Origin: Micromonospora kangleipakensis
Lineage (GTDB): Bacteria > Actinomycetota > Actinomycetes > Mycobacteriales > Micromonosporaceae
Length of the DNA: 64,000 bases
Direction of reading: 5' to 3'
NCBI RefSeq assembly: GCF_004217615.1
Contig: NZ_SHLD01000001.1
Coordinates: 6,324,001-6,388,000, forward strand
Translations under genes and position numbers: made by a program
The notes under the pieces: generated by a model
Told to the model about the DNA's origin: nothing
What the model saw: only the letters and a program-made list of their open reading frames with translations
Database searches by the model: none
Shown: positions 1-64,000 of the stretch, one piece after another
Layout of the letters: each line of letters begins with the position of its first letter
Position numbering within the stretch: the stretch's first letter is position 1

Positions 1-2659
1 CCCGGCGGGCCAGGACGGCGGCCTGCTCGGCCAGCGGCGTCGCGCCGAGCCGGGCGGCGAGGTCGGCGGCCTCCGGCACCGCCGCGGCCACCGCGTCCCG
101 CTCCCCGGCCGCGGCGGCCGCCTCGGCCAGCCCGAGCAGCGCCCGGCCCAGCGGGTACGGCTGCCCGGCCGCCCGCCACGCCTCGACCGCCGCCCGCCAG
201 GCCGGCGGCGCCGCGTCGCCGGTCGCCAGGATCGCGGTGACCTGGGCGGCGTGCGCCCGCTCCGCCGGATAGCGGGCGGGCAGGGCGGCGGCCATCGTGG
301 ACACGTCGGCGGCGAGGTCGGCGTCCCCGGCCAGGGCGGCGGCGCGGGCAACGGCGCTGAGCACCGGCCACCCCTCCCGGGGCAGGTCGGGCAGGCGCTC
401 GTCGGCCAGCGCGATACGCGCCGCCTTCACCGCCGCCAGCTTGTCGTCCGCGGCGAGCGCGGCCTCGACGCGCAGCTCGTGCAGCGGCAGCCGGTGGTTG
501 GGCCAGAGGTACGGCCGGGCGAGGAAGGCGAGCGCGCGGCCGACCAGCTCGTCCGCGGCCGGGTGTGCCCGGGCCAGCCGCAGCCCGGCGCGGAGCTGGA
601 GCCAGTGCAGGCCGGACACGCCGGGCGGGTCGATCCGGGCCGCCTCGGCGCAGGCCGCGTCGGCCTCGTCCCAGCGGCCCAGGGCGATCAGCGCCTCGGC
701 CCGGTTCGACAGCAGGTACGCCCCGGTGGAGCGGCTGATCCCGACCCGGCGGGCCTCGCTCACTCCGGCGGCGGCGGCCTGCTCCGACTCGGAGTAGCAG
801 CCCAGCTCGAAGAGCACGTCGGAGAGGTGGACCAGGGCGCTGACCAGGACGGCGGCGTTGCCGGTGGCCCGGGCCGCGGCCTCCGCCCGGCGCAGCTCGG
901 CCAGTCCCAGGTCGGGGGCCTTGTCGGTGCGGCAGAGCAGGGCGATCCGGGTGGGCAGCAGCGCGACGTCCACGCCGATCCGCTCGGCCGCGGCCATCGC
1001 CTCGGCGGCCACCGAGGCGGCCTGCGCCGGATCGATCTTCGCCAGGTGGGCGGCGATGTCGGCGAGCAGTCCGACCCGCTCCGGGCCGTCCGGCACCCCG
1101 GCCGCCAGCCGGTGCGCCTCGCGCAGCTCGGCGGTGCCGTCGCTCTTGCCGAGCAGCGCCAGCAGCCGCCCCCGCCGGTCGAGCAGGCGGGCGGCGCGCA
1201 GCGGCTCGGCGGCGGTGTCCACCTCGGCCAGCGCGGCCCGGGTGAGGGTGACGGCGCGGCTGGAGTCGCCGGCGGTGGTGGCGGCGGACAGGGTCTCCTC
1301 GAGCACCCGGAGGTGGTCCATGCCGAGCCGGTCGGCGGCGTCGGGCACCAGCTCCCACAGCTCCAGCACCCGTTCCAGCAGCCGGCTCTGCTCCGCGTAC
1401 GCGTACCGGTCGGCGGCGGCGCAAGCCGCGGCGCGGGCGGCGACCAGGGCGCGGGGGTGGTCGTGCGCGGCGTACCAGTGGTGGGCGATCTCGGCCGGGG
1501 CGCGACCGGCGGCCACCAGGTGCGGCTGCGCCTCGATCGCGGCGGCGTAGCGGGCGTGCAGCCGGGCGTGCTCGCCGGGGAGCAGCTCGTCGTGGACGGC
1601 CTCGCGGACCAGCGCGTGGCGGAACTCGTAGTCGCCGTCGGGGTCGGCCACCACGAGCTGGGCGGCCACCGCGGCGCGCAGCGCGTCCTCCAGCTCGGAC
1701 TCGGGCAGCCCGGCGACCTCGGCGAGGAGCTGGTGGGCGAAGCGGGTGCCGCCGGCAGCGGCGATGCGCAGCACCCGCTGGGCCGGGTCGGGCAGCCGGT
1801 CGACCCGGGCGAGCAGCAGGTCACGCAGGGTCTCCGGCAGCGCGGCGCAGCCCACCGGGTCGCCCGCGGCGGCCAGCTCCTCGATGAAGAAGGGGTTGCC
1901 CTGGGTCCGGTCGTGCACGTCGTCGACGGCCCGGGGAGCGGGCTCGGCGCCGAGCAGGTCGGCCAGGATGGCGCCGGTGCCGTCCCGGTCGAGCCGGCCC
2001 AGCTCGACGCGTTCGACGCCGCGGGCGCGGTCCAGCTCGGCGAGGAAGGGCCGCAGCGGGTGGCCGCGGTGCAGCTCGTCGGTGCGGTAGGTGCAGATCA
2101 GCAGCAGCCGCGCGGTCCGGGCCGCCCGGACCAGGAAAGCGATCAGGTCCCGGGTGGACCGGTCGGCCCAGTGCAGGTCCTCGATCACCAGGACCAGAGG
2201 CTGCCCGGTGGCGAGCCGCTGGAAGAGGTCAGCGACCAGGTCGAAGAGGTAGCCGCGCGGGGTGTCCGAGACGGGCAGGCCGGTCGGCGCGGCGACCCCG
2301 GCCGGCACCCGGGCCAGCTCCGGCAGCAGCCGGGCGAACTCCGGCTCGTACCCGGAGAAGACGTCCGCGCCGTCGCGGCGCAGCACCTCCCGCAGCGCCG
2401 CGGCGAACGGCGCGAAGGGCAGGCCGGCCTCACCCAGCTCCAGGCACTGGCCGACCAGGACGCGTGCCCCGGCGGTGCTGGCCAGGCCGCCGAACTCCTC
2501 CAGCAGCCGGGTCTTGCCGACGCCGGCCTCGCCGCCGACCAGGACGGTGGTGGGTTCGCCGGCGCGGGCCCGGACGAGCGCGTCGCGCAGCGCCGCCAGC
2601 TCCGGCTGGCGGCCGACGAGGACGGTGCTGGCGGCGCGTGCGGTCACGACACCGAGCAT
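1..2659 (-). CDS. LuxR/MalT-like AAA ATPase regulator, 3' end cut by window
   Basis: Large signal-transduction ATPase, open from an ATG at 2659 to the window edge, so at least 886 residues are visible. It begins with an AAA_16-type start (VLVGRQPELAAL), has Walker A GGEAGVGKT at residues 42-50 and Walker B-like LVLVIEDLHWAD at 155-166. The rest is alanine-rich, helical and TPR-like, as in the LAL/MalT regulators. These normally end in a LuxR helix-turn-helix; that part would lie outside the window, so DNA binding is inferred, not seen. No strong ribosome binding site precedes the ATG and the exact start is uncertain. A small conserved gene lies upstream on the same strand about 285 bases away. 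The target genes cannot be told from this window. Confidence 0.8.
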   Translation of the reverse strand, partial: MLGVVTARAASTVLVGRQPELAALRDALVRARAGEPTTVLVGGEAGVGKTRLLEEFGGLASTAGARVLVGQCLELGEAGLPFAPFAAALREVLRRDGADVFSGYEPEFARLLPELARVPAGVAAPTGLPVSDTPRGYLFDLVADLFQRLATGQPLVLVIEDLHWADRSTRDLIAFLVRAARTARLLLICTYRTDELHRGHPLRPFLAELDRARGVERVELGRLDRDGTGAILADLLGAEPAPRAVDDVHDRTQGNPFFIEELAAAGDPVGCAALPETLRDLLLARVDRLPDPAQRVLRIAAAGGTRFAHQLLAEVAGLPESELEDALRAAVAAQLVVADPDGDYEFRHALVREAVHDELLPGEHARLHARYAAAIEAQPHLVAAGRAPAEIAHHWYAAHDHPRALVAARAAACAAADRYAYAEQSRLLERVLELWELVPDAADRLGMDHLRVLEETLSAATTAGDSSRAVTLTRAALAEVDTAAEPLRAARLLDRRGRLLALLGKSDGTAELREAHRLAAGVPDGPERVGLLADIAAHLAKIDPAQAASVAAEAMAAAERIGVDVALLPTRIALLCRTDKAPDLGLAELRRAEAAARATGNAAVLVSALVHLSDVLFELGCYSESEQAAAAGVSEARRVGISRSTGAYLLSNRAEALIALGRWDEADAACAEAARIDPPGVSGLHWLQLRAGLRLARAHPAADELVGRALAFLARPYLWPNHRLPLHELRVEAALAADDKLAAVKAARIALADERLPDLPREGWPVLSAVARAAALAGDADLAADVSTMAAALPARYPAERAHAAQVTAILATGDAAPPAWRAAVEAWRAAGQPYPLGRALLGLAEAAAAAGERDAVAAAVPEAADLAARLGATPLAEQAAVLARR

Positions 2660-2943
2660 GCCATGACCGCCGCCCGCGGCGGCCCCGCCGACCGGCCGGT
2701 CCCCGGGCCGTTCGCCGGTGCCGGCGGGCGCCGGGCCGGCCGGCGACCGGTCGACGGTGGAGGCCGGCCGGGGCGGCGGGCCGTCGGCGTTCGCCGGGCC
2801 CGGACCGGCCGCCCCCGTGGCGGCCGGTCGGGCGTTCCGGTCGACCGCCGCCGAGCCGCCCGGCCTCGTCGGGCCGGGGCCGGTGGGCGCCCCCGGCGCG
2901 GGGGCGCCCCCGCCGGCGGCCGGCGTCGGCAGCGCGGTGGCGG

Positions 2944-3114
2944 TCACCGGCGGGTGTCGACGGCGCGGGCGGTGTGGGTGCGCCGGCTCAGCCAGCCGCG
3001 CGGGTGGCGGCGGGGCAGCGCCCGGGCGAGCCGGTCCGCTGCCGCGTCGGCCTGCAGCTCGGAGGCGTGCGTACGGTGGATGGTGAGCAGGAAGTCTGCG
3101 TCGTTGCCGAACAT
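2944..3114 (-). CDS. small conserved actinobacterial protein, function unknown
   Basis: Protein of 56 residues beginning MFGNDADFLLTIHRTHASEL, with a basic, arginine-rich C-terminal half. I chose the ATG at 3114 because AGGGGAA lies just upstream at good spacing; an in-frame extension of 15 codons has no such site. Short proteins that begin in this way (MFGN..DFLL..H..RA.EL) recur in Micromonosporaceae from memory, but I know no function for them. It has no signal peptide or membrane segment. It lies in its own promoter region, divergent from the DUF4191 gene. Confidence 0.6.
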   Translation of the reverse strand: MFGNDADFLLTIHRTHASELQADAAADRLARALPRRHPRGWLSRRTHTARAVDTRR

Positions 3115-3331
3115 CTCGGTTCCCCTGTCGTGCGGTGTCGTTTCGCTGTCGAGATTCACTTTCCGCGCGAAGGTGGCCCCGGGGCATGGGTCCGCCGCCT
3201 GATCTTCACCCCCTCCCCCTCCTTACCGAGGGGCCTCAGCGGCCGGGTGGCGACGTAAGGTACTCAGCCCGCCGGGCGGAGGGGCCGGCCGCGGATCAAC
3301 GGGGCGGGCGCGGACCACTAGACTCTTCGGC

Positions 3332-4021
3332 ATGGCAAAGCCCCAGGAGAAGGTCTCGTTCGGCCAGCGGCTGAAGCAGATCGGGATGGTGTTCCAGTTC
3401 ACCGCCAAGCAGGACCGGTGGTTCGCGCCGCTGACCGCCGCGGCGGTGCTGATCCCGCTCGCGCTCACCGTGGTCGCGGTGATCCTCTGGGGCTGGATCT
3501 GGCTGCCGATCGGCATCCTGTTCATCCTGCTCGCCGTGCTGATCGTGCTGAACCTGCGGTCCAACAAGGCGATGATGAACGCCGCCGAGGGCCAGCCGGG
3601 CGCGGCGGCGCAGATCATGGAGAGCATGCGCGGCGACTGGCGGGTGACGCCGGCGGTCAGCTCCACCACCCAGATGGACATGGTGCACCTGGTGATCGGC
3701 CGCCCCGGCGTGATCCTGCTGGCGGAGGGAAACCCGCAGCGGGTGCGCGGCCTGCTGGGCCAGGAGAAGCGCCGGCTGGCCAAGGTGATCGGCTCCGCCC
3801 CGCTGCACGACTACGTGATCGGCCAGGGCGAGGGTGAGCTGCCGATCCGCAAGCTGCGGATGACCCTGATGCGGCTGCCCCGCTCGCTGGCCCCCAAGGA
3901 CGTCAACGCCCTGGACAAGCGACTCAAGGCGCTCACCGCCCGCCCGCAAATGCCCAAGGGCGCGATCCCCAAGAACATGCGCCCCCCACGCGGCGCCTTC
4001 CGCCAGACCCGGGGCCGCTAA
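3332..4021 (+). CDS. DUF4191 family membrane protein
   Basis: Protein of 229 residues with two adjacent transmembrane segments near residues 30-75 (ending in a run like LPIGILFILLAVLIVLNL) and a cytoplasmic C-terminal domain of about 150 residues ending in a basic tail. This matches DUF4191, an actinobacterial family of unknown function. The family sits beside lipA and glnA1 in many Actinomycetota (in Mycobacterium tuberculosis next to an RDD protein and glnA1), and the same neighbours occur here. It is convergent with the RDD gene and shares a strong hairpin terminator with it. Length is usual for the family. Confidence 0.85.
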   Translation: MAKPQEKVSFGQRLKQIGMVFQFTAKQDRWFAPLTAAAVLIPLALTVVAVILWGWIWLPIGILFILLAVLIVLNLRSNKAMMNAAEGQPGAAAQIMESMRGDWRVTPAVSSTTQMDMVHLVIGRPGVILLAEGNPQRVRGLLGQEKRRLAKVIGSAPLHDYVIGQGEGELPIRKLRMTLMRLPRSLAPKDVNALDKRLKALTARPQMPKGAIPKNMRPPRGAFRQTRGR

Positions 4022-4040
4022 CCCCCCGTCTTACGCGCGA

Positions 4041-4070
4041 AAGAGCCGGGCCCTGACGGGCCCGGCTCTT
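4041..4070. terminator. bidirectional hairpin terminator
   Basis: A perfect 13-bp stem (AAGAGCCGGGCCC with its complement) with a 4-base loop TGAC lies 20 bases after the DUF4191 stop codon and faces the convergent RDD gene. There is no long U-tract, which is usual for actinobacterial terminators. Confidence 0.85.
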
Positions 4071-4101
4071 CTCGTCCCGCGCCCCCGCACCCTCTCCCCG
4101 T

Positions 4102-4171
4102 CGATCTTGCGGTTGGGGCCCGGACTCTGTCCCGTTTCGCGCCTTTGGTCCGGGCCGCAAGTGCAAGATCG
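4102..4171. repeat. imperfect palindromic intergenic element (23-bp arms)
   Basis: Left arm 4102-4124 begins CGATCTTGCGGTTGG and the right arm 4149-4171 ends GTGCAAGATCG. The arms pair at 20 of 23 positions around a 24-base centre. It lies between the convergent DUF4191 and RDD genes, beyond the terminator. It resembles a REP/MITE-like dispersed palindrome; no second copy was noticed in this window. Confidence 0.6.
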
Positions 4172-4187
4172 CGGGGGTGAAGGGGGG

Positions 4188-4601
4188 TCAGGGGCGGGGG
4201 GCGGGGGTGATGACGGAGTTGGTGAGGCGGTCGTGGAGGCCGCGGCGGTGTTCGTCCATGATCAGGGCGGGGACGACCAGGGCGAGCAGGAGGCCGCGGA
4301 ACAGGGCGCGGACCAGGCCGATCCGGCCGCCGTCGGACCAGGCGACGCAGCGGATCCGGGTGATGTACATCCCGGGGGTCTGGGCGAAGAGGCCGAGGAA
4401 GAAGCCGTACTCCAGGACGAGGACCAGCACCGGGGCCCAGCCGTCGCGGACCGGGTCGGCGAAGAACCTGGACGCCAGCAGGCAGAGCACCCAGTCGATG
4501 ACCAGCGCGCCGAAGCGGCGACCGAGGCTCGGCGGGGTGAAGTCGGGGTCTGTGGCGGGCGGCGCCGGCGCCGGGGCATTCGGGTTGGTCACAGCGGTCA
4601 A
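4188..4601 (-). CDS. RDD family membrane protein
   Basis: Protein of 137 residues. After a proline/alanine-rich N-terminus it has the RDD signature (SLGRRFGALVIDWVLCLLAS), further membrane segments around residues 58-75 and 95-112, the motif PGMYITRIRC, and a closing HDRLTNSVI segment that is typical of RDD proteins. The role is unknown; family members have been linked to transport. It is divergent from glnA1 and convergent with DUF4191, the conserved actinobacterial arrangement. Confidence 0.88.
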   Translation of the reverse strand: MTAVTNPNAPAPAPPATDPDFTPPSLGRRFGALVIDWVLCLLASRFFADPVRDGWAPVLVLVLEYGFFLGLFAQTPGMYITRIRCVAWSDGGRIGLVRALFRGLLLALVVPALIMDEHRRGLHDRLTNSVITPAPRP

Positions 4602-4751
4602 GGGTAGCCAGCGGCGGGGGCGGGTCCGGATGCGCTCTCCCCGTCAAATCGGACCAAGGGTGTCAATTGGCGCGACACCCCTTACAGCCGGTATGGTCCG
4701 AACGGAGAACCAGAGGTGACTGAGCGGCCGGGATGACGCTCCGCGAGGGAC

Positions 4752-4789
4752 GTAACACGGCGGAAACAGGGGAGACACCGCCGGGCAAC
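4752..4789 (+). promoter_or_regulatory. two tandem GlnR-type boxes upstream of glnA1
   Basis: Four 5-base half-sites follow each other at an exact 11-base period: GTAAC 4752-4756, GAAAC 4763-4767, GACAC 4774-4778 and GCAAC 4785-4789, each separated by 6 bases. The first pair fits the published actinobacterial GlnR consensus gTnAC-n6-GaAAC exactly; the second pair is weaker. The array ends 58 bases before the glnA1 GTG start. An inverted repeat GGGTGTC/GACACCC at 4658-4680 lies further upstream. Confidence 0.75.
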
Positions 4790-4847
4790 CGCACGGTCAT
4801 AGCGTCGCCAGGAGCCTAGCCACCCCGTGGACGTGCCAGGAGGACGT

Positions 4848-6272
4848 GTGTTCGCCAATCCCGAGGAACTCCTGCGATACCTCAAGAACGAGGACGTGAA
4901 GTTCGTCGACGTACGTTTCTGTGACCTGCCCGGCGTGATGCAGCACTTCAATCTGCCGGTCGAGTCCGTCGACGACGCACTCTTCACCGACGGCCTCGCG
5001 TTCGACGGCTCGTCGATCCGTGGCTTCCAGGCGATCCACGAGTCGGACATGCTCCTGCTCCCGGACGTCGCGACCGCCTTCATCGACCCGTTCCGCGCGC
5101 AGAAGACCCTCGCGCTGAACTTCTTCATCCACGACCCGTTCACCCGCGAGGCGTACTCCCGGGACCCGCGGAACGTGGCGAAGAAGGCCGAGGCCTACCT
5201 GGCGGCGAGCGGCATCGCCGACACCGCGTACTTCGGCGCCGAGGCGGAGTTCTACATCTTCGACTCGATCCGCCACGAGACCTCCGCGCACCAGTCGTTC
5301 TACTACATCGACTCGATCGAGGGCGCCTGGAACTCCGGCCGGGAGGAGGAGGGCGGCAACCGCGGCTACAAGACCGCGTACAAGGGCGGCTACTTCCCGG
5401 TGCCGCCGGTGGACCACTACGCCGACCTGCGTGACTCGATCGTGCGGCGCCTGGTCGACACCGGGTTCACCGTGGAGCGCTCGCACCACGAGGTGGGCAC
5501 CGCCGGCCAGTCGGAGATCAACTACAAGTTCTCCACCCTGCTGCACTCCGCCGACCAGCTCCAGCTCTTCAAGTACATCGTGAAGAACGAGGCGTGGGCC
5601 AACGGCAAGACCGCGACGTTCATGCCGAAGCCGCTCTTTGGCGACAACGGCTCCGGCATGCACACCCACCAGAGCCTCTGGCTGAACGGCGAGCCGCTGT
5701 TCTACGACGAGACCGGCTACGCTGGCCTGTCGGACACCGCCCGCTGGTACATCGGCGGCCTGCTGCACCACGCGCCGTCGCTGCTCGCCTTCACCAACCC
5801 GACGGTCAACTCGTACCGCCGCCTGGTGCCGGGCTTCGAGGCGCCGGTCAACCTGGTCTACTCGCAGCGCAACCGGTCCGCCTGCACCCGCATCCCGGTC
5901 ACCGGCAGCAACCCGAAGGCCAAGCGGGTCGAGTTCCGGGTGCCGGACCCGTCCAGCAACCCGTACCTCGCCTTCTCGGCGATGATGATGGCCGGCCTGG
6001 ACGGCATCAAGAACAAGATCGAGCCGCCGGCGCCGATCGACAAGGACCTGTACGACCTGCCGCCGGAGGAGTGGGGCGACGTCAAGCAGGTCCCGGGCTC
6101 GCTGCCCGAGGTGCTCACCGCGCTCGAGGCCGACCACGACTACCTGCTCGACGGCGGTGTGTTCACCCCGGACCTCATCTCGACCTGGGTGGGTTGGAAG
6201 CGGGCCAACGAGGTCGACCCGGTGCGCCTGCGCCCGACCCCGCACGAGTTCGCCATGTACTTCGACTGCTGA
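4848..6272 (+). CDS. glnA: glutamine synthetase type I, GlnA1
   Basis: Makes glutamine from glutamate, ammonia and ATP; the main ammonium-assimilating enzyme, a cytoplasmic dodecamer. The 474-residue protein starts [17 protein letters not shown] and carries the family motifs, including NGSGMHTH and the adenylylation segment [10 protein letters not shown] with Tyr402, the site GlnE modifies. I took the GTG at 4848 because CAGGAGG lies 4 bases upstream; this gives the usual GlnA1 length and N-terminus. Regulation is visible at two levels: tandem GlnR-type boxes upstream, and a conserved modification tyrosine with glnE 6 kb away. A strong hairpin follows the stop. Confidence 0.97.
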
Positions 6273-6290
6273 CCAGCTCCACCAGCACCC

Positions 6291-6328
6291 GGCCGGGCCG
6301 GCTCCGCGACAGCGGGGCCGGCCCGGCC
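6291..6328. terminator. hairpin terminator between glnA1 and the SRPBCC gene
   Basis: Twelve-base arms GGCCGGGCCGGC (6291-6302) and GCCGGCCCGGCC (6317-6328) with a 14-base loop lie 18 bases after the glnA1 stop and just beyond the end of the convergent SRPBCC gene. Confidence 0.8.
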
Positions 6329-6342
6329 ATTTCGTGCTCCCG

Positions 6343-6807
6343 TCAGCGGGCGAGCAGCGCGTCCAGCTTGGTGAAGGAGCTGCCCCAGCCCTCCTCGGCG
6401 TCCGCCCGGACGGCCGGGTCGAACGGGCCCTGCCGCAGCACCAGCCGGGTCTTGCCGCCGGGCTCCTCGTGGAACTCCAGCCGCACGGTCAGCCGCGTGC
6501 CGTCGGGGAACCCGGGGACGCCCTTGACCTCCTCGTAGCCGACCAGCAGCTCGTTCTCGACCACCTCGCTGAAGGTGCCGTCGGCCGGGGACGTCATGCT
6601 CGGGTCGGCGTCATTGACCATGGTGAAGCGCTGGTGTCCACCGACCCGGGCGTCGATGTCGACGGTGTCCCGGGGCACCGACCAGCCGACCGGGCCGAAC
6701 CACTGGGCGAGCTGGTCCGGGTCGGTGAACGCGCGGTAGACCAGCTCGCGCGGGGCGTCGAAGACGCGGGTGATGACGAGCTCCTGGGCCGCCGTGGTCT
6801 CGCTCAT
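6343..6807 (-). CDS. SRPBCC / AHSA1 family protein
   Basis: Protein of 154 residues with the START-like fold signature of the AHSA1 (activator of Hsp90 ATPase homologue) family: ITRVFDAPRELVYRAFTDPDQLAQWFGP near the start, split here only for description, and a C-terminal helix EEGWGSSFTKLDALL. Bacterial members are soluble ligand-binding proteins of mostly unknown substrate. It lies 16 bases downstream of an ArsR-type repressor gene on the same strand. This ArsR-SRPBCC pairing is very common and suggests that the regulator controls this gene. Confidence 0.88.
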   Translation of the reverse strand: MSETTAAQELVITRVFDAPRELVYRAFTDPDQLAQWFGPVGWSVPRDTVDIDARVGGHQRFTMVNDADPSMTSPADGTFSEVVENELLVGYEEVKGVPGFPDGTRLTVRLEFHEEPGGKTRLVLRQGPFDPAVRADAEEGWGSSFTKLDALLAR

Positions 6808-6823
6808 GGTGCTGTCCTCTCTG

Positions 6824-7180
6824 TCACTGCTCGTGCTGCTCGGCCTGTGCCTGCATCCGCTTGAGGTGTGCGTCGAGCCGGTCGAAGTTCGTGTCCCAGA
6901 ACTGCCGGTAGCGCTCCATCCAGGCCGTCGCCTCGCGAAGCGGCTCGGGGTTGAGACTGCTGGAGCGCCACTGGGCGCTGCGGGCCCGGGTGATCAACCC
7001 GGCGTTCTCCAGCACCTTGAGGTGCCGCGAGATGGCCGGGAGGCTGATCGCGAACGGCTCGGCGAGCTCCGTGACGGTGGCGTCGCCCTCGGCCAGCCGG
7101 GCCAGGATCGCCCGGCGGGTGGGGTCCGCCAGCGCCGCGAAGATGACGCTGAGCCGATCGTCTGCCACTTTCGTAACCAC
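6824..7180 (-). CDS. ArsR family winged-helix repressor
   Basis: Protein of 118 residues with a winged helix of the ArsR family: FAALADPTRRAILARL followed by ISLPAISRHLKVLENAGLI as the recognition region. It has no cysteine metal site of the ArsR/CadC type, so it is probably not a metal sensor; members paired with AHSA1 proteins are generally metal-free. The GTG at 7180 gives the full frame. A second GTG at 7168 has a better ribosome binding site (GAGGTGG, 8 bases upstream), so the protein may start at MADDRLS. A palindrome directly upstream suggests autoregulation. Confidence 0.88.
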   Translation of the reverse strand: MVTKVADDRLSVIFAALADPTRRAILARLAEGDATVTELAEPFAISLPAISRHLKVLENAGLITRARSAQWRSSSLNPEPLREATAWMERYRQFWDTNFDRLDAHLKRMQAQAEQHEQ

Positions 7181-7182
7181 CT

Positions 7183-7194
7183 CGTTAATTAACG
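7183..7194. promoter_or_regulatory. palindromic operator candidate for the ArsR gene
   Basis: CGTTAATTAACG is a perfect 12-bp AT-rich palindrome in a GC-rich background, directly in front of the ArsR start. A related half-site GCGTTAAACG follows at 7199-7208. Position and symmetry fit autorepression; binding is inferred. Confidence 0.6.
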
Positions 7195-7246
7195 GATGCG
7201 TTAAACGTATGCCGATCGGGGCCCGCCGTCAAGCACTTCGCCCCGA

Positions 7247-8743
7247 TCAGGCCGGGCGCGCGCGTCGGGCCAGCGCCACCCGGACCGCCCACACCCCGAG
7301 CGCCACCACCAGGGCGGTCATCGCGATCGCGCCCGGGGCCTTGGTGAACCGGGCCAGGTTGGTGCCGTCCGGCAGGGCGAGGAAGCAGACCACCGCGCAG
7401 GGCAGCACGAACCAGGTCGTCCGCGCCACCGGAACCGTGGCCACCGACAGCACGGCCAGCGGCCAGGTGGCGTACCAGGGGTGGAAGACCGGGGCGAGCA
7501 GCACGGTGGCGGCCAACGCCAGGCCCGCCCCGGTCAGGGCCACCCGGGGCCGGGCGGCGGCCAGCCAGGCCACCCGCTGCCGTACGTCGTTCAGCCGTCG
7601 CAGCGCCGACCAGGCCCACCACCAGAGCGCGACGAGCAGCACCGTCAGCACCAGCAGCGCGACCAGGCGGGCCACCGGCACCGCGTGCGGCTCCCGACCG
7701 ACCAGCGCACCGGCGTAGTCGACGACGAAGCCCACCGCGGTCGGCGGCGAGGTCCACTGCTCCGAGTCGCCGCTGCGGGCCAGCCCACCCACCCAGCCGA
7801 CGCCGAGCCCGGTGACCAGGGAGGTGACCAGCAGTGCGCCGACCACTCCCCCGGCCAGCCAGGCCGCGGCCCGCAGCAGCGCGCGCGGCGTGTAGTGGCC
7901 CAGCACCGCGGCGAGCGCCGCGAACGGGAGCACCACCACCGCGACCGCCTTCACCGCCACCGCCAGCCCGAGCAGCACCCCGGCCACCAGCAGCGCCCGC
8001 GGCCCGCCGGGCCGGCGGACCAGCACCAGCAGGCCGAACAGGAGCAGGCCGAGCAGCAGCGCGTCGTTGTGCGCGCCGGCGACCAGATGCACGCCGACCA
8101 GCGGGCAGGCCAGCGCCAGCCAGGCCGCCCGCCGGGTCGGCACGCCGACGGCCCGGGCCAGCCCGGGCAGGCAGAGCGCGGCCAGCAGCAGCCCCGCCAC
8201 CGCGAGGACCCGCAGCAGCACGACCGCCCCGACCAGACCACCGCCGAGCGCGACCGCCAGCCCGGCCAGCAGCACGAAGAACGGCCCGTACGGCGCCGGG
8301 GTGTCCCGCCAGAGCGGCGGCACCGCGTCCGTCCACGGGCAGCCGGCCGCCGCCACCCCGACCCGGTACGGATCGGCGCCGTGCGTCCACGACCAGCCCT
8401 GGCAGACGTACGAGTAGACGTCGCGGCTGCCCAGCGGCGGCGCGGCCAGCAGCGGCAGCAGCCAGAGCCCGGCGGTCAGGTACGCCCACCGGGTCGACGG
8501 CGCGCCCCGCCGCAGCGCCCACCAGGCGCCCACCAGCAGGACCGTGCCGACCAGCCAGCAGCCGAGGACCAGCGGCCCGTGCGGGCCGCGCCAGATGCCG
8601 ACCGGGGTGGTGGCGGGGGCGTCGGGCAGCGCCCCGCCGAGCCAGCCGGCGACGGTCAGCAGGGTCGCCCCGACCAGGCCGGCGTACCGCGCGGACCGGG
8701 CTCGTCCGGGCCGGTCGGCCGCGTCCGGATCGGCCACCGGCAC
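7247..8743 (-). CDS. MptB-like alpha-1,6-mannosyltransferase (GT-C), copy 2
   Basis: Protein of 498 residues with about a dozen membrane segments. It carries the MptB/GT-C landmarks: PPLGSRDVYSYVCQG at about 100-115, HGADPYRVG, an APYGPFF motif, HLVAGAHNDA, and the late VFHPWYATWPLAVL. MptB-type enzymes add mannose from polyprenol-phosphomannose to the growing alpha-1,6 mannan core of lipomannan-like glycolipids on the outer membrane face. It directly follows a second MptB-like gene with only 6 bases between, so the two are a tandem paralogue pair in one transcript. The identity of the sugar is inferred from the family. The track of membrane segments is continuous; no frame damage seen. Confidence 0.85.
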   Translation of the reverse strand: MPVADPDAADRPGRARSARYAGLVGATLLTVAGWLGGALPDAPATTPVGIWRGPHGPLVLGCWLVGTVLLVGAWWALRRGAPSTRWAYLTAGLWLLPLLAAPPLGSRDVYSYVCQGWSWTHGADPYRVGVAAAGCPWTDAVPPLWRDTPAPYGPFFVLLAGLAVALGGGLVGAVVLLRVLAVAGLLLAALCLPGLARAVGVPTRRAAWLALACPLVGVHLVAGAHNDALLLGLLLFGLLVLVRRPGGPRALLVAGVLLGLAVAVKAVAVVVLPFAALAAVLGHYTPRALLRAAAWLAGGVVGALLVTSLVTGLGVGWVGGLARSGDSEQWTSPPTAVGFVVDYAGALVGREPHAVPVARLVALLVLTVLLVALWWWAWSALRRLNDVRQRVAWLAAARPRVALTGAGLALAATVLLAPVFHPWYATWPLAVLSVATVPVARTTWFVLPCAVVCFLALPDGTNLARFTKAPGAIAMTALVVALGVWAVRVALARRARPA

Positions 8744-8749
8744 CTCTCC

Positions 8750-10159
8750 TCAGTCGGCGGGGGCCGGCTGGCGGGCCGCCCGAGCCGACCGTACCAACCG
8801 GACGACCACCACGATCACCAACAGCGTCATCAGGGGTGCGCCGGGCATCTTGGTGAACCGGGGCAGGCCGGTGCCGTCCGCCAGGACCAGGAACGACGAC
8901 ACCAGCGCGACGACCGTGAACCAGCCGGTGCGCCGGGCGGTCGCCGCGAGCACCGCCAGCGGCCACATCCAGTACCAGGGGTGGAAGAGCGGGGAGAGCG
9001 CCACCGTGGCGGCCAGCGCCAGGCCGGCGTGCCAGAGCGGGTCCCGGTGGCGGGCCCGCCACCAGAGCCAGACCAGCAGCACGACGAGCACCAGCACCCC
9101 GATCGCCCGGGTCACCGGCAGCGCGTCGACGTGCGCGCCGAAGAGCGCCGCGACGTAGCCGACGGTCTGCCCGACCGCGGTCGACGGCGAGGTCCAGGCG
9201 ATGACCAGGTTGCCCTGCTCCAGACCGGTGATCCAGCCGAAGTCCAGCCCGGCGGCGAGGGTCACCCCGACCACCGTGGCCACCGCCGCCCCGACCACCC
9301 ACGTGCCGTCGCGGAGCAGCGCGCGGAACCGGAACGGCCCGGCGATCGCGGCCAGCGCGGCGAAGGGCACCACGACCAGCGCGGTGACCTTGAGCCCGGC
9401 GGCCAGCCCCAGCAGCAGCCCGCCGCCCAGCAGCGGCAGCGGGCGACCCGGCCGGGAGGCCACCACCGCCAGCCCGGCGATGAGCAGGCCCACCATCAGC
9501 GCGTCGTTGTGCGCGCCGGAGACCAGGTGTACCGGCACCAGCGGGCAGGCCAGCGCCAGCCAGAGCGCCCGTTGCGGCGGTACCCCGCAGCGGCGGGCCA
9601 GCACCGGCAGGCACCACGCGGTCAGCGCCACCCCGGCCACCGCGGCCAGCCGGAAGAGCACGATGCTGCCGACCAGCGACCCGGTCGCCGCGACGACCGC
9701 CCCGGCGAGCACCACGAAGAGCGGCCCGTACGGCGCCGCCGTGTCCCGCCAGATGTACGAGATGGTGTCCAGCCACGGGCAGGGCAGGGCGGACACCCCC
9801 TGTTCGTACGGGTTGATCCCGCCGCCGTAGCTGGCCCCCTGGCAGGCGTACGCGTACACGTCCCGGCTGCCGAGCGGCGGGGTGACCAGCATCGGCAGCA
9901 GCCAGAGCGCGATCGTGACCAGCGCCCAGCGGGTCGACGGCACCCGGTCGCGCAGCGACCACCAAGCCCAGGCCAGCAACCCGGTACCGACCAGCCAGAG
10001 CGCGATGATCAGCGGGCCGTTCCGGCCCTGCCAGATGCTGACCGGGGTGGGTCGCAGGTCTCCGTGGGGCAGCGCGCCGCCGAGGAAGGCGGCCACCGCG
10101 AGCAGCACCGAGCCCGCCAGGCCGGTCCAGCGCGAGAGGTGGTGAGGCACGCGGGACAT
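8750..10159 (-). CDS. MptB-like alpha-1,6-mannosyltransferase (GT-C), copy 1
   Basis: Protein of 469 residues, clearly a paralogue of the next gene: same order of membrane segments and motifs PPLGSRDVYAYACQG, INPYEQG, APYGPLFVV, HLVSGAHNDA and LFHPWYWMWPLAVL. The family uses polyprenol-phosphomannose as donor for alpha-1,6 mannan extension of membrane lipoglycans. The ATG at 10159 is only 35 bases from the start of a divergent membrane-protein gene, so both promoters must be very compact or overlap. It is the first gene of a two-gene transcript. Confidence 0.87.
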   Translation of the reverse strand: MSRVPHHLSRWTGLAGSVLLAVAAFLGGALPHGDLRPTPVSIWQGRNGPLIIALWLVGTGLLAWAWWSLRDRVPSTRWALVTIALWLLPMLVTPPLGSRDVYAYACQGASYGGGINPYEQGVSALPCPWLDTISYIWRDTAAPYGPLFVVLAGAVVAATGSLVGSIVLFRLAAVAGVALTAWCLPVLARRCGVPPQRALWLALACPLVPVHLVSGAHNDALMVGLLIAGLAVVASRPGRPLPLLGGGLLLGLAAGLKVTALVVVPFAALAAIAGPFRFRALLRDGTWVVGAAVATVVGVTLAAGLDFGWITGLEQGNLVIAWTSPSTAVGQTVGYVAALFGAHVDALPVTRAIGVLVLVVLLVWLWWRARHRDPLWHAGLALAATVALSPLFHPWYWMWPLAVLAATARRTGWFTVVALVSSFLVLADGTGLPRFTKMPGAPLMTLLVIVVVVRLVRSARAARQPAPAD

Positions 10160-10194
10160 GCTGCCAGTACGGTGGTCGCGGTCGGGAGGTGGGC

Positions 10195-11766
10195 ATGCGG
10201 GGCAGTCGGGTGGTGGTGGTCTCCGCCGCGTCCGCGCTCGCCCTCGGCGTGCTGTACCTGGCCCTGCCGGCGACCGGCTCGGACCTCTCCGCCCAGGTGG
10301 CCCGCGCCGACTTCTTCGCCGCCCACGGGACGGCCCCGGTGGACCTGCGCTGGTACGGCGGCGTCCACCCGTGGGGCTACAGCCTGGTCTCGCCGCCGCT
10401 GATGGCCCTGCTCGGGGTACGCCTCACCGGCGCGCTCGCGCTGCTCGCCGCGGCGACCGCGTTCGCGGCCCTGCTGGTGCGCGCCGGGGTGCCCCGGCCG
10501 CTGCTGGGCAGCCTGGTCGGGCTGCTCACGATCGCCGGCAACCTGGTCTCCGGCCGGGTGACGTACGCCCTCGGGGTGGCCTTCGGCCTGGCCGCGCTGC
10601 TCGCCCTGACCCTGCCGGCGCACGCCCCGCCGGGGCGCCGCTGGCCGCGCGCCGCGCTGGTCGTGGCCGGCGCCCTGCTGGCCTCGGCGACCAGCCCGGT
10701 GGCGGGTCTCTTCGTCGGCCTGGCCGGCGTCGCGCTGCTGCTCACCCGCCGGTACGCCGACGGTCTGCTGCTCGGCGCCGCCGCCGCGCTGCCGCTGGGG
10801 GTGACCGGGCTGCTCTTCGGCGAGGGCGGCTGGATGAACATCAGCCGCACCGACACCCTGCGCGCGGTGCTGACCAGCCTGCTGGTGGCCGCCCTGGTGG
10901 CGTACCGCCCGGTGCGGGTGGGGGCGCTGCTGTCGGCGGCCGGGGTGCTGGCCGCGGCGCTGGTGCACACCCCGGTCGGGTTGAACGCCACCCGCCTGGT
11001 GGTGATGTTCGCGCTGCCGGTGCTGGCCGCCGCCGCCCGGCTGCCCCGGTGGGTCGGCGCACGGCGTCGGCGTTCGGTCGGTGCGCTCGCCCTGACGGTG
11101 CTGTTGGGCGTGGTGTGCTGGTGGCAGCCGCCGGTGGTGGCGGCCGACCTGCGCAGCGCGGGCGACCAGACCAGCGACCGGGCGTTCTTCGACCCGCTCC
11201 GCGCCGAGTTGACCCGCCGCGGGCTCGCCGGTCGGGTGGAGGTGCCGCCGACCCGCAATTACTGGGAGGCCGCGCACCTCGGCGAGGTGCCGCTGGCGCG
11301 GGGTTGGCTGCGGCAGGCGGACATCGCCCGCAACCCGCTCTTCTTCACCACCGTGCCCGGCGCGACCGGCACCGGCGTGCCGCTCACCGCCGGGTCCTAC
11401 CGGGCCTGGCTGGCCGACAACGCGGTGCAGTACGTCGCCGTGCCGGACACCGAGCTCTCCTGGGTCGGCCGGGCCGAGGCCGAGCTGGTCGCCGCCGGCC
11501 TGCCGTACCTCACCGAGGTCTGGTCGGATCGGCACTGGCGGCTGTACGCCGTCACCGATCCGACCCCGCTGGTCGGCGCCCCCGGTGAGCTGGTCCGTCA
11601 GGACGGCGCGTCGGTCACCTTCCGCACCTCATCGGCGGGGACCGTGCCGGTCCGGGTGCGGCACGACCGCTGGCTGGCCGTCTCCGGCGGCGCGACGACC
11701 GCCGCCGACGGCGAGTGGACGGCGGTGACCGTGCCGCGGGCCGGCACGTACACCCTGGGCGGCTGA
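10195..11766 (+). CDS. polytopic membrane protein, possibly GT-C-like
   Basis: Protein of 523 residues with about ten hydrophobic segments over the first 310 residues and a soluble extracytoplasmic C-terminal part (roughly 320-523) containing YWEAAHLGEVPLARGW and YVAVPDTELSW. The N-terminal aspartate-containing loop after the first membrane segment and the soluble tail recall GT-C or oligosaccharide-assembly membrane proteins. I do not recognise an exact family. The ATG at 10195 has GGGAGG 5 bases upstream; a GTG two codons earlier overlaps that site and is less likely. It is divergent from the two mannosyltransferase genes, so a role in the same glycan pathway is a reasonable guess. Confidence 0.7.
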   Translation: MRGSRVVVVSAASALALGVLYLALPATGSDLSAQVARADFFAAHGTAPVDLRWYGGVHPWGYSLVSPPLMALLGVRLTGALALLAAATAFAALLVRAGVPRPLLGSLVGLLTIAGNLVSGRVTYALGVAFGLAALLALTLPAHAPPGRRWPRAALVVAGALLASATSPVAGLFVGLAGVALLLTRRYADGLLLGAAAALPLGVTGLLFGEGGWMNISRTDTLRAVLTSLLVAALVAYRPVRVGALLSAAGVLAAALVHTPVGLNATRLVVMFALPVLAAAARLPRWVGARRRRSVGALALTVLLGVVCWWQPPVVAADLRSAGDQTSDRAFFDPLRAELTRRGLAGRVEVPPTRNYWEAAHLGEVPLARGWLRQADIARNPLFFTTVPGATGTGVPLTAGSYRAWLADNAVQYVAVPDTELSWVGRAEAELVAAGLPYLTEVWSDRHWRLYAVTDPTPLVGAPGELVRQDGASVTFRTSSAGTVPVRVRHDRWLAVSGGATTAADGEWTAVTVPRAGTYTLGG

Positions 11767-12084
11767 CCCGCCGCGGCCCGTCCCGGCCGTCGCGGCCCGT
11801 CCCGGCCGCCGCACCCGGCCCGGCCGGGGCCGGACACCTCTCTTCACGCCCTATGAAGCTGATGTCGTAGATGAATCACCGAGCGGACCGGGCCGGCGGG
11901 TGAGGCGACGCGGGGCCACAGACCGAAGGCGACCCGCCGGACCCGGCGGCGACATGGTCGGCACCGCGCGGTCAATCGTTTACGTCATCAGCTTCACAGG
12001 GACCAAACACCAGGGTGCCCGGCAGGGCGAAACCGCAGCCGGTGCTGCCCCGACCCGCCCACGGCCAGCCGGGCATGCGGGCGG
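11767..12084. other. intergenic stretch between convergent genes
   Basis: No convincing protein gene. It starts with a direct repeat of about 19 bases (GCGGCCCGTCCCGGCCGTC twice, from about 11771) and contains an inverted pair of a 30-base motif described separately. No clear terminator hairpin with a long stem was found apart from GC-rich short arms. Confidence 0.6.
11851..11999. repeat. inverted pair of a 30-base motif with mini-ORF
   Basis: The plus-strand motif 11851-11880 and the minus-strand motif 11999-11970 agree at 24 of 30 positions, with the core TGAAGCTGATG(T/A)CGTA. Each contains a five-codon frame: ATG AAG CTG ATG TCG TAG (11853-11870, plus) and GTG AAG CTG ATG ACG TAA (11997-11980, minus). 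Neither has an obvious ribosome binding site. Function is unknown; it could be a pair of regulatory sites, promoter motifs or a mobile-element end. Confidence 0.55.
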
Positions 12085-15000
12085 TCAGGCGGGGGCGTCC
12101 AGGACCCGCTCCATCGCCGCCCGGGAGCGACGGCCGGTGCGCAGGTACTCGTCGAGGAACTCGCCGGGGTCGTCCCGGCCGAGCAGCCGGACCACGCCGG
12201 CCAGCTCCACCCCGTGCCGGGGCAGCTGGTCGCCGGCCCGGCCGCGGACCAGCATGAGCGCGTTGCGGACCTGCGCCGCGAGGGTCCAGCCGGCGGCCAT
12301 CGCCGCGGCGTCGTCCGCGTCGACCAGGCCGGCGTCCCGGGCGGCGGCGAGCGCGTCGAGGGTACGCGTGCCGCGCAGCGCCGGCACCCGGCCCGCGTGC
12401 CGGAGCTGGAGCAGCTGCACCGCCCACTCCACGTCGGCCAGACCGCCCCGGCCCAGCTTGGTGTGGGTGGCCGGGTCGGCGCCCCGGGGCAGCCGCTCGT
12501 TCTCCACCCGGGCCTTGATCCGGCGGATCTCCACGACCTGCTCGCGGGTCAGCCCGTCGGCCGGGTAGCGGACCGGATCGACCATCGCCTCGAACTCGGC
12601 GCCGAGGTCGGCGTCCCCGCAGACGAACCGGGCGCGCAGCAGCGCCTGCGCCTCCCACACCTTCGACCAGCGCGCGTAGTACTGCGCGTACGCGGCGAGG
12701 CTGCGGACCAGCGGGCCCTGCCGCCCCTCCGGGCGCAGGTCGGCGTCGACACCCAGCGGCGGGTCGGGGGCGGGCACGCCGAGCAGCCGGCGCAGCTCCT
12801 CGGCGATGGTGTGCGCGGTGGCGCTGGCCGCGCTCTCGTTCGCCCCGGCGGGCGGGTCGTAGACGAAGAGCACGTCGGCGTCGGAGAGGTAGTTGGACTC
12901 GTACCCGCCGAGCCGGCCCATCCCGATCACCGCGAACCGCAGCCCGGGCAGCTCCGGCCGGACGGCCCGGGCGGTCCGCAGCGCGGCGGCCAGGGTGGCG
13001 TCGGTGACGTCGGAGAGGGCAGTGCCGACCGCGCCGACGTCGGCGAGCGTCGGCACCCGCTCGGCCCGTACGCCGGGGTCGGCGGGGCGCGGGGTGAGCG
13101 GGGCGAGCGCGCCGGCCCGACTGAGCACGTCGGCGCAGGCCAGCCGGACCAGCTCCCGGCGGCGCAGCGCGCGGACCGCCCGGGTGGCCTGCTCCGGGTC
13201 GGCGTGCCGGGCCGCCGCGGCGGCGAAGCCCTCGCCGAGCACCTGGCGGGGGCGGGGGGTCAGTTCGCTGTCCTCGGCGAGCATCCGCAGCGCCTCCGGC
13301 TCCCGGGCCAGCAGGTCGGCGGCGTACCGGGAGGAGGAGAGCACCCGGGCCAGCCGGCGGGCCACCGGGCCCTCGTCGCGGAGCAGCCGCAGGTACCAGG
13401 GGGTGCTGCCGAGCTTGTCGGAGACCTGCCGGTAGTTGAGCAGCCCCCGGTCCGGCTCCGGCGCGTCGGCGAACTCGCTGAGCAGCACCGGCAGCAGGGT
13501 GCGCTGGATCGCGGCGGTCCGGCTCACCCCGCCGGTAAGGGCCTGCAGGTGCCGCAGCGCCCCGGCCGGGTCGGCGAAGCCGAGGATCTCCAGCCGGCGC
13601 CGGGCCGCCTCCGGGGTCAGCCGCAGCCCGTCGGCGGGGACCCGGGCCACCGACTCCAGCAGTGGCCGGTAGAGCAGCTTGGCGTGCAGCCGGCGTACCT
13701 CGGTGGCGTGGGTGACCCACTCGGCCCGGAACTCCTCGACGGCGCTGCGGCCCGGGGTGGCCGTGTAGCCCAGCGCGGCGGCCAGCCAGCGCAGCGCGGC
13801 CGGCTCGGTCGGCACGGTGTGGGTGCGGCGCAGGCCCTGGAGCTGGAGGCGGTGCTCGACGCCGCGCAGGAAGCGGTAGCCGCGCAGCAGCGCCTCGCCG
13901 TCGGCCCGGCCGACGTAGCCGCCGGCGACCAGCGCGCGCAGCGCCGGGATCGTCCCCGGCGCCCGCAGCGACTCGTCGACCCGGCCGTGCACCAGCTGGA
14001 GCAGCTGGACGGCGAACTCTATGTCGCGCAGCCCGCCCGAGCCGCGCTTGATCTCCCGCTCCAGCTCCTTCGGCGGAATGCTGTCGATGATCCTGCGGCG
14101 CATCGCCCGGACGTCCTCGACCGCCTCCGGGCGCTCGGCGGCCGACCAGACCAGCGGCGCGAGCTGGTCGATCCACTCCCGCGCGAGGTCCAGGTCGCCG
14201 GCCGCCGGCCGGGCCTTGAGCAGCGCCTGGAACTCCCAGGTGCGGGCCCAGCGCCGGTAGTAGGCCAGGTGGCTGGCGAGGGTACGCACCAGCGGCCCCC
14301 GGCTGCCCTCCGGCCGCAGCGCGGCGTCCACCGGCCAGGCGACCAGCCCGCAGACGTGGATCAGCCGGGTGGCGACCAGGGTCGCCGCGGTCAGGTCGTC
14401 GTCGTCTGCGGCGACGAAGATGACGTCCACGTCGGAGACGTAGTTCAGCTCGTCCCCGCCGCACTTGCCCATCGCCACCACGGCCAGTCGGGGGCGTGGC
14501 GTCCCCTCCGGCAGTTCCCCGACGGCGATCTCGTACGCGGCCGAGAGGGTGGCGTCGGCCAGCGCGGAGAGCGCCGCCATGGTCTGCTCCAGGCCGCGCC
14601 CGCCGGTCAGGTCGGCCGCCGCGATCCGCAGCAGCGCCAGCCGGTACGCCTGCCGCAGCACCGCGACCGGCTGGGTGGACGGGGTGAGCCGCGCCGCGGC
14701 GGCCAGGTCGAGCCGGCCGTCGGCGGTCGGGGCGAGCCCGTCCGGGGCGGTGGCCAGCACCGACCACTGGTCGGGGTTGGCCACCAGGTGGTCGCCGAGG
14801 GCCGAGGACGCCCCGAGCACAGCGACCAGCCGGCGGCGCAGCCCCGGGTCGTCGTGCAGCGCGTCGAGCAGCGCGGACCCGGTCCTCTCGCCGGTCGGCG
14901 CGGCGCCGCCGTTGGCCGCGACCGCCCGCCCGGCCCCCGCGGCGCGGCGTTCCGCCTCGACGAGGCGGTGCAGCTGGCGCAGCGCCAGATCCGGGTCGGC

Positions 15001-15171
15001 GGCCCGGGAGAGGGCGGCCAGCAGCTCGACGGCCCGCTCGCCGGCCGGCTCCTGGGCGTCCGGCCGCCACAGCCCCAGCCCGTCGGGCCCGAGCAGGTCG
15101 GCGGCGCGCGCCCGACCGTCGCCCTCAGCGAAGCCGTACCGGGCGAGGCGGCCCCGGGCCGGTCGGGTCAT
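12085..15171 (-). CDS. glnE: bifunctional glutamine synthetase adenylyltransferase/deadenylase GlnE
   Basis: Attaches AMP to, and removes it from, the regulatory tyrosine of GlnA1, so it sets glutamine synthetase activity by nitrogen status. The 1028-residue protein has the expected two nucleotidyltransferase halves. The first motif is GGDELNYVSDVDVIF with SDVD at 246-249; the second is GGYESNYLSDADVLFVY near residue 760. Each is followed by a conserved helical bundle (GRGGLADVEWAVQLLQL in the second half). The ATG at 15171 follows the upstream GATase gene stop by one base, so the two genes are translationally linked. Its substrate glnA1 is about 6 kb away and glnA2 4 kb on the other side. 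Confidence 0.96.
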   Translation of the reverse strand: MTRPARGRLARYGFAEGDGRARAADLLGPDGLGLWRPDAQEPAGERAVELLAALSRAADPDLALRQLHRLVEAERRAAGAGRAVAANGGAAPTGERTGSALLDALHDDPGLRRRLVAVLGASSALGDHLVANPDQWSVLATAPDGLAPTADGRLDLAAAARLTPSTQPVAVLRQAYRLALLRIAAADLTGGRGLEQTMAALSALADATLSAAYEIAVGELPEGTPRPRLAVVAMGKCGGDELNYVSDVDVIFVAADDDDLTAATLVATRLIHVCGLVAWPVDAALRPEGSRGPLVRTLASHLAYYRRWARTWEFQALLKARPAAGDLDLAREWIDQLAPLVWSAAERPEAVEDVRAMRRRIIDSIPPKELEREIKRGSGGLRDIEFAVQLLQLVHGRVDESLRAPGTIPALRALVAGGYVGRADGEALLRGYRFLRGVEHRLQLQGLRRTHTVPTEPAALRWLAAALGYTATPGRSAVEEFRAEWVTHATEVRRLHAKLLYRPLLESVARVPADGLRLTPEAARRRLEILGFADPAGALRHLQALTGGVSRTAAIQRTLLPVLLSEFADAPEPDRGLLNYRQVSDKLGSTPWYLRLLRDEGPVARRLARVLSSSRYAADLLAREPEALRMLAEDSELTPRPRQVLGEGFAAAAARHADPEQATRAVRALRRRELVRLACADVLSRAGALAPLTPRPADPGVRAERVPTLADVGAVGTALSDVTDATLAAALRTARAVRPELPGLRFAVIGMGRLGGYESNYLSDADVLFVYDPPAGANESAASATAHTIAEELRRLLGVPAPDPPLGVDADLRPEGRQGPLVRSLAAYAQYYARWSKVWEAQALLRARFVCGDADLGAEFEAMVDPVRYPADGLTREQVVEIRRIKARVENERLPRGADPATHTKLGRGGLADVEWAVQLLQLRHAGRVPALRGTRTLDALAAARDAGLVDADDAAAMAAGWTLAAQVRNALMLVRGRAGDQLPRHGVELAGVVRLLGRDDPGEFLDEYLRTGRRSRAAMERVLDAPA

Positions 15172-15172
15172 C

Positions 15173-15940
15173 TCAGTGCCCGAGCAGCGGCAGGCTGCGG
15201 CGGGTGGTGTCGTCGTCCAGCTCACCGAGGGCGAGGGCGGCGAACCGGATGGCGAACGGCTGCCAGACCTCCTCGACGTCGGCCATCACCCGGTCACAGG
15301 CGGTCACCACCAGCTCCTCGTCGTACCCCAGCTCGGCCAGCAGCTCCGAGTCGCGGGCCCAGTCGGCGATCATCGCGGTGTCGCACTCGATGTGGAACTG
15401 GAGCCCCCAGGCCCGGTCGCCGAGGCGGAACGCCTGGTGCGGATAGCGGGTGGAGGCGGCGAGCAGGGTCGCGCCCCGGGGCAGCTCGGTGATCTCGTCG
15501 GAGTGCCACTGGAGCACGTCCGGGATCAGCGGCACGTACCGGAAGAGCGGGTCGGCGTCGGCGGCGTCCCGCTTGCCGACCACGCCCGGGCCGACCTCCG
15601 GGCCGGACGGGCTCCGCTCGACCAGGCCGGCGTGCGCGGTGGCCAGCAGTTGGCCACCGAGGCAGACGCCGAGGGTCGGGACGCGGTACCGCACCGCCTT
15701 GCGCAGCAGCCCCTCCAGCGCCGGGAACCAGGGCGCGCCGGGGGTGCCGTCGGGCAGCGGGTACGCCTGCTGCTCGCCGCCGAGCACCACCAGCGCGGCG
15801 TACCCCGCCAGGTCGGCGGGGAGCTCCTCGCCCGCGTGCGGGCGGAGCACCCGCAGCTGGAGGCCCCCCTCGGTCAGCCACTCCCCCAGTCGGCGGAGGT
15901 CGTCGGTCGGGTCGTTCTCGATCACCAGCGCGGTCGCCAC
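15173..15940 (-). CDS. class I glutamine amidotransferase-like protein
   Basis: Protein of 255 residues with a GATase1 fold: VVLGGEQQAYP, the nucleophile elbow GVCLGGQLLA (Cys near residue 93) and the histidine-glutamate motif LQFHIECD near 182. Stand-alone members of this family (GMP-synthase-like amidotransferases) often use gamma-glutamyl substrates, but the true substrate is unknown. It starts with GTG/ATG close to the edge of a 70-base divergent region and is transcribed with glnE, one base apart. The link with nitrogen control is by context only. Confidence 0.88.
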   Translation of the reverse strand: MATALVIENDPTDDLRRLGEWLTEGGLQLRVLRPHAGEELPADLAGYAALVVLGGEQQAYPLPDGTPGAPWFPALEGLLRKAVRYRVPTLGVCLGGQLLATAHAGLVERSPSGPEVGPGVVGKRDAADADPLFRYVPLIPDVLQWHSDEITELPRGATLLAASTRYPHQAFRLGDRAWGLQFHIECDTAMIADWARDSELLAELGYDEELVVTACDRVMADVEEVWQPFAIRFAALALGELDDDTTRRSLPLLGH

Positions 15941-16010
15941 GTGTCGAGGCTAGCTGGTGCGGCGGCGAACGCCCGGAACGGCTCAGCCCGGCGCGCACTA
16001 AGCTCCCGCT

Positions 16011-16940
16011 GTGCTAACCGACGACTGCCTGCGCCCACCGGTCCTGCGCCCCGGCGACACGGTGATGCTGGTGTCCCCGGCCGGCCCGACCCGGCCGGAG
16101 CGGGTGGCCCGGGGCGTCGAGCTGGTCACCGGCTGGGGGCTGCGCCCGGTGCTGGCACCGAACGCGTACGCCCGGCGGGGCTACCTGGCCGGCGGCGACG
16201 AGCTGCGCGCGGCGGACCTGAACACCGCCTTCGCCGACCCGGAGGTACGCGGGGTGCTCTGCACCCGGGGCGGCTACGGCGCGCAGCGGGTGGTGGACCT
16301 GATCGACATGGCGGCGGTCCGGCGGGACCCGAAGGTCGTGGCCGGCTTCTCGGACATCACGGCCCTGCAGTTCGCGCTCTGGCGGGGGGCCCGGCTGGCC
16401 AGCGTGCACGGCCCGGGCGCGGCCTGGCTGGACGAGCGGACCCCGCTCCACTCGGCGGAGTCGCTGCACGCCGCGCTGATGACCACCGAGCCGGTGACCG
16501 TGGCCGCCGCGGCCGCGGAGGAGACCTTCGGCGTGCGGGTGCCCGGCCGGGCGGTCGGCCCGCTGCTCGGCGGCAACCTCTGCCTGATCACCGCGTCGAT
16601 CGGCACCCCGGACATGCCGGACCTGACCGGGGCGGTGCTGCTGGTCGAGGAGGTGCAGGAGCCGCCGTACAAGGTCGACCGGATGCTCACCCAGCTGCGC
16701 CGCTGCGGCGCCCTGGACGGGGTGGCCGGGGTGGCGGTGGGCCAGTTCACCGACTGCGCCGACGGCTGGGAGACGACCGTCGCGGACGTGCTCGGCGAGC
16801 GGCTGGGCGACCTCGGGGTGCCGGTCCTCGGTGGCCTCCCGATCGGCCACGGCGTGGGCCAGCTCACCGTCCCGGTCGGCACCCGGGCCGTCCTGGACGC
16901 CGACGCGGGCACCCTGACGGTCGCCCCGGCGGTCCGCTGA
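16011..16940 (+). CDS. LD-carboxypeptidase, peptidase family S66
   Basis: Removes the terminal D-alanine from tetrapeptide stems in peptidoglycan recycling (family S66, LdcA-like), normally in the cytoplasm. The 309-residue protein has the family landmarks: RPGDTVMLVSPAGP at the start, GVLCTRGGYGAQR near 81-93, the nucleophile GFSDITAL with Ser114, GGNLCLITASIGTP, the glutamate motif LLVEEVQEPPYKVDRM and the histidine in LPIGHGVGQ. The start is a GTG at 16011, 70 bases from the divergent GATase gene. Length is normal and no signal peptide is present. Confidence 0.92.
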   Translation: MLTDDCLRPPVLRPGDTVMLVSPAGPTRPERVARGVELVTGWGLRPVLAPNAYARRGYLAGGDELRAADLNTAFADPEVRGVLCTRGGYGAQRVVDLIDMAAVRRDPKVVAGFSDITALQFALWRGARLASVHGPGAAWLDERTPLHSAESLHAALMTTEPVTVAAAAAEETFGVRVPGRAVGPLLGGNLCLITASIGTPDMPDLTGAVLLVEEVQEPPYKVDRMLTQLRRCGALDGVAGVAVGQFTDCADGWETTVADVLGERLGDLGVPVLGGLPIGHGVGQLTVPVGTRAVLDADAGTLTVAPAVR

Positions 16941-17092
16941 CCGGTTCCGGTCGGTCGCGCGCCGGCAGGGCCCCGTTCGTCCGGTCGCCCGGCGATTGCC
17001 AGCTCGCGCACAGGGTCGCCACGGGTTGCCCCCAGCTCCGCCGGTCACTGTCTGTGAGGTCATCGCACCACCACCGATCAACTGGAGGACTG

Positions 17093-17563
17093 ATGTCCCG
17101 CACGATGTCGAAGAAGCACCTGCTGGCCGGCCTGGCCGCCGCCGGAGTGCTCGGCGTGGGGATCGCCGCCCCCACGGTGGCGTTCGCCGGGGACAGCACG
17201 GCCACCCCGAGCCCGAGCGCCAGCACCAGCACCAGCACCGATCAGGGCACCGATCGGCAGCAGCAGCGGGCCGACCGGGAGGCCGACTTCGCCGCGGCGC
17301 TCGCGAAGGAGCTGGGCGTCCCGACCGACAAGGTCACCGCCGCGCTGGAGAAGCTGCGTGAGCAGCGCAAGGCCGACCGGCCGGAGCGCCCGTCCATCGA
17401 GGACCGGCAGGCGATGCTGAAGGAGCGGCTGGACCAGGCGGTGAAGGACGGCAAGCTCACCCAGGAGCAGGCGGACGCGATCACCAAGGCCGCCGAGGCC
17501 GGCGTCTTCCCGGGCCCGGGCGGCCGGGGCCACCACGGCCCGGAGGGTACGACCGACAAGTGA
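17093..17563 (+). CDS. small exported helical protein (DUF2680-like)
   Basis: Protein of 156 residues. It has a clear signal peptide (basic start, hydrophobic core LLAGLAAAGVLGVGIAA, cleavage probably after AFA near residue 33), then a serine/threonine/proline-rich linker and two charged helical repeats: FAAALAKELGVPTDKVTAAL and LDQAVKDGKLTQEQADAI. The second resembles DUF2680 repeats of exported proteins. The C-terminus is glycine/histidine-rich. The ATG is preceded by CTGGAGGA at 4-base spacing. Function unknown; probably cell-envelope associated or secreted. Confidence 0.85.
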   Translation: MSRTMSKKHLLAGLAAAGVLGVGIAAPTVAFAGDSTATPSPSASTSTSTDQGTDRQQQRADREADFAAALAKELGVPTDKVTAALEKLREQRKADRPERPSIEDRQAMLKERLDQAVKDGKLTQEQADAITKAAEAGVFPGPGGRGHHGPEGTTDK

Positions 17564-17677
17564 CCCGGTGGCCCCGCTCCTCACCGGCCGTTCTCTTCCT
17601 CCCGGCCGGACCGTCTCCGCGGCGGGGCCACCCCTCTCGGCCGGCGCTCGGCCCCGCCACCGTGCGGGGCCGGCTCC

Positions 17678-17711
17678 GGGTCCGCCCCGGCGGCGTTGCC
17701 GGGGCGGACCC
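17678..17711. terminator. strong hairpin terminator
   Basis: Arms GGGTCCGCCCCGG (17678-17690) and CCGGGGCGGACCC (17699-17711) form a perfect 13-bp stem with an 8-base loop between the exported-protein gene and the convergent VOC gene. Confidence 0.75.
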
Positions 17712-17817
17712 GGCCGGGTCAGCGCCGGTACGGCTCGTCCGTCCCGATCTTCCCGGGCGCGGGCTTGCCGGGCAGGCTGAGCACGCCCGCCCGGGCACGA
17801 GCGCACCGACCACCGGG

Positions 17818-18189
17818 TCACGCCGTGGCGGGCGGTGTGAAGACGCCGAGGTGGTTGCCGGAGGGGTCGAGCAAATGGGCGAAGGTGAGCCCGCTCGGCG
17901 TCGTCTTCGCCGGGACGAGCACCTTGCCGCCGGCCGCCTCGGCCTGCCGGCAGGTCTCCGCCACGTCGGCCACCTCGGCGTAGAAGATCGCGTAGTTCGG
18001 CGACTGCCCGCCGGTGGCCCGAATCGCGCCCCCGATCCCCCGCTCCCCGCCGGCCGTCGTCTGCCGGTACGACGCACCCGGCCCGCCCTGCTCCTCGAAG
18101 CTCCAGCCGAACAGCTCGGCGTAGAACTTCTCGGCCTCCTCCGGCCGGTCGGAGCCGATCTCGAACCAGGTGATGGGCGTGCTGGACAT
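17818..18189 (-). CDS. VOC (glyoxalase-like) family protein
   Basis: Protein of 123 residues with the vicinal-oxygen-chelate pattern: ITWFEIGSDRPEEAEKFYAE at the start, a middle VADVAETCRQAEAAGGKVLV, and the closing LLDPSGNHLGVF. I chose the ATG at 18189 because GGAGGCAG stands directly upstream; a longer frame has no homology. Substrate unknown. It lies downstream of a WYL-domain regulator on the same strand, a common pairing in actinobacteria in which the regulator controls the VOC gene. Confidence 0.9.
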   Translation of the reverse strand: MSSTPITWFEIGSDRPEEAEKFYAELFGWSFEEQGGPGASYRQTTAGGERGIGGAIRATGGQSPNYAIFYAEVADVAETCRQAEAAGGKVLVPAKTTPSGLTFAHLLDPSGNHLGVFTPPATA

Positions 18190-18257
18190 GCTGCCTCCTG
18201 TCGTTGCGCCGGCCGGTCGGCCGGCGTCGTCAGGAAGCAGCCTCGCCCCCGCCCGCG

Positions 18258-18275
18258 ACACCGTCCTGTCGGTGT
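18258..18275. promoter_or_regulatory. inverted repeat upstream of the VOC gene
   Basis: ACACCG - 6 bases - CGGTGT is a perfect 6-bp inverted repeat about 70 bases upstream of the VOC start and between that gene and the WYL regulator. It is a plausible operator of the WYL protein. Confidence 0.4.
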
Positions 18276-18380
18276 TTCCGGTGGACCTTCCGGAATGCGG
18301 AGCGTCTCGAGCACGCGGTCATGTCCGGGGACGGCGGACCGGCCAGCATCCCGCGTCCGGCGGACCGGCGCTGTCGGGTT

Positions 18381-19073
18381 TCAGACCAGGCTCAGCGCGC
18401 GGACCCGCCCGTGGGGGATGTCCAGGTCGCCCAGGCGCAGCTCGCGGTCCACCCGCTCCGACAGCGCCGTCACCGACACGATCCGGTCGGTGCGGAAGCA
18501 GCGCAGCCCGTCGCGGAGCCGGCACCAGGCCAGCAGGTACCAGTGCCGGGGGTTGCCGAGGTAGCCCAGCGGTTCGACGTCGCGGACGGAATCCGTACCG
18601 GACCGGTCCGCGTACCGCAGGCGGAGCACCCGGCGTGCGGTGACCGCGTCGGCGACGACGGCCGGGACGGGCGTGGTCGGCCCGTCGCCGATCAGGTGCA
18701 CCCGGCCGGCCAGCCGGTGCGCCTCGGCCACGTCGGCGGCCGGCATCACCGCGACCAGCTTGCGCAGCGCGGCGCCGGCGGCCGACGCGAACGGCGTGCC
18801 GCCGAGCCGGTGCAGGGCCACGGCCATCGCCACGGCCTCGCCGGCGGTCAGGTTGACCGGCGGCAGGGTGTGCGCGCGGTCCACCACATAGCCGCCGGTG
18901 CGGCCGGGCTCGGCCCAGATCGGCACGCCGGAGGCCTGCAACGCGCCGATGTCGCGCTCGATGGTCCGTACGCTGACCTCGAAGCGCCGGGCCAGCCAGC
19001 GGGCGCTGCGCGGGCGCGGCGACACCGCCCGCAGCTCCTCCACCAGGGCGTAGAGACGGTCGGTCCGGTTCAC
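18381..19073 (-). CDS. HTH and WYL domain transcriptional regulator
   Basis: Protein of 230 residues: an N-terminal helix-turn-helix (HTH_11 type, RFEVSVRTIERDIGALQASG at about 31-50) and a C-terminal WYL domain with GYLGNPRHWYLLAWCRLRDG and CFRTDRI. WYL regulators sense small ligands or nucleic acids and control neighbouring genes. Start is a GTG at 19073. The VOC gene follows on the same strand 190 bases on, so it is the likely target. Confidence 0.9.
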   Translation of the reverse strand: MNRTDRLYALVEELRAVSPRPRSARWLARRFEVSVRTIERDIGALQASGVPIWAEPGRTGGYVVDRAHTLPPVNLTAGEAVAMAVALHRLGGTPFASAAGAALRKLVAVMPAADVAEAHRLAGRVHLIGDGPTTPVPAVVADAVTARRVLRLRYADRSGTDSVRDVEPLGYLGNPRHWYLLAWCRLRDGLRCFRTDRIVSVTALSERVDRELRLGDLDIPHGRVRALSLV

Positions 19074-19105
19074 CCCCGGAAGCTAAGCCCCGGGTACGAC
19101 ACTGC

Positions 19106-19531
19106 TCAGGCGATGCAGGCGCAGACGATCAGCGCGGCCCCGAAGTGGGTGGCGGCGCTGACCCGGGCCGCCGGGTGCGGCTCGTCCGAGCAGATGATCT
19201 CCCCGAGCCGGCCCGGGGTGAGCAGGTCGAGCACGAAGAAGGCCAGCGCCATCACCAGCAGGCCGACCACCCCGAAGATCACCGTGGAGGCCAGCCCCTT
19301 GCCGAAGGAGCTGTAACTGGTGAGGATCGCGGTGAAGACGATGCCGGCGATGCCGAGCTGGTTGGCTGCCAGCAGCAGCGCCGCGTTGCCGTTGCGGCGC
19401 ACCCAGATCAGCTCCCGCAGCCGCCCCGGGGTGAGCAGGTCGACCAGCAGGAAGCCGGCCGCCATCAGCGCCACCCCGACGACCCCGAACACCACGCTCT
19501 GCCAGGCCCCGCTGAGCAGATCCTCCAGCAC
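19106..19531 (-). CDS. DUF350 family membrane protein
   Basis: Protein of 141 residues with four hydrophobic segments arranged as two repeated halves, each ending in (V/L)DLLTPGRL: VVFGVVGVALMAAGFLLVDLL and VIFGVVGLLVMALAFFVLDLL. This is the DUF350 pattern, an inner-membrane family of unknown function. The start is a GTG at 19531 with GGGAGG upstream. Convergence or overlap with other genes is absent; it follows glnA2 by 80 bases on the same strand. Confidence 0.85.
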   Translation of the reverse strand: MLEDLLSGAWQSVVFGVVGVALMAAGFLLVDLLTPGRLRELIWVRRNGNAALLLAANQLGIAGIVFTAILTSYSSFGKGLASTVIFGVVGLLVMALAFFVLDLLTPGRLGEIICSDEPHPAARVSAATHFGAALIVCACIA

Positions 19532-19611
19532 CGGCTGCCTCCCGCCCGCCGCCGCGCGGCGGGGGTGCCGGCACGGTGATCGAGACGATAGCGGGCCCGG
19601 GCCACCGTGAT

Positions 19612-20961
19612 CTAGAGCGACAGGTAGCGCTGCCGCTCGTACGGGGTGACCTCGCGCCGGTACTGCTCCCACTCGGCCCGCTTGTTGCGCAGGAAGAAGT
19701 CGAAGACGTGCTCGCCGAGGATCTCGGCGACCAGCTCCGAGCCGGCCATCACGTCGATCGCCTCGGCCAGGTTCTCCGGCAGCGCCTCGTAGCCCATCGC
19801 GCGGCGCTCGGCGCTGCTCAGCGACCAGACGTCGTCCTCGGCGCCCGGGGGCAGCTCGTAGCCCTCCTCGATGCCCTTCAGGCCGGCGCCGAGCATGACC
19901 GCGAAGGCCAGGTACGGGTTGGCCGCCGAGTCCAGCGAGCGCACCTCGACCCGGGCCGAGTTCGGCTTGCCGTACGCCGGCACGCGGACCAGCGCGGAGC
20001 GGTTCAGGTGACCCCAGCAGACGTACGCCGGGCTCTCGGTGATCCGGTCCGGCAGCGCCTGCGGGAAGAGCCGCTTGTACGAGTTGACCCACTGGTTGGT
20101 GACCGCGGTGTACTCCCGCGCGTGCATCAGCAGGCCGGCGATGAACGACTTCGCCACCTTGGAGAGCTTCATCGGGTCGCCGGCGTCGTGGAACGCGTTG
20201 CGCTCCCCCTCGAAGAGCGACAGGTGGGTGTGCATGCCGCTGCCGGGCTGGTCGGTGAAGGGCTTCGGCATGAAGCTGGCCTGCACGCCGGTGGAGAGCG
20301 CCACCTCCTTGACCACGTGCCGGAAGGTCATGATGTTGTCGGCGGTGGTCAGCGCGTCGGCGTACCGCAGGTCGATCTCCTGCTGGCCGGGGGCCACCTC
20401 GTGGTGGCTGAACTCCACCGAGATGCCGATCCGCTCCAGCGCCAGCACGGCCTGGCGGCGGAAGTCCCGGGCGACGGCGTGGGTGGTGTGCTCGAAGTAG
20501 CCGCCGGTGTCCACCGGGACGGGCACCGAGCCGTCCTGGGCGCCGTTCTCCAGCAGGAAGAACTCGATCTCGGGGTGGGTGTAGAAGGTGAAACCCTTCT
20601 CGGCCGCCCTGGAGAGCATCCGGCGCAGCACGTGCCGCGGGTCGGCCCAGGAGGGCCCGCCGTCGGGCAGCAGGATGTCGCAGAACATCCGGGCGCTCTC
20701 GCCGCTGACCCCGCCCTCGAAGGGGAAGACCTGGAAGGTGGTCGGGTCGGGCATGGCCACCATGTCGGACTCGAAGACCCGGGCGAAGCCCTCGATCGCC
20801 GAACCGTCGAAGCCGATGCCCTCCTCGAAGGCCGCCTCCAGCTCCGCGGGGGCCACCGACACGCTCTTCAGCGTCCCGAGCACGTCGGTGAACCACAGCC
20901 GGACGAACCGGATGTCCCGCTCTTCCAGCGTACGGAGGACGAACTCCTGCTGACGGTCCAC
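19612..20961 (-). CDS. glnA2: glutamine synthetase family protein GlnA2
   Basis: Protein of 449 residues with the type I glutamine synthetase fold: FEEGIGFDGSAIEGFARV, PEIEFFLL, SHHEVAPGQQEIDLRY, PGSGMHTHLSLFEG and the NRSALVRVPAYG segment. The site matching the GlnE-modified tyrosine has tryptophan instead (DDVWSLSSAE, Trp379), so it should escape adenylylation. In mycobacteria and streptomycetes GlnA2 is a minor synthetase or a gamma-glutamyl-polyamine synthetase. I chose the GTG at 20961 because GAGGGGTGG lies upstream and the protein then starts MDRQQEFVLRTLEERD, as in homologues. Divergent from nadE with a GlnR-like box between. Confidence 0.93.
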   Translation of the reverse strand: MDRQQEFVLRTLEERDIRFVRLWFTDVLGTLKSVSVAPAELEAAFEEGIGFDGSAIEGFARVFESDMVAMPDPTTFQVFPFEGGVSGESARMFCDILLPDGGPSWADPRHVLRRMLSRAAEKGFTFYTHPEIEFFLLENGAQDGSVPVPVDTGGYFEHTTHAVARDFRRQAVLALERIGISVEFSHHEVAPGQQEIDLRYADALTTADNIMTFRHVVKEVALSTGVQASFMPKPFTDQPGSGMHTHLSLFEGERNAFHDAGDPMKLSKVAKSFIAGLLMHAREYTAVTNQWVNSYKRLFPQALPDRITESPAYVCWGHLNRSALVRVPAYGKPNSARVEVRSLDSAANPYLAFAVMLGAGLKGIEEGYELPPGAEDDVWSLSSAERRAMGYEALPENLAEAIDVMAGSELVAEILGEHVFDFFLRNKRAEWEQYRREVTPYERQRYLSL

Positions 20962-21038
20962 TTCCACCCCTCGCGACACTGATCTCCGGCAACCGGTCCG
21001 GGCCGGTCCGGCCTGACCGCCCAGTCTCCACCCGCCTC

Positions 21039-21054
21039 GTTACGCAGACGTTAC
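21039..21054. promoter_or_regulatory. GlnR-like box between glnA2 and nadE
   Basis: On the minus strand the bases read GTAAC - n6 - GTAAC, which fits the GlnR consensus gTnAC-n6-GaAAC except for one base in the second half-site. The centre is about 85 bases from the glnA2 start and 140 from the nadE start. Binding is inferred. Confidence 0.5.
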
Positions 21055-21185
21055 GCGACCATCCGGCGCGCGGCGCGCCGTGTCCCGGCGGGCGGGCCCG
21101 GGGCGTCCGCCCGGGCCGGGCGGGGTGGCCCGCGTCTCCCGCGTCCCGCCGTGAAGGGTCCGCGACGCTGGGGCAAGATGAAGAT

Positions 21186-22949
21186 ATGCCCACCCTGCGT
21201 CTCGCCCTGTGCCAGGTCGACCCGACCGTCGGTGACATCGCCGGCAACGCCGACCTGGTCCGCCGCTGGACCCGCAAGGCCGCCGACGCCGGCGCCCAGC
21301 TCGCGCTCTTCCCGGAGCTGATGCTGACCGGTTACCCGGTCGAGGACCTGGTCTTCCGCCGCTCCTTCGTCGCCGCCTCGAAGGCCGCGCTCCACCAGCT
21401 CGCCGCGGATCTGGCCGCCGACGGGCTCGGCGAGCTGCCGGTCATGGTCGGCTACCTGGACGCGGACGGCCCGCCGCAGGTCAGCGCCGACGCCGAGCCG
21501 GGGCGGGGCGCCCGCAACGCCGCCGCGCTGCTGCACCGGGGGGCGGTCGTGGCCACCTACTTCAAGCACCACCTGCCCAACTACGGCGTGTTCGACGAGG
21601 ACCGCTACTTCGTGTCCGGCAACACGCTGACCGTGGTGCGGATCGGCGGGGTGGACGTCGCGCTGACCATCTGCGAGGACCTCTGGCAGGCCGGCGGGCC
21701 GTTCGCGGTGGCCCGACAGGCCGGGGTGGGGCTGGTGCTCAACATCAACGGCTCGCCGTACGAGCTGAACAAGGACGACATCCGGCTGCCACTGGTCCGC
21801 CGCCGGGCCGCGGAGGCCGGCGCCACCATCGCGTACGTGAACATGGTCGGCGGCCAGGACGAGCTGGTCTACGACGGCGACTCGATGATCGTCGGCCCGG
21901 ACGGCGCGCTGCTCACCCGGGCGCCGCAGTTCGTCGAGCACCTGCTGGTGCACGACGTGGAGCTGCCGCCGGCGAAGGAGCCGGTCGACCACGGCGAGGA
22001 GCTGGCCGACGGGATGCGGGTGGTCCGGGTCAAGGTCAGCGACATCCTGCCGCCCGCCGACACCGACAACGTCGCGGTCGGCGGGATCATCGAGCCGGTC
22101 GCCGACGAGGCCGAGGTGTGGCAGGCGCTGGTGCTCGGCCTGCGCGACTACGTCAACAAGAACCGCTTCCCCTCCGTCGTGCTCGGCCTCTCCGGCGGCA
22201 TCGACTCCGCGGTGTCGGCGGCCATCGCGGTGGACGCGCTCGGCGCGGAGCGGGTGGTCGGGGTGTCGCTGCCCAGCCAGCACTCCTCGGAACACTCCCG
22301 CGCGGACGCCGAGGAGCTGGCCAAGCGGACCGGCCTGGACTACCGGATCCAGCCCATCCAGCCCATGGTGGACGCCTACCTGGCCAACATGTCGCTCTCC
22401 GGGGTGGCCGTGGAGAACCTCCAGGCCCGGGTCCGGGGCGTGATCCTGATGGCGCTGTCGAACCAGGAGGGCCACCTGGTCCTCACCACCGGCAACAAGA
22501 GCGAGCTGGCGGTCGGCTACTCCACCCTCTACGGCGACTCGGTCGGCGGCTACAACCCGGTCAAGGACGTCTGGAAGACGCTGATCTGGCGGCTGGCCAA
22601 GTGGCGCAACGCCGACGCGGCCCGCCGGGGCGAGACCACCCCGATCCCGGAGAACTCGATCGGCAAGCCGCCGTCGGCCGAGCTGAGCCCGGGTCAGCTC
22701 GACAGCGACACCCTGCCGGACTACGACGTCCTCGACCCGATCCTGATCGGCTACGTCGACGGCGACCTCGGCCGGGACGGCCTGATCGAGTCGGGGCACG
22801 ACCCGGCGATCGTGGACAAGGTGCTGCGGATGGTGGATACCGCCGAGTACAAGCGGCGGCAGTCCGCCCCGGGCACGAAGATCTCCATCAAGGCGTTCGG
22901 GCGGGACCGCCGGCTGCCCATCACCAACCGCTGGCGCGAGCACGGCTGA
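21186..22949 (+). CDS. nadE: glutamine-dependent NAD+ synthase
   Basis: Last step of NAD synthesis: amidates nicotinic-acid adenine dinucleotide using glutamine. The 587-residue protein has an N-terminal nitrilase-type glutaminase domain with the catalytic triad visible as Glu44 (LFPELMLTGYP), Lys127 (TYFKHHLPNYGVF) and Cys163 (TICEDLW). The C-terminal synthetase has the P-loop LGLSGGIDSAVSAA near residue 335 and TTGNKSELAVGYSTLYGD further on. Full family length. It is divergent from glnA2, whose product would supply glutamine; this is context only. Confidence 0.97.
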   Translation: MPTLRLALCQVDPTVGDIAGNADLVRRWTRKAADAGAQLALFPELMLTGYPVEDLVFRRSFVAASKAALHQLAADLAADGLGELPVMVGYLDADGPPQVSADAEPGRGARNAAALLHRGAVVATYFKHHLPNYGVFDEDRYFVSGNTLTVVRIGGVDVALTICEDLWQAGGPFAVARQAGVGLVLNINGSPYELNKDDIRLPLVRRRAAEAGATIAYVNMVGGQDELVYDGDSMIVGPDGALLTRAPQFVEHLLVHDVELPPAKEPVDHGEELADGMRVVRVKVSDILPPADTDNVAVGGIIEPVADEAEVWQALVLGLRDYVNKNRFPSVVLGLSGGIDSAVSAAIAVDALGAERVVGVSLPSQHSSEHSRADAEELAKRTGLDYRIQPIQPMVDAYLANMSLSGVAVENLQARVRGVILMALSNQEGHLVLTTGNKSELAVGYSTLYGDSVGGYNPVKDVWKTLIWRLAKWRNADAARRGETTPIPENSIGKPPSAELSPGQLDSDTLPDYDVLDPILIGYVDGDLGRDGLIESGHDPAIVDKVLRMVDTAEYKRRQSAPGTKISIKAFGRDRRLPITNRWREHG

Positions 22950-23071
22950 CCGGCTAACCGGCCGGCCGGAGTGAAATCCTCCACTCTGCCCTGCCGTGAG
23001 CCGGCCGTCCGGTGCGACGATCGCGGCGGAACCCGGGGACCGCGGAGGCGGCCTCGAGGAAGGAGAGAGTC

Positions 23072-23917
23072 ATGGTGGAGTCCACCCCGACCGAGGTGAC
23101 CGCCCTCTACGGCGGGCCGGCCACCCGACGGGTCCGTACCCGCGACCTGATCACCGCCAAGGAGCGCGGTGAGCGCTGGGCGATGCTCACCTCGTACGAC
23201 CAGTACACCGCCTCGATCTTCGACCAGGCGGGGATCCCGGTGCTGCTGGTCGGCGACTCGGCGGCGAACAACGTCTTCGGCTACGAGACCACCCTGCCGG
23301 TGACCGCCGAGGAGCTGCTGCCGCTGGTCCGCGCGGTGGTACGGGCGACCCGGCACTCGCTGATCGTCGGCGACCTGCCCTTCGGCTCGTACGAGGAGGG
23401 GCCGACGCAGGCGCTGCGCACGGCGGTGCGGTTCATGAAGGAGGGCGGCTGCCACGCCGTGAAGCTGGAGGGCGGGCGACGCTGCGCCGACCAGATCGCG
23501 GCGATCGTCGGCGCCGGCATCCCGGTGATGGCGCACATCGGCTTCACCCCGCAGAGCGAGCACACCCTGGGCGGTTACCGGGTCCAGGGACGCGGCGACA
23601 CGGCCGACGAGGTGATCGCCGACGCCCGGGCGGTGGCCGAGGCGGGCGCGTTCGCGGTGGTGCTGGAGATGGTGCCCGGCGAGGTGGCCAAGCGGATCAC
23701 CGCCGAGCTGCGGATCCCCACCGTCGGCATCGGCGCCGGGCCGGACACCGACGCGCAGGTGTTGGTCTGGCAGGACATGGCCGGTCTGCGTACCGGCAGG
23801 GCGCCGCGCTTCGTCAAGCGCTACGCCGACCTGGCCGGCGCGCTGACCGACGCGACCCGCCGCTTCGCCGAGGAGGTCCGCGGCGGCGAGTTCCCGGCCG
23901 CCGAGCACACGTTCTGA
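23072..23917 (+). CDS. panB: 3-methyl-2-oxobutanoate hydroxymethyltransferase
   Basis: First committed step of pantothenate synthesis: transfers a hydroxymethyl group from methylene-tetrahydrofolate to alpha-ketoisovalerate. The 281-residue protein shows [20 protein letters not shown] (Mg-binding Asp), [49 protein letters not shown] and [19 protein letters not shown]. The ATG at 23072 is preceded by AGGAAGGAGAG. panC is not nearby. A hairpin follows the stop. Confidence 0.97.
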
Positions 23918-23924
23918 GCACGAC

Positions 23925-23954
23925 GGGCGGTGCGGTCGACCGGCCGCACCGCCC
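23925..23954. terminator. hairpin terminator after panB
   Basis: Eleven-base arms GGGCGGTGCGG (23925-23935) and CCGCACCGCCC (23944-23954) with an 8-base loop, 8 bases after the panB stop and facing the convergent VOC remnant. Confidence 0.75.
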
Positions 23955-23978
23955 CGCAACCACGCCGGCCGGCTCCGG

Positions 23979-24284
23979 TCAGCCCACGCAGAACTCGTTG
24001 TCCTCGGGGTCGGCGAGCTGGACCGAGTGGTAGTTGCTCTCCGGGTCGTCCATCGCCCCCAGCACCCGCGCCCCGAGCTTCACCAGCCGGGCCACCTCGG
24101 CGTCGATCCGCGCCCGCCGCGTCCCAGCCGACGAACTCGGCGAGGGTGCGCCCACCGACAGGTACCAGTCACGCCACGTCGCGTACCCCTCCGGCGGCGG
24201 CTGCGGACGGTATCGCAGCGCCTCCGCCCAGAACCCGACGAGCCGCGACGGCTCCCGACAGTCGATCACCAGTTGCCATTCCAT
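23979..24284 (-). pseudogene. VOC family protein with an internal deletion and inverted segment
   Basis: The frame encodes 101 residues that begin and end like a glyoxalase-like VOC protein (MEWQLVIDCREPSRLVGFW at the start, VQLADPEDNEFCVG at the end), but the family needs about 125-135. After WYLSVG the frame reads SPSSSAGTRRARIDAE, losing the usual central part. The opposite strand of 24121-24159 encodes VPADELGEGAPTD, which is what the sense strand should read after the glycine. So about 27-40 bases are inverted and roughly 100 bases are missing. The product is unlikely to fold normally. Either a real hairpin-mediated mutation or a sequencing/assembly artefact. Confidence 0.65.
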
Positions 24285-24348
24285 CCGTCGATGGTGCCCT
24301 GATGGTGTGACAGTGCGCTTCCGGTGCGGTGCGGGGGCGGCAGGTCGG

Positions 24349-25047
24349 TCAGAGGTCGGTGACCCGGAGGCCGGCGTGCGCCTTGTAGCGCTTGTTGATG
24401 GCGATCAGGTTGGCGGTGAACGCCTCGATCTGGTGGGCGTTGCGCAGCCGCCCGGCGTAGATGCCACGCATGCCGGGGATCCGGGCGGCGAGCGCGGCCA
24501 CCACGTCGACCAGTTCCCGGTCCTCGGTGCAGATCAGCACGTCGAGGTCGATCCGGTCGACCTCGGGGTCGGCCAGCAGCGGCGCGCTGACGTGGTTGAA
24601 CGCCGCGCAGACCCGGGAGTCGGGCAGCAGCCGGGCGGCCTGCTGGACGGCGCTGCCCTCGTCGACCCGGAGGGCGTACGGGCCCTGCTTGTCGAACCCG
24701 AGTGGGTTGACGCAGTCCACCACGATCTTGCCGGCGAGCGGCTCGGCCAGCGCGGCGACGATGGCGGCGTGCCCGTCCCACGGGACCGCGATGATCACCA
24801 CGTCGCTGTCGCGGGCGACCTCGTCGTTGTCGGCGCCGGCCACCTCCGCGCCGGCCGGGACGCCGGGCAGGGCGGCGATCTCGGCGGCGGACTGCGCCGC
24901 GCGCTCGGCGGAACGGGAACCGATCAGCACCCGCTGTCCGGCCCGGGCGAACCGGTAGGCGAGGCCCCGCCCCTGGTCGCCGGTGCCACCGATGATGCCG
25001 ACGGTCAGCCCGGAGACGTCGGGCAGCGTGGTCGCGTCGTAAGCCAT
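24349..25047 (-). CDS. npdG: F420-dependent NADP reductase (NPDG/Fno-like)
   Basis: Moves hydride between coenzyme F420 and NADP. The 232-residue protein has the N-terminal dinucleotide-binding motif TVGIIGGTGDQGRGLAYRFA, then VLIGSRSAERA typical for NADP binding, VVIIAVPWDGH, and the C-terminal AHQIEAFTANLIAINKRYKAHAG. I chose the ATG at 25047 (GAGG upstream) over a frame 18 codons longer. Coenzyme F420 is widespread in Actinomycetota. It is the last gene before the VOC remnant, 64 bases away. Confidence 0.92.
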   Translation of the reverse strand: MAYDATTLPDVSGLTVGIIGGTGDQGRGLAYRFARAGQRVLIGSRSAERAAQSAAEIAALPGVPAGAEVAGADNDEVARDSDVVIIAVPWDGHAAIVAALAEPLAGKIVVDCVNPLGFDKQGPYALRVDEGSAVQQAARLLPDSRVCAAFNHVSAPLLADPEVDRIDLDVLICTEDRELVDVVAALAARIPGMRGIYAGRLRNAHQIEAFTANLIAINKRYKAHAGLRVTDL

Positions 25048-25141
25048 GCCGTCATCCTCGCAAACCGCCCCGCCCGGCAGCAGCGCGAGCCGCTGTGACA
25101 ATTTCCGCTGACCCCGCCCCGCCCGCCGCGGTCGACGGCGG

Positions 25142-26575
25142 TCAGGCGCGGTCGAAGAGGACCTTGCGCTGGGTCGGGTCGGCGGTGGCCAGGCGGACCT
25201 GGACCCGCTCGCCGAGCGGGAGGTCGCCGGTGCAGCGGGCGCGGACCGGCGGCTCGTCCAGGGCGACCGTGCCGCCGGGCTCCCGGCCGGGCTTCGAGTT
25301 GCCGTTCGGCGGCGCGTCCACGTCCAGCACCGCGGCGGAGAAGGTCTCCCCCACCCGGTGCTCCAGCAGCACCGCCTCGGCCAGCTCGATCGCGCCGCGG
25401 GTGGCCGCCGACGCCGTCCGGTCGGTCGTCGCCATCACCTCCGGCAGCTTCGGCAGCGCGGCGCGCGCCCAGTCGGGCACCTCCCGGCCCTCGTGCAGGG
25501 CCAGGCAGACCTCCGTCGCGTACCGGTCGGCCAGTCGACGCAGCGGCGCGGTGACATGGGCGTACGCGGCGGCCACCCCGCCGTGCTCCGGCTGCTCCGG
25601 CGGCTCCCCGTCGAAGGCCGTGTACGCCGCGCCGCGCATCAGCTCGGCCGCCTGATCGATGAAGGCCGCCGCCCGCGGCCGGGAGGCGTCCAGCCCGGCG
25701 AGCACCTCGCCGACGCTCCGGTCCGCCGGCCAGTCCACCCCGAGCGGGGCGGCCGCGAGGCGCAGCCGGGCGACCGCCTCCGGCTTCGGCGGCGGCATCG
25801 TCCGCAGCAGGCCGATCCGGCCGGCGAGCATGATGTCGGCGGCGGCCATCCCGGTCAGCAGGGAGATCTGGGCGTTGTGGTCCTCCATCGGTCCCGGCCC
25901 ACGCAGCACCAGCCGCCAGCCGTCACCGTCCGGTTCGACGTCCTGCTCGGGCAGGGGCAGGTTGATCGCGCCCCGGCGCAGCCCCCGGGCGGTGAGCAGC
26001 GCGCCGATCTCGGGCAGCAGGGCGATCGGCTCGGGCAGCCGCCCGGCGTCGGCGTCGAGCTGCACGCCGACGTAGTCGAGCTTGGCCCGGCTGCGCACCC
26101 GGGCGCGTTCCAGCGCGACGGCGACCGTGTCGCCGTCGGCGTCGAGGTCGATGGTCCAGAGCACCGCCGCCCGGTCGGCGTCGGGCAGCAGGCTGGCCGC
26201 CCCCTCGCTGAGCGTGTGCGGGTGCAGCGGCACGTTGCCGTCGGGCAGGTAGACGGTCTGGCCGCGCCGCCAGGTCTCCTCCTCCAGCGGGCCGCCGGGG
26301 CGTACGTGCGTGGCGACGTCGGCGATCGCGTACCGGACCCGGAAGCCGCCACCGGGACGGCGGCTGAGGTGCATCGCCTGGTCGAGGTCGCGCGAGGTCG
26401 CGGGGTCGACCGTGACGAACGGGATGTCGGTGCGGTCGGCGGCGGCCGGCAGCGGCGCGCCGGCCGCGTCGTCCGCCTCGCGCTGCGCCGCGGCCGGGAA
26501 GCCCTCGGGCAGTCCCAGCTCGCGGCGCAGCGCGCCGAAGTCGATGCGGGGCGCCAGTACGCGTCGGATCACCAC
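25142..26575 (-). CDS. RNB domain ribonuclease
   Basis: Exoribonuclease of the RNase II/R group. The 477-residue protein lacks the cold-shock and S1 domains of E. coli RNase R and consists mainly of the RNB domain: FVTVDPATSRDLDQAMHL holds the metal-binding aspartates near residues 57-65, followed by YAIADVATHV, MEDHNAQISLLTGMAAA and TAPLRRLADRYATEV. This short form is common in actinobacteria. Start is a GTG at 26575 (a second GTG follows directly). It lies 78 bases downstream of the H1-like gene. Confidence 0.92.
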   Translation of the reverse strand: MVIRRVLAPRIDFGALRRELGLPEGFPAAAQREADDAAGAPLPAAADRTDIPFVTVDPATSRDLDQAMHLSRRPGGGFRVRYAIADVATHVRPGGPLEEETWRRGQTVYLPDGNVPLHPHTLSEGAASLLPDADRAAVLWTIDLDADGDTVAVALERARVRSRAKLDYVGVQLDADAGRLPEPIALLPEIGALLTARGLRRGAINLPLPEQDVEPDGDGWRLVLRGPGPMEDHNAQISLLTGMAAADIMLAGRIGLLRTMPPPKPEAVARLRLAAAPLGVDWPADRSVGEVLAGLDASRPRAAAFIDQAAELMRGAAYTAFDGEPPEQPEHGGVAAAYAHVTAPLRRLADRYATEVCLALHEGREVPDWARAALPKLPEVMATTDRTASAATRGAIELAEAVLLEHRVGETFSAAVLDVDAPPNGNSKPGREPGGTVALDEPPVRARCTGDLPLGERVQVRLATADPTQRKVLFDRA

Positions 26576-26652
26576 GGCGTCAATCCTGACAGCGCGGCGC
26601 GTGATCCGCTGACCGGCTCGACGTACGGTCGGTCAGCGGCGGTTCCCGGGCG

Positions 26653-27609
26653 TCAGCCGGCCGCCTTCCGGGCGCTCGCCGGCTTGATCGTCGAACGGCC
26701 GGCGACGACCCTCGTGCCGGCGGGCTTCCGGGCGGCGGTGAGCCGTTTGTGGGTGCCGGTCGAGGTGCTCGTCATGGCCTCGACGGGCTCTACGAACGAC
26801 GCCGCGGAGGTCGCCTTCCTGGCCGCCGCCTTGCGCGTGGTGGTCGAGGAGGCGGCGGTGGCCTTCTTCGCCGGAGCCTTCTGCGCCGCCGCCTTGCGGG
26901 CGCCCCCGGTCGGGCGGGTCGAGGTGGTCTTCCTCGCGGCGGTGGTCTTCTTCGCCGGGGCCTTCTTCGCCGCGGTCGTGGTCTTCTTCGCGGCGGTCTT
27001 CTTCGCCGCGGGGCCGGCCTTCTTCACCGCCGCGGTGGCCTTCCTCCCGGTGGAGGTGACCTTCCGGGTGGCGGCCGTGGTCTTCGCGGGGGCCTTCTTC
27101 GCTGCCGTGGTCTTGGCCGCCGCCTTCCGCGCGGGAGCCTTCTTCGCCGCCGCGGGCGCCTTCTTCGCGGGCGCCTTCTTCGCGGCCGCGGGCGCCTTCT
27201 TCGCGGGCGCCTTCTTCGCCGCCGCGGTGATCTTCTTCGCGGGCGCCTTCTTCGCGGCGGCCTTCTTCGCCGCCGCGGTGGTCTTCTTCGCGGGCGCCTT
27301 CTTCGCGGGCGCCTTTTTCGCGGCGGCCTTCGCGGCCGGCGCCTTCTTCGCCGTGGTCTTGGTGGCCGGGGCCTTCTTCGCGGGCGCCTTCCGCGCCGCC
27401 GCCACCACCTTCTTGGCGGCGGCCTTCTTCGCGACGGCCTGCTTCGCCGGCACCCGACCGGCGCCGGCGCCGGAGGCGTTCGGAGACGCCTTGGTTACCG
27501 TCGCCGTCCTGGCCGTGGCGGCCCCCGTGGACCGCCGCGTCGCGGCGGTCTTCTTCGCGGTCGTACGTTTGGCGGCCGGGCGGGTGGTGGCCTTTTGTGC
27601 TTCGGCCAT
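26653..27609 (-). CDS. histone H1-like lysine/alanine/proline-rich DNA-binding protein
   Basis: Protein of 318 residues made mostly of degenerate repeats such as AKKAPAKK and AAAKKAPAKK over residues about 60-250, strongly basic, with no hydrophobic core. This composition is that of eukaryotic H1 tails and of the bacterial H1-like/HupS-tail proteins, so nucleoid binding is likely. The ATG at 27609 has AAGGAGG 8 bases upstream. The C-terminal 70 residues are less repetitive. The repetitive coding sequence (a GC-rich 6-15-base pattern) is prone to length change and assembly error. Expression control is not visible. Confidence 0.8.
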   Translation of the reverse strand: MAEAQKATTRPAAKRTTAKKTAATRRSTGAATARTATVTKASPNASGAGAGRVPAKQAVAKKAAAKKVVAAARKAPAKKAPATKTTAKKAPAAKAAAKKAPAKKAPAKKTTAAAKKAAAKKAPAKKITAAAKKAPAKKAPAAAKKAPAKKAPAAAKKAPARKAAAKTTAAKKAPAKTTAATRKVTSTGRKATAAVKKAGPAAKKTAAKKTTTAAKKAPAKKTTAARKTTSTRPTGGARKAAAQKAPAKKATAASSTTTRKAAARKATSAASFVEPVEAMTSTSTGTHKRLTAARKPAGTRVVAGRSTIKPASARKAAG

Positions 27610-27691
27610 CTCGGTTCCCTCCTTGGGGACGTGCTCTCGCGTGGCTCCTCGCGGAGCACGGAGTACCTCGACGCGGGCCGTCCCGCGCCGT

Positions 27692-27895
27692 CTACCTGCC
27701 CTCCCCGGCCCAACGGGCATCCTCGGCTTCCCACGCTTCGTTGCGCTCCTGCACCTTCTGCAAGGCGTTCTCCGCGTCGGCGGCTGAGGCGTACGGTCCG
27801 AGAACGTGCTTCGCAGGGCACACGTCGGCATCGGTCTCGACCCGGTGGTGTCGCGTGCACCAGTAGTAGTGCGCACCACTTCCGCTGTCGCTCAT
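27692..27895 (-). CDS. small SPOR-like conserved protein
   Basis: Protein of 67 residues: an N-terminal YYWCTRHHRVETDADVCPAK with two cysteines and histidines that could bind a metal, and LGPYASAADAENALQKVQER, which resembles one SPOR-like repeat. Proteins of this type are common in high-GC actinobacteria and are often annotated as SPOR domain proteins; function unknown. It lies 82 bases upstream of the H1-like gene on the same strand, possibly one transcript. Confidence 0.7.
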   Translation of the reverse strand: MSDSGSGAHYYWCTRHHRVETDADVCPAKHVLGPYASAADAENALQKVQERNEAWEAEDARWAGEGR

Positions 27896-27989
27896 GAGAT
27901 CACTGTGCACCGCGTAGCGTCCGGCCGCCACCGGATCGCCACAAATAGTCGCCGATGTCCTCCACATTAGACGTGCTGCCGGCCGCCGG

Positions 27990-28481
27990 ATGCCGGAACG
28001 GCGAAGAACGGGGCAGCCGCGGACCGGGTCGGTGACGCACAATCCCCGGGTGCGGTACGGGGGAGGGACATCGGCACGGCGGCGACGCCGCCTGCTGGCC
28101 GCCGCCGTGCTCGTGGCGCTCGTCGCGACCGGGGTGCTGGTGGCGGTGCCGCTGCTGCGGGACCGGTCCCAGCACCGGCTGGACCGGCGCGCCGACCGGG
28201 AGGTGACGTCGACCGCGCAGCGGACCCGGGCCGCGCTGCTGGCCGCGCCGTCCGCGTCCGGGCCGGCGCTGCGGGACGCCGCCGGCGCGGTCGACGGGGT
28301 CGAGGTGCTGACGGTGGAGAGCGCCGATCCGGGCGTCCGGCTGGCCTTTCGGGTCCGGGTGGCGAAGACCGCCGCCTCGGTCTTCGGCTGGCAGCGGGCG
28401 AACGTCGGGGCGTGTTTCGCCCAGGTGGTACGCCCCGCCGCCACCCCGGCGCCGCTCGAGCGGCTGCCCTGCCCGGACTGA
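27990..28481 (+). CDS. hypothetical single-pass membrane protein
   Basis: Frame of 163 residues with a basic N-terminus, one membrane segment (LLAAAVLVALVATGVLVAVPLL, about residues 36-57) and a 105-residue extracytoplasmic part containing a C-terminal pair of cysteines (NVGACFAQ and LPCPD). The family is not recognised. The start is uncertain: the ATG at 27990 or the GTG at 28032 (start VTHNPRVRYGGG) are both possible, and neither has a clear ribosome binding site. The downstream M48 gene is on the same strand. Confidence 0.6.
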   Translation: MPERRRTGQPRTGSVTHNPRVRYGGGTSARRRRRLLAAAVLVALVATGVLVAVPLLRDRSQHRLDRRADREVTSTAQRTRAALLAAPSASGPALRDAAGAVDGVEVLTVESADPGVRLAFRVRVAKTAASVFGWQRANVGACFAQVVRPAATPAPLERLPCPD

Positions 28482-28612
28482 CCCCGGCCGCCGACGCCCG
28501 GCCAGGTCGGTCGAACGGCGGGTACCGCCGGCCACGCCCGCTCGGCAGGATCGGTCGTCATGATCGACACGACGACCGGGGCGGGCGCCTGCCCGCGCTG
28601 CGCGGCGACCAC

Positions 28613-29833
28613 GTGTCGCTGCGGGGCGCGGCGCCGTGGTGCGCCGGCTGCGAGTGGAACCTCGACGCGTACGACCGGGACCGACGGCCGCGCGAGTTCG
28701 GCTGGGCCTGGGTGGACCGGTGGACGTACCGGTTGGCGTACCGGATGACCGCGCGGCAGTTCGACCGGCTGGTCGGGCGGCCGTTGGACGACGCCGGACC
28801 GGCCACCGCTCGGGTGGTCACCGCGGTCGCCTCGGTGCTGCTGCTCGGCGCGGTGCTCGCCCTCGCGGTAACCGGGGTGTGGCTGATCGTCGCGTTCCGC
28901 TTCCCGAACCCGTCGGTGGTGCTCGGCGTCGCCCTGCTCGGCCTGGCGTGCGCGCTGCGGCCCCGCTTCGACCGCCTCGACGAGGACGCGGAGGTGCTCA
29001 CCCGGGACCGGGCACCGGAGCTCTTCGCCCTCGTCGACGAGGTGGCCGCGGCGATCGGCGCGCCGGTGCCGCACGTGGTCGCGGTGGACGGCGACATCAA
29101 CGCGTACGCCGGCATCGTCGGGGTGCGCCGGCGACGGGTGCTCTGCCTGGGGCTGCCGCTGTGGGGATCGCTGCCGGCGCAGGAGCGGGTGGCGCTGCTC
29201 GGCCACGATCTGGGCCACTTCGTCAACGGCGACCCGCGCCGGGGGCTGCTCGTCCAGCCCGTCTTCACCACCCTCGGCACCGCCGCCGACCTGGTGCGTC
29301 CGGTGCGGACCGTGACCGGCGCCGGCGTCCTGGAGCTGCTCGGCGCGGCGCTGGCGTACGCCGTCCAGTCGGTGCTGGCCCGACTGCGCTTCGGCGCGCA
29401 CCTGCTGCTGGTCGGCGTCGCGCTGCGGGACACCCAGCGCGCCGAGTACCTGGCCGACGAGTTGTCCGCCCGGGTGGCCGGGTCGGCGGCGGCGACCGGG
29501 GCGCTCGACGCGTTCCTCGCCACCGAGTCGGTGGCCCTCGCCGTACGCCGGGAATCGCAGGCCGGGCACGGGCCGCAGCGGTGGCGGGAGGCGGTCGCCG
29601 CGTCCCGCGCGACGGCGGCGACCCGGCTGCCCCTGCTGCGGCAGCTCTCGATTCGCGACGAGGCGTCGCTCTTCGCCACCCACCCGCCGGCGGGGCTGCG
29701 GCGGCGGATGCTGGCGGGCCGGCCCTGGCGCGACCCGAAGGTGGTGTTGACCGAGGCCCGGAGGGCCCGGATCGACGCCGAACTGGCCCGGGAGTACGAG
29801 CAGGTCCGTCGGGCGGTGAGCTGGTCGGGCTGA
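28613..29833 (+). CDS. M48-type membrane metalloprotease with altered HExxH and damaged N-terminus
   Basis: Protein of 406 residues from the GTG at 28613. It has the M48/HtpX-like layout: two membrane segments around residues 68-112, then the zinc site LLGHDLGHFVNGDP at 196-208 and the third ligand region QRAEYLADELSA (Glu278). The motif reads HDLGH, not HELGH, so the catalytic glutamate is aspartate. The N-terminus looks broken: a CPRC pair lies in the frame of an ATG at 28560, while the partner CAGC pair (residues 10-13 here) is in this frame, so a zinc ribbon was split by a deletion of 3n+1 bases near 28600. A translated product would lack half of the ribbon. Confidence 0.75.
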   Translation: MSLRGAAPWCAGCEWNLDAYDRDRRPREFGWAWVDRWTYRLAYRMTARQFDRLVGRPLDDAGPATARVVTAVASVLLLGAVLALAVTGVWLIVAFRFPNPSVVLGVALLGLACALRPRFDRLDEDAEVLTRDRAPELFALVDEVAAAIGAPVPHVVAVDGDINAYAGIVGVRRRRVLCLGLPLWGSLPAQERVALLGHDLGHFVNGDPRRGLLVQPVFTTLGTAADLVRPVRTVTGAGVLELLGAALAYAVQSVLARLRFGAHLLLVGVALRDTQRAEYLADELSARVAGSAAATGALDAFLATESVALAVRRESQAGHGPQRWREAVAASRATAATRLPLLRQLSIRDEASLFATHPPAGLRRRMLAGRPWRDPKVVLTEARRARIDAELAREYEQVRRAVSWSG

Positions 29834-29872
29834 CCGGTCCGCCCGGGCGTCGCGGGACGGACCGCCGCGGGC

Positions 29873-30850
29873 TCAGGCGGGCGACGGCGCCGGCTCGGGG
29901 GGCGGCGCGTCCGCCGGCCGCGCCGCCGCCGGCCGCGCCGCCCGGATCGCGTACGCGAGCGCGTACGGGGTGCAGGCCAGGTAGAGGAAGGGCTGCAACT
30001 CCATCAGGTCGCCGATCAGGAAGATCTCCCACGGCGTCGGCCGGGGCAGCCCGAACGACCAGTCCGTCCAGCTTGCGAAGAGCCACAGCGGCGCGGAGAT
30101 CCGGTCGATCGTGTCGCCCTGCGGCACCCCGTCGATGACCGTTTCCGGGCCGCCGGCGATGTGGTTGACCACTGTGAGCACGACGGCGAGGTCGGCGACG
30201 ACGAGCGCGCCGAGCACCCCGACCAGCCAGGCGGCCCGGGTCCGGCCGCGGCCGGCGAGCACCCCGGCGCCGTGCAGCACCAGGGCCAGGCCGGCCAGCC
30301 ACACCAGCAGGCCCGGCGCGACGCGGACCAGGTCGTCGGTGGTCTCGTTCATGGCGTATTCCGCACCGACGGCGGTCAGGCCGACGGGGAGCACGATGCC
30401 GAGCGCGGTGCGGGTCGGTCCGCGCAGGGCGCTGCGGGCGGCGCTGCGGTGCGCCACCCGGGCCAGCAGCACCGCGAGACCCACGGTGAGGGCGGTCATC
30501 ACCGGCGCATGCGCGGCGTTCGCCCAGCTCGGCATGCTGAGGACCAGGTTGACCACGACGTTCATCACCACTGCCGCAACCAGCAGGATCGCCAGGCACG
30601 CCACCGGGGCGAGCAGGAGGGTGGCCGCCGTCCGGCGGATCCGTCCGTCCAGCCGCGACCGGTCGACCAGCGGGCCGGCGGACCGACTGACGGCCAGGCT
30701 GCCGGCGAAGTGGAGCATCCGTAGCCCTTCTCCCCGCTCGGCGAGGACGTGCAGCTCGGCGGTCCACTCGCGGGACAGCTCGTCGCGCACCTCGGCCGGC
30801 CAGCGCCGGGTCGCCGTCCGGAGCAGGAACTCGGCCACCCGCCGGGTCAC
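29873..30850 (-). CDS. multi-pass membrane protein cotranscribed with PadR
   Basis: Protein of 325 residues. The N-terminal segment RRVAEFLLRTATRRWPAEVRDEL resembles the cytoplasmic prefix of actinobacterial permease-like proteins, followed by about seven membrane segments. The start GTG overlaps the stop of the upstream PadR gene (GTGA), so the two are translationally coupled; a second GTG one codon upstream is also possible. PadR regulators are often paired with such membrane proteins, in many cases parts of efflux systems. No substrate can be named. Confidence 0.75.
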   Translation of the reverse strand: MTRRVAEFLLRTATRRWPAEVRDELSREWTAELHVLAERGEGLRMLHFAGSLAVSRSAGPLVDRSRLDGRIRRTAATLLLAPVACLAILLVAAVVMNVVVNLVLSMPSWANAAHAPVMTALTVGLAVLLARVAHRSAARSALRGPTRTALGIVLPVGLTAVGAEYAMNETTDDLVRVAPGLLVWLAGLALVLHGAGVLAGRGRTRAAWLVGVLGALVVADLAVVLTVVNHIAGGPETVIDGVPQGDTIDRISAPLWLFASWTDWSFGLPRPTPWEIFLIGDLMELQPFLYLACTPYALAYAIRAARPAAARPADAPPPEPAPSPA

Positions 30851-31179
30851 CACGCGGGAGCACCCGTCGGCTCGGCGCCACCCCGACGTGGCCGGGGATC
30901 GGGGCTGAGCGCCCGCAGCTCGGCGAGCGCCTGCCGGGCCGCGCGGACCCCCTCGGCGGTCAGCCGGTAGTACCGGCGGGCGGGCCGGCGGGCGGCGGTC
31001 GGGTCGACCTGCTCCCAGTCGGCGACGAGCCAACCGGCCGCCTGGAGGCGGTGCAGCACCGGGTAGAGGGTGCCGCTGGGCAGGCCGGTGAGCTTCATCA
31101 GGTCGAGGCCGTACCGCTCGGCCTCCGGGTCGGCGAGCAGCGCCGAGAGCACCTTCGCCACCGGGATCGTCATCCGCAT
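30847..31179 (-). CDS. PadR family transcriptional regulator
   Basis: Protein of 110 residues with the PadR winged helix: VAKVLSALLADPEAERYGLDLM, then LPSGTLYPVLHRLQAAGWL as recognition region and RRYYRLTAEGVRAARQAL. I chose the ATG at 31179 (MRMTIPVAKVL); a GTG at 31188 and an ATG at 31173 are alternatives. It probably represses its own transcript, which includes the membrane protein. An imperfect ATGT-n8-ATAC site lies just upstream (about 31190-31205), matching the general PadR operator form. Confidence 0.88.
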   Translation of the reverse strand: MRMTIPVAKVLSALLADPEAERYGLDLMKLTGLPSGTLYPVLHRLQAAGWLVADWEQVDPTAARRPARRYYRLTAEGVRAARQALAELRALSPDPRPRRGGAEPTGAPAW

Positions 31180-31255
31180 GGACGTCACTGTATCGGAACT
31201 CTACATAGGGGTGGTTCACGGCTTCGCTGACGCCGCTCGCGCCGTTCGGGGTCGA

Positions 31256-32350
31256 TCAGCGGAGGGGCTGCCGGCGCCGGTGGGACAGGTCAGGGTGGTG
31301 GTGTCCGCCGGGGTGGCTGTGCGGGTCGGTGTGGACGGTGGCGCCGGTCAGCCGGGGCACGGCGTGGGTGAGCTGATGCTCGGCGTCGGCGGCGATCTCG
31401 TGTGCGGCGACGAGGGTGAGGTCGGCGTCCACGACCAGTTCCGCTTCGGCGTGCAGCCGGTGCCCGATCCAGCGGAGCCGCACCGCGGCTACGTCGCGGA
31501 CGCCGTCGACGGCCCGCAGCGCGGTTTCGGCCTGGTCGACCAGGGCGGGGTCGACGGCGTCCATGAGGCGTCGGTAGACCTCGCGAGCGGCGTCCTTGAG
31601 CACGAGTGTGATGGCGACGGCGATGACCAGGCCGATGACGGGGTCCGCCCAGCGCCAGCCGAGTGCGGCGCCGCCGGCGGCGGCGAGGACGGCGAGGGAG
31701 GTGTACCCGTCGGTGCGGGCGTGCAGGCCGTCGGCGACCAGGGCGGCGGAGCCGATGCGTCGGCCGACGCGGATGCGGTACTGGGCGACGAGCTCGTTGC
31801 CGACGAAGCCGACGACGCCGGCGGCGGCCACCCAGGGCAGGTGTGTCACGTCGGTGGGGTGCAGCAGCCGGGTGACGGCGGTCCAGGCGGCGGCGATGGC
31901 GGACGCGGCGATGACCGCGACGATGATGATGCCCGCGAGGTCTTCGGCGCGGCCGTAGCCGTAGGTGTAGGCGCGGGTGGCCGCGCGGCGGCCGAGGAGA
32001 AAAGCGACTCCCAGCGGTACGGCGGTCAGGGCGTCGGCGACGTTGTGGAGGGTGTCCCCGAGCAGGGCGACCGAACCGGAGAACACCACGATGACCGCCT
32101 GGGCGACGGCCGTGATCCCGAGGCCGACCAGGGAGATCCACAGGGCGCGTAGCCCGTGGCGGGAGGACTCCAACGCGGGGTCGATCTTCGCCCGCGAGTC
32201 GTGGGAGTGCGGGACGACGGCGTGGGCCAGCCGATGCCACCACGCGGCGAGCCGGCCGTCGTGACGGTGGCCGTGTTCGTGTTCGTGGTCGTGCGAGTGG
32301 TCGTGGTCGTGGTCGTGGTCATGGCCGTGGTCGTGGTCGTGGTCGTTCAC
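31256..32350 (-). CDS. cation diffusion facilitator (Zn/Co/Cd exporter)
   Basis: Exports divalent metal ions in exchange for protons. The 364-residue protein begins with a long histidine/aspartate-rich stretch (about residues 2-30, mostly HD repeats), a likely metal-buffering tail, then six membrane segments with the CDF motifs SVALLGDTLHNVADAL and ADGLHARTDGYTSLAV (paired His/Asp sites in helices 2 and 5) and a cytoplasmic ferredoxin-like domain ending in a second His-rich tail. The GTG at 32350 has GGGGGAGC upstream. The divergent ArsR/SmtB gene 67 bases away is the likely metal-dependent repressor. Confidence 0.93.
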   Translation of the reverse strand: MNDHDHDHGHDHDHDHDHSHDHEHEHGHRHDGRLAAWWHRLAHAVVPHSHDSRAKIDPALESSRHGLRALWISLVGLGITAVAQAVIVVFSGSVALLGDTLHNVADALTAVPLGVAFLLGRRAATRAYTYGYGRAEDLAGIIIVAVIAASAIAAAWTAVTRLLHPTDVTHLPWVAAAGVVGFVGNELVAQYRIRVGRRIGSAALVADGLHARTDGYTSLAVLAAAGGAALGWRWADPVIGLVIAVAITLVLKDAAREVYRRLMDAVDPALVDQAETALRAVDGVRDVAAVRLRWIGHRLHAEAELVVDADLTLVAAHEIAADAEHQLTHAVPRLTGATVHTDPHSHPGGHHHPDLSHRRRQPLR

Positions 32351-32417
32351 CGCTCCCCCAGGTCGTGCGGTCGCACGGACGGTCCGTACCCCCCGACGGC
32401 GGCGATAATATGTGCTC

Positions 32418-32777
32418 ATGTACGCACGCGACAATGTTGCAGATGCCAGTGACCTGCAACAACGCCTTCCTCGCGGGCAGGAGGTGGAGGCGGCGACCGA
32501 GATGCTGCGGATGCTGGCCGACGGAACGCGGCTGCGGCTGATGTGGCTGCTCAGCGAGGGCGAGTACGACGTGACGGCGCTCGTGGCGGCGGTCGGGATG
32601 GCGCGCCCGGCGGTGTCGCAGCACCTCGGCAAGCTTCGGTTGGCGGGGCTGGTGAGCGTGCGACGGGACGGCCGTCGCGCCCTCTACCGCGCCAGGGGCG
32701 GGCATGCGCGCCGGCTGGTGACCGAGGTGATGCACGCCGCATCCCACCGGGTGACCGGTGCACCTGAGCACGACTGA
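32418..32777 (+). CDS. ArsR/SmtB family metal-sensing repressor
   Basis: Protein of 119 residues with the SmtB/ArsR winged helix: EMLRMLADGTRLRLMWLLSEG, and recognition region MARPAVSQHLGKLRLAGLVSV. The C-terminal helix GGHARRLVTEVMHAASH is histidine-rich like the alpha-5 metal site of CzrA/NmtR sensors, though the spacing of ligands is not identical. Divergent from the CDF exporter, so it probably derepresses export when metal is high. ATG at 32418 follows GTG CTC in the same frame (32412); either could start translation. The AT-rich short region 32401-32430 is the likely operator. Confidence 0.9.
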   Translation: MYARDNVADASDLQQRLPRGQEVEAATEMLRMLADGTRLRLMWLLSEGEYDVTALVAAVGMARPAVSQHLGKLRLAGLVSVRRDGRRALYRARGGHARRLVTEVMHAASHRVTGAPEHD

Positions 32778-32943
32778 GCTCCCGCCATTCTCGACGAGTC
32801 CGGTGATGACCGACCCGCCTCGACCCGGCGCGGCCCATGCCCTGGCCGGGCTACGCTCTCGGCCCGCAGCCCACGACAGCCCGAGGCGTGGCCCGGATGT
32901 CCTCTGGGCGGGTGCAGCCCGCCAGGGGCCCGGAAAACGGGCC

Positions 32944-33915
32944 TCACGTCACCGTCAGCAGCAACCTGCCCGGGTACGAAGTCTGCAGACGTCGATGCGC
33001 CTCCGCCGCCCGCCCCAGCGGGAACGTCTCGGCAACATGCACCTCGAACGGTCCAGCCTCGATGAGCTCGTTGAGGCGCTGCAACCGCTCGGGACCCGTC
33101 TCGCCGTTGTAGGCCCGGACCGTCACGCCGGGTCGCTCGCGCGGTACCGGTTGAACGCCGTTGGGGTACGCGAGCACGCCACCGTCGCGTAGCGCTTCGG
33201 TGAGCCTGTCCAGCGTCTCCCCACCGGCCATGGCCAGGATGCCGCCGACGCCGTCCGGCGCCACATCCCGGATCCGGGCGAGCACCTCCACGACGTCGCC
33301 GTGACCGTCGACGGACAGGTCGGCACCGAGCCGGGTCACCAGCGCCACGCCCTCCGCCCCGGAGGCAACAGCGATCACGCTGAGCCCCTGCCGCTTGGCC
33401 AATTGAACGGCCAGATGCCCCTGACCGCCGCTCGCGCCGAAGATCAGGACCCACTCCCCGGCCGGCAGGCCGAGGACGTCCAGGCCCGACAACGCGGTCA
33501 GCGCGTTGGCCGGCATGGCTCCCGCATGCTCCACCGGCACACCCGCCGGCAGCTTCGCGACGTACTGCGCCTTCGTCGCCGCGTACTCGGCGTAGAAGCC
33601 GCCTTTCGGCCGTCTGCGGCCATACACGTAGACCAGGTCGCCCACCGCGACGTCGGTCACCTGCCCGCCGACCGCGGCGACGGTGCCCGCCCCTTCGGCG
33701 CCGGGCACGATGGGAAACGCGGCGCCCTCGGGCACCAGTGCGCCCTCCCGCTCAAGGGCGTCCCACACCCCCACGCCGGCGCTCCACACCTTGAGCAGCA
33801 CCTCGTCGTCGGCGATCTCCGGCACAGGCAGGATACGCGGTGTGATCACCTCCGGACCGCCGAACTCGTCGAAGGCCGCGGCCTGCATCCGCTCGGGCAC
33901 ATCCCCGTCGACCAT
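32944..33915 (-). CDS. MDR-type zinc-free NADP-dependent oxidoreductase
   Basis: Quinone-oxidoreductase-like medium-chain dehydrogenase, 323 residues. N-terminal GroES-like part (MQAAAFDEFGGPEVITP), VPGAEGAGTVAAVG, and the nucleotide-binding LIFGASGGQGHLAVQLAKRQG near residues 155-175. No structural zinc cysteines are seen. The likely role is NADPH-dependent reduction of quinones or reactive carbonyls. It opens the putative accessory island and has less extreme GC than neighbours. The start ATG at 33915 may instead be the ATG at 33888 (MQAAAF). Confidence 0.85.
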   Translation of the reverse strand: MVDGDVPERMQAAAFDEFGGPEVITPRILPVPEIADDEVLLKVWSAGVGVWDALEREGALVPEGAAFPIVPGAEGAGTVAAVGGQVTDVAVGDLVYVYGRRRPKGGFYAEYAATKAQYVAKLPAGVPVEHAGAMPANALTALSGLDVLGLPAGEWVLIFGASGGQGHLAVQLAKRQGLSVIAVASGAEGVALVTRLGADLSVDGHGDVVEVLARIRDVAPDGVGGILAMAGGETLDRLTEALRDGGVLAYPNGVQPVPRERPGVTVRAYNGETGPERLQRLNELIEAGPFEVHVAETFPLGRAAEAHRRLQTSYPGRLLLTVT

Positions 33916-34480
33916 ATGGAATTCCTCTCCGCCCTGCTGCTCCCGGACGCCCGGCCCGCCGCGCGATGGCCGCCAGTACGTCGCCCTCCCGGCTTGGCGC
34001 TTCCGCCGCCATCAAGGTCGGGAGGTTCCTGCGGAGGCCCCGACGGATGCATCGCCCGCAGCCGGTGGTCCACACACGTCCCGGCCTACTCCGCACGCGC
34101 CAGCGTCAACGATCGCAGCATGCCCTGCCCCAGCGCAGTCGGCCCGCGCCTGAGCGCAGTTCACCCAGTCGGGCTAGCGGCGGGAGCGGGCCGGAGCATC
34201 GCGCCCCGACGGCCGCTGAACCTGGGCAGTCCGACCGTGACCCCATACGGCAGTTCGCCGAAGAGGTCGTGCCCGCACTACGCGCCGCCGTCGAGGGAAA
34301 ACGCGGCTGACGCACCTCCGTCGGGGGTGCAGAGAGAAATCCGTAGCGTCCGTAGCGCAAACCGCAGCAACGGCCACGGTGGGAACCGCCACCGAGCACG
34401 AACCGCAGGAAATATAACAACAGGAACCGCAACATCCGGAACTGTAATCCCAGGAACCGTAACAAACAGGAGCAACCACC
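33916..34480. other. degenerate stretch with a possible flavin-monooxygenase remnant
   Basis: No intact gene over 565 bases. On the plus strand the segment ending at a TGA near 34310 reads QSDRDPIRQFAEEVVPALR, which resembles the C-terminus of LLM-class flavin-dependent oxidoreductases; nothing upstream continues that homology. From 34320 onward the sequence is A-rich and holds the repeat array listed separately. Confidence 0.45.
34382..34463 (+). repeat. GGAACCG(C/T)AA direct repeats upstream of the SDR gene
   Basis: Degenerate copies of GGAACCGCAAC lie at 34382, 34400, 34423, 34438 and 34453. The last three are spaced exactly 15 bases. The array ends 17 bases before the SDR start codon, so it may be an operator array or a remnant of a short tandem repeat. 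Confidence 0.5.
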
Positions 34481-35116
34481 ATGAAGATCGTCGTCTTCGG
34501 TACCGGTTACGTCGGCGGCGCCCTGGTGAGCGAACTCGCCGGCCGCGGGCACGAGGTCACCGCCGTCTCCCGATCCGGGAAAACCGACCTGCCGGCGCAG
34601 GTCGCCGCCGTCACCGGGAGCGTCCACGACCCCGCGTTCCTCAGCTCGGTAACCGCCGGGGCGGATGCCATCGTGGCCGCCCTGCCCGCCCTCAGCCCCG
34701 AAGGCAGCCTCGGCGCGGCCGTCACCGCCCTGCTCCGGGCTGCGCAGGAAAGCGAGGCGCGGCTCGGGGTCGTCGGCGGCGCCGCGATCATCCCCACCGT
34801 GTCGGGCGGTCCCCGCCAGGCGGACACCCCCGACTTCCCCGCCCGATTCGCCCCGGTCGTCGACGCCCACCAGCAGGCGCTGGACATCCTGAACTCGGCA
34901 CCTGAGAACGTCGACTGGTTCTACCTCATCCCGGCGGGGGAGTTCGGCGCCTACAACCCCGGCACCCGCACCGGGTCGTACCGCACCAGCAGCACCGCCC
35001 AGGTCACCAACGAGGAGGGCCGCTCGCTGCTCGGAGTGGCCGACTACGCGATCGCGTTCGCCGACGAACTCGAGAACCCGCGTACCCACCGCACCTGGCT
35101 CGCGATCGGCTACTAG
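34481..35116 (+). CDS. NAD(P)-binding SDR/NmrA-like reductase
   Basis: Protein of 211 residues with the N-terminal Rossmann motif MKIVVFGTGYVGGALVSEL and the atypical-SDR features LPALSPEGSLGAAVTALL and WFYLIPAGEFGAYNPGTRTG. Substrate unknown. AGGAGCAACC precedes the ATG. The stop codon TAG (35114-35116) is made of a TA that is the left target dinucleotide of the next mobile element plus that element's first G, so the insertion took place at the very end of this gene. The C-terminal WLAIGY looks natural. Confidence 0.85.
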   Translation: MKIVVFGTGYVGGALVSELAGRGHEVTAVSRSGKTDLPAQVAAVTGSVHDPAFLSSVTAGADAIVAALPALSPEGSLGAAVTALLRAAQESEARLGVVGGAAIIPTVSGGPRQADTPDFPARFAPVVDAHQQALDILNSAPENVDWFYLIPAGEFGAYNPGTRTGSYRTSSTAQVTNEEGRSLLGVADYAIAFADELENPRTHRTWLAIGY

Positions 35117-35143
35117 TGCGGTGTCCACTAACGTTCACCGGGT
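35114..35143 (+). repeat. left terminal inverted repeat of the tnpB element
   Basis: Thirty bases starting TAGTGCGGTGTCCAC and ending ACCGGGT; pairs with 36594-36623 at 25 of 30 positions. It includes the last three bases of the SDR stop and the tnpB stop codon. Confidence 0.7.
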
Positions 35144-36546
35144 GTGCGGTGGGTGTTGTGGATCCTCGCCTTGAAGGCGAGCGACTCCCCACCGGGTGGT
35201 GGGGCGGGCCTCCGCGGGCCAACCGATCCTCGCGCCGCCCGGGGTGGGCGGCGGGGGTCACGTCGGGATCGGCCGGCACCGGGCAGGTGCCGGCCGGCTC
35301 GACGGTGCGTGACCACCTCCGGCAGCACAACGTCTGTCGGGGTGGTGGATCCGCCGCCCGGAACACGGGTGGCGATGCTGGCGGCCGCGACCAGGTCGCG
35401 GTGCCCGGAGAATGCGCAGTGCGGGCAGGACAGGGTCCGGCCACGAGGTTTGGGAACCCGCCTGCGGCAGGCGGGGCAGGTGGAGGAGGTGCCGCGTTCG
35501 TCGACCAGGCGGACGGTGATGCCGGCGGGGGTGGCCTTGTCGGTGAGGATCTGCAGGAGCCGGCCGATCTGCCACTGCCGCAGCCGCAGGTTGTGCCGCC
35601 GCCCAGCAGGAATAGCGAGCACCCCGCGGGGGTCACCGACGTGCAGCACACCGACCCGCTGCTCCACCGCCCATGAGACGACGCTGCGGGCGGCTTCGTG
35701 CTGGGCTTGGCGGACCCTGCGCCGGTGCCGGCCCTCAACCAGGCGTGCCCGGCGGCGGTACTGCCGCCACCGCCGGGATCCCTTCTGGCCCGGCTTCGGC
35801 GCCCGGCGGGCGACGGCACGGCGGCGGGCCTTGGTGTCGGCCAGGTGCATGCGGTGTTCGGCGCGGATCGCCCGCCCCGACACCAACAGTCCCTCCCCAC
35901 CGGGGCCGGCCACCGCGTACGGGTGGATGATCCCCAGATCCACCCCGGCCACCCTGCCCGGATCCGGCTCCTCGCCCGGCGGATAGACCGCCACCGGCAC
36001 CTCGGCGGTCACGTCCAGGAACAAGCGGCCACCTTCACACAGCAGCGTGACCGACCGGACCTGCTCAACTGGATACGGCACCTCCCGCGCCAGACGCACC
36101 CACAACGCCGACGTGCCTTTCGCGGTCGGGATCCGCACCCGAAGTCTGTCAAGGGTGAACGTGCCGTGATACCAGCGCACCGGCACCAACCCCCGCCGAC
36201 GACGCGGATACCGCGCCGACAGGTCACCGTCCTTGCGGCGTTTCGCCGCCGCGAACCACGCATCGGAGAACCGGCGCAACACCGACCGCGCACCCGTGGT
36301 GTCCAGTTCCGCGAACGTGCCCGGCCCGGATGCCGCCAACACCCGGCACAACTCCTGATAACCGGACAGGGGTACGTCCCGGCGGCGCCGCCGCCACGCG
36401 TTGACCTCCAACACGCACGCCCACACGTCACCAGCCGAGCGCAGCAGCCCGAAACAACGGCGCCGCTGGCCCGGCGTCACCCGCAACGCGACGCGGGCGG
36501 TGCGATGCACGACCCGCGCAGCGGCGGGATCCCGACGACGAGGCAC
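35128..36546 (-). CDS. tnpB: TnpB-like RNA-guided nuclease
   Basis: Protein of 472 residues of the TnpB/IS1341 family, the ancestor group of Cas12. RuvC motifs: GVDLGIIHPYAV with Asp203, LHVGDPRGV with Asp305 where most TnpB proteins have Glu, and GHRDLVAAASIA with Asp384. The zinc finger CPAC...CPHC is at 357-377. After Asp384 comes an unusual 88-residue proline/arginine-rich tail, encoded where an omega RNA would overlap. Starts with GTG at 36546; the stop lies only 12 bases from the element end. No tnpA is next to it. Activity is inferred from intact acidic residues. Confidence 0.9.
   Translation of the reverse strand: MPRRRDPAAARVVHRTARVALRVTPGQRRRCFGLLRSAGDVWACVLEVNAWRRRRRDVPLSGYQELCRVLAASGPGTFAELDTTGARSVLRRFSDAWFAAAKRRKDGDLSARYPRRRRGLVPVRWYHGTFTLDRLRVRIPTAKGTSALWVRLAREVPYPVEQVRSVTLLCEGGRLFLDVTAEVPVAVYPPGEEPDPGRVAGVDLGIIHPYAVAGPGGEGLLVSGRAIRAEHRMHLADTKARRRAVARRAPKPGQKGSRRWRQYRRRARLVEGRHRRRVRQAQHEAARSVVSWAVEQRVGVLHVGDPRGVLAIPAGRRHNLRLRQWQIGRLLQILTDKATPAGITVRLVDERGTSSTCPACRRRVPKPRGRTLSCPHCAFSGHRDLVAAASIATRVPGGGSTTPTDVVLPEVVTHRRAGRHLPGAGRSRRDPRRPPRAARGSVGPRRPAPPPGGESLAFKARIHNTHRTPGER
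35150..35400 (-). ncRNA. candidate omega RNA overlapping the tnpB 3' end
   Basis: TnpB guide RNAs overlap the 3' end of the gene and run through the element end into flanking DNA. Here the 3' region has stable hairpins: CTCGCC/GGCGAG at 35165-35181 and CCCCACC/GGTGGGG at 35187-35204. The limits are not defined by sequence alone, and the guide would be copied from the SDR gene end. Speculative. Confidence 0.3.
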
Positions 36547-36593
36547 AAACCGAAGCCAACCCTACCGGTACGACATTTTCCCAACCCCGACCA

Positions 36594-36623
36594 ACCCGGC
36601 CAACGTTTTTGGACACGGCACTA
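36594..36623 (-). repeat. right terminal inverted repeat of the tnpB element
   Basis: Minus-strand sequence starts TAGTGCCGTGTCCAAAAACG and matches the left end at 25 of 30 positions. Its outer TA (36622-36623) is also the left flanking TA of IS630. Confidence 0.7.
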
Positions 36624-37758
36624 GTGCGGTGCGCCAGAAATTCGCCTGATAAGTGGGTATGGTGGTGGGATGCCGAGGACTGGGCGTCCCACCCCGCCGC
36701 TGACGTTGACCGATGAAGAACGTGCGACATTGACCCGATGGTCGCGGCGGGCGAAGACGGCGCAGGTCCTCGCGATGCGCTCCCGGATCATTCTGGCCTG
36801 CGCCGATGGCGGCTCGAACACTGATGTGGCAACGGCACTGGGTGTTCATCTGTCCACGGTGGGGAAATGGCGTCGCCGATTTTTGAAGCTGCGGCTGGAC
36901 GGACTGATCGACGAGCCGCGGCCGGGTCGTCCTCCGTCCATCGGTTTGGACCGGGTCGAAGAGGTCGTCGTCGCCACCTTGGAGCAGACGCCACGTAACG
37001 CCACCCACTGGTCGCGTACCTCCATGGCGGAGAAGTCCGGACTGTCGAAGTCCACCGTCGGACGGATCTGGCGGGACTTCGGCCTCAAGCCGCATCTGGC
37101 CGACACGTTCAAGCTCTCCACGGATCCGCAGTTCATCGAGAAGGTCGTCGACGTGGTCGGGCTCTACCACAACCCGCCCGAACGGGCCGTGGTGCTCTGC
37201 GTGGATGAGAAGTCGCAGATCCAGGCCCTGGACCGGTCCCAGCCGGTGCTGCCGATGATGCCCGGCATGCCCGAACGCCGCACCCACGACTACGCCCGCA
37301 ACGGCATCACCAGCCTGTTCGCCGCGTTCAACATCGCCGACGGCACCGTCATCGGCGAACTGCACCGCCAGCACCGCGCGACCGAGTTCAAGAAGTTCCT
37401 GGCCACGATCGACAAAGCCGTGCCAGCCGATCTGGACGTGCACCTGGTCTGCGACAACTACGGCACCCACAAGACCCCCGCCGTGCGGGCGTGGCTGGCC
37501 CGCCATCCCCGCTTCCACATGCACTTCACACCGACCGGTTCCTCCTGGATCAACCAGGTCGAACGCTGGTTCGGCTACCTCACAGAGCAGAAGATCCGCC
37601 GCGGCGCCCACAAGAGCGTTCACAGCCTGGAAGCCGACATCCGCACCTGGATCGCAGACTGGAACACCAACCCCAGGCCCTTCACCTGGACCAAGACCGC
37701 CGAGGAGATTCTCGAATCACTCGCACGATTTTGTAGGCGGATTTCTAGCGCAGCACAC
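36624..37758 (+). mobile_element. IS630 family insertion sequence
   Basis: Element of 1135 bases bounded by TA dinucleotides (36622-36623 and 37759-37760), the normal IS630 target duplication. The terminal inverted repeats are 24 bases, left GTGCGGTGCGCCAGAAATTC and right (reverse) GTGTGCTGCGCTAGAAATCC, 20 of 24 bases identical over full length. One intact transposase gene inside. It sits directly against the tnpB element and shares its right TA. Confidence 0.88.
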
Positions 37759-37761
37759 TAG
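36670..37761 (+). CDS. IS630 family DDE transposase
   Basis: Protein of 363 residues: N-terminal helix-turn-helix (VATALGVHLSTVGKWRRRF), then a second HTH region (SKSTVGRIWRDFGLKP), and a DDE catalytic domain with VLCVDEKSQIQ (Asp179), LVCDNYGTHK (Asp262) and INQVERWFGYL (Glu298), the IS630/Tc1 spacing. Full length and apparently intact. The stop codon TAG at 37759-37761 lies outside the element: it is formed by the target TA plus the first flanking base G. Confidence 0.95.
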   Translation: MPRTGRPTPPLTLTDEERATLTRWSRRAKTAQVLAMRSRIILACADGGSNTDVATALGVHLSTVGKWRRRFLKLRLDGLIDEPRPGRPPSIGLDRVEEVVVATLEQTPRNATHWSRTSMAEKSGLSKSTVGRIWRDFGLKPHLADTFKLSTDPQFIEKVVDVVGLYHNPPERAVVLCVDEKSQIQALDRSQPVLPMMPGMPERRTHDYARNGITSLFAAFNIADGTVIGELHRQHRATEFKKFLATIDKAVPADLDVHLVCDNYGTHKTPAVRAWLARHPRFHMHFTPTGSSWINQVERWFGYLTEQKIRRGAHKSVHSLEADIRTWIADWNTNPRPFTWTKTAEEILESLARFCRRISSAAH

Positions 37762-38204
37762 CCTGAGCCCTTCAGTAAGGGCGACCGCAGTTCCTCCAAC
37801 CCACCGCCGCGGTAAGTCGGCCGTCTCGGCCGCGACCCAAGGTGCCCCGCGTGCGACCCGGCCACACGGCCCTCCAGATCTGGCGACGCCGACACGAACA
37901 TTTTCGCAGCAGCATCTGTTGGCAACGCCATCCTGGACCGGGACGCGCACGACGGAGCGGCCTGCTGGCCGCGCGTACGGAGGCGCCTCGAGCTGACCCA
38001 TGCGGATGTCCTGATCGGACAGCGTGATCCTGCTCTGCCCGCGCGGCGTGCTGGGTTGTCAGCGCTGCGTGGCGGCGGCCGTGTCGGCCAGGCGGGCGCG
38101 GAACGGTTCGGACGCGGCAGGCCCGGCGATGAGGCCGACGTCCAGTTCCGACAGCGACCGGCCGGTGCGCATTCGTAGCGCAGCGGCCGGTCCGCCGCCT
38201 GAGA
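37762..38204. other. stretch without a convincing gene
   Basis: Between IS630 and the AKR gene. Plus-strand frames of about 60-90 codons exist but show no recognisable family. The minus strand holds one short frame coupled to the AKR stop, listed separately. Base composition is lower in GC than the core genes, consistent with decayed sequence near an insertion. Confidence 0.5.
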
Positions 38205-38208
38205 TCAC
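38059..38208 (-). CDS. possible 49-residue protein coupled to AKR
   Basis: Short frame beginning GTGATCTCAGG, whose GTG overlaps the AKR stop codon as GTGA, the arrangement of coupled genes. The protein (VISGGGPAAALRMRTGRSLS at the start, ending RLADTAAATQR) is not recognised and could also be the remnant of a longer gene cut by the insertion events. Confidence 0.3.
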   Translation of the reverse strand: MISGGGPAAALRMRTGRSLSELDVGLIAGPAASEPFRARLADTAAATQR

Positions 38209-39278
38209 GCCACCGGGATCGCGGGCTCGTCGATCACGCTTGCGTCACCGCCGCGGATGGGGCCCACGCTCCACGCGTTCAGCTCGTGCGGGGTGCCGAG
38301 CCTGATCGCGCTCACCTCGTCGAGCCGGGCGAACTGCGCCGGGGTCAGCGTCACGTCCAGCGCGCCCAGGTAGTCGTCGAGCTGCGCGACGCTGCGCGGG
38401 CCGATGATCGGCACGTACGCTGTGGCCGTCCGCGCGCCCTGCTGCCGCATCCAGGCGATGGCGACGTGGGAGGCCGGCACGCCGAGCTCGGCCGCGACGT
38501 CCACGACGGCGTCGACGATCGCGGTCTTCTGCGCGGTCTCCTCGAAGAACCCGACGGCCTTGAGGGCGCTGATCCGGCCGGTGGCGCCCTGACGGTACTT
38601 GCCGGTCAGCAGACCGCCGCCGAGCGGGCTCCACAGCGTCGCGCCCAGGCCAAGCGCCTGCGCCATTGGCAGCAGCTCCCGCTCGGCGGTGCGTTCGACC
38701 AGGCTGTACTCGACCTGGATACCGGCGACCGGGGACCAGCCGCGCAGCTCGGCGATGGCCGCGGCGCGCGACACCCGCCAGGCCGGGAAGTTCGACAGCC
38801 CGAAATAGCGGATCTTTCCGGCGCTGACCAGGTCGTCCAGGCCGCGCAGGATCTCCTCCATCGGGGTCAGGCCGTCAGGGGCGTGCACCCAGTACATGTC
38901 CAGGTGATCGGTGTTCAGGCGGCGCAGGGTGGCCTCGAGGGCCTGGAACATGTACCGGCGGCTGTTGCCGGTGTTGGAGACGGTCTGCGGTCCGACGCCG
39001 TTCATGCTGTACTTGCCCGTCAGCACGAACTGGTCCCGGTCGGCGCCCAGGAACTCGCCGAGCAGCTGCTCGGATTCGCCGGCCTGGTAGTTCTCGGCGG
39101 TGTCGATGAGCGTGCCGCCGGCTTCGGCGAACCGGTCGAAGATCTTGCGGGCCTCGGCGGGCTCGGAACCGGGGCCCCAACCGCCACCGGCACGCCAGCC
39201 GGTGCCGAAATTGGCGGTGCCGAGGCCGTACTCGGACACGCGCAGGCCGTTGTTGCGCCCGAAGGTGGTGTATCGCAT
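38205..39278 (-). CDS. aldo/keto reductase
   Basis: NADPH-dependent reductase of the AKR superfamily, 357 residues. The catalytic set is visible: Asp and Tyr in TLIDTAENYQAGES, Lys in VLTGKYSMN and His in DMYWVHAPDGL. The TIM-barrel end has SHVAIAWMRQQGA and VPIIGPRSVAQLDD. The ATG at 39278 (MRYTTFGRNN) is the usual start; GGGAGA lies upstream. It follows an MDR-type dehydrogenase gene on the same strand by 89 bases, and both belong to the redox gene group of the island. Confidence 0.93.
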   Translation of the reverse strand: MRYTTFGRNNGLRVSEYGLGTANFGTGWRAGGGWGPGSEPAEARKIFDRFAEAGGTLIDTAENYQAGESEQLLGEFLGADRDQFVLTGKYSMNGVGPQTVSNTGNSRRYMFQALEATLRRLNTDHLDMYWVHAPDGLTPMEEILRGLDDLVSAGKIRYFGLSNFPAWRVSRAAAIAELRGWSPVAGIQVEYSLVERTAERELLPMAQALGLGATLWSPLGGGLLTGKYRQGATGRISALKAVGFFEETAQKTAIVDAVVDVAAELGVPASHVAIAWMRQQGARTATAYVPIIGPRSVAQLDDYLGALDVTLTPAQFARLDEVSAIRLGTPHELNAWSVGPIRGGDASVIDEPAIPVA

Positions 39279-39367
39279 GGGTGGACATCTCCCTAAGACG
39301 AGTAAGACAAGTAACTTGCGTTGGGTAAGCGTGGACGCGGTTCTTGGCACCCGTAAGGTGTGTCGGG

Positions 39368-40354
39368 TCAGCGGGGGACGGTCACGACGATCTTGCCGAC
39401 CTGGGATCCTGACTCGAGACGACGGTGGGCCTCGACGATGTCTTCCAGCGGGAAGGTGGTGTCGATGACCGGCCGCAGGACCTCGCGGGCGACACCGTCG
39501 AGAATCCAGTCAACGGCGACCTTGCGGCGTTCGAGGTCAGTGGTGAGCTCGAAGACTTTGTAGCCGCGGATGGTCAGGCTCTTGCTGATCAACTCGAGCG
39601 CGGGCACGGTCGCGGCCTCGGTGCTCAGCGCACCGTAGACGATCACGGTCCCGCCGGGCGCGGCGGCGCCGAGCAGACGCGTCAGCGCCGGTCCCCCCAC
39701 CGGGTCGAAGATCACCCGCGCGCCCTTCCCGTCGGTGAGTTCGTTCACCCGGGCGACAACGTCTTCCTCGGTCGTGGCGATGACCCCCTCGGCGCCGGCG
39801 TCCAGGAGCTGCTGACGCTTGGCGCTGGTGCGGGTCAGGGCCACAGGCCGGGCCCCCACGCTGCGGGCGATCTGGATCGCGGCCAGCCCGACGCTGCTGG
39901 AGGCAGCCGGGACGAGCAGCGTGTCACCGGCCTTCAGGCCCGCGGTCTCGATCAGGGCGCCGTAGGCGGTCAGGTACTGCCCCCACAGAGCTGCGGCCTC
40001 TTCCCAGGACAGCGTGTCGGGGTGCTTGACCACCCCGGTGGCGGGCGCGATGGCCAGCTCGCCGTGGATGGGGTAGTCGGTGGCCCTGAAGCAGGGGATC
40101 AGGCTGACGGCATCCCCGACGGTGAAACCCTCGACGCCTGGGCCGATGGCGTCGACCTCACCGGAGGCCTCCCATCCGATACCGGAGGGGAGCTCCATGA
40201 GGTGGCCGCTGCGGAGCATGGCATCCGCTCGGTTCAACCCGAGAGCCCGGGTGCGGATGCGGATCTCGCCCTGGCCGGGTTCGCGGACCTCGACGTCGTC
40301 CAAGGTCAGGACCTCGGGGCCACCGGTGGCGTGAAATCGGACAATCTTGCTCAT
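39368..40354 (-). CDS. zinc-type MDR alcohol dehydrogenase/quinone reductase
   Basis: Medium-chain dehydrogenase/reductase of 328 residues with MSKIVRFHATGGPEVLTL at the start, GWEASGEVDAIGPGVEGF, nucleotide-binding LVPAASSSVGLAAIQIARS near 145-163 and DPVGGPALTRLLG. It lacks the cysteines of catalytic-zinc enzymes, so quinone- or enone-reductase activity is more likely. Same strand as AKR; a second MDR gene is 6 kb away in the same island. Confidence 0.88.
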   Translation of the reverse strand: MSKIVRFHATGGPEVLTLDDVEVREPGQGEIRIRTRALGLNRADAMLRSGHLMELPSGIGWEASGEVDAIGPGVEGFTVGDAVSLIPCFRATDYPIHGELAIAPATGVVKHPDTLSWEEAAALWGQYLTAYGALIETAGLKAGDTLLVPAASSSVGLAAIQIARSVGARPVALTRTSAKRQQLLDAGAEGVIATTEEDVVARVNELTDGKGARVIFDPVGGPALTRLLGAAAPGGTVIVYGALSTEAATVPALELISKSLTIRGYKVFELTTDLERRKVAVDWILDGVAREVLRPVIDTTFPLEDIVEAHRRLESGSQVGKIVVTVPR

Positions 40355-40493
40355 GGGAGTTGTCTTTCCTTTCAAGTCTGGACCTGATCCGGTCGTTCGT
40401 GAGGTCGGAGGGCAGAGGGGCTGCTCCGCGCGGATCGAGGGGTTGCTGTGCGCCCGGCGCGCCGGCCGTGTTCGGTCAGTGCGGGGCGAGCCC

Positions 40494-41753
40494 CTACGAA
40501 CCCGGCTCGGCCCCGGCGAGGCCGACGCGCGGCGCGACGAGCAGCATCACGGCGGTCGCCGCGGTCATCCCGCCGGCGACCACCAGCGCCATGGCGACGC
40601 TGCTGCCGCCGAGCACGCCGACCAGGGGGGCGCCCAGCGCACCCCCGCCGAACTGGACAGCGCCGAGCAGCGCCGCGGCGGTCCCGGCCGCCTCGCCATG
40701 CCGGGTCATTGCCAGGGTCGGGGCGTTGGGGAAGGCGAGCCCGATCGCGGCGAGCACAAGGAACAGTGACACCAGCAGTGTGGCCAGGCCACCGAGGCCG
40801 GTCACGGCGAAGAACAGCACGATGAACCCGCCGGCGGTGCCGGCGATCAGGGCGGCGCGCAGGATCTGCAGCGGCGTGTACCGGCGCAGCAGTAGCACGT
40901 TGAACTGGATGGCGCCGATGAGTCCGGCCACACTGGCCGCAAAAACAAGGCCGAACTCCTGCTCGTCGAGACCGTACTGCTGTTGCAGGACGAAGGACGA
41001 GCCCGCCACGTAGGCGAACTGGGCGGCGGAGTACAGCCCGACGACGAGTACCAGAGCGACGAAGGCACGGTCGCGGAACAGCCGGCGGTACCAGTGCACA
41101 GTCGCCGCCGCACCGCCTCGGTGACGGCGGCGCGGCGGGAGGGTTTCCGGAAGGCCGAAGAGCGCAACTGCGATCAGCAGTACGCCCAGCACCGTCAGCG
41201 TCACGAACACGCCCTGCCAGTCGGTCCAGCGCAGCACCGCGCTGCCCAGGGTCGGTGCGAGAATCGGTGCCGCGCCAGTGACGAGCATCAGTCGCGAGAA
41301 AATGCGGGCGAAGGCGGATCCGCTGAACAGGTCCCGCACGACTGCAGTGGCGATCACCGTGGCGGCCGCCACGCCGAGCCCCTGCAGCACGCGCAGCACG
41401 TCGAGTACGGCGATGGTGGGCGCGAACACGCACAGTATCGACGCGGCCACGTGCAGGACCAGCCCGGCCAGCAGCGGGCGGCGGCGGCCTGCCGCATCGG
41501 ACAGCGGCCCGACGAACAGCTGCCCGACGGCCAATCCGAGCAGCGTCCCAGTGAGCGTGAGCTGCACCGCCGTCGGGGTGGTCGCGAGTGCGGCCGTCAC
41601 GGCGGGCAGCGCGGGCAGGTACATGTCGACGGTCAACGGACCGATCGCGATGAAGGCACCGAGCATGAGCACCAGCCACGCCCGCTGGCGGCCGGTCATC
41701 AGGTCACCCGGCAGCACCGGTTCGGCGCCGTCGGTGGTCACGGCGTCGCTCAT
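40494..41753 (-). CDS. Bcr/CflA family multidrug MFS exporter
   Basis: Drug/proton antiporter of 419 residues with 12 membrane segments. Signature parts are MYLPALPAVTAALATTPTAV at the start (typical for Bcr/CflA), the loop LSDAAGRRRPLLAGL between helices 2 and 3, and RVLQGLGVAAATVIATAVVRD. The ATG at 41753 has GGAGGGAGG upstream. Divergent from a MarR regulator with shared TTGCTTGA-type sites, so it is probably the regulated efflux pump. A fragment of a flavin reductase gene runs into its start. Confidence 0.92.
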   Translation of the reverse strand: MSDAVTTDGAEPVLPGDLMTGRQRAWLVLMLGAFIAIGPLTVDMYLPALPAVTAALATTPTAVQLTLTGTLLGLAVGQLFVGPLSDAAGRRRPLLAGLVLHVAASILCVFAPTIAVLDVLRVLQGLGVAAATVIATAVVRDLFSGSAFARIFSRLMLVTGAAPILAPTLGSAVLRWTDWQGVFVTLTVLGVLLIAVALFGLPETLPPRRRHRGGAAATVHWYRRLFRDRAFVALVLVVGLYSAAQFAYVAGSSFVLQQQYGLDEQEFGLVFAASVAGLIGAIQFNVLLLRRYTPLQILRAALIAGTAGGFIVLFFAVTGLGGLATLLVSLFLVLAAIGLAFPNAPTLAMTRHGEAAGTAAALLGAVQFGGGALGAPLVGVLGGSSVAMALVVAGGMTAATAVMLLVAPRVGLAGAEPGS

Positions 41754-41885
41754 GAGACCTCCCTCCAGAAGAGTTCGAAATCCGTATCCGTGCGCTGCAC
41801 GGCGATGCCGCGTACCCAGCGCGCCGCCGCGCAGCCGTTCCAACCCGCGCGAGTGCTGCCGATGATGGTCCTGATCTTTTGTCAT
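41750..41885 (-). pseudogene. N-terminal remnant of an NADPH-dependent FMN reductase
   Basis: After the ATG at 41885 the +1 frame reads KIRTIIGSTRAGWNGCAAAR and continues with WVRGIAVQRTDTDFELFW, the first ~44 residues of the NADPH-dependent FMN reductase family (KI..IIGSTRPGRNG...ARW). It then ends in a TGA that overlaps the exporter ATG. The rest of the gene (about 140 residues) is absent and a one-base change separates the ATG from the homologous frame. Confidence 0.7.
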
Positions 41886-41897
41886 TGCGTTTCCCTG

Positions 41898-41972
41898 TTG
41901 CTTGACGGCACCCGGTCGATATCCTTGCTTGGTCAAGCAACTATCGGTTGCGATGCTTCCTTCGTCAAGCAA
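41898..41972. promoter_or_regulatory. TTGCTTGA operator array between exporter and MarR
   Basis: Half-sites TTGCTTGA (41898-41905), TTGCTTGG with TCAAGCAA (41925-41940, a near-palindrome) and TCAAGCAA (41965-41972). GTCAAGCAACTAT occurs twice as a direct repeat. Site symmetry and the divergent MarR/efflux layout fit a MarR operator; binding is inferred. Confidence 0.65.
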
Positions 41973-41985
41973 CTATGCTGGGAGG

Positions 41986-42462
41986 ATGTCCATCGTCACA
42001 CCCGGCCGGACACCGGCCCCAGAAGGGCTACAAACCCTCAATCGGGACGAAGAAGCACTCGTCCGGAGCCTCACCCGCGCCATGTACGCGCTGCCCCGTG
42101 CCATCGACGCAGACATGGTCCGCGAGCAGCGGCTCTCCCTCACCGAATACACGGCGCTGATGCACCTGTCCGAGGCCCCCGACCGGCAGATGCGAATGAA
42201 CGAACTCGCCGCCGCCTGCGAGATGTCCTTCAGCGGCATGACCCGCGTGGCACAACGCCTGGAGAGCGAAGGGCTGATCCGGCGAGTCAGATCCACGCAT
42301 GACGCGCGGGGCTGCAACGCCGTCCTTACCGATGCCGGTTTCGCCCGTCTTGAGGCTGCGTGGCCGACCAACCTCGCCGCCGTTCGCCGGCACCTTCTCG
42401 ACCACGTGACAGGGATCGACCTCGCCCAACTCGCCAGGGCCATGCAGAACGTGGCCTCGTGA
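41986..42462 (+). CDS. MarR family regulator of the Bcr/CflA exporter
   Basis: Protein of 158 residues with a MarR winged helix: LSLTEYTALMHLSEAP, MNELAAACEMSFSGMTRVAQRLESEGLI and the wing RVRSTHDARGCNAVLTDAG. Start at the ATG 41986, which GGGAGG touches directly, so spacing is unusually short; the upstream in-frame ATG at 41953 is an alternative. It presumably represses the divergent exporter until an inducing compound binds. Confidence 0.9.
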   Translation: MSIVTPGRTPAPEGLQTLNRDEEALVRSLTRAMYALPRAIDADMVREQRLSLTEYTALMHLSEAPDRQMRMNELAAACEMSFSGMTRVAQRLESEGLIRRVRSTHDARGCNAVLTDAGFARLEAAWPTNLAAVRRHLLDHVTGIDLAQLARAMQNVAS

Positions 42463-42833
42463 ACGGAACGTGCGCTCGTCGGCGGCGCGCCATGGGTGTA
42501 CGTCATCGAGATCGCCGCCGGAGCGTCGGGAACGGCGAGTCACGCCGTCCGGCTGTAGAGCGCCTGACCGTAGCCGTCGCGCGGGTCGGGCATGCGGCAG
42601 GCGATATGCCACACCTGCTCCGGTTTCACGACCGGACGCTTCGGGGCCATGCCTTTGTGCAGCCGGAGCCTTCCGGTGGGCTGGACTGATGGCCGCGCTG
42701 GACCGTGCTCGGATTGCGAGCGCCGCAGCCAGGGTGATTCCGCCGACGATGAATATGGCGGCGGCCGTCCCGGTGATGACGCGGATGTCGGCATAACCGG
42801 CACTAATGCCCATAGACAGCCTGGAATACAACG
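42463..42833. other. degenerate stretch between MarR and the RNase P RNA terminator
   Basis: No intact gene. On the minus strand the first frame (from about 42831) reads ITGTAAAIFIVGGITLAAAL, a membrane helix like the last segment of an MFS transporter, then loses any homology. A second minus-strand frame ending at 42540 (MAPKRPVVKPEQVWHIACRM) is not recognised. I regard both as decayed fragments at the edge of the island. Confidence 0.45.
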
Positions 42834-42863
42834 AGGTCGCAGCCTTGATCGAGGCTGCGACCT
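42834..42863 (-). terminator. terminator of the RNase P RNA gene
   Basis: A perfect 12-bp stem AGGTCGCAGCCT/AGGCTGCGACCT with a 6-base loop lies directly after the 3' end of the RNA gene. Confidence 0.85.
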
Positions 42864-42867
42864 TGTA

Positions 42868-43293
<426 letters not shown>

Positions 43294-43299
43294 GCTCTC

Positions 43300-43305
43300 A
43301 TCCTA
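43300..43305 (-). promoter_or_regulatory. -10 element of rnpB
   Basis: Minus-strand TAGGAT lies about 7 bases upstream of the predicted 5' end of the RNA. A clear -35 hexamer at 17-base spacing is not evident. Confidence 0.5.
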
Positions 43306-43350
43306 ACGACGCGACGGCCTCGCTCATTTCCGACCCGGACACGTGTGGAC

Positions 43351-43383
43351 GGCGGGGACGGCGGCGACCCGCCCGTCCCCGCC
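43351..43383. terminator. hairpin after the sigma-operon membrane protein
   Basis: GGCGGGGACGG (43351-43361) pairs with CCGTCCCCGCC (43373-43383), an 11-bp stem just beyond the stop codon of the gene ending at 43390. Confidence 0.65.
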
Positions 43384-43389
43384 GCCGGA

Positions 43390-44862
43390 TCACCAGTCCG
43401 ATACCAGCCCTTCGCCGAAGAGGCGCCCACCCCGTTCCGGCTCGCGTACCTGGATCGACGCGAGGACTCGGCCGGCGGCGTCCAGCGCACGCACGTCCGC
43501 GGGCTCCCCGAGCGGCAGGGCGACCACCGCCGCGCCGTTGGTCACCGGCGCGGAGGAGCGCACCGTGCCGGGTCCGACCACCTCCACCCGCGCCGCATCC
43601 TCCTCCTCGGGTACGACCAGAAGCTGGTCGGTGAGGGCCGCGTGCCCGCCCACCCGGGTCGGCACCCTGACCGCGATCAGGTCCGGAGAGCTGCCGACGA
43701 CCGTGCTCACCAGCGCCCAGTCGGTCCGGCTGGCCGCTCGGGTCTCCGTGTCGTCGGGTCGGGCGCCATCCGGCGCGGCCAGCGCCACGAGGGCGTCGTA
43801 GCTCGCCCCGACCTGCAGGACGGCCGGGCCGGTGCCCGAGGCCGGACCGACGAGCGCCGCCCCGGTGCCGTCCCCGCCGGGGACGCGGCCGCGCCAACGC
43901 CGCACCGGCCCGGGATCGCCCGACAGGCCGGTGGTCTCGACCAGCAACCCCCAGGAGCTCATGGCCGCCTCCTCGGCCTGCCTGATCTCGGCGCCGACCG
44001 TCAGCGGTCCGCCGGCGCCCGCGCTCGGGTCCGACGCCGGGGCGGAGTCTCGGCCGCTGATCTCACCGGTCCCGAAGCCCACGGGGCCCTGCTCGCGGAT
44101 CCTGCCGTCGCACTCGACCCGCCACCAGCCACGGATCCGTTGCCCGTCGAGGAGCAGATAGCCGGGCGTCGGGGTGGGGCGCCAGGTACGGCGCACCGTA
44201 CCCTCCGGGCTCACCGTCGCCGATCCGGCGGACGAGACGGCGCAGCCGGCCGGCGCGAGACCCAGCAGCCACCGGGGCGTGTCCCCCTTCCCCTCGACAG
44301 CGCCGCCGATCACGGTGAACGGCGAGATCCGCACGTTGCTGATACCGCCGGTGCGTACCAGGTCCCGGGGCGAGGAGCCGGCCGCACCCGTCGTCGCCAC
44401 CAGGGCCGCGGAGGTGTCGGAGTGGTAGGCCACCACGACCTGGCGTGCCCCGAACGAGTCGTCGGCGAAGAGCACCTTGACCGTCGGCAGCGCGGACCCC
44501 ATGCCCGCCTCGTCGCGGTCCCGGTCGAAGACGCTGGTCAGCTCGTCGACCAACCGCCCGTCGGTGGCCAGGCTGCCCCTCGTGGGCGAGTCGATGAGCC
44601 GCCACACCCAGTCGTCGGTGACCGGATAGCCGGACCCCCGCTCGGGGTCGCGGAACAGGTCGCCGAGACCGCCCGCCCTCAGGCCGAGGGCGGGGGCGAA
44701 GACCACGGTGGCGAGCAGGCCGGCGAGCAGGGCAACGGCCCCGGACCACCGGTTCCGCCGACGGCGGCGGGCGTGCCTCATGAGCCGTCCGTACGGGTCG
44801 TCGTCCAGGACCACCGACGCGGCGACCCGGGCCAGACCGGCACGCAGTTCGTCCACACTCAT
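43390..44862 (-). CDS. single-pass membrane protein coupled to a SigE-type sigma factor
   Basis: Protein of 490 residues. The first 45 residues are cytoplasmic (MSVDELRAGLARVAASVVLD), followed by one membrane segment near residues 42-60 and a large extracytoplasmic part of about 430 residues. No known enzymatic motif. In actinobacteria such proteins follow SigE-family sigma factors and may act as their anti-sigma or sensor partners; here this is context only. The ATG overlaps the sigma-factor stop (ATGA). The gene itself is intact although its sigma partner is broken. Confidence 0.75.
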   Translation of the reverse strand: MSVDELRAGLARVAASVVLDDDPYGRLMRHARRRRRNRWSGAVALLAGLLATVVFAPALGLRAGGLGDLFRDPERGSGYPVTDDWVWRLIDSPTRGSLATDGRLVDELTSVFDRDRDEAGMGSALPTVKVLFADDSFGARQVVVAYHSDTSAALVATTGAAGSSPRDLVRTGGISNVRISPFTVIGGAVEGKGDTPRWLLGLAPAGCAVSSAGSATVSPEGTVRRTWRPTPTPGYLLLDGQRIRGWWRVECDGRIREQGPVGFGTGEISGRDSAPASDPSAGAGGPLTVGAEIRQAEEAAMSSWGLLVETTGLSGDPGPVRRWRGRVPGGDGTGAALVGPASGTGPAVLQVGASYDALVALAAPDGARPDDTETRAASRTDWALVSTVVGSSPDLIAVRVPTRVGGHAALTDQLLVVPEEEDAARVEVVGPGTVRSSAPVTNGAAVVALPLGEPADVRALDAAGRVLASIQVREPERGGRLFGEGLVSDW

Positions 44863-45231
44863 GCCCGTTCCCCGATCACTCTGCCGGTCGGCGTCGACCG
44901 GCCGGTCGACGCCGACGCCGACGCCAACACGTTCCGCAGCCGGGCGAGGCCCCGCGCCGCCTGGCTCTTCACCGTCCCGACCGAACACGCCATCACCGCC
45001 GCCACCTCGGCTTCCGGCAGGTCCTCCCAGTAGCGCAGCACCAGCACGGTGCGCATCCGGACCGGCAGCCGGTCCAGCGCGGTCAACAGCTCGTCCCGGA
45101 CGACGACGCCGTCGGTGGTGTCGGGCCCGGCCGGGTCCGGGACGGCCGAGGTGAGCAGCTCCCGCAGACCGATCCGGCGCCAGCGGCTGGTAGCGGACCT
45201 CGACGAACTCACGGAACTCCGGGTCATCCAC
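44859..45231 (-). pseudogene. SigE family ECF sigma factor lacking region 2
   Basis: The original GTG start at 45231 gives VDDPEFREFVEVRYQPL, the usual N-terminus of SigE-family sigma factors. The frame then breaks at about 45180. In a different frame the text resumes RRIGLRELLTSAVPD and reads through an intact region 4: LPVRMRTVLVLRYWEDLPEA and MACSVGTVKSQAARGLARLR. About 55 residues, i.e. almost all of region 2 (core binding and -10 recognition), are missing along with a frameshift. No working sigma factor can be made. The stop overlaps the next gene as ATGA. Confidence 0.8.
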
Positions 45232-45369
45232 CCGTCGACCCCCCGTTGTGACCGCGCACGTCCCACTCCCCTCGTCGACCCTGTCGCCGGGAACGACGCG
45301 GCAGGGTGGCGAAAGGTTGAGTCCCGCGCCCGGGCGGCGCGGACGGGAGCGTACTAGCCTCTGGGGATC

Positions 45370-46131
45370 ATGGACCTCTCCGACGCCGCGCTCCTGCTCG
45401 CCGCCGGTCTCGCCGCGGGCACGATGAACGCGGTGGCCGGGGGCGGTTCCCTCATCACCTTCCCGGCGTTGATCGCGGTCGGGCTGCCGCCGGTGCCGGC
45501 GAACGTCAGCAACTCGGTCTCGGTCTTCCCGGGGTACGTCGCGAGCGTCGCGGGCAGCCGGACGGACCTGCCGCCCGGGCGGAGGTTGTGGACGCTGCTG
45601 CCCACCGCCGTGCTCGGCACGGTCGTCGGCTGCGTGCTGCTGCTGGCCACCCCGGCGCGGGCCTTCGAGCTGGTGGTGCCGTTCCTGGTGCTGGGCGCGA
45701 CCGCCGTGCTGGCCTTCCAGGATCCGCTGCGCCGGCTGGTCGGTCACCCGGCCGACCTCAGCCCGCGCCGCCGTACCGTCACGGTGCAGGCGATGGTCGC
45801 GCTGGGCACCGTGTACGGCGGTTATTTCGGCGCGGCGCTCGGGGTGATGCTGGTCGCCGGTCTGGCCCTGGTGCTGGACGCCACGCTGGCCCGGGTGTCG
45901 GCGATCAAGAATCTGCTCTCCGCGGTGGTGGGGCTGACCACGCTGGTCGTCTTCGCGCTCTTCGGCCCGGTCAACTGGGCGGCCGTCGCGGTGGTCGCGC
46001 CGGCGACGCTGGTCGGCGGGTACGCGGGCGCCCGGCTGGTCCGCCGGCTGCCGCCGGTGTTGCTGAAGACCATGATCGTGGTCTTCGGCACGACGATCGG
46101 CCTCTACCTGCTCTGGCGCGCGCTGCGCTGA
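45370..46131 (+). CDS. TauE/SafE family sulfite/anion exporter
   Basis: Membrane protein of 253 residues with seven to eight hydrophobic segments and the family signature near the start, GTMNAVAGGGSLITFPALIA, then LPPVPANVSNSVSVFPGYVA and in the second half GYFGAALGVMLVAGLAL followed by IKNLLSAVVGLTTLVVF. The family exports sulfite, sulfonates or organosulfur compounds; the substrate here is unknown. Monocistronic, with a hairpin behind it. Confidence 0.9.
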   Translation: MDLSDAALLLAAGLAAGTMNAVAGGGSLITFPALIAVGLPPVPANVSNSVSVFPGYVASVAGSRTDLPPGRRLWTLLPTAVLGTVVGCVLLLATPARAFELVVPFLVLGATAVLAFQDPLRRLVGHPADLSPRRRTVTVQAMVALGTVYGGYFGAALGVMLVAGLALVLDATLARVSAIKNLLSAVVGLTTLVVFALFGPVNWAAVAVVAPATLVGGYAGARLVRRLPPVLLKTMIVVFGTTIGLYLLWRALR

Positions 46132-46160
46132 GACCCCGCCGTGTGGCGGACCCCGGACGC

Positions 46161-46198
46161 CGAACCGCCCCGACGCGACGCGGCGCCGGGGCGGTTCG
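46161..46198. terminator. bidirectional hairpin terminator
   Basis: Perfect 12-bp arms CGAACCGCCCCG (46161-46172) and CGGGGCGGTTCG (46187-46198) between the convergent TauE and MFS genes. Confidence 0.8.
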
Positions 46199-46219
46199 AC
46201 CAGGGGCGGAGGGGAAAGC

Positions 46220-47452
46220 TCAGTACGCCTCGCCGACCGGCTCCTCGGGGGCGTGCTCGGCGTCGCGGGCGGCGGAGTTCCAGCGGGACCAGAGCACCCG
46301 CTCGCCGTAGCCGGCCGCCATCACGTGCGCGAAGGCCAGGTAGACCAGCACGCCGACGGCGAGCACCCCGAAGCCGACCCAGAACGGCAGCGCCAGCCCG
46401 TGCTCGGCGAGCTTGCCGGAGATGATCGGGGCGGGCGCGGCGGCGCCCCAGCGGACCAGGTTGAACGCGCCGGTGGCCACCCGGCGGTCGCTGGAGCCGA
46501 GGCCGAGCGCCAGGTCGGTGAGGTTGGCGTTGGCCAGGCCCATGCAGAGGCCGGCGAGCACGAGCACCACCAGCGACTCGGTGGTGGAGCCCGAGGTGGC
46601 GAAGAGCGCCATGCAGACCAGCAGGCCGGCGATGGCCACGCCGACGGTCTGCACCGCGCCGATCCGGTGGGCGAGCGGGTGCCCGATCACCAGGATGCCG
46701 GCGGCCAGGCCGAGGCCCCACGCGGTGAACGCCAGCCCCAGCGGCACCACGTCGAGGTGCAGGAAGAGCGGGGTGTAGCCGAGCACCACGAAGAAGACGA
46801 AGTTGTACGCGGCGGTGATCACGCAGAGCGTGACGAACGCCGGCTTGCGGTAGGTGGCGAAGATCTGGCCGACGCGGACGGGCGCCTGCCGGTTGGTCGG
46901 CTCGCGCAGCTTGCGGGACGCGACGGCCAGCGCGAGGACCATGAAGACGCCGCAGACGAAGAACGGCAGCCGCCAGCTCACGTGGCCCAGCAGCCCGCCG
47001 ATCAGCGGGCCGACGGCGAAGCCGAGACCGAGCGCGGTCTCGAAGAGGCCGACCACCCACTCCCGGTCGACGGCGAGGTTGACCAGCACCACCATCGCGG
47101 TGGCGAAGAACATCGCGTTGCCCAGCCCCCAGACGCCGCGCAGCACGGAGAGCTGCACGATGTTGTCGCTGAACGAGGCGAGGATCGCGGCGGCGCCGAC
47201 CACCGAGACACCGGTGATCAGCACGGGTTTGAAGCCGAAGCGACCGCTGGCCAGGGTCGCCGGGATCATGCCGACCGCCATCACCGCGATGTACGCGGTG
47301 AAGAGCAGCTCGACCTGCCAGGCGGTGACCCCGATCGCCTCGCCGATGGCGGGCAGGATCGGGTCCACCACGGCGATGCCGGCGATGGCGAGGAAGGCCA
47401 CCAGGGTGGTGGCGTAGATGGCACTGCGGTTGGGTTCGGATCGCCGATCCAC
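46220..47452 (-). CDS. MFS transporter controlled by a MarR regulator
   Basis: Protein of 410 residues with 12 membrane segments: IAGIAVVDPILPAIGEAIGV in the first helix, SGRFGFKPVLITG in the helix 2-3 loop and VLRGVWGLGNAMFFATAMVV. Closest in type to drug/metabolite efflux pumps of the DHA1 group (PilS/YfmO-like). Starts with GTG at 47452 and is divergent from a MarR gene with a double palindromic operator in the 58-base gap, so it is the probable regulated pump. Confidence 0.9.
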   Translation of the reverse strand: MDRRSEPNRSAIYATTLVAFLAIAGIAVVDPILPAIGEAIGVTAWQVELLFTAYIAVMAVGMIPATLASGRFGFKPVLITGVSVVGAAAILASFSDNIVQLSVLRGVWGLGNAMFFATAMVVLVNLAVDREWVVGLFETALGLGFAVGPLIGGLLGHVSWRLPFFVCGVFMVLALAVASRKLREPTNRQAPVRVGQIFATYRKPAFVTLCVITAAYNFVFFVVLGYTPLFLHLDVVPLGLAFTAWGLGLAAGILVIGHPLAHRIGAVQTVGVAIAGLLVCMALFATSGSTTESLVVLVLAGLCMGLANANLTDLALGLGSSDRRVATGAFNLVRWGAAAPAPIISGKLAEHGLALPFWVGFGVLAVGVLVYLAFAHVMAAGYGERVLWSRWNSAARDAEHAPEEPVGEAY

Positions 47453-47474
47453 TCCGCGCCTCCAGACAGATAGC

Positions 47475-47507
47475 TGTATCGTACAGGTAATTCCGTTGTA
47501 TCATACA
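47475..47507. promoter_or_regulatory. double MarR operator
   Basis: Two 11-base palindromes, TGTATCGTACA (47475-47485) and TGTATCATACA (47497-47507), lie 22 bases apart centre to centre, i.e. on the same helix face. They are nested in a larger inverted repeat TAGCTGTA...TACAGCTA (47471-47511) that ends at the MarR start codon. Located between the divergent MFS and MarR genes. Confidence 0.8.
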
Positions 47508-47510
47508 GCT

Positions 47511-47990
47511 ATGAGGAACGACCGCACGACGGGAACGGGTCCGGACGAGGTCACCCTGGGTCGGATCGAGACCGAGGTGGCGCTACTGATGCGCCTCGGC
47601 GAGGCCACCCGGCGGGGCACCGGCACCATGGAGCACCGGCTGCTGGACCGGGCGGCGTACGTGATCCTGCGGCACCTGGACAGCGCGGGCCCGCAGAACG
47701 TCTCGGCGCTCGCCGCGAAGCTGAACCTGGACGGCTCGACGGTCACCCGGCAGGTCTCCGCGATGCAGCGGGACGGCCTGATCGCCCGTACCCCGGACCC
47801 GGCCGACGGGCGCGGCACGGTGATCTCCCCCACCCCCGCCGGCCTCCAGCGGATGGCCGCCGTCCAGGCGGCCCGCACCCGCCTCTACGGCGACATCCTC
47901 GCCGCCTGGTCCCCCGACGACCGGGACAGCCTCGCGGAGCTGCTGCACCGGCTCAACCAGGCCCTGGAATCCCGCTCCCGCCCCCGCTGA
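47511..47990 (+). CDS. MarR family regulator
   Basis: Protein of 159 residues with MarR winged helix: LLDRAAYVILRHLDSAGPQN, VSALAAKLNLDGSTVTRQVS and the wing RTPDPADGRGTVISPTPAG. The ATG at 47511 overlaps the outer arm of the operator, so repression would block its own start. It should control itself and the divergent MFS gene. Length is normal. Confidence 0.92.
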   Translation: MRNDRTTGTGPDEVTLGRIETEVALLMRLGEATRRGTGTMEHRLLDRAAYVILRHLDSAGPQNVSALAAKLNLDGSTVTRQVSAMQRDGLIARTPDPADGRGTVISPTPAGLQRMAAVQAARTRLYGDILAAWSPDDRDSLAELLHRLNQALESRSRPR

Positions 47991-48001
47991 CGGGTGCAAA
48001 G

Positions 48002-48029
48002 GGGCCCCCGGCTCAACAGCCGGGGGCCC
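48002..48029. terminator. bidirectional hairpin terminator
   Basis: Perfect 12-bp stem GGGCCCCCGGCT/AGCCGGGGGCCC with a CAAC loop between the convergent MarR and symporter genes. Confidence 0.88.
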
Positions 48030-48040
48030 ATTCGCTCACC

Positions 48041-49696
48041 TCAGGCGACCGGCTCCCGGGCGGAGTCGGCGTCCCGCTCGGCGCCGGGGACGACGCGAGG
48101 GTCGCCCTCGTCGGCGAAGTAGTCGTCCGGCGTGGTGTGGTCCACCCCGTCGGCGACCTTCGCGGCCCGCAGGACCAGGGTCAGCAGCGCGGCGACCGCC
48201 AGGTTGACCAGCACGGCCACGATGCCCACGTAGATCGTCTTCTTGGTGTCGAAGCCGAATTCGGACAGCGGGAAGGCCGAGCCGGCGAAGTGCTTCTTTC
48301 CGGTCGTCGGATTCGCGACCTGGTAGAGCATCCACATGCCCATCGCCATGCCGGCCGCCCAGCCCGCGATCAACGCGGTGCGGTGGAACCAGCGGGTGTA
48401 GAGGCCCAGCGCCACCGCCGGCAGCGTCTGGAGGATGATCACGCCGCCGATGAGCTGGAGGTCGATGGAGAACTGCGGGTCCAGGAAGACGATGCAGGCC
48501 ACCGCGCCGACCTTCACCACCAGCGAAGTGATCTTGGAGACGTTCGCCTCCTGCGCCGGGGTGGCGTCCCGCTTCAGGTACTCCCTGTAGATGTTGCGGG
48601 TGAACAGGTTCGCCGCCGCGATCGACATGATCGCCGCCGGCACCAGCGCGCCGATGCCGATGGCCGCGTACGCGACGCCGGCGAACCAGTCCGGGAACTG
48701 CTGGTCGAACAGCAGCGGCACCACGGTGTTGCCGTCCACGCTGCCCTGGGTCGCCCCCGGCAGCGGCTTCACCCCGGCCGCGATCGCCATGTAGCCGAGC
48801 AGCGCGATCAGGCCCAGTAGCAGGCTGTACGCCGGCAGCGCGGACATGTTCCGCTTGATCACGTCGCGGTTCCGGCTCGCCAGCACGCCGGTGATGCTGT
48901 GCGGGTAGAGGAAGAGCGCCAGCGCCGAGCCGAACGCCAGGGTGATGTACTGGAGCTGGTTGTTGGCGTTGAGCAGGATTCCGTCCCCGGGGGCGGGTGA
49001 CGCCTTGAACTTCGCGTCCGCCGCGTTGAAGATGTCGCCCCAGCCACCCAGCTTGTACGGCAGGTAGATGACCGCCACCAGGATCACGATGTAGATCAGC
49101 GAGTCCTTGACGAAGGCGATCAGCGCCGGGGCGCGCAGCCCGGACTGGTAGGTGTAGGCGGCCAGGATCGCGAACGCGATGATGATCGGCAGGTGCCGGG
49201 CGATCGTGCTCTCCCCGGTGACGCCCATCGTCTTGAGCACCGCCTCGATGCCGACCAGCTGCAGCGCGATGTACGGCATGGTCGCGAGGATGCCGGTGAT
49301 CGCGACCAGCAGCGCCAGGATCGGCGAGTCGAACCGGTTCCGGACGAAGTCCGCCGGGGTGACGTAGCCGTGCCGGTGCGACACCGACCAGAGCCGGCAG
49401 AGCACCAGGAACACCAGCGGGTAGATCACGATCGTGTACGGCACGGCGAAGAAGCCCATCGCACCCGCGCCGAAGACCAGCGCCGGCACCGCCACGAAGG
49501 TGTACGCGGTGTAGAGGTCACCGCCGACCAGGAACCAGGTGATCCAGCCGCCGAAGTTGCGGCCGCCCAGCCCCCACTCGTCGAGGTGGGCCATGTCCCG
49601 CGGTGCCCGCCAGCGGGCGGCCACGAAGCCCATCGCGCTGACCAGCAGGAAGAGGAACGTGAAGACGATGATCTCGGTCAGGTGGTCGCGCATCAC
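48041..49696 (-). CDS. SSS-family monocarboxylate/acetate symporter (MctC-like)
   Basis: Sodium:solute symporter of 551 residues with 13 membrane segments: WGLGGRNFGGWITWFLVGGD at residues 41-60, AYTFVAVPALVFGAGAMGFF, SRNRDVIKRNMSALPAYSLL and AAIGIGALVPAAIMSIAAAN. This pattern is that of the acetate/pyruvate/propionate carriers ActP and MctC. Its ATG overlaps the stop of a DUF3311 gene (ATGA). DUF3311 proteins are standard small partners of SSS symporters, so the pair probably forms the uptake system. The hydrophilic C-terminus of about 45 residues is acidic. Confidence 0.93.
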   Translation of the reverse strand: MMRDHLTEIIVFTFLFLLVSAMGFVAARWRAPRDMAHLDEWGLGGRNFGGWITWFLVGGDLYTAYTFVAVPALVFGAGAMGFFAVPYTIVIYPLVFLVLCRLWSVSHRHGYVTPADFVRNRFDSPILALLVAITGILATMPYIALQLVGIEAVLKTMGVTGESTIARHLPIIIAFAILAAYTYQSGLRAPALIAFVKDSLIYIVILVAVIYLPYKLGGWGDIFNAADAKFKASPAPGDGILLNANNQLQYITLAFGSALALFLYPHSITGVLASRNRDVIKRNMSALPAYSLLLGLIALLGYMAIAAGVKPLPGATQGSVDGNTVVPLLFDQQFPDWFAGVAYAAIGIGALVPAAIMSIAAANLFTRNIYREYLKRDATPAQEANVSKITSLVVKVGAVACIVFLDPQFSIDLQLIGGVIILQTLPAVALGLYTRWFHRTALIAGWAAGMAMGMWMLYQVANPTTGKKHFAGSAFPLSEFGFDTKKTIYVGIVAVLVNLAVAALLTLVLRAAKVADGVDHTTPDDYFADEGDPRVVPGAERDADSAREPVA

Positions 49697-49935
49697 CGGT
49701 CACCCCGCTTCTTGGTCATCTGGTAGACCAGCGTGGTGGTGGCCACGCCGAGGATGATCCAGGCCAGCTGCAGCCAGTAGAACCGCGGGAAGCCGAACAG
49801 CCGGGGTGAGTCGGCGTTGAAGAAGGCCGGGATCAGCGGCACCACGATCGGTATGAAAAGCAACCAGTTCCAGGGACTGTGGTCCTTCGCCCTGGATCGC
49901 GCCGAGGTCGGCGCCTCCGGTTCGGGTGCTGCCAT
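49693..49935 (-). CDS. DUF3311 small membrane protein, symporter partner
   Basis: Protein of 80 residues with two membrane helices (WNWLLFIPIVVPLIPAFF and YWLQLAWIILGVATTTLVY) and the short basic end KKRGDR. This is the DUF3311 pattern, found directly upstream of SSS-type symporters. The ATG at 49935 has GGAGGTG at good spacing, and the stop overlaps the symporter start by four bases. Confidence 0.9.
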   Translation of the reverse strand: MAAPEPEAPTSARSRAKDHSPWNWLLFIPIVVPLIPAFFNADSPRLFGFPRFYWLQLAWIILGVATTTLVYQMTKKRGDR

Positions 49936-50086
49936 GTGACACACCTCCGGGAAAGTCGTAACTAGCCATGTGACGGCCGGAGGCTACGACCCGGTGAGCG
50001 CAGTCACGATCAGCGGTGCGACGGCGATGCGCCGAACGGCGTTCCGGCTGCGCCGAGCGGTGCCGGTCACCGCCCGGCGACCCTCG

Positions 50087-51307
50087 TCAGAAACCGGTGA
50101 GGTGGGCGGTGTCGTTGACCGAACGGACCGCGACGCCGCCGTCCGGGTACAGGTCGAGCAGCGAGATGCCGGCGGTGTCCAGGTACAGCCGGTGCAGGAA
50201 GGCGTCACCGGCCGCGAGGGCGTCACGCAGCACCAGCTTGATCGGCGAGACGTGCGAGACCACCACCACGGTCTCCCCCGGGTACGCCGCGCGCAGCCGG
50301 TCGACCGCCCGGCTGGTCCGCTCGGCGACGGCGACGAACGACTCCCCCTCCGGCGGGGCGACCCGGGTCGAGGCGAGCCAGGCGTCCAGCTCGCCCGCCC
50401 AGCCCTCACGCACCTCGGCGAAGGTGCACCCCTCCCAGGCCCCGAAGTCGCACTCGATCAGGTCGTCCTCGGGGCGTACCGGCGGGTTGCCGACGACCGC
50501 GGCGATCGCCTCGGCGGTGGCCGTACAGCGGGACAGCGGCGAGCTGACCACCGCCGCGACGGACGGGGCGAGCGCGGCCACCCGGGCGGCCGTGGCCCGG
50601 GCCTGGGCCCGGCCACGGTCGGTCAGCGGCACGTCGCCGCGGCCCGAGTAGCGCTTCTGCACGGTCCGCTCGGTCTCGCCGTGCCGGACCAGGACCAGCC
50701 GGGTGGCCGTCTCGGTGGGGCGCGGCTCCCAGGAGGCGGGGATGGTGGCCGGGTCGGTGCCGGTGGCGCGGTCGGTGGCCGCCCGGGCGGCCACCTCGCG
50801 GGCGGCCGCGCGGGCCGCCGAGTCGGGGGCGGCCACCTCGCGCGGCGGCTCCACGATCCGGGGCGGCGCGACGGCGGCCCGGCTCGGGGCCTTCCCGGCG
50901 GCGACGTCCATCGCGGCGTTGGCGAGGGCGTCGGCGTGCTTGTTGCGCTCCCGCGGAACCCAGCTGAACCGCACGCTGGCGAACCGGCCGACGAGGCCGG
51001 CGGCCTGCGCGGCGAGCGGTCGCAGGCCCGGGTGCTTGATCTGCCAGCGGCCGCACATCTGCTCGACCACCAGCTTGGAGTCCATCCGCGCCTCGACCTC
51101 GGCCGCGCCCAGCTCGGCGGCGGCCTCCAGCCCGGCGATCAGGCCGCGGTACTCCGCGACGTTGTTGGTGGCGGTGCCGATCGACTCGGAGCGCTCGGCG
51201 AGCACCTCGCCGGTCTCCGGGTCACGGACCACCGCGCCGTACCCGGCGGGACCGGGGTTGCCCCGGGACCCGCCGTCGGCCTCCACGACGACCGCGCGCA
51301 CCGCCAC
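50087..51307 (-). CDS. bifunctional RNase H / acid phosphatase
   Basis: Protein of 406 residues. N-terminal RNase HI-like domain: VVVEADGGSRGNPGPAGYGA with the first catalytic Asp, NNVAEYRGLIAGLEAA, ARMDSKLVVEQMCGRW and RNKHADALAN. A variable linker follows (about 145-205), then a phosphoglycerate-mutase-type phosphatase with LVLVRHGETERTVQKRYSGR (catalytic His) and VVVVSHVSP. The mycobacterial homologue Rv2228c has RNase H and alpha-ribazole phosphatase activity. GTG at 51307 lies 5 bases after the zinc-ribbon gene stop, so it is part of a three-gene run with Nif3. Confidence 0.94.
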   Translation of the reverse strand: MAVRAVVVEADGGSRGNPGPAGYGAVVRDPETGEVLAERSESIGTATNNVAEYRGLIAGLEAAAELGAAEVEARMDSKLVVEQMCGRWQIKHPGLRPLAAQAAGLVGRFASVRFSWVPRERNKHADALANAAMDVAAGKAPSRAAVAPPRIVEPPREVAAPDSAARAAAREVAARAATDRATGTDPATIPASWEPRPTETATRLVLVRHGETERTVQKRYSGRGDVPLTDRGRAQARATAARVAALAPSVAAVVSSPLSRCTATAEAIAAVVGNPPVRPEDDLIECDFGAWEGCTFAEVREGWAGELDAWLASTRVAPPEGESFVAVAERTSRAVDRLRAAYPGETVVVVSHVSPIKLVLRDALAAGDAFLHRLYLDTAGISLLDLYPDGGVAVRSVNDTAHLTGF

Positions 51308-51312
51308 GGCGA

Positions 51313-52050
51313 CTACAGGCCCGACTCGTTGGTACGCACCATGATCCGCCGGCACTCCTCGCAGCGGACCACCTCGTCCGGGGCCGCCTTGCGGATCCGG
51401 GCCAATTCGGCGCCGGAGAGCTCCAGCCGGCACCCGCCGCAGCGGCCCGCGGTGAGCAGCGCCGCGCCCAGCCCGGTGTCCTCGCGGATCTTGTCGTAGA
51501 GGCCGATCAGGTCGGCCGGGAGGTCACCGACGAGCGGCTGGCGGGCGGAGCGCTTGAACTCCTCCTCCTTGGCGATCTCGGCGAGGCTGTCGTCGCGGCG
51601 CTGCTCCGTGGCGGCGCGCCGGTCCCGGGCCTCGGCCATCCGCCGCTCGATGCCGTCGAGCACCCCCTGCGCGGTCTCCCGCTGCTCCATCAGCTCCAGC
51701 TCGGCGTCCTCCAGGTCGCTCTGCCGGCGGTTCAGCGAGACCAGCTCGTGCTGGAGCGCCTCCAGCTCCCGGGCCGGGCCGCTGCCGGCGGCGAGCCGGG
51801 TCTCGTCCTTGCTCTTGCGCGCCCGCACCTGCTCGACGTCCTTCTCCAGCCGGGCGATGTCCCGGTCCAGGTCGTCGACGGCCACCTGGGCGCGGACCCG
51901 CTCGTCCTCCAGGGCGGAGAGCTCCCGCGCGAGGGCCTCCAGCTCGGCCCGCTCCGGCAGCGACCGGCGGCGGTGGGCGAGCTGGGCGAGGGCGGTGTCG
52001 ATCGCCTGGAGGTCGAGCAGGCGGCGCTGCACCTTCGGGTCAGCCTTCAC
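51313..52050 (-). CDS. coiled-coil zinc ribbon protein (CT398/CdsZ-like)
   Basis: Protein of 245 residues: a long antiparallel coiled coil (about 15-180) and a C-terminal zinc ribbon with CGGC (about 203-206) and CEEC (about 229-232). Proteins of this kind are conserved between nif3-like and RNase H genes in actinobacteria. The molecular role is not established. The GTG start overlaps the Nif3 stop as GTGA. Confidence 0.9.
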   Translation of the reverse strand: MKADPKVQRRLLDLQAIDTALAQLAHRRRSLPERAELEALARELSALEDERVRAQVAVDDLDRDIARLEKDVEQVRARKSKDETRLAAGSGPARELEALQHELVSLNRRQSDLEDAELELMEQRETAQGVLDGIERRMAEARDRRAATEQRRDDSLAEIAKEEEFKRSARQPLVGDLPADLIGLYDKIREDTGLGAALLTAGRCGGCRLELSGAELARIRKAAPDEVVRCEECRRIMVRTNESGL

Positions 52051-52913
52051 GGGCGGGGCTCCTTGTCGTCCGGACGGGGTGCGGCGGCGTGCACGGTCCA
52101 CGGGTCGGTGTCCAGGTCGGACACCACGGTCTCGACGCCCAGCGCGGCCCGCAGGTGGGCGGCCAGATCGTCCAACCAGGGTCGTTCGGTCGCCCAGTGG
52201 GCGGCGTCCAGCAGGGCGGGGCCGCCGGCGGCGAGGTGCTCACCGGTGGGGTGGTGGCGCAGGTCGGCGGTGAGGAACGCGTCCACCCCGGCGGCGGACG
52301 CCTCGGCGAGGAAGCTGTCCCCGGAGCCACCGCTGACGGCGAGGGTACGAACCATACGCCCGGGATCCCCGGCGGCGCGAACTCCCCAGGCGGTGACGGG
52401 GAGCACGGCGGCGGCGTGCCGGGTCAGCTCGGCGAGGGTCATCGGGGCGGGCAGCTCACCGATGCGACCGATGCCCCGCCCCGGGCCGTCGGCCGGGGAG
52501 CCGGGGCGCGGCCGGTGCAGCGGGCGCAGCCCGGTCAGCCCGAACCGGGCCGCCAGGGCGTCGGAGACGCCGGGATCGGCCACGTCGGCGTTGGTGTGCG
52601 CCACGTACAGCGCCACGTCCGCCTTGATCAGCCGGTGGACGATCCGCCCCTTGTACGTGGTCGCGGCGACCGAGGAGACCCCGCGCAGCAGCAGCGGATG
52701 GTGGGCGACGATCATGTCGGCCCCGGCGGCGAGCGCCTCCTCCACCGTCTCGGGCACCACGTCCACCACGCAGGCGACCCGGCGTACCCCGGTGGCGGGC
52801 TCGCCGAGGACCAGGCCGACCCGGTCCCACTCCTCCGCCCAGGCGGGCGGGTAGCGGCCGTCCAGCACGGCCACCACGTCGGCCACCGTGGGCGCGGATC
52901 CGGTTGTGCTCAC
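52047..52913 (-). CDS. Nif3-like dinuclear metal-centre protein
   Basis: Protein of 288 residues of the Nif3/YbgI family, a hexameric toroid with a two-metal centre; some have GTP cyclohydrolase-like activity. Metal-binding parts are visible: ADMIVAHHPLLLRG, YVAHTNADVADPGVSDALA and the late DAFLTADLRHHPTGEH. Starts with GTG at 52913; a longer frame to 52946 has no conserved residues. First gene of the run Nif3 - zinc ribbon - RNase H/phosphatase. Confidence 0.93.
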   Translation of the reverse strand: MSTTGSAPTVADVVAVLDGRYPPAWAEEWDRVGLVLGEPATGVRRVACVVDVVPETVEEALAAGADMIVAHHPLLLRGVSSVAATTYKGRIVHRLIKADVALYVAHTNADVADPGVSDALAARFGLTGLRPLHRPRPGSPADGPGRGIGRIGELPAPMTLAELTRHAAAVLPVTAWGVRAAGDPGRMVRTLAVSGGSGDSFLAEASAAGVDAFLTADLRHHPTGEHLAAGGPALLDAAHWATERPWLDDLAAHLRAALGVETVVSDLDTDPWTVHAAAPRPDDKEPRP

Positions 52914-53036
52914 GGCCGGCCAGCTTACCGGCGCGGGCGGTGACATACGCCCTCTACCGCCGGGACGCGCCCCGCGCAGGACCCGGCGCCGCGCCGGCGG
53001 ACCCCGGCGGACGACCGCGCGGCCATCCGGCCCGGC

Positions 53037-53618
53037 TCAGGCGACCGGGGCGACCGGGCGCCGCACGCCACGCAGCGCCGCCAGGCCGACCCCCCACGGG
53101 AAGGCGTCCTGGTGGCGCTCGCCGGTGCCCGGCGGGTGCAGCGGGACGACGTGGTCGCCGAAGACCACCGCCACCCCCCACTCCCGCAGCCGGCCCAGGC
53201 TGGCCCGGAACGCCGGGTGCGCGGCCATCGCCGTGTTCGTGTACGGCACCGCGGCGATCGGCAGGCCGAGCCCCTGGCCCTCGATCAGCAGCCCGAGCGC
53301 CAGGGTGTCGGCGATCCCGACCGCCCACTTGTTGACCGTGTTGACCGTCGCCGGGCAGACCAGCATCGCGTCCGCCGGCGGCAGCACGTCGGGGTCGCCC
53401 GGGTTCTTGTACCGGGTGCGGACCGGATGGCCGGTCTGCCGGGCCAGCGCGGTCCGGTCGACGAACTTCGCGCCGTCCGGCGTGGTGATCACACAGACGT
53501 CCCACCCGTCCTGCTGGGCCAGCTCGACCAGCCGGCCCACCTGCCGAGCCAGCGGCGAACCGCAGGCGATGACGTAGAGCACCTCGCGGCGCGCGTCACT
53601 GATGCGCGGACCGTTCAT
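53037..53618 (-). CDS. flavoprotein of the PPC-decarboxylase fold
   Basis: Protein of 193 residues with the HFCD/flavoprotein fold: VLYVIACGSPLARQVGRLVE, DAMLVCPATVNTVNKWAVG and IAAVPYTNTAMAAHPAFRAS. It resembles the N-terminal half of CoaBC and lantibiotic-type decarboxylases, but the catalytic sequence is not that of CoaC, so the substrate is unknown. Start ATG at 53618. Only 16 bases follow the XRE-TPR regulator stop, so they share a transcript. Confidence 0.85.
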   Translation of the reverse strand: MNGPRISDARREVLYVIACGSPLARQVGRLVELAQQDGWDVCVITTPDGAKFVDRTALARQTGHPVRTRYKNPGDPDVLPPADAMLVCPATVNTVNKWAVGIADTLALGLLIEGQGLGLPIAAVPYTNTAMAAHPAFRASLGRLREWGVAVVFGDHVVPLHPPGTGERHQDAFPWGVGLAALRGVRRPVAPVA

Positions 53619-53634
53619 CCGACCGGCACCAGGC

Positions 53635-54861
53635 TCATACTCCGACTCCCATGTGCGCAGCCAACTCCGCAATCGGCGGAGGCGGCGCACCCCGTGTGCG
53701 ACGGAGCACGTCCGCCATCACCTCGTGGGCGATCGGCCGGCAGCGGATCTCGGACGGCGCCAGCCGGTCGCCGCGCAGCAGCATCTCGCCCGCGTTCGCC
53801 ACGTCGCCGATCTGCGCGTAGCCCCGGGCGATGTCGAGCAGGTGGTGCGCCCGCCGCTCCGGCAGCAGCGCGTTGAACGCCGGCTCGGCGATGGCGTGGT
53901 GGATCTCCACCGCCCGCCCGCCGTCGCCCAGCTCCACGGCGGCGGCGGCCCGGTGCAGCTCCAGGTTGGTCGGGCCGAACGAGGTCCAGTAGTGGTTCTG
54001 GTCGCCGCCGAGCAGCGTCGCCGCCTCCTGCGCCCCGGTGAGCAGGTCGTCCACGGTGGCGGAGTCGCCGATCCGGGCGGCGGCCATCGCGCCCTGGAGC
54101 AGCAGCATGCCGTAGACGGAGAGGCGGCCCGGGGAGGCGTCGTTGCCGCCGCCCGGGGCGAGCCGGTTGGCGATGTTGACGTTGAGTTCGAGCGCCGGCC
54201 GGGCCCGGCCCATGGCGACCAGCGCGTTGCAGACCCGGGTGGTGGCGATGCCGGCCAGCAGCGGGTCGTCGGCCCGCTGGGCGACCGCCATCGAGCGGTC
54301 CGCGGCCAGCCAGGCCAGGTCGCACTCGCCGAGCTTGCGCAGCACCGAGGAGGCGATCTGGTAGACCTGCCCGAGCAGGTGGGCCGACTCCCGGGCCTGG
54401 TCGCCGCCGTAGCCGGCGTCCGCCGCCTGGGCGTCGCGCAGCAGCTTCGGCAGGGCGCGGGTGAGCATCCCGTACCGGCCGTACTGGTAGGTGAGCCAGG
54501 CGTGGTTGACCGCCTTGCGCATGTCGGCCAGCGGCGGCGGGTACGGCGCGGCGTCGAAGTAGGCGCTCATCGAGTCGTACCGCTCCAGCGCGGCCCGGAT
54601 CTCCTCGACCTCGACCTGGTCGATGCAGTTCAACGCGTCGGTACGTCGCTCCGGGTCCTTGCCGAGCAGCAGTTGGACGTCGACCTGGAGGATGTCGGCG
54701 ATCTCGTAGAGGACGGAGAACTTGTCCAGCCGCCGGACGCCGCGCTCGACCTTGTCCACCCAGCTCTTGGACTTGCCCAGCCGGTCGGCGAAGACCTGCT
54801 GGGACATCTTGCGCCGGCCCCGCCAGTATGCCACCCGACGGCCTATCGGCAACTCATCCAT
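53635..54861 (-). CDS. XRE-type helix-turn-helix regulator with TPR-like repeats
   Basis: Protein of 408 residues: N-terminal HTH (MSQQVFADRLGKSKSWVDKV at about 19-38), then a helical repeat region from about residue 75 to the end, rich in Ala/Leu and TPR-like. Such proteins in actinobacteria control development or secondary metabolism genes nearby. Transcribed with the flavoprotein gene; the upstream divergent gene is a prim-pol domain protein. An inverted repeat in the 235-base gap is the likely operator. Confidence 0.88.
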   Translation of the reverse strand: MDELPIGRRVAYWRGRRKMSQQVFADRLGKSKSWVDKVERGVRRLDKFSVLYEIADILQVDVQLLLGKDPERRTDALNCIDQVEVEEIRAALERYDSMSAYFDAAPYPPPLADMRKAVNHAWLTYQYGRYGMLTRALPKLLRDAQAADAGYGGDQARESAHLLGQVYQIASSVLRKLGECDLAWLAADRSMAVAQRADDPLLAGIATTRVCNALVAMGRARPALELNVNIANRLAPGGGNDASPGRLSVYGMLLLQGAMAAARIGDSATVDDLLTGAQEAATLLGGDQNHYWTSFGPTNLELHRAAAAVELGDGGRAVEIHHAIAEPAFNALLPERRAHHLLDIARGYAQIGDVANAGEMLLRGDRLAPSEIRCRPIAHEVMADVLRRTRGAPPPPIAELAAHMGVGV

Positions 54862-54957
54862 CTCCCATCCCTCCCCCTGCCCGCGTCCGGCCGACGTTCG
54901 GGGCCCTGCTGCCGTCCACGACCCGTTGGTTATTCAGGTTTTCGCCGGTCGCACAGT

Positions 54958-54976
54958 CTGTACGTCAGCCGTACAG
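54958..54976. promoter_or_regulatory. inverted repeat between XRE-TPR and prim-pol genes
   Basis: CTGTACG - 5 bases - CGTACAG is a perfect 7-bp inverted repeat about 100 bases upstream of the XRE-TPR start. Candidate operator for autoregulation. Confidence 0.5.
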
Positions 54977-55105
54977 CCAGTCCTCGTAGTTTTCGTGCAA
55001 GTTGCATCGGCCGTTCGTCAGCTCAACGATCGCGGGTTACGGCAGTGACGGCGCTCGACATCTGACGTGAGGAAATTCCGGGAAGGGCGAGAGGAGATGG
55101 CACAC

Positions 55106-55777
55106 ATGTGGGGGAATGTCGGACCGCGCGTCGCTCGCCTGTCGCCCCTGGAGCGGGTCCGGCTGCGCCGGGTCGCGGTCCGCTACGCCGGGCACGGCTG
55201 GGAGGTGACCCCCGGCGCCTGCCTCGCCAACAGCCGCTTCGTCTGCGGCCGGGCCGGCTGCCCCACGGTCGGCTGCCACCCCGCCCTGGAGAACTGGGAG
55301 CAGGCGGCGAGCGCCGACCCGGCCCGGGTGGCCACCTGGTGGCGCAGCCGGCCGCACGGAGTGCTGCTCCCCACCGGGCGCGCCTTCGACGTGCTGGAGG
55401 TCTCCGCCCACCTCGGCCGGCACGTGCTGGACGCCGTCGCGACCCACCCCGCCGGCTTCGGGGTGCGCGGGCCGGTCCTGGTCACCCCCACCGGCCGGTG
55501 GATGTTCCTGGTCCGCCCCGGCGACCCGCTCCGGCCCGAGCTGGAACACTGCTTCCACGTGGTCCGGCACGGCCCGGGCTCCTGGATCGCGGCGCCGCCG
55601 ACCCGGCTGCCCGAAGGCATCGTCCGCTGGGCCGTCGCCCCCGAACAGGCCCGCTGGCAGCTACCCGACTCCTACCTGGTGCAGAACGCGCTGATCGACG
55701 CGCTACGGGCGGCCGGGGTGACGCTCGCCTCCGACCTGCACCCCGGCCAGCTCCCGCTCCCCCGCCGCGGCTGGTGA
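55106..55777 (+). CDS. bifunctional primase/polymerase N-terminal domain protein
   Basis: Protein of 223 residues of the prim-pol (Bif_prim_pol) family seen as stand-alone proteins in actinobacteria: VAVRYAGHGWEVTPGACLA, CPTVGCHPALENW and DVLEVSAHLGRHVLDAV. The strong acidic active-site pattern of real prim-pols (paired Asp residues) is not evident, so enzymatic activity is doubtful. I prefer the ATG at 55106, nine bases from AGGAG, over the ATG at 55097 that touches that site. Confidence 0.8.
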   Translation: MWGNVGPRVARLSPLERVRLRRVAVRYAGHGWEVTPGACLANSRFVCGRAGCPTVGCHPALENWEQAASADPARVATWWRSRPHGVLLPTGRAFDVLEVSAHLGRHVLDAVATHPAGFGVRGPVLVTPTGRWMFLVRPGDPLRPELEHCFHVVRHGPGSWIAAPPTRLPEGIVRWAVAPEQARWQLPDSYLVQNALIDALRAAGVTLASDLHPGQLPLPRRGW

Positions 55778-56066
55778 CCGGCCGCCGCCCGGCCGGGTGA
55801 ACGACCGCCGCCCGGCAGCGACCCCGGCGGCGTCGACCTCGTTGAACCGGGTGACGGCGCACCGACGCCAATGAGCGGGGGTAGACCATGTCCAGGGACG
55901 ACGCGGCACGCCACACCGGCGGCACCGAGCCATCGCGGCACCGGCGCCGCCCGTACGGCTGGGCCGGCACCCGCCCGTGGGGCACCCGACCCGGCCGCCC
56001 CCGCCCACCCGGCTCCCGCCCCGCCACCACCCACCGTCCGCTCCGCTGATCTCCCGGGCCCCCGGG
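55778..56066. other. intergenic stretch, no supported gene
   Basis: Between the prim-pol gene and the convergent ApbE gene. One plus-strand frame (55888-56049, 53 codons) is arginine/proline-rich low-complexity and I do not accept it. No clear terminator beyond GC-rich short arms. Confidence 0.5.
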
Positions 56067-56699
56067 TCAGTCCGCCAGGGGGAGGCGGGTGGAGTGGAGC
56101 AGGCGGGCGTCGTCGGTGACCACCGCGTGCAGGTGGTCGGGGAGGCGGTCGAGCCAGCCGATGCCGGACGGGCCCATCGCCACGGCGGCGGTGGCGTACG
56201 CGTCGGCGACGCCGAGGTCCGCGCCGACCACGGTGACCGAGCGCAGGCCCGGGGCCGGGGCGCCCCGGCGGGGGTCCAGCACGTGCTGGCCGCGCTCGTA
56301 CACCCCCGAGGTGGCCACCGCCAGGTCGGTGCCGCTGAGCACCAGGCAGGTGGCCGACGGGTCCCACGGGTGCCGGATGCCGATCCGCCACGGCTCGCCC
56401 GTGAAGAAACCGTCGGTCGCGCCCCAGAGGTCGGCGCAGCGTTCCAGGACTGCCCGCAGGTCCGCCGACGCCTCGGCGAGCGGCAGCTCGCCCCGGTCGA
56501 ACCGGCACACCTCGCTCTCCTCCCGGTAGGTGCTGAACCGGGCGTCGACCTCTCGGAGCCAGTCGAACGTCTCCTCGGCCAGCTCGTGCAGGGTCGCGGC
56601 GGGCAGGTCGTCGGCCAGGTCCAGGCTGATCGCCGTACCCATGATCTGCTCGACCCGGCGCAGGCCCGGACGGGCGCGCGGCGCCGTCACCTCGACCAC
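56067..56699 (-). CDS. ApbE-like FMN transferase with an internal deletion of the catalytic region
   Basis: The protein is 210 residues; typical ApbE proteins of this kind are about 270-300. It starts normally (VEQIMGTAISLDL, RFSTYREESEVCRF) and ends normally (LAVATSGVYERGQHVLDPRR, VADAYATAAVAMG). Between CADLWGATDGFF and GEPWRIGIRHPW about 60 residues are absent. The missing part should hold the KGWA-type lysine/glycine motif and the GGD motif that bind FAD and magnesium. The reading frame is kept. ApbE attaches FMN to a threonine of the neighbouring FMN-binding protein, so this copy is probably inactive. The gene follows the FMN-binding gene by 4 bases. Confidence 0.8.
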   Translation of the reverse strand: MVEVTAPRARPGLRRVEQIMGTAISLDLADDLPAATLHELAEETFDWLREVDARFSTYREESEVCRFDRGELPLAEASADLRAVLERCADLWGATDGFFTGEPWRIGIRHPWDPSATCLVLSGTDLAVATSGVYERGQHVLDPRRGAPAPGLRSVTVVGADLGVADAYATAAVAMGPSGIGWLDRLPDHLHAVVTDDARLLHSTRLPLAD

Positions 56700-56703
56700 C
56701 GTC

Positions 56704-57282
56704 TCAGGCCTTGTCGATCGCGGCCTGGAGCGACTGCTTGTACGCGTTGCTGGTGTAGGTGGCCCCGGAGACGGTGTTCAGGTTGGCGCTCTGTTTCGCC
56801 ACCACCTCGCCGGAGGTGCCGCTGTAGCGGGCCTGCACGTCGTCGCTGCGCAGCCCCGACCCCCCGGACTGTGGCATGCCGAGGCCGGTGGCGTTGACGA
56901 TCCGGGTCCCGCTCAGGGTGATCTGCACCTGGAGCGAGCCGTACCGGTAGGTCACGGTCGGCCCGGTCACGGTGCGCGTGCTCGGCTTCGGCGCGGTGGT
57001 GGTGGTCCTGGGCGCGGCCGTGGTCGCCTTGGCGGTGACACCGGTCTGCTTCGTGTCCGGGGTCCGGCTGGCTCCGGCGCTGGGCCGGGTCGACGGGGCC
57101 GGACCGGAGCCGGCGGGGCCGGGAGCCGGGGTCACCCCGGGCCCGGAGGCGCCCGGCGCGACGGACGCCTGGTCGGCGGGGAGGTCCTGGCCGGCCTGAC
57201 TGGTGCCCGGGGAACCCTTGAGCACCACCAGCGCGGTGGTGCTGGCTGCCAAGCCGGTGATCGCGAGGACGGCGCGACGCAT
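56704..57282 (-). CDS. exported FMN-binding domain protein
   Basis: Protein of 192 residues: an N-terminal signal anchor (MRRAVLAITGLAASTTALVV), a Pro/Thr/Ala-rich linker of about 80 residues and a C-terminal FMN_bind domain. The covalent flavin site is VSGATYTS (residues 171-178), where Thr175 would carry FMN. Such domains pass electrons on the outer side of the membrane, fed by a membrane reductase. Here the reductase gene is immediately upstream and ApbE downstream, which is a complete flavinylation unit in layout. Confidence 0.9.
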   Translation of the reverse strand: MRRAVLAITGLAASTTALVVLKGSPGTSQAGQDLPADQASVAPGASGPGVTPAPGPAGSGPAPSTRPSAGASRTPDTKQTGVTAKATTAAPRTTTTAPKPSTRTVTGPTVTYRYGSLQVQITLSGTRIVNATGLGMPQSGGSGLRSDDVQARYSGTSGEVVAKQSANLNTVSGATYTSNAYKQSLQAAIDKA

Positions 57283-57296
57283 TCCAGGGTGCCTCT

Positions 57297-58724
57297 CTAC
57301 AGCTCGAACGTGGCGAGGTGGATCTGCCGGCGGGGGACGCCGGCCCGGCGGAGCACCCGGACCGCCTCGTCGACCAGCCCGGCGGGCCCGCAGAGGTAGA
57401 CGTCGCGGCGGGTCACGTCGGGCACCAGCCGGCGCAGCCCCTCCGGGCTCATCACCTGCCGGGGGCCGGGATCGTGGCGGGAGCCGATGACGTACCAGAC
57501 GGAGGTCCGCCGGGCCTGGGCCAGCCAGTCCAGCTCCGGGTGGAGCAGCACGTCGGCCGGGGTGCGGGCGCGGTAGATCAGCGCGGCGCCCGCCGGCAGC
57601 TCCTCCAGCATCGCCCGCAGCGGGGCGATGCCGCTGCCGCCGGCGATGAGCAGGGCCCGCTCCCGGGTGCGGTGGGCGGCGGTGAAGGTGCCCGACGGGC
57701 CCTCCGCCCAGACCCGGGTGCCCGGCCGGAGGTCGCGCAGGTCGGCGGTGTGCGCGCCGACCACCTTCACGGTCAGCCGCAGCCAGCGGCCGTTGGCCGC
57801 GGCGGAGAGCGAGAACGGGTGGGACTGCCACCAGCCGCCGACGTTGAGGAAACGCCAGCGGAAGTACTGCCCGCCGAGCACGTCGATCTGGTTGAGCCGG
57901 CGACCGGTCAGGTAGATCGAGATGGTGTCGGGGCTCTCCGCCACCACGTCCGCCACCCGCAGCCGGTGCCGCAGGTTGAAGTGCAGCGGGGCGATCACCC
58001 GACCCCAGGCCAGCGCGGCGAGGACCAGCAGGTACGCGGCGATCCAACCGGTCCGGACCGGGCCGGCCTCGAAGAGCTGGGCGCCGTTGCTGACCTGGTG
58101 GCCGAAGCCGAGCAGCAGGGCGGCGTAGCTGGTCAGGTGCAGGTGGTACCAGAGCTCGTACGGCAGGACGGTGCGGATGGCCCGGATGCCGGTGAAGCCG
58201 ACCGCCACCATGATGCCGGCGGCCACGAACGCGGAGACCATGTCCTCGTAGTCGCGCAGCAGCGAGCCGACCTCGCCGAGGATCGACTTCTCCTCCAGGC
58301 CGGCGTACGCGACCACGATCAGCGAGAGGTGGGCGAGCACCGCGACGAGCAGGGTGGCGCCGAGGTCCCGGTGCAGGCGGGACAGTCGCTCCCCGCCGAC
58401 CCAGCGTTCCAGCGCGCCGAGCCGGCTCATCATCGCCACCTGGACCAGCAGGAGGTAGCCGGCGACCAGGCCGGTGATCCGCCCGGCCCCGGTGAGGAGG
58501 TCGGGGGTGTCGGCGAGCGAGCCGGCCGGGGTGTCCAGCCACCAGGGCAGGACCGCGGCCACCAGACCGAGCCAGAACACGGTCGCCAGGGCCCGCCGGC
58601 CGCCGGGCCCGCGGCGGGGCAACGCCGGCGGGGGCGGCGGGGGTACGGGGGCAGCCGAACGGCCGCCGTGCGGGACCGAGGTCCCGGTACGGCGGCCGGC
58701 GGCGTAGGTGTCCTGAGATGTCAC
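57297..58724 (-). CDS. ferric-reductase-like transmembrane flavoprotein reductase
   Basis: Protein of 475 residues. Six membrane segments (about 45-260) include heme-ligand-like histidines (SRLHRDLG, AVLAHLSLIV, LWYHLHLTSYAALLLGFGHQ). Then an FAD-binding FNR domain (RRLNQIDVLGGQYFRWRF, HPFSLSAAA) and an NAD(P)-binding domain (LLIAGGSGIAPLRAMLEEL, VYLCGPAGLVDEAV). It should take electrons from NAD(P)H inside and pass them through heme to an outside acceptor, likely the FMN-binding protein. The start overlaps the DUF1501 stop (ATGA). Confidence 0.9.
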   Translation of the reverse strand: MTSQDTYAAGRRTGTSVPHGGRSAAPVPPPPPPALPRRGPGGRRALATVFWLGLVAAVLPWWLDTPAGSLADTPDLLTGAGRITGLVAGYLLLVQVAMMSRLGALERWVGGERLSRLHRDLGATLLVAVLAHLSLIVVAYAGLEEKSILGEVGSLLRDYEDMVSAFVAAGIMVAVGFTGIRAIRTVLPYELWYHLHLTSYAALLLGFGHQVSNGAQLFEAGPVRTGWIAAYLLVLAALAWGRVIAPLHFNLRHRLRVADVVAESPDTISIYLTGRRLNQIDVLGGQYFRWRFLNVGGWWQSHPFSLSAAANGRWLRLTVKVVGAHTADLRDLRPGTRVWAEGPSGTFTAAHRTRERALLIAGGSGIAPLRAMLEELPAGAALIYRARTPADVLLHPELDWLAQARRTSVWYVIGSRHDPGPRQVMSPEGLRRLVPDVTRRDVYLCGPAGLVDEAVRVLRRAGVPRRQIHLATFEL

Positions 58725-60100
58725 GCGTACAACTTCATGGGTACGTATTTCTGCCGGGGAAAGACCTTGTCCACTTCCGCCGTGGTCAGCCCGAACCGGC
58801 CCTGGGCCACGGACCCGTAGACGTTGAACATGTTGTTGTACTCGGGTACGTCTCCCGAGTCCAGATCGTTCAACCCGTTCCAGGTGCCGAGCAGCGACCC
58901 GGCGAGCCTACGCCCGGACAGGACGGTAACCACCCCACCGTGCCCGTGGTCGGTGCCGCCACCGTTGGAGGCGACCCGGCGGCCGAACTCGCTGGACACC
59001 ATGATCGTCACGTCGGCGGCCCGGTCGCCGAGGTCGGTGAAGAACGCCGCCATGGCGGTGGCCAGCTCGTTGAGCCGCCGCCACAGGTTCCCACCGCCCC
59101 GGGTGCCCTGGTTCTCGTGGGTGTCGTAACCACCCATGCCGACGGTGGCGACCCGCACGTTCGCCCCACCCTTGATCAGCTGGGCGAGCTGCTGGAAGGC
59201 GAACCCGACGCCCTGGTACTTCACCCCCGCCGCGGTCCGGTACGGCTTCGCGGCGAGCTTCTGCGCGGTGGCCAGCGCGCCCATCCCCTCGATGACCGCC
59301 TCCTCCACCGGGTGGTTGATCCCGGTGAACAGCCCGCGGATCGCCTTCTCGGTGGCGGCCCGGTACTTCTCGTCGCCGTTGAGCCGCAGCTCGCCGACGC
59401 TGTTCAGGGAGAGCGCGCCGTTGACGCCGACCAGCGACCGGGGCAGCGTGCTGCCGATGCCCACGCTGCGGAACGCGGTGCCCTTGCCGAGCGCGTCGAC
59501 CAGACTGTCCAGCCAGCCCCGGCCGCCGGTCTCGCCCGGCAGGCCGCCCAGGTTGCAGGCGTCGGCGGCCTGGAAGTGGCTGCGGGACAACCGGGGGTCG
59601 GAGACCGCCGGGACGAAGCCGAGCTGGCCGGCCTTGAGCCACTTCTCCAGCGGGGCGAAGGCGCTGGTCAGCTTGAAGCCGCGGCCCAGGGCCAGCGAGT
59701 CGTCGCCGAGCAGCAGGTCCGGCCGGGCCTTGCCGAGGATCGGGTCGTCGGCCGGGGCGACCAGGCTCAGCCCGTCCAGCCCGCCGTAGAGGAAGACGTG
59801 GATCAGGGTGCCGGTCTTCGTCGCCGCGAAGGACGCCGAGGTGGTGACGAACTGGGCGGTGGCCAGCGCGGTGGCGGTGGCGGCGGCGCCGGCGACGAAG
59901 GTGCGCCGGGTGACGCCGCGCCCGTCCTGCTGGGCCTCCTCCAGCTCCGCCAGCCGCCGGTAGCGGTCCGCCTCGGCGGCGTTCTCCGCCGCGACGACGT
60001 CGGCCTCCGCGCGGAGCAGCGCCTCGGCCGGGTTGCCGGCCAGCCGCCGCAGGTCGAGGCATTCGGGGTGCAGGGGGTACGAGTACACAGTCTTCTCCAT
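58721..60100 (-). CDS. DUF1501 family protein with a Tat signal
   Basis: Protein of 459 residues. A Tat-type signal GVTRRTFVAGAAATATALA occurs unusually late, with the twin arginines at 65-66 after a charged 60-residue leader. DUF1501 proteins are related to sulfatases/alkaline phosphatases and are usually paired with DUF1800, but their reaction is unknown. Visible parts: LIHVFLYGGLDGLSLVAP, FGRRVASNGGGTDHGHGGVV. I chose the ATG at 60100 because GGTGAGG precedes it; a GTG at 60112 overlapping the DUF1800 stop is the alternative. Confidence 0.88.
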   Translation of the reverse strand: MEKTVYSYPLHPECLDLRRLAGNPAEALLRAEADVVAAENAAEADRYRRLAELEEAQQDGRGVTRRTFVAGAAATATALATAQFVTTSASFAATKTGTLIHVFLYGGLDGLSLVAPADDPILGKARPDLLLGDDSLALGRGFKLTSAFAPLEKWLKAGQLGFVPAVSDPRLSRSHFQAADACNLGGLPGETGGRGWLDSLVDALGKGTAFRSVGIGSTLPRSLVGVNGALSLNSVGELRLNGDEKYRAATEKAIRGLFTGINHPVEEAVIEGMGALATAQKLAAKPYRTAAGVKYQGVGFAFQQLAQLIKGGANVRVATVGMGGYDTHENQGTRGGGNLWRRLNELATAMAAFFTDLGDRAADVTIMVSSEFGRRVASNGGGTDHGHGGVVTVLSGRRLAGSLLGTWNGLNDLDSGDVPEYNNMFNVYGSVAQGRFGLTTAEVDKVFPRQKYVPMKLYA

Positions 60101-60108
60101 CGAATGCC

Positions 60109-62154
60109 TCACCGGAGGTGGTGCTGGGGGGAAGCGAGGATCGTCCGCGCGACGGCGGCGATGGCCCCGTTGAACGTGGCGTCGACCTTCGCCGTCGCCG
60201 TGACCCCGGCGACGCCGAGGACCAGCGCCTTCTCCTTGGCGCTCAGCTTCTGGTGCACCAGCCGCTCGGCCAGCTCGTCCACGTACGCCCCGGCGGTGGC
60301 CGGCGGGCGCGCCACCAGCTTCTCCGGCGCCGGGTACGTGAACTGCTTGCGCCAGCCGCCGAGCAGGTCGCCGGCCTCGTTCCAGCCGTCGACCATCGTG
60401 CCGACCGAGGTCCAGGCGACGTAGACGTCCGCGTAGCCGTCCGGGGTGGGCTTGCCCATCGGATACTGGCCCAGCTCGCGCATCTTGTCCTGGATCTGCC
60501 GCAGGCCCTGCGCGTACGGGGTGCGCCGGTTGTCGCCCTGGAAGCCGGGCGACGCCTCCGGTCGGACGCCGAGGGTCCGGTAGGTGGCGGCCAGGTACTC
60601 CATCGGCCAGCGCACCTTCTGGCCCACCGCGGCCCAGAACTCCGACGAGCTGAAGAGCGTCATCAGCACCGGCTTGATCAGGCCCTTGTTCGCCGCGTAC
60701 GTCTTGGCCAGACGGTCCACCAGGGACTTCGGCGGGGTGTCCGAGACGAACCGGGTGGCGAGGCTGCGGGCCACGTACCGGGCGGTCGACGAGTGCAGCG
60801 CGATGTAGGTGAGGTACTGGTCGATCACCCGGTCGGCGGTCTTCGGGTCGGCCGAGCCGTTCGGGTGGCTGAAGCCGAGGATCTTCACCTTGCCGACGTA
60901 GTGCCGCTCGGGATGGAAGACGTACCTCCCGTCGGCGACGCCCCGGCCGGTCTGCAGCATCGCGGCCTGCCGGACGTCCTTCTCGGTGTACCCGCCGTCG
61001 ACACCGACCGAGTACAGCTCCAGGTTCTCCCGGGCCAGGTTCTCGTTGACCGCGTCCTTGCGGGATTCGACCTGGTTCAGGTAGAGCAGCAGTGCCGGGT
61101 GCTTGTTCGCGGCGATCAGCATCTCCGGGTAGCTGCCCAGGGCGTGGGCCCGGATGACGTCCCGGTCGAACGAGTTGCGGTAGACCTCCCCGCCGTCGAA
61201 GTCGGCGGCGACGTGCAGGAAGTCGTTCCAGAAGTCGACCATCACCTCGAAGAGCTGCCGGTCGGACCAGATCTGCCGGGCGATGGTGGCGTCGATCGTC
61301 TCCTTCTCCGGCTGGGCGCCCCGCTCGTTGAGCTGGTCCCGCTGGTCGCGCAGCTGCTGCGGGGTCAGCTTCAGGGTGGGCAGCTCGGCGAGCTTCAGCT
61401 CGGCCCTGGCCGGGGCGATCTTCTCCGGGTCGAGCTGCCGGCGCAGCCAGCCGTCGATGCCGAGCCGCTTGATGTCGGCCAGCACCTTCGGGGTGGCGCC
61501 GAAGGTGGCCCGGCTGGCCAGGTGCCGGACCGGGTCCTTGGCCAGCACGGTCTGCACGGTGACCCGGGTCGCCGCGGCGGCGGCCGCCGGACCGTCGAAG
61601 AGCCGGCCACCGCTCGGGGAGTTCCGCCTCATCGCCGCACCGGCCCGGGAGCCCATGTAGCTCTCGTTCTGCTCGGGGTAGGTGCGCACCGTGCTCGGCT
61701 GCTGCCCGCTGGGCCGGGCGGCGGTGCCGTCGGTGACCACGGTGCCGGTGGCGTCGCCGGCCACCGGGTCGTCGCGGAAGAGCCCGCGCACCTGGGGGGT
61801 CATGGCGAGGGCGGCCCCGCCGGCGACCACCGCCGCGCCGCCGAGCGCGGCGAGGGCCCGCCGCCGGCCGGTGCGGCGGCCGGGCTCGTCGTCATCGTCC
61901 AGGTTGGGCAGTCCCGCGCCGGACGCCGGGAGGTAACCCTGGCGGCCGAAGCCGTCCGGGCCGACCCACCGCGAGCCCTGCCCGGAAAGGGTCGTGGTGC
62001 CGCCGGGGTACCCGGCGGGTCCGCCGTAACCGGCGGCGGGGCCGTACGTCGTCGCGTGGTCCAGGTCGCGGTACCCGTCCGAGGTGGGGTGCTGTCGTCC
62101 GTCCCACCCGCGGTTGTCCCGGGGTCGACGCGGTGGCACGTTCTGGTCGGCCAT
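60109..62154 (-). CDS. DUF1800 family protein
   Basis: Protein of 681 residues, long because of a Gly/Tyr/Pro-rich N-terminus of about 90 residues. A membrane/Tat-like segment follows at about 95-118 (TGRRRALAALGGAAVVAGGA). The DUF1800 domain has RHLASRATFGATPKVLADI, FWNDFLHVAADFDGG, ENLARENLELYSVGVDGGYT and STARYVARSLATRFVSD. DUF1800/DUF1501 pairs are common in bacteria; function unknown. First gene of the overlapping five-gene run that continues to ApbE. Confidence 0.9.
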   Translation of the reverse strand: MADQNVPPRRPRDNRGWDGRQHPTSDGYRDLDHATTYGPAAGYGGPAGYPGGTTTLSGQGSRWVGPDGFGRQGYLPASGAGLPNLDDDDEPGRRTGRRRALAALGGAAVVAGGAALAMTPQVRGLFRDDPVAGDATGTVVTDGTAARPSGQQPSTVRTYPEQNESYMGSRAGAAMRRNSPSGGRLFDGPAAAAAATRVTVQTVLAKDPVRHLASRATFGATPKVLADIKRLGIDGWLRRQLDPEKIAPARAELKLAELPTLKLTPQQLRDQRDQLNERGAQPEKETIDATIARQIWSDRQLFEVMVDFWNDFLHVAADFDGGEVYRNSFDRDVIRAHALGSYPEMLIAANKHPALLLYLNQVESRKDAVNENLARENLELYSVGVDGGYTEKDVRQAAMLQTGRGVADGRYVFHPERHYVGKVKILGFSHPNGSADPKTADRVIDQYLTYIALHSSTARYVARSLATRFVSDTPPKSLVDRLAKTYAANKGLIKPVLMTLFSSSEFWAAVGQKVRWPMEYLAATYRTLGVRPEASPGFQGDNRRTPYAQGLRQIQDKMRELGQYPMGKPTPDGYADVYVAWTSVGTMVDGWNEAGDLLGGWRKQFTYPAPEKLVARPPATAGAYVDELAERLVHQKLSAKEKALVLGVAGVTATAKVDATFNGAIAAVARTILASPQHHLR

Positions 62155-62630
62155 GTACCAATCCCGTTTTCTTCGAGCGCCGGCACGCCTGCGATCGGGG
62201 AGGACATCAGGGGCGGCGACGGTTGCCGGAGGAGTTGCTACGGGAAAGTAGCCACGCGTTCCCGGGCGCTCAAGGCGGGCGGGAAGCGCTCGGCAGGGTA
62301 CTTAAGACAGTGCTCATGAGCCCGGCCGGACGGTCGGTCCGGCACCGTCCGGGCGGCGGCCTCCCCAGCAGGGCCGACATCGCCCCGGAACGGCGGGACG
62401 TAACGTTTTCGCCCGCCGTGGCGCTGTTACCGTCGTTCAACGCCACAGGCAGACTTAAGGCGCGGATAAGCCTGCGCTGAGCTCGTCCGACCGGAACGGC
62501 CGCCCGCCTGCGCCGAGCCGCCCGCGAGCCCTCGCCGGCCCGGCGAAAGTGGCAGCTGGAGCAGCGCGTGACCCGCCTCCGTTGCGGGTATGCCGCCGAA
62601 CCGCTGAAGCCGTGAGGGGAAGGCACCGCC
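62155..62630. other. divergent promoter region of DUF1800 and DUF3040
   Basis: 476 bases with no convincing gene. The DUF3040 start has GAGGGGAAGG upstream. A/T-richer blocks near 62240-62310 and 62440-62480 could hold promoters, but no clean -10/-35 pair stands out. Confidence 0.5.
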
Positions 62631-62888
62631 ATGCTCAGCAAAGAGGATCAGCGCAGGTTCGAGCAGATCACCCGCCAGCTCCGGGAGAGCGATCCGCAGT
62701 TCTTCGCCCGGCTCGACCATCGGGCGCGCGCCCGCCGGGGCCGGTACCTCATGCTGTTGACGATCGTGCTGTGGGCCTCACTGCCGGCGATGACCGTGCT
62801 GGCCGGGCGGCTGGCCGGCGCGATCTGCGCCGTGGTCCTGCTGGCGAACGCCGGCCTCATGTGGCGGTTCCGACGGCGTTGGCTCTGA
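62631..62888 (+). CDS. DUF3040 family small membrane protein
   Basis: Protein of 85 residues. Cytoplasmic start with LSKEDQRRFEQITRQLRESD, a family hallmark, followed by two membrane helices (YLMLLTIVLWASLPAMTVLA and AICAVVLLANAGLMW). DUF3040 proteins are small actinobacterial membrane proteins of unknown function. Well-placed ribosome binding site GAGGGGAAGG. Confidence 0.85.
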   Translation: MLSKEDQRRFEQITRQLRESDPQFFARLDHRARARRGRYLMLLTIVLWASLPAMTVLAGRLAGAICAVVLLANAGLMWRFRRRWL

Positions 62889-62900
62889 CCGCGCCGGCCG

Positions 62901-63935
62901 CTACCGCTCCGTGGGCGTCGCCTCGACAGGGCCGGCGGTGGTGGGCCGGTCCGAGCGCGGCCGGCCGAGGTCCCGGAAGGCCCGGCGCAGCCGTTCGACC
63001 AGCCCCGGGCCGCCGATGGCCGGCCCCGGCGGGCCGAGCTGGCGCAGCAGCAGGTCCGGGGCGGTCGCCAGGGTCGGTGGCCGGTCGGGCAGCGGCACCG
63101 GCGCCACCCAGAACCGGTCGACCGGGTCGGCCGACGACGCCGCGGGCAGCGCGCCGAGCACCCGCGCCGCGCCGGCCGCCGTGGGCCGCCCAGCCGGCGC
63201 GGGACCGGCCGCGGCCGGACCAGCCGGCCGGCTGTTCGCCGGTTCGGTGGCCGGACCGGAGCCTGCCGTGGTCACGTCGGACCCACCGGCCACCGTCTCG
63301 GGGGGCGTAGCGGTCGCGCCGGCGGCGGCGCGCAGCGTACGCAGCCGGTCGAGCAGCTCCGCGCGGCTACGGCCCCGCCAGTGCAGCAGCTGGAACGGGT
63401 CGGCGTCGAACGCCTCGGCGAGCAGGTAGAAGGTGGCCGCGAGGTGCTTGCACGGCACCGCGAAGTCGGGGCAGCCGCAGCGCTGGGCCAGCTCATCCAC
63501 GGTGGACGGGAAGAGCGGCGCGCCCGCCCTGGCGAACAGCTCCTCCAGCTCGGCCGGGAGGTCGCCGGCGAGCAGCCGGGCACTGAAGAACGCCTGCCCG
63601 GCGAGCTCCGCCTCGATGCGGGCCCACACCTGCGCCGGGTGGGCCGCCAGCTCGATCCGGACCGGGTACGGGTCGGGCCGGGAACCCTGCACGGCGGCGG
63701 TGACCACCCCGGGGGCGATGTCCAGCCGGAGCACCTGGCCGCGGCGCGCGTACGCCCGGCCCCGGGTGAGCCGGGTGCCGAGGGCGAAGGACTCCAGCAC
63801 CTCCAGGAACCGGCGGGACCACCAGGACTGTCCGATGGCGCCCCGGGTGCTGCGCGCCCGCAGCCCGCCCGCCACCCGCCGCGGCGGCCCGAACTCGGCG
63901 AACCGCCCGGCCCCGTTTCCGTCCGGCGTGCTCAC
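62901..63935 (-). CDS. SWIM zinc finger protein
   Basis: Protein of 344 residues with a SWIM zinc finger CGCPDFAVPCKHLAATFYLL at about 150-170 (Cys-X-Cys ... Cys-X-His). In actinobacteria this protein accompanies an SNF2-type helicase and likely acts with it on DNA. The C-terminal third is low complexity. The GTG start overlaps the stop of the upstream helicase gene (GAGTGAGC), so the two are translationally coupled. Confidence 0.9.
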   Translation of the reverse strand: MSTPDGNGAGRFAEFGPPRRVAGGLRARSTRGAIGQSWWSRRFLEVLESFALGTRLTRGRAYARRGQVLRLDIAPGVVTAAVQGSRPDPYPVRIELAAHPAQVWARIEAELAGQAFFSARLLAGDLPAELEELFARAGAPLFPSTVDELAQRCGCPDFAVPCKHLAATFYLLAEAFDADPFQLLHWRGRSRAELLDRLRTLRAAAGATATPPETVAGGSDVTTAGSGPATEPANSRPAGPAAAGPAPAGRPTAAGAARVLGALPAASSADPVDRFWVAPVPLPDRPPTLATAPDLLLRQLGPPGPAIGGPGLVERLRRAFRDLGRPRSDRPTTAGPVEATPTER

Positions 63936-64000
63936 TCCACCACCGCCCCGGACTCCAGGGCGAACAGCTCGCGCAGCGCGCCGGTGGAGAGCTCGGTGAC
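63932..64000 (-). CDS. SNF2-type helicase, C-terminal fragment at window end
   Basis: Only the last 22 residues are visible (VTELSTGALRELFALESGAV, then VE and stop), a typical end of the actinobacterial SNF2-related DEAD/DEAH helicase that precedes the SWIM gene. The rest of the gene lies beyond the window. Identification rests on this tail and the neighbour. Confidence 0.6.
   Translation of the reverse strand, partial: VTELSTGALRELFALESGAVVE

Follow-up and report, generated by a model that had tools for sequence, protein, structure and literature searches.

The tnpB element and its protein

The window (the whole 64,000-nucleotide stretch of Micromonospora kangleipakensis DNA analyzed) contains a 1,506-bp element at 35116–36621 with imperfect terminal inverted repeats (TIRs) and a duplicated TA outside them. 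The TIRs on the 3' and 5' sides of tnpB (35116–35143 and 36594–36621, respectively) are identical at 23 of 28 positions without the TA. Including the outer TA, the 25/30 identity given for 30-base TIRs in a preliminary description of this DNA was confirmed. The TA on the tnpB 3' side (35114–35115), recognized from the sequence ends and from the copies compared, forms a TAG stop codon with G35116 for the neighboring gene at 34481–35116. The TA on the 5' side (36622–36623) is common to an adjoining insertion sequence, IS630-A (36624–37758, plus strand; transposase CDS 36670–37761). In a scan for TA-bounded inverted repeats, the element scores 21 of 26, and among 400 random gene-sized intervals of the window the only one at 21 is the element itself (next best 18). 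As also described earlier, tnpB is the sole gene inside: a single ORF of 472 aa with a GTG start (35128–36546, minus strand) lies within the TIRs. Bacterial tnpB travels in IS605/IS607 elements, which lack inverted repeats, and the Fanzor relatives of TnpB occur in eukaryotic Tc1/mariner-like (IS630 superfamily) elements. The present element has TIRs and no internal transposase, neither the Y1 nor the serine type of IS200/IS605 and IS607.

The protein has a RuvC-like nuclease and a TNB zinc-finger domain, with PF07282, PF01385, and NF040570 (guided_TnpB; 134.5 bits, cut-off 100) all above their cut-offs. Searches of PDB sequences and folds return TnpB and Cas12f, with viral Fanzor2 lower; the AlphaFold model also matches TnpB and Cas12f, and is used for the fold only because its mean pLDDT is 69.5 and the rmsd is large. 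The RuvC D-E-D triad is found as DLG, an alternative glutamate (Ealt; VDERGTSSTCPAC), and HRD, corresponding to D202, E349, and D383. These three residues, the glutamate within ExxxxxxCxxC, are invariant in all 27 aligned sequences (the window TnpB and 26 chosen from its best 120 relatives). The canonical RuvC-II glutamate position is a glycine (HVGDPRGV), so catalysis would depend on the motif-assigned Ealt, by which this TnpB has a Fanzor-like relocated RuvC glutamate. Fanzors have near exclusively DPG in RuvC1 (PMC10711439), whereas the protein here has DLG. With Ealt in RuvC2 but no DPG in RuvC1, it would by motif belong to the Ealt plus D-hydrophobic-G clade of Yoon et al. rather than to Fanzors or pro-Fanzors. 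The dN/dS ratio is 0.12 over 28 pairs of intact copies from the same genome (eight of the nine intact copies) and 0.18 over 91 pairs from 14 copies in the genus. At the sequence level, these values indicate purifying selection on an intact tnpB.

Copies, empty sites, and target preference

Full-length copies of the element are present at 13 places in the 7.27-Mb M. kangleipakensis genome, all with the same ends and different flanks, and the other 12 are 88–91% identical to the window copy. Most copies have a TA on either side. Repeated TA-bounded copies beside different genes had been set beforehand as a test, and the 13 copies with unrelated flanks are what was found. Within the genus, 27 of 160 genomes (this one included) have full-length copies; because the survey scored only the best two candidates of each genome, copy numbers in the others are minimum values. 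TIR/TA-bounded relatives are also present in other actinobacterial genera. Of 58 relative loci, 35 were examined for TIRs after exclusion of partial matches and of loci truncated at a contig end; this set includes some insertions already counted in the 160-genome survey. Both ends are TA-bounded in 21 of these loci (TIR scores of 17–25 out of 26), and in another four both ends are present but the outer TA is mutated. In the remaining 10, one or both TIRs were not found, which counts against the explanation favored below. The outcomes that the preliminary description had named as refuting were not observed: no copy with a boundary differing from the TIRs was seen among the inspected loci.

Empty TA sites, which the preliminary description proposed to look for, were queried for six copies, and those of one copy (L010) were inspected base by base. 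In L010 itself, the 5' TA has become TC; the joined query contained a single TA. A single TA followed by GGG is present in all 17 relatives inspected, preceded by C in 16. The copies without tnpB that had likewise been sought exist as internal-deletion derivatives of 152 and 307 bp that keep both ends; they have lost tnpB and retain part of the RNA described below. The copies within the genome are about 10% apart and so give no sign of recent movement here.

For target preference, 60 loci gave 53 distinct sites; setting aside six beside IS630-A left 47 for the count, with the flank base assigned manually for L008 and L053. The target is a TA within CTAG, with C before the TA in 47/47 and G after it in 42/47; a preference of IS630 for CTAG is the title statement of Tenzen and Ohtsubo 1991 (via PMC2170065). 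On the tnpB 5' side, the flank extends to GC-TA (G at –2 in 43/47, C in 47/47), whereas on the 3' side the matching C at +2 is found in only 12/47. Flanks of IS630-B, the IS630 subfamily with matching ends (see below), are symmetric, at 15/23 and 14/22 (23 of 26 loci with a TIR pair, one without a readable 3' base). The asymmetry relative to IS630-B predicts a GCTA TAM that overlaps the TA, and the TAM is probably GCTA including the duplicated TA. However, the 3'-side preference is below that of IS630-B (12/47 versus 14/22), which the transposase control does not explain and which counts against this reading.

A predicted guide RNA that includes the TIR

A conserved RNA is predicted for the last ~123 nt on the tnpB 3' side, with the 3' TIR base-paired to a segment inside the element. 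This putative reRNA (omegaRNA) scaffold, delimited by a covariance model, spans 35114–35236 on the minus strand and includes the TIR and the duplicated TA. As expected of a structured 3' RNA of TnpB, the alignment predicts five helices with covariation. The model was built from 52 sequences picked from the available copies after removal of near-duplicates, and the window copy, one of these 52, matches it with 146.2 bits. In helix 4, the internal segment pairs with the TIR at 35116–35143, which carries the 3' arm, and 94.5% of cells are paired (24–37% when the helix is slid by 1–3 columns). Compensatory changes include U-A to A-U in three sequences and C-G to A-U in four. The helix 4 covariation score was equaled in none of 500 shuffles, and its number of pairs with two-sided changes in four of 500. 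Against this, the covariation comes from few independent events among related sequences, and the fold energy by itself is modest (z = –2.37). The 3' TIR is also the less variable one, with an entropy of 0.23 compared with 0.58 for the 5' TIR over 34 of 39 copies (five with a divergent 5' start were left out). The conserved protein core reaches about 35365, and the C-terminal tail of TnpB overlaps the RNA; the coding signal is absent from 35244 to the element end, and beyond 35244 several copies are in another frame. No Rfam family matched in 34900–36800 up to an E-value of 1. A candidate outer stem, GGATC/GATCC, was rejected because its two sides do not change together (judged by eye, uncounted).

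The guide would be the flank directly past the TA (35094–35113, minus strand, with an assumed length of 20 nt), a placement based on its position after the scaffold and on analogy with the reRNAs of IS607 TnpB and Fanzor. Alternatively, the ancestral scaffold may have ended past GGATCCACAAC, with the next ~20 nt as a fixed internal guide against, for example, related element ends. The segment past GGATCCACAAC is indeed similar in most copies, and L308, an Ealt TnpB without TIRs, by reading ends in a comparable hairpin with a short tail after it. However, this segment forms helices 4 and 5, where compensatory changes such as G-C for A-U (also seen by eye in the MITE L071) argue that structure is kept rather than guide sequence, and the asymmetric GC-TA flank fits a flank-derived guide. 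We regard the fixed internal guide as improbable.

It also seems unlikely that TnpB travels as a mere passenger, inactive or acting like a repressor, with its copies spread by a transposase alone. The missing canonical RuvC-II glutamate and the interruption of tnpB in 4 of the 13 copies in this genome would fit such a passenger; the invariant D-E-D residues, the low dN/dS, the conserved predicted reRNA, and the asymmetric flank would not, and the Ealt arrangement is that of Fanzors (PMC10711439).

Proposed mobilization in trans and relation to known elements

The ends of the element match those of IS630-B at up to 34 of 34 bases, TA included. The element thus has TIRs in common with a transposase-bearing IS630 member, in addition to the TA target duplicated on insertion that characterizes the IS630/Tc1-mariner superfamily. 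IS630-B, a subfamily other than that of the adjacent IS630-A, is the likely mobilizer. The IS630 family search found fragments but no intact IS630-B transposase in this genome. With a 140-aa N-terminal query, IS630-B was matched in 15 of the 27 genomes with full-length elements, against a background of 81/160; IS630-B is thus not enriched in genomes with the element, whose partner in many hosts may belong to a different subfamily. By blastn, the roughly 290 extra bp of L088, a 1.53-kb variant of IS630-B, match nothing in the RNA region of the tnpB element besides the TIR. An autonomous form with transposase and tnpB in one TIR pair was not seen among the TIR-bounded elements measured, which at 1.2–1.6 kb are too short for both genes.

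Mobilization by IS630-A, with the two elements possibly traveling as a composite, is a very unlikely alternative that we reject. In its favor, nearly full-length matches to the model in the family search come from the 11 IS630-A copies alone, and all 11 abut an IS630-B/tnpB-type TIR. The start that the preliminary description had reported as common to both elements holds for GTGCGGTG, the outer eight bases, but not for the inner TIR, where IS630-A differs and IS630-B matches. Moreover, the IS630-A of the window has five other copies ~100% identical to it, whereas two of the five (L009 and L012) adjoin full-length tnpB copies only ~89% identical to the window copy, so IS630-A seems to be a later, repeated arrival. 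Finally, 7 of the 13 tnpB copies have no IS630-A neighbor. In the window, IS630-A is presumably a later neighbor inserted at the 5' TA of the element. That the element is not mobile at all, the imperfect 23/28 repeat of this single window being an artifact or its copies segmental duplications, is practically dismissed by the shared boundaries of 13 copies whose flanks are unrelated, the empty sites, and the occurrence in other genera.

The earlier proposal of a bacterial IS630-type non-autonomous element carrying tnpB is borne out by the copies, the duplicated TA, the empty sites, and the ends in common with an autonomous IS630-family element. It is quite probable that the element is a non-autonomous IS630-family (Tc1/mariner-superfamily) transposon with an RNA-guided nuclease, operating as follows. 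An IS630-B-type transposase would bind the shared ends and cut and paste the element in trans. The tnpB transcript would be processed to an reRNA with its scaffold running through the TIR and TA and the following flank as guide, and TnpB would recognize and cut GCTA plus guide. The element lies between the 5' GC-TA and the guide, so this sequence is contiguous only in the resealed empty site. Repair from the sister copy would then restore the element, turning cut-and-paste loss into copy retention.

As for its origin, we consider it reasonably likely that an Ealt TnpB was captured by an actinobacterial IS630 element, convergently with mariner-borne Fanzor. In such a capture, the TIR would have joined the guide-RNA scaffold, coupling its evolution to that of the RNA, and the TAM would have taken in the duplicated TA. 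The tnpB-less miniatures would carry their own guide and may use TnpB from full copies. Among plasmids and phages, only distant TnpBs were found (54 and 6 records, all below 60% identity). The best-ranked of these, L308 (34% identity; Ealt by motif), has no TA-bounded TIRs in the inverted-repeat scan (14/26). For other TnpB groups of this genome, no matching ends were present at the 10 loci (five pairs) inspected.

Large TnpB surveys have reportedly been made by Altae-Tran (2021, 2023) and Saito (2023). In the titles and abstract openings listed for open-access PMC papers, no report was found of tnpB in bacterial IS630 or other TIR elements, and the TnpB pairings reported there involve other bacterial transposon types or eukaryotic/viral Fanzor only. 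What appears new here is the Ealt TnpB, the TIR-paired RNA, the asymmetric GC-TA flank, and the tnpB-less derivatives with partial RNA. IS607, IS200/IS605, and solo tnpB (IS1341 group) likewise have tnpB with a 3' reRNA and a TAM at the insertion junction, but IS607 and IS200/IS605 carry a transposase of the serine or Y1 type and lack comparable TIRs. IS630-family elements such as ISY100 share the TIRs and the duplicated TA target, but carry a transposase where tnpB lies here (PMC2170065). Closest are the Fanzor1 Tc1/mariner elements, including the non-autonomous PUl-4 (Bao and Jurka, 2013; PMC3627910), which also combine a TnpB-family nuclease, the TIRs of a transposase-bearing member, and TA duplication without an internal transposase; their hosts, however, are eukaryotes and their viruses. 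The SfAV Fanzor1 and Fanzor2* elements (Yoon et al., 2023; PMC10711439) similarly belong to a eukaryotic virus or a eukaryote; that of SfAV is also a non-autonomous TIR element, and small-RNA sequencing underlies its RNA, whereas covariation alone underlies that of the bacterial element. The counterpart to the Fanzor/mariner association suggested earlier would thus extend to the relocated glutamate, the TIR within the scaffold, and the probable TA-containing TAM.

If this interpretation is correct, bacterial TnpBs extend beyond IS200/IS605 and IS607, and the element, present in several actinobacterial genera, provides a counter-example from bacteria whose partner is of the DDE type and moves by double-strand cut and paste. 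Bacteria would then allow tests of how a foreign TIR is taken up into the guide RNA of a TnpB, whether the TAM preference follows a new target site, and whether cutting directed by RNA favors the persistence of a cut-and-paste transposon. The elements may also be a source of compact Ealt TnpBs for use in high-GC hosts, the predicted TAM being GCTA. In the window, the TA beyond IS630-A is followed by GC (37759–37762, minus strand), which reads GC-TA in the tnpB sense and is presumed to be the original 5' flank with the predicted TAM, split off by IS630-A.

The tnpB element and its copies

The interval 35114–36623 of the window reads TA-[1506 bp]-TA. Imperfect inverted repeats lie at both termini of the 1506 bp, and a recount gave 25/30 identical bases with the TA, as in the preliminary description, and 23/28 without it. 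As that description also held, a single gene was found inside, a minus-strand tnpB of 472 aa. In a scan for TA-bounded repeats, the terminal inverted repeat (TIR) score of the element (35116–36621) was 21/26. Among 400 random gene-sized window intervals, 21 was reached once, by the tnpB element itself, and the runner-up scored 18. The insertion lies exactly at the stop codon of a NAD(P)-binding-type gene (34481–35116), whose TAG stop consists of the duplicated TA and the first G of the element.

The tnpB element is mobile. Thirteen full-length copies lie in the source genome (a single 7.27-Mb contig); the 12 besides the window copy are 88–91% identical to it and share its ends but not its flanks. 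The repeated TA-bounded copies that the preliminary description considered supportive exist. Copies without tnpB and empty TA sites, also named there as worth seeking, were found as well. Shorter derivatives in the source genome include two TIR-to-TIR miniatures, L071 (1541–1692, 152 bp) and L074 (1907–2213, 307 bp), both with TA and a GC|TA 5' flank and lacking tnpB. The joined flanks of full-length copy L010 match uninterrupted sequence in relatives, where the empty site is TA-GGG with a single TA in 17/17 inspected loci, preceded by C in 16. Joined flanks of copies L003 and L006 likewise match across the junction.

When the two best candidates were scored per genome, matches over practically the whole element length occurred in 27 of 160 genus genomes, including the source genome. 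Among the best 120 homologues, those named are mostly from Micromonospora. A scan of named genomes yielded 58 loci, of which 35 were tested for ends. Both ends were TA-bounded in 21 (TIR scores 17–25 of 26), four had both ends with the outer TA mutated in one (L171, L174, L186, and L194), five had the 3' TIR only (L166, L188, L191, L192, and L200), and a TIR pair was not found in five (L170, L183, L201, L203, and L209). The covariance model of the reRNA (the predicted guide RNA at the tnpB 3' end) matches the 3' ends of L170, L183, L201, and L209, so these four are apparently members that have decayed or diverged. Both ends were found in several genera, among them Micromonospora, Plantactinospora, Paractinoplanes, Rugosimonospora, and Actinoallomurus, and also in Dactylosporangium with a mutated outer TA.

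The TnpB nuclease and its known associations

The protein scores above the NF040570 cut-off and contains PF07282 and PF01385. Its RuvC1 motif is DLG. In an alignment to Cas12f, the canonical RuvC2 glutamate position is occupied by glycine (HVGDPRGV), and a glutamate is found six residues ahead of a zinc-finger cysteine (VDERGTSSTCPAC). This relocated glutamate (Ealt) is the arrangement that Yoon et al. (PMC10711439) describe in Fanzors and in some TnpBs. Judged by motif, the protein would belong to the Ealt and D-hydrophobic-G clade of that paper and not to the pro-Fanzors, because it has DLG rather than DPG. The three catalytic residues are invariant in 27/27 aligned sequences, and the dN/dS values of 0.12 (28 own-copy pairs) and 0.18 (91 genus pairs) indicate that tnpB is under purifying selection. 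The tnpB frame is uninterrupted in 9 of the 13 own copies. A structure predicted from a shallow alignment (mean pLDDT 69.5) is matched by those of TnpB and Cas12f, and a viral Fanzor2 ranks lower. The TnpB family model has 44 hits in the source genome, tnpB-element copies included; several other TnpB groups are among them, some with the canonical glutamate, and TIRs were not found in the five pairs of these groups inspected.

In the open literature searched, the elements reported to carry TnpB in bacteria are IS200/605, IS607, and those of the IS1341 type. According to Yoon et al. (PMC10711439), TnpB is found with IS200/605 and IS607 exclusively, and the paper asks for the reason. Bao and Jurka (PMC3627910) describe mariner-borne Fanzor1 elements, among them one that lacks a transposase, like the present element, which holds tnpB alone. 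A bacterial combination of TnpB with an IS630-type element was not found in the open literature searched, preprints and subscription papers excepted. Within that literature, the nuclease and the transposon superfamily are both known, and their combination in bacteria appears new.

The predicted guide RNA

A strong codon-position signal extends as far as about 35365; the signal reappears in 35304–35245 and is absent from 35244 to the end; beyond 35244 the frame differs in several copies, and the DNA is nevertheless conserved. Five helices are supported by 52 aligned tails, with 94.3% of cells paired, nine pairs changed on both sides, and the observed values reached in 0/500 shuffles. The five-helix version is based on the window copy folded by itself. 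Unaided, RNAalifold gave 17 pairs, among them the outer pairs of helix 4 but none of helix 5, and its covariation term was small (-0.43).

Central to the prediction is helix 4, in which an internal segment (UCCACAAC) would base-pair with the 3' TIR (GUU.GUGGA). U-A is replaced by A-U in three sequences (L060, L166, and L194), and C-G by A-U in four Actinoallomurus sequences (L175, L191, L192, and L215); in this model, changes in the 3' TIR are accompanied by changes in the internal segment. A role at the DNA level alone is less likely, since no comparable internal partner was seen for the 5' end. Moreover, the 3' TIR varies less than its 5' counterpart, as would be expected of a sequence with a double role, for the transposase and for the RNA.

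The covariance model matches solo copies in the source genome. Across 21 loci of other TnpB groups (L136–L155 and L165) it gave one chance-level match (L140, E 0.55), and it had no match in L308. Weak matches (E 0.003–0.02) fall on ends of IS630-B, the second IS630-family element, which have the TIR in common. What remains of the reRNA in miniatures L071 and L074 is its 3' part (by eye, helices 3–5 in L071), and each has its own predicted downstream guide. Provided that the truncated RNA remains functional, such copies could be served by the TnpB of full copies and possibly be guide-only parasites.

Target site, putative transposase partner, and predicted TAM

Flanks were counted at 47 distinct sites, leaving out those adjoining IS630-A, the IS630 next to the tnpB element. 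In tnpB sense, the base before TA on the 5' side is C in 47/47 and the base at -2 is G in 43/47; on the 3' side, TA is followed by G in 42/47. These bases point to CTAG as the target. IS630 reportedly targets CTAG as well, going by a 1991 title of Tenzen and Ohtsubo cited in PMC2170065.

The 5' end of tnpB copy L012 agrees with one IS630-B end of L094 over 34/34 bases, TA included, before diverging. Because the TIRs are of the same type and IS630-A has just the outermost 8 bases in common, we conclude from sequence comparison that the ends of the tnpB element are of the IS630-B type. The IS630-like ends of the preliminary description therefore stand for IS630-B, and the likeness to the adjacent IS630 fails beyond those 8 bases. 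Of the 23 IS630-B elements measured, 17 are about 1.24 kb long. A 1.53-kb variant (5/23; L086–L089 and L098) is longer by about 290 bp, located downstream of the transposase gene, where a reading of L088 gives a small opposite-strand ORF. A family search of the source genome found no complete IS630-B, fragments only, and IS630-B transposase matches occur in 15/27 element-bearing genomes, no more than the background of 81/160. Both patterns count against a simple partner story.

The mirror of the -2 G (C at +2) occurs on the 3' side in 12/47 sites (Fisher p 5e-11). This asymmetry is not what a palindromic preference of the transposase would give. It is expected from a target-adjacent motif (TAM) of GCTA that overlaps with the duplicated TA, and GCTA is our predicted TAM. 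Autonomous IS630-B is symmetric (G in 15/23 vs 14/22 on the two sides); the preference on the tnpB-element 3' side is lower (12/47 vs 14/22), which the comparison with IS630-B does not account for. We infer all steps after transcription: the transposase probably excises the element, which would leave a resealed site with GCTA adjoining the guide once more; TnpB would then probably cut this site, and repair from a sister copy would likely reinstate the element.

All 11 full IS630-A copies in the source genome (L021–L031; window 36624–37758) abut an IS630-B/tnpB-type TIR, eight at the tnpB 5' end, two at the 3' end, and one at an IS630-B-like end; nine abut via their left end. In other genomes, IS630-A abuts such a TIR in 3 of 13 informative loci (L285, L286, and L304, by eye). 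This bias perhaps reflects insertion at CTAG-TGC junctions. In the six copies with IS630-A at the 5' side, the flank beyond it is GC|TA in 6/6, as expected if IS630-A came later. In three own copies with interrupted tnpB (L002, L004, and L011), the 5' TIR is of the GTGCTCTGACC type and adjoins IS630-A; their longest frames open at the same place (position 401–402), and they are perhaps one sub-lineage. CTAG occurs 12 times in the 64-kb window, against about 151 expected from base composition, and three of these (35113, 36621, and 37758) are at ends of the tnpB element and IS630-A.
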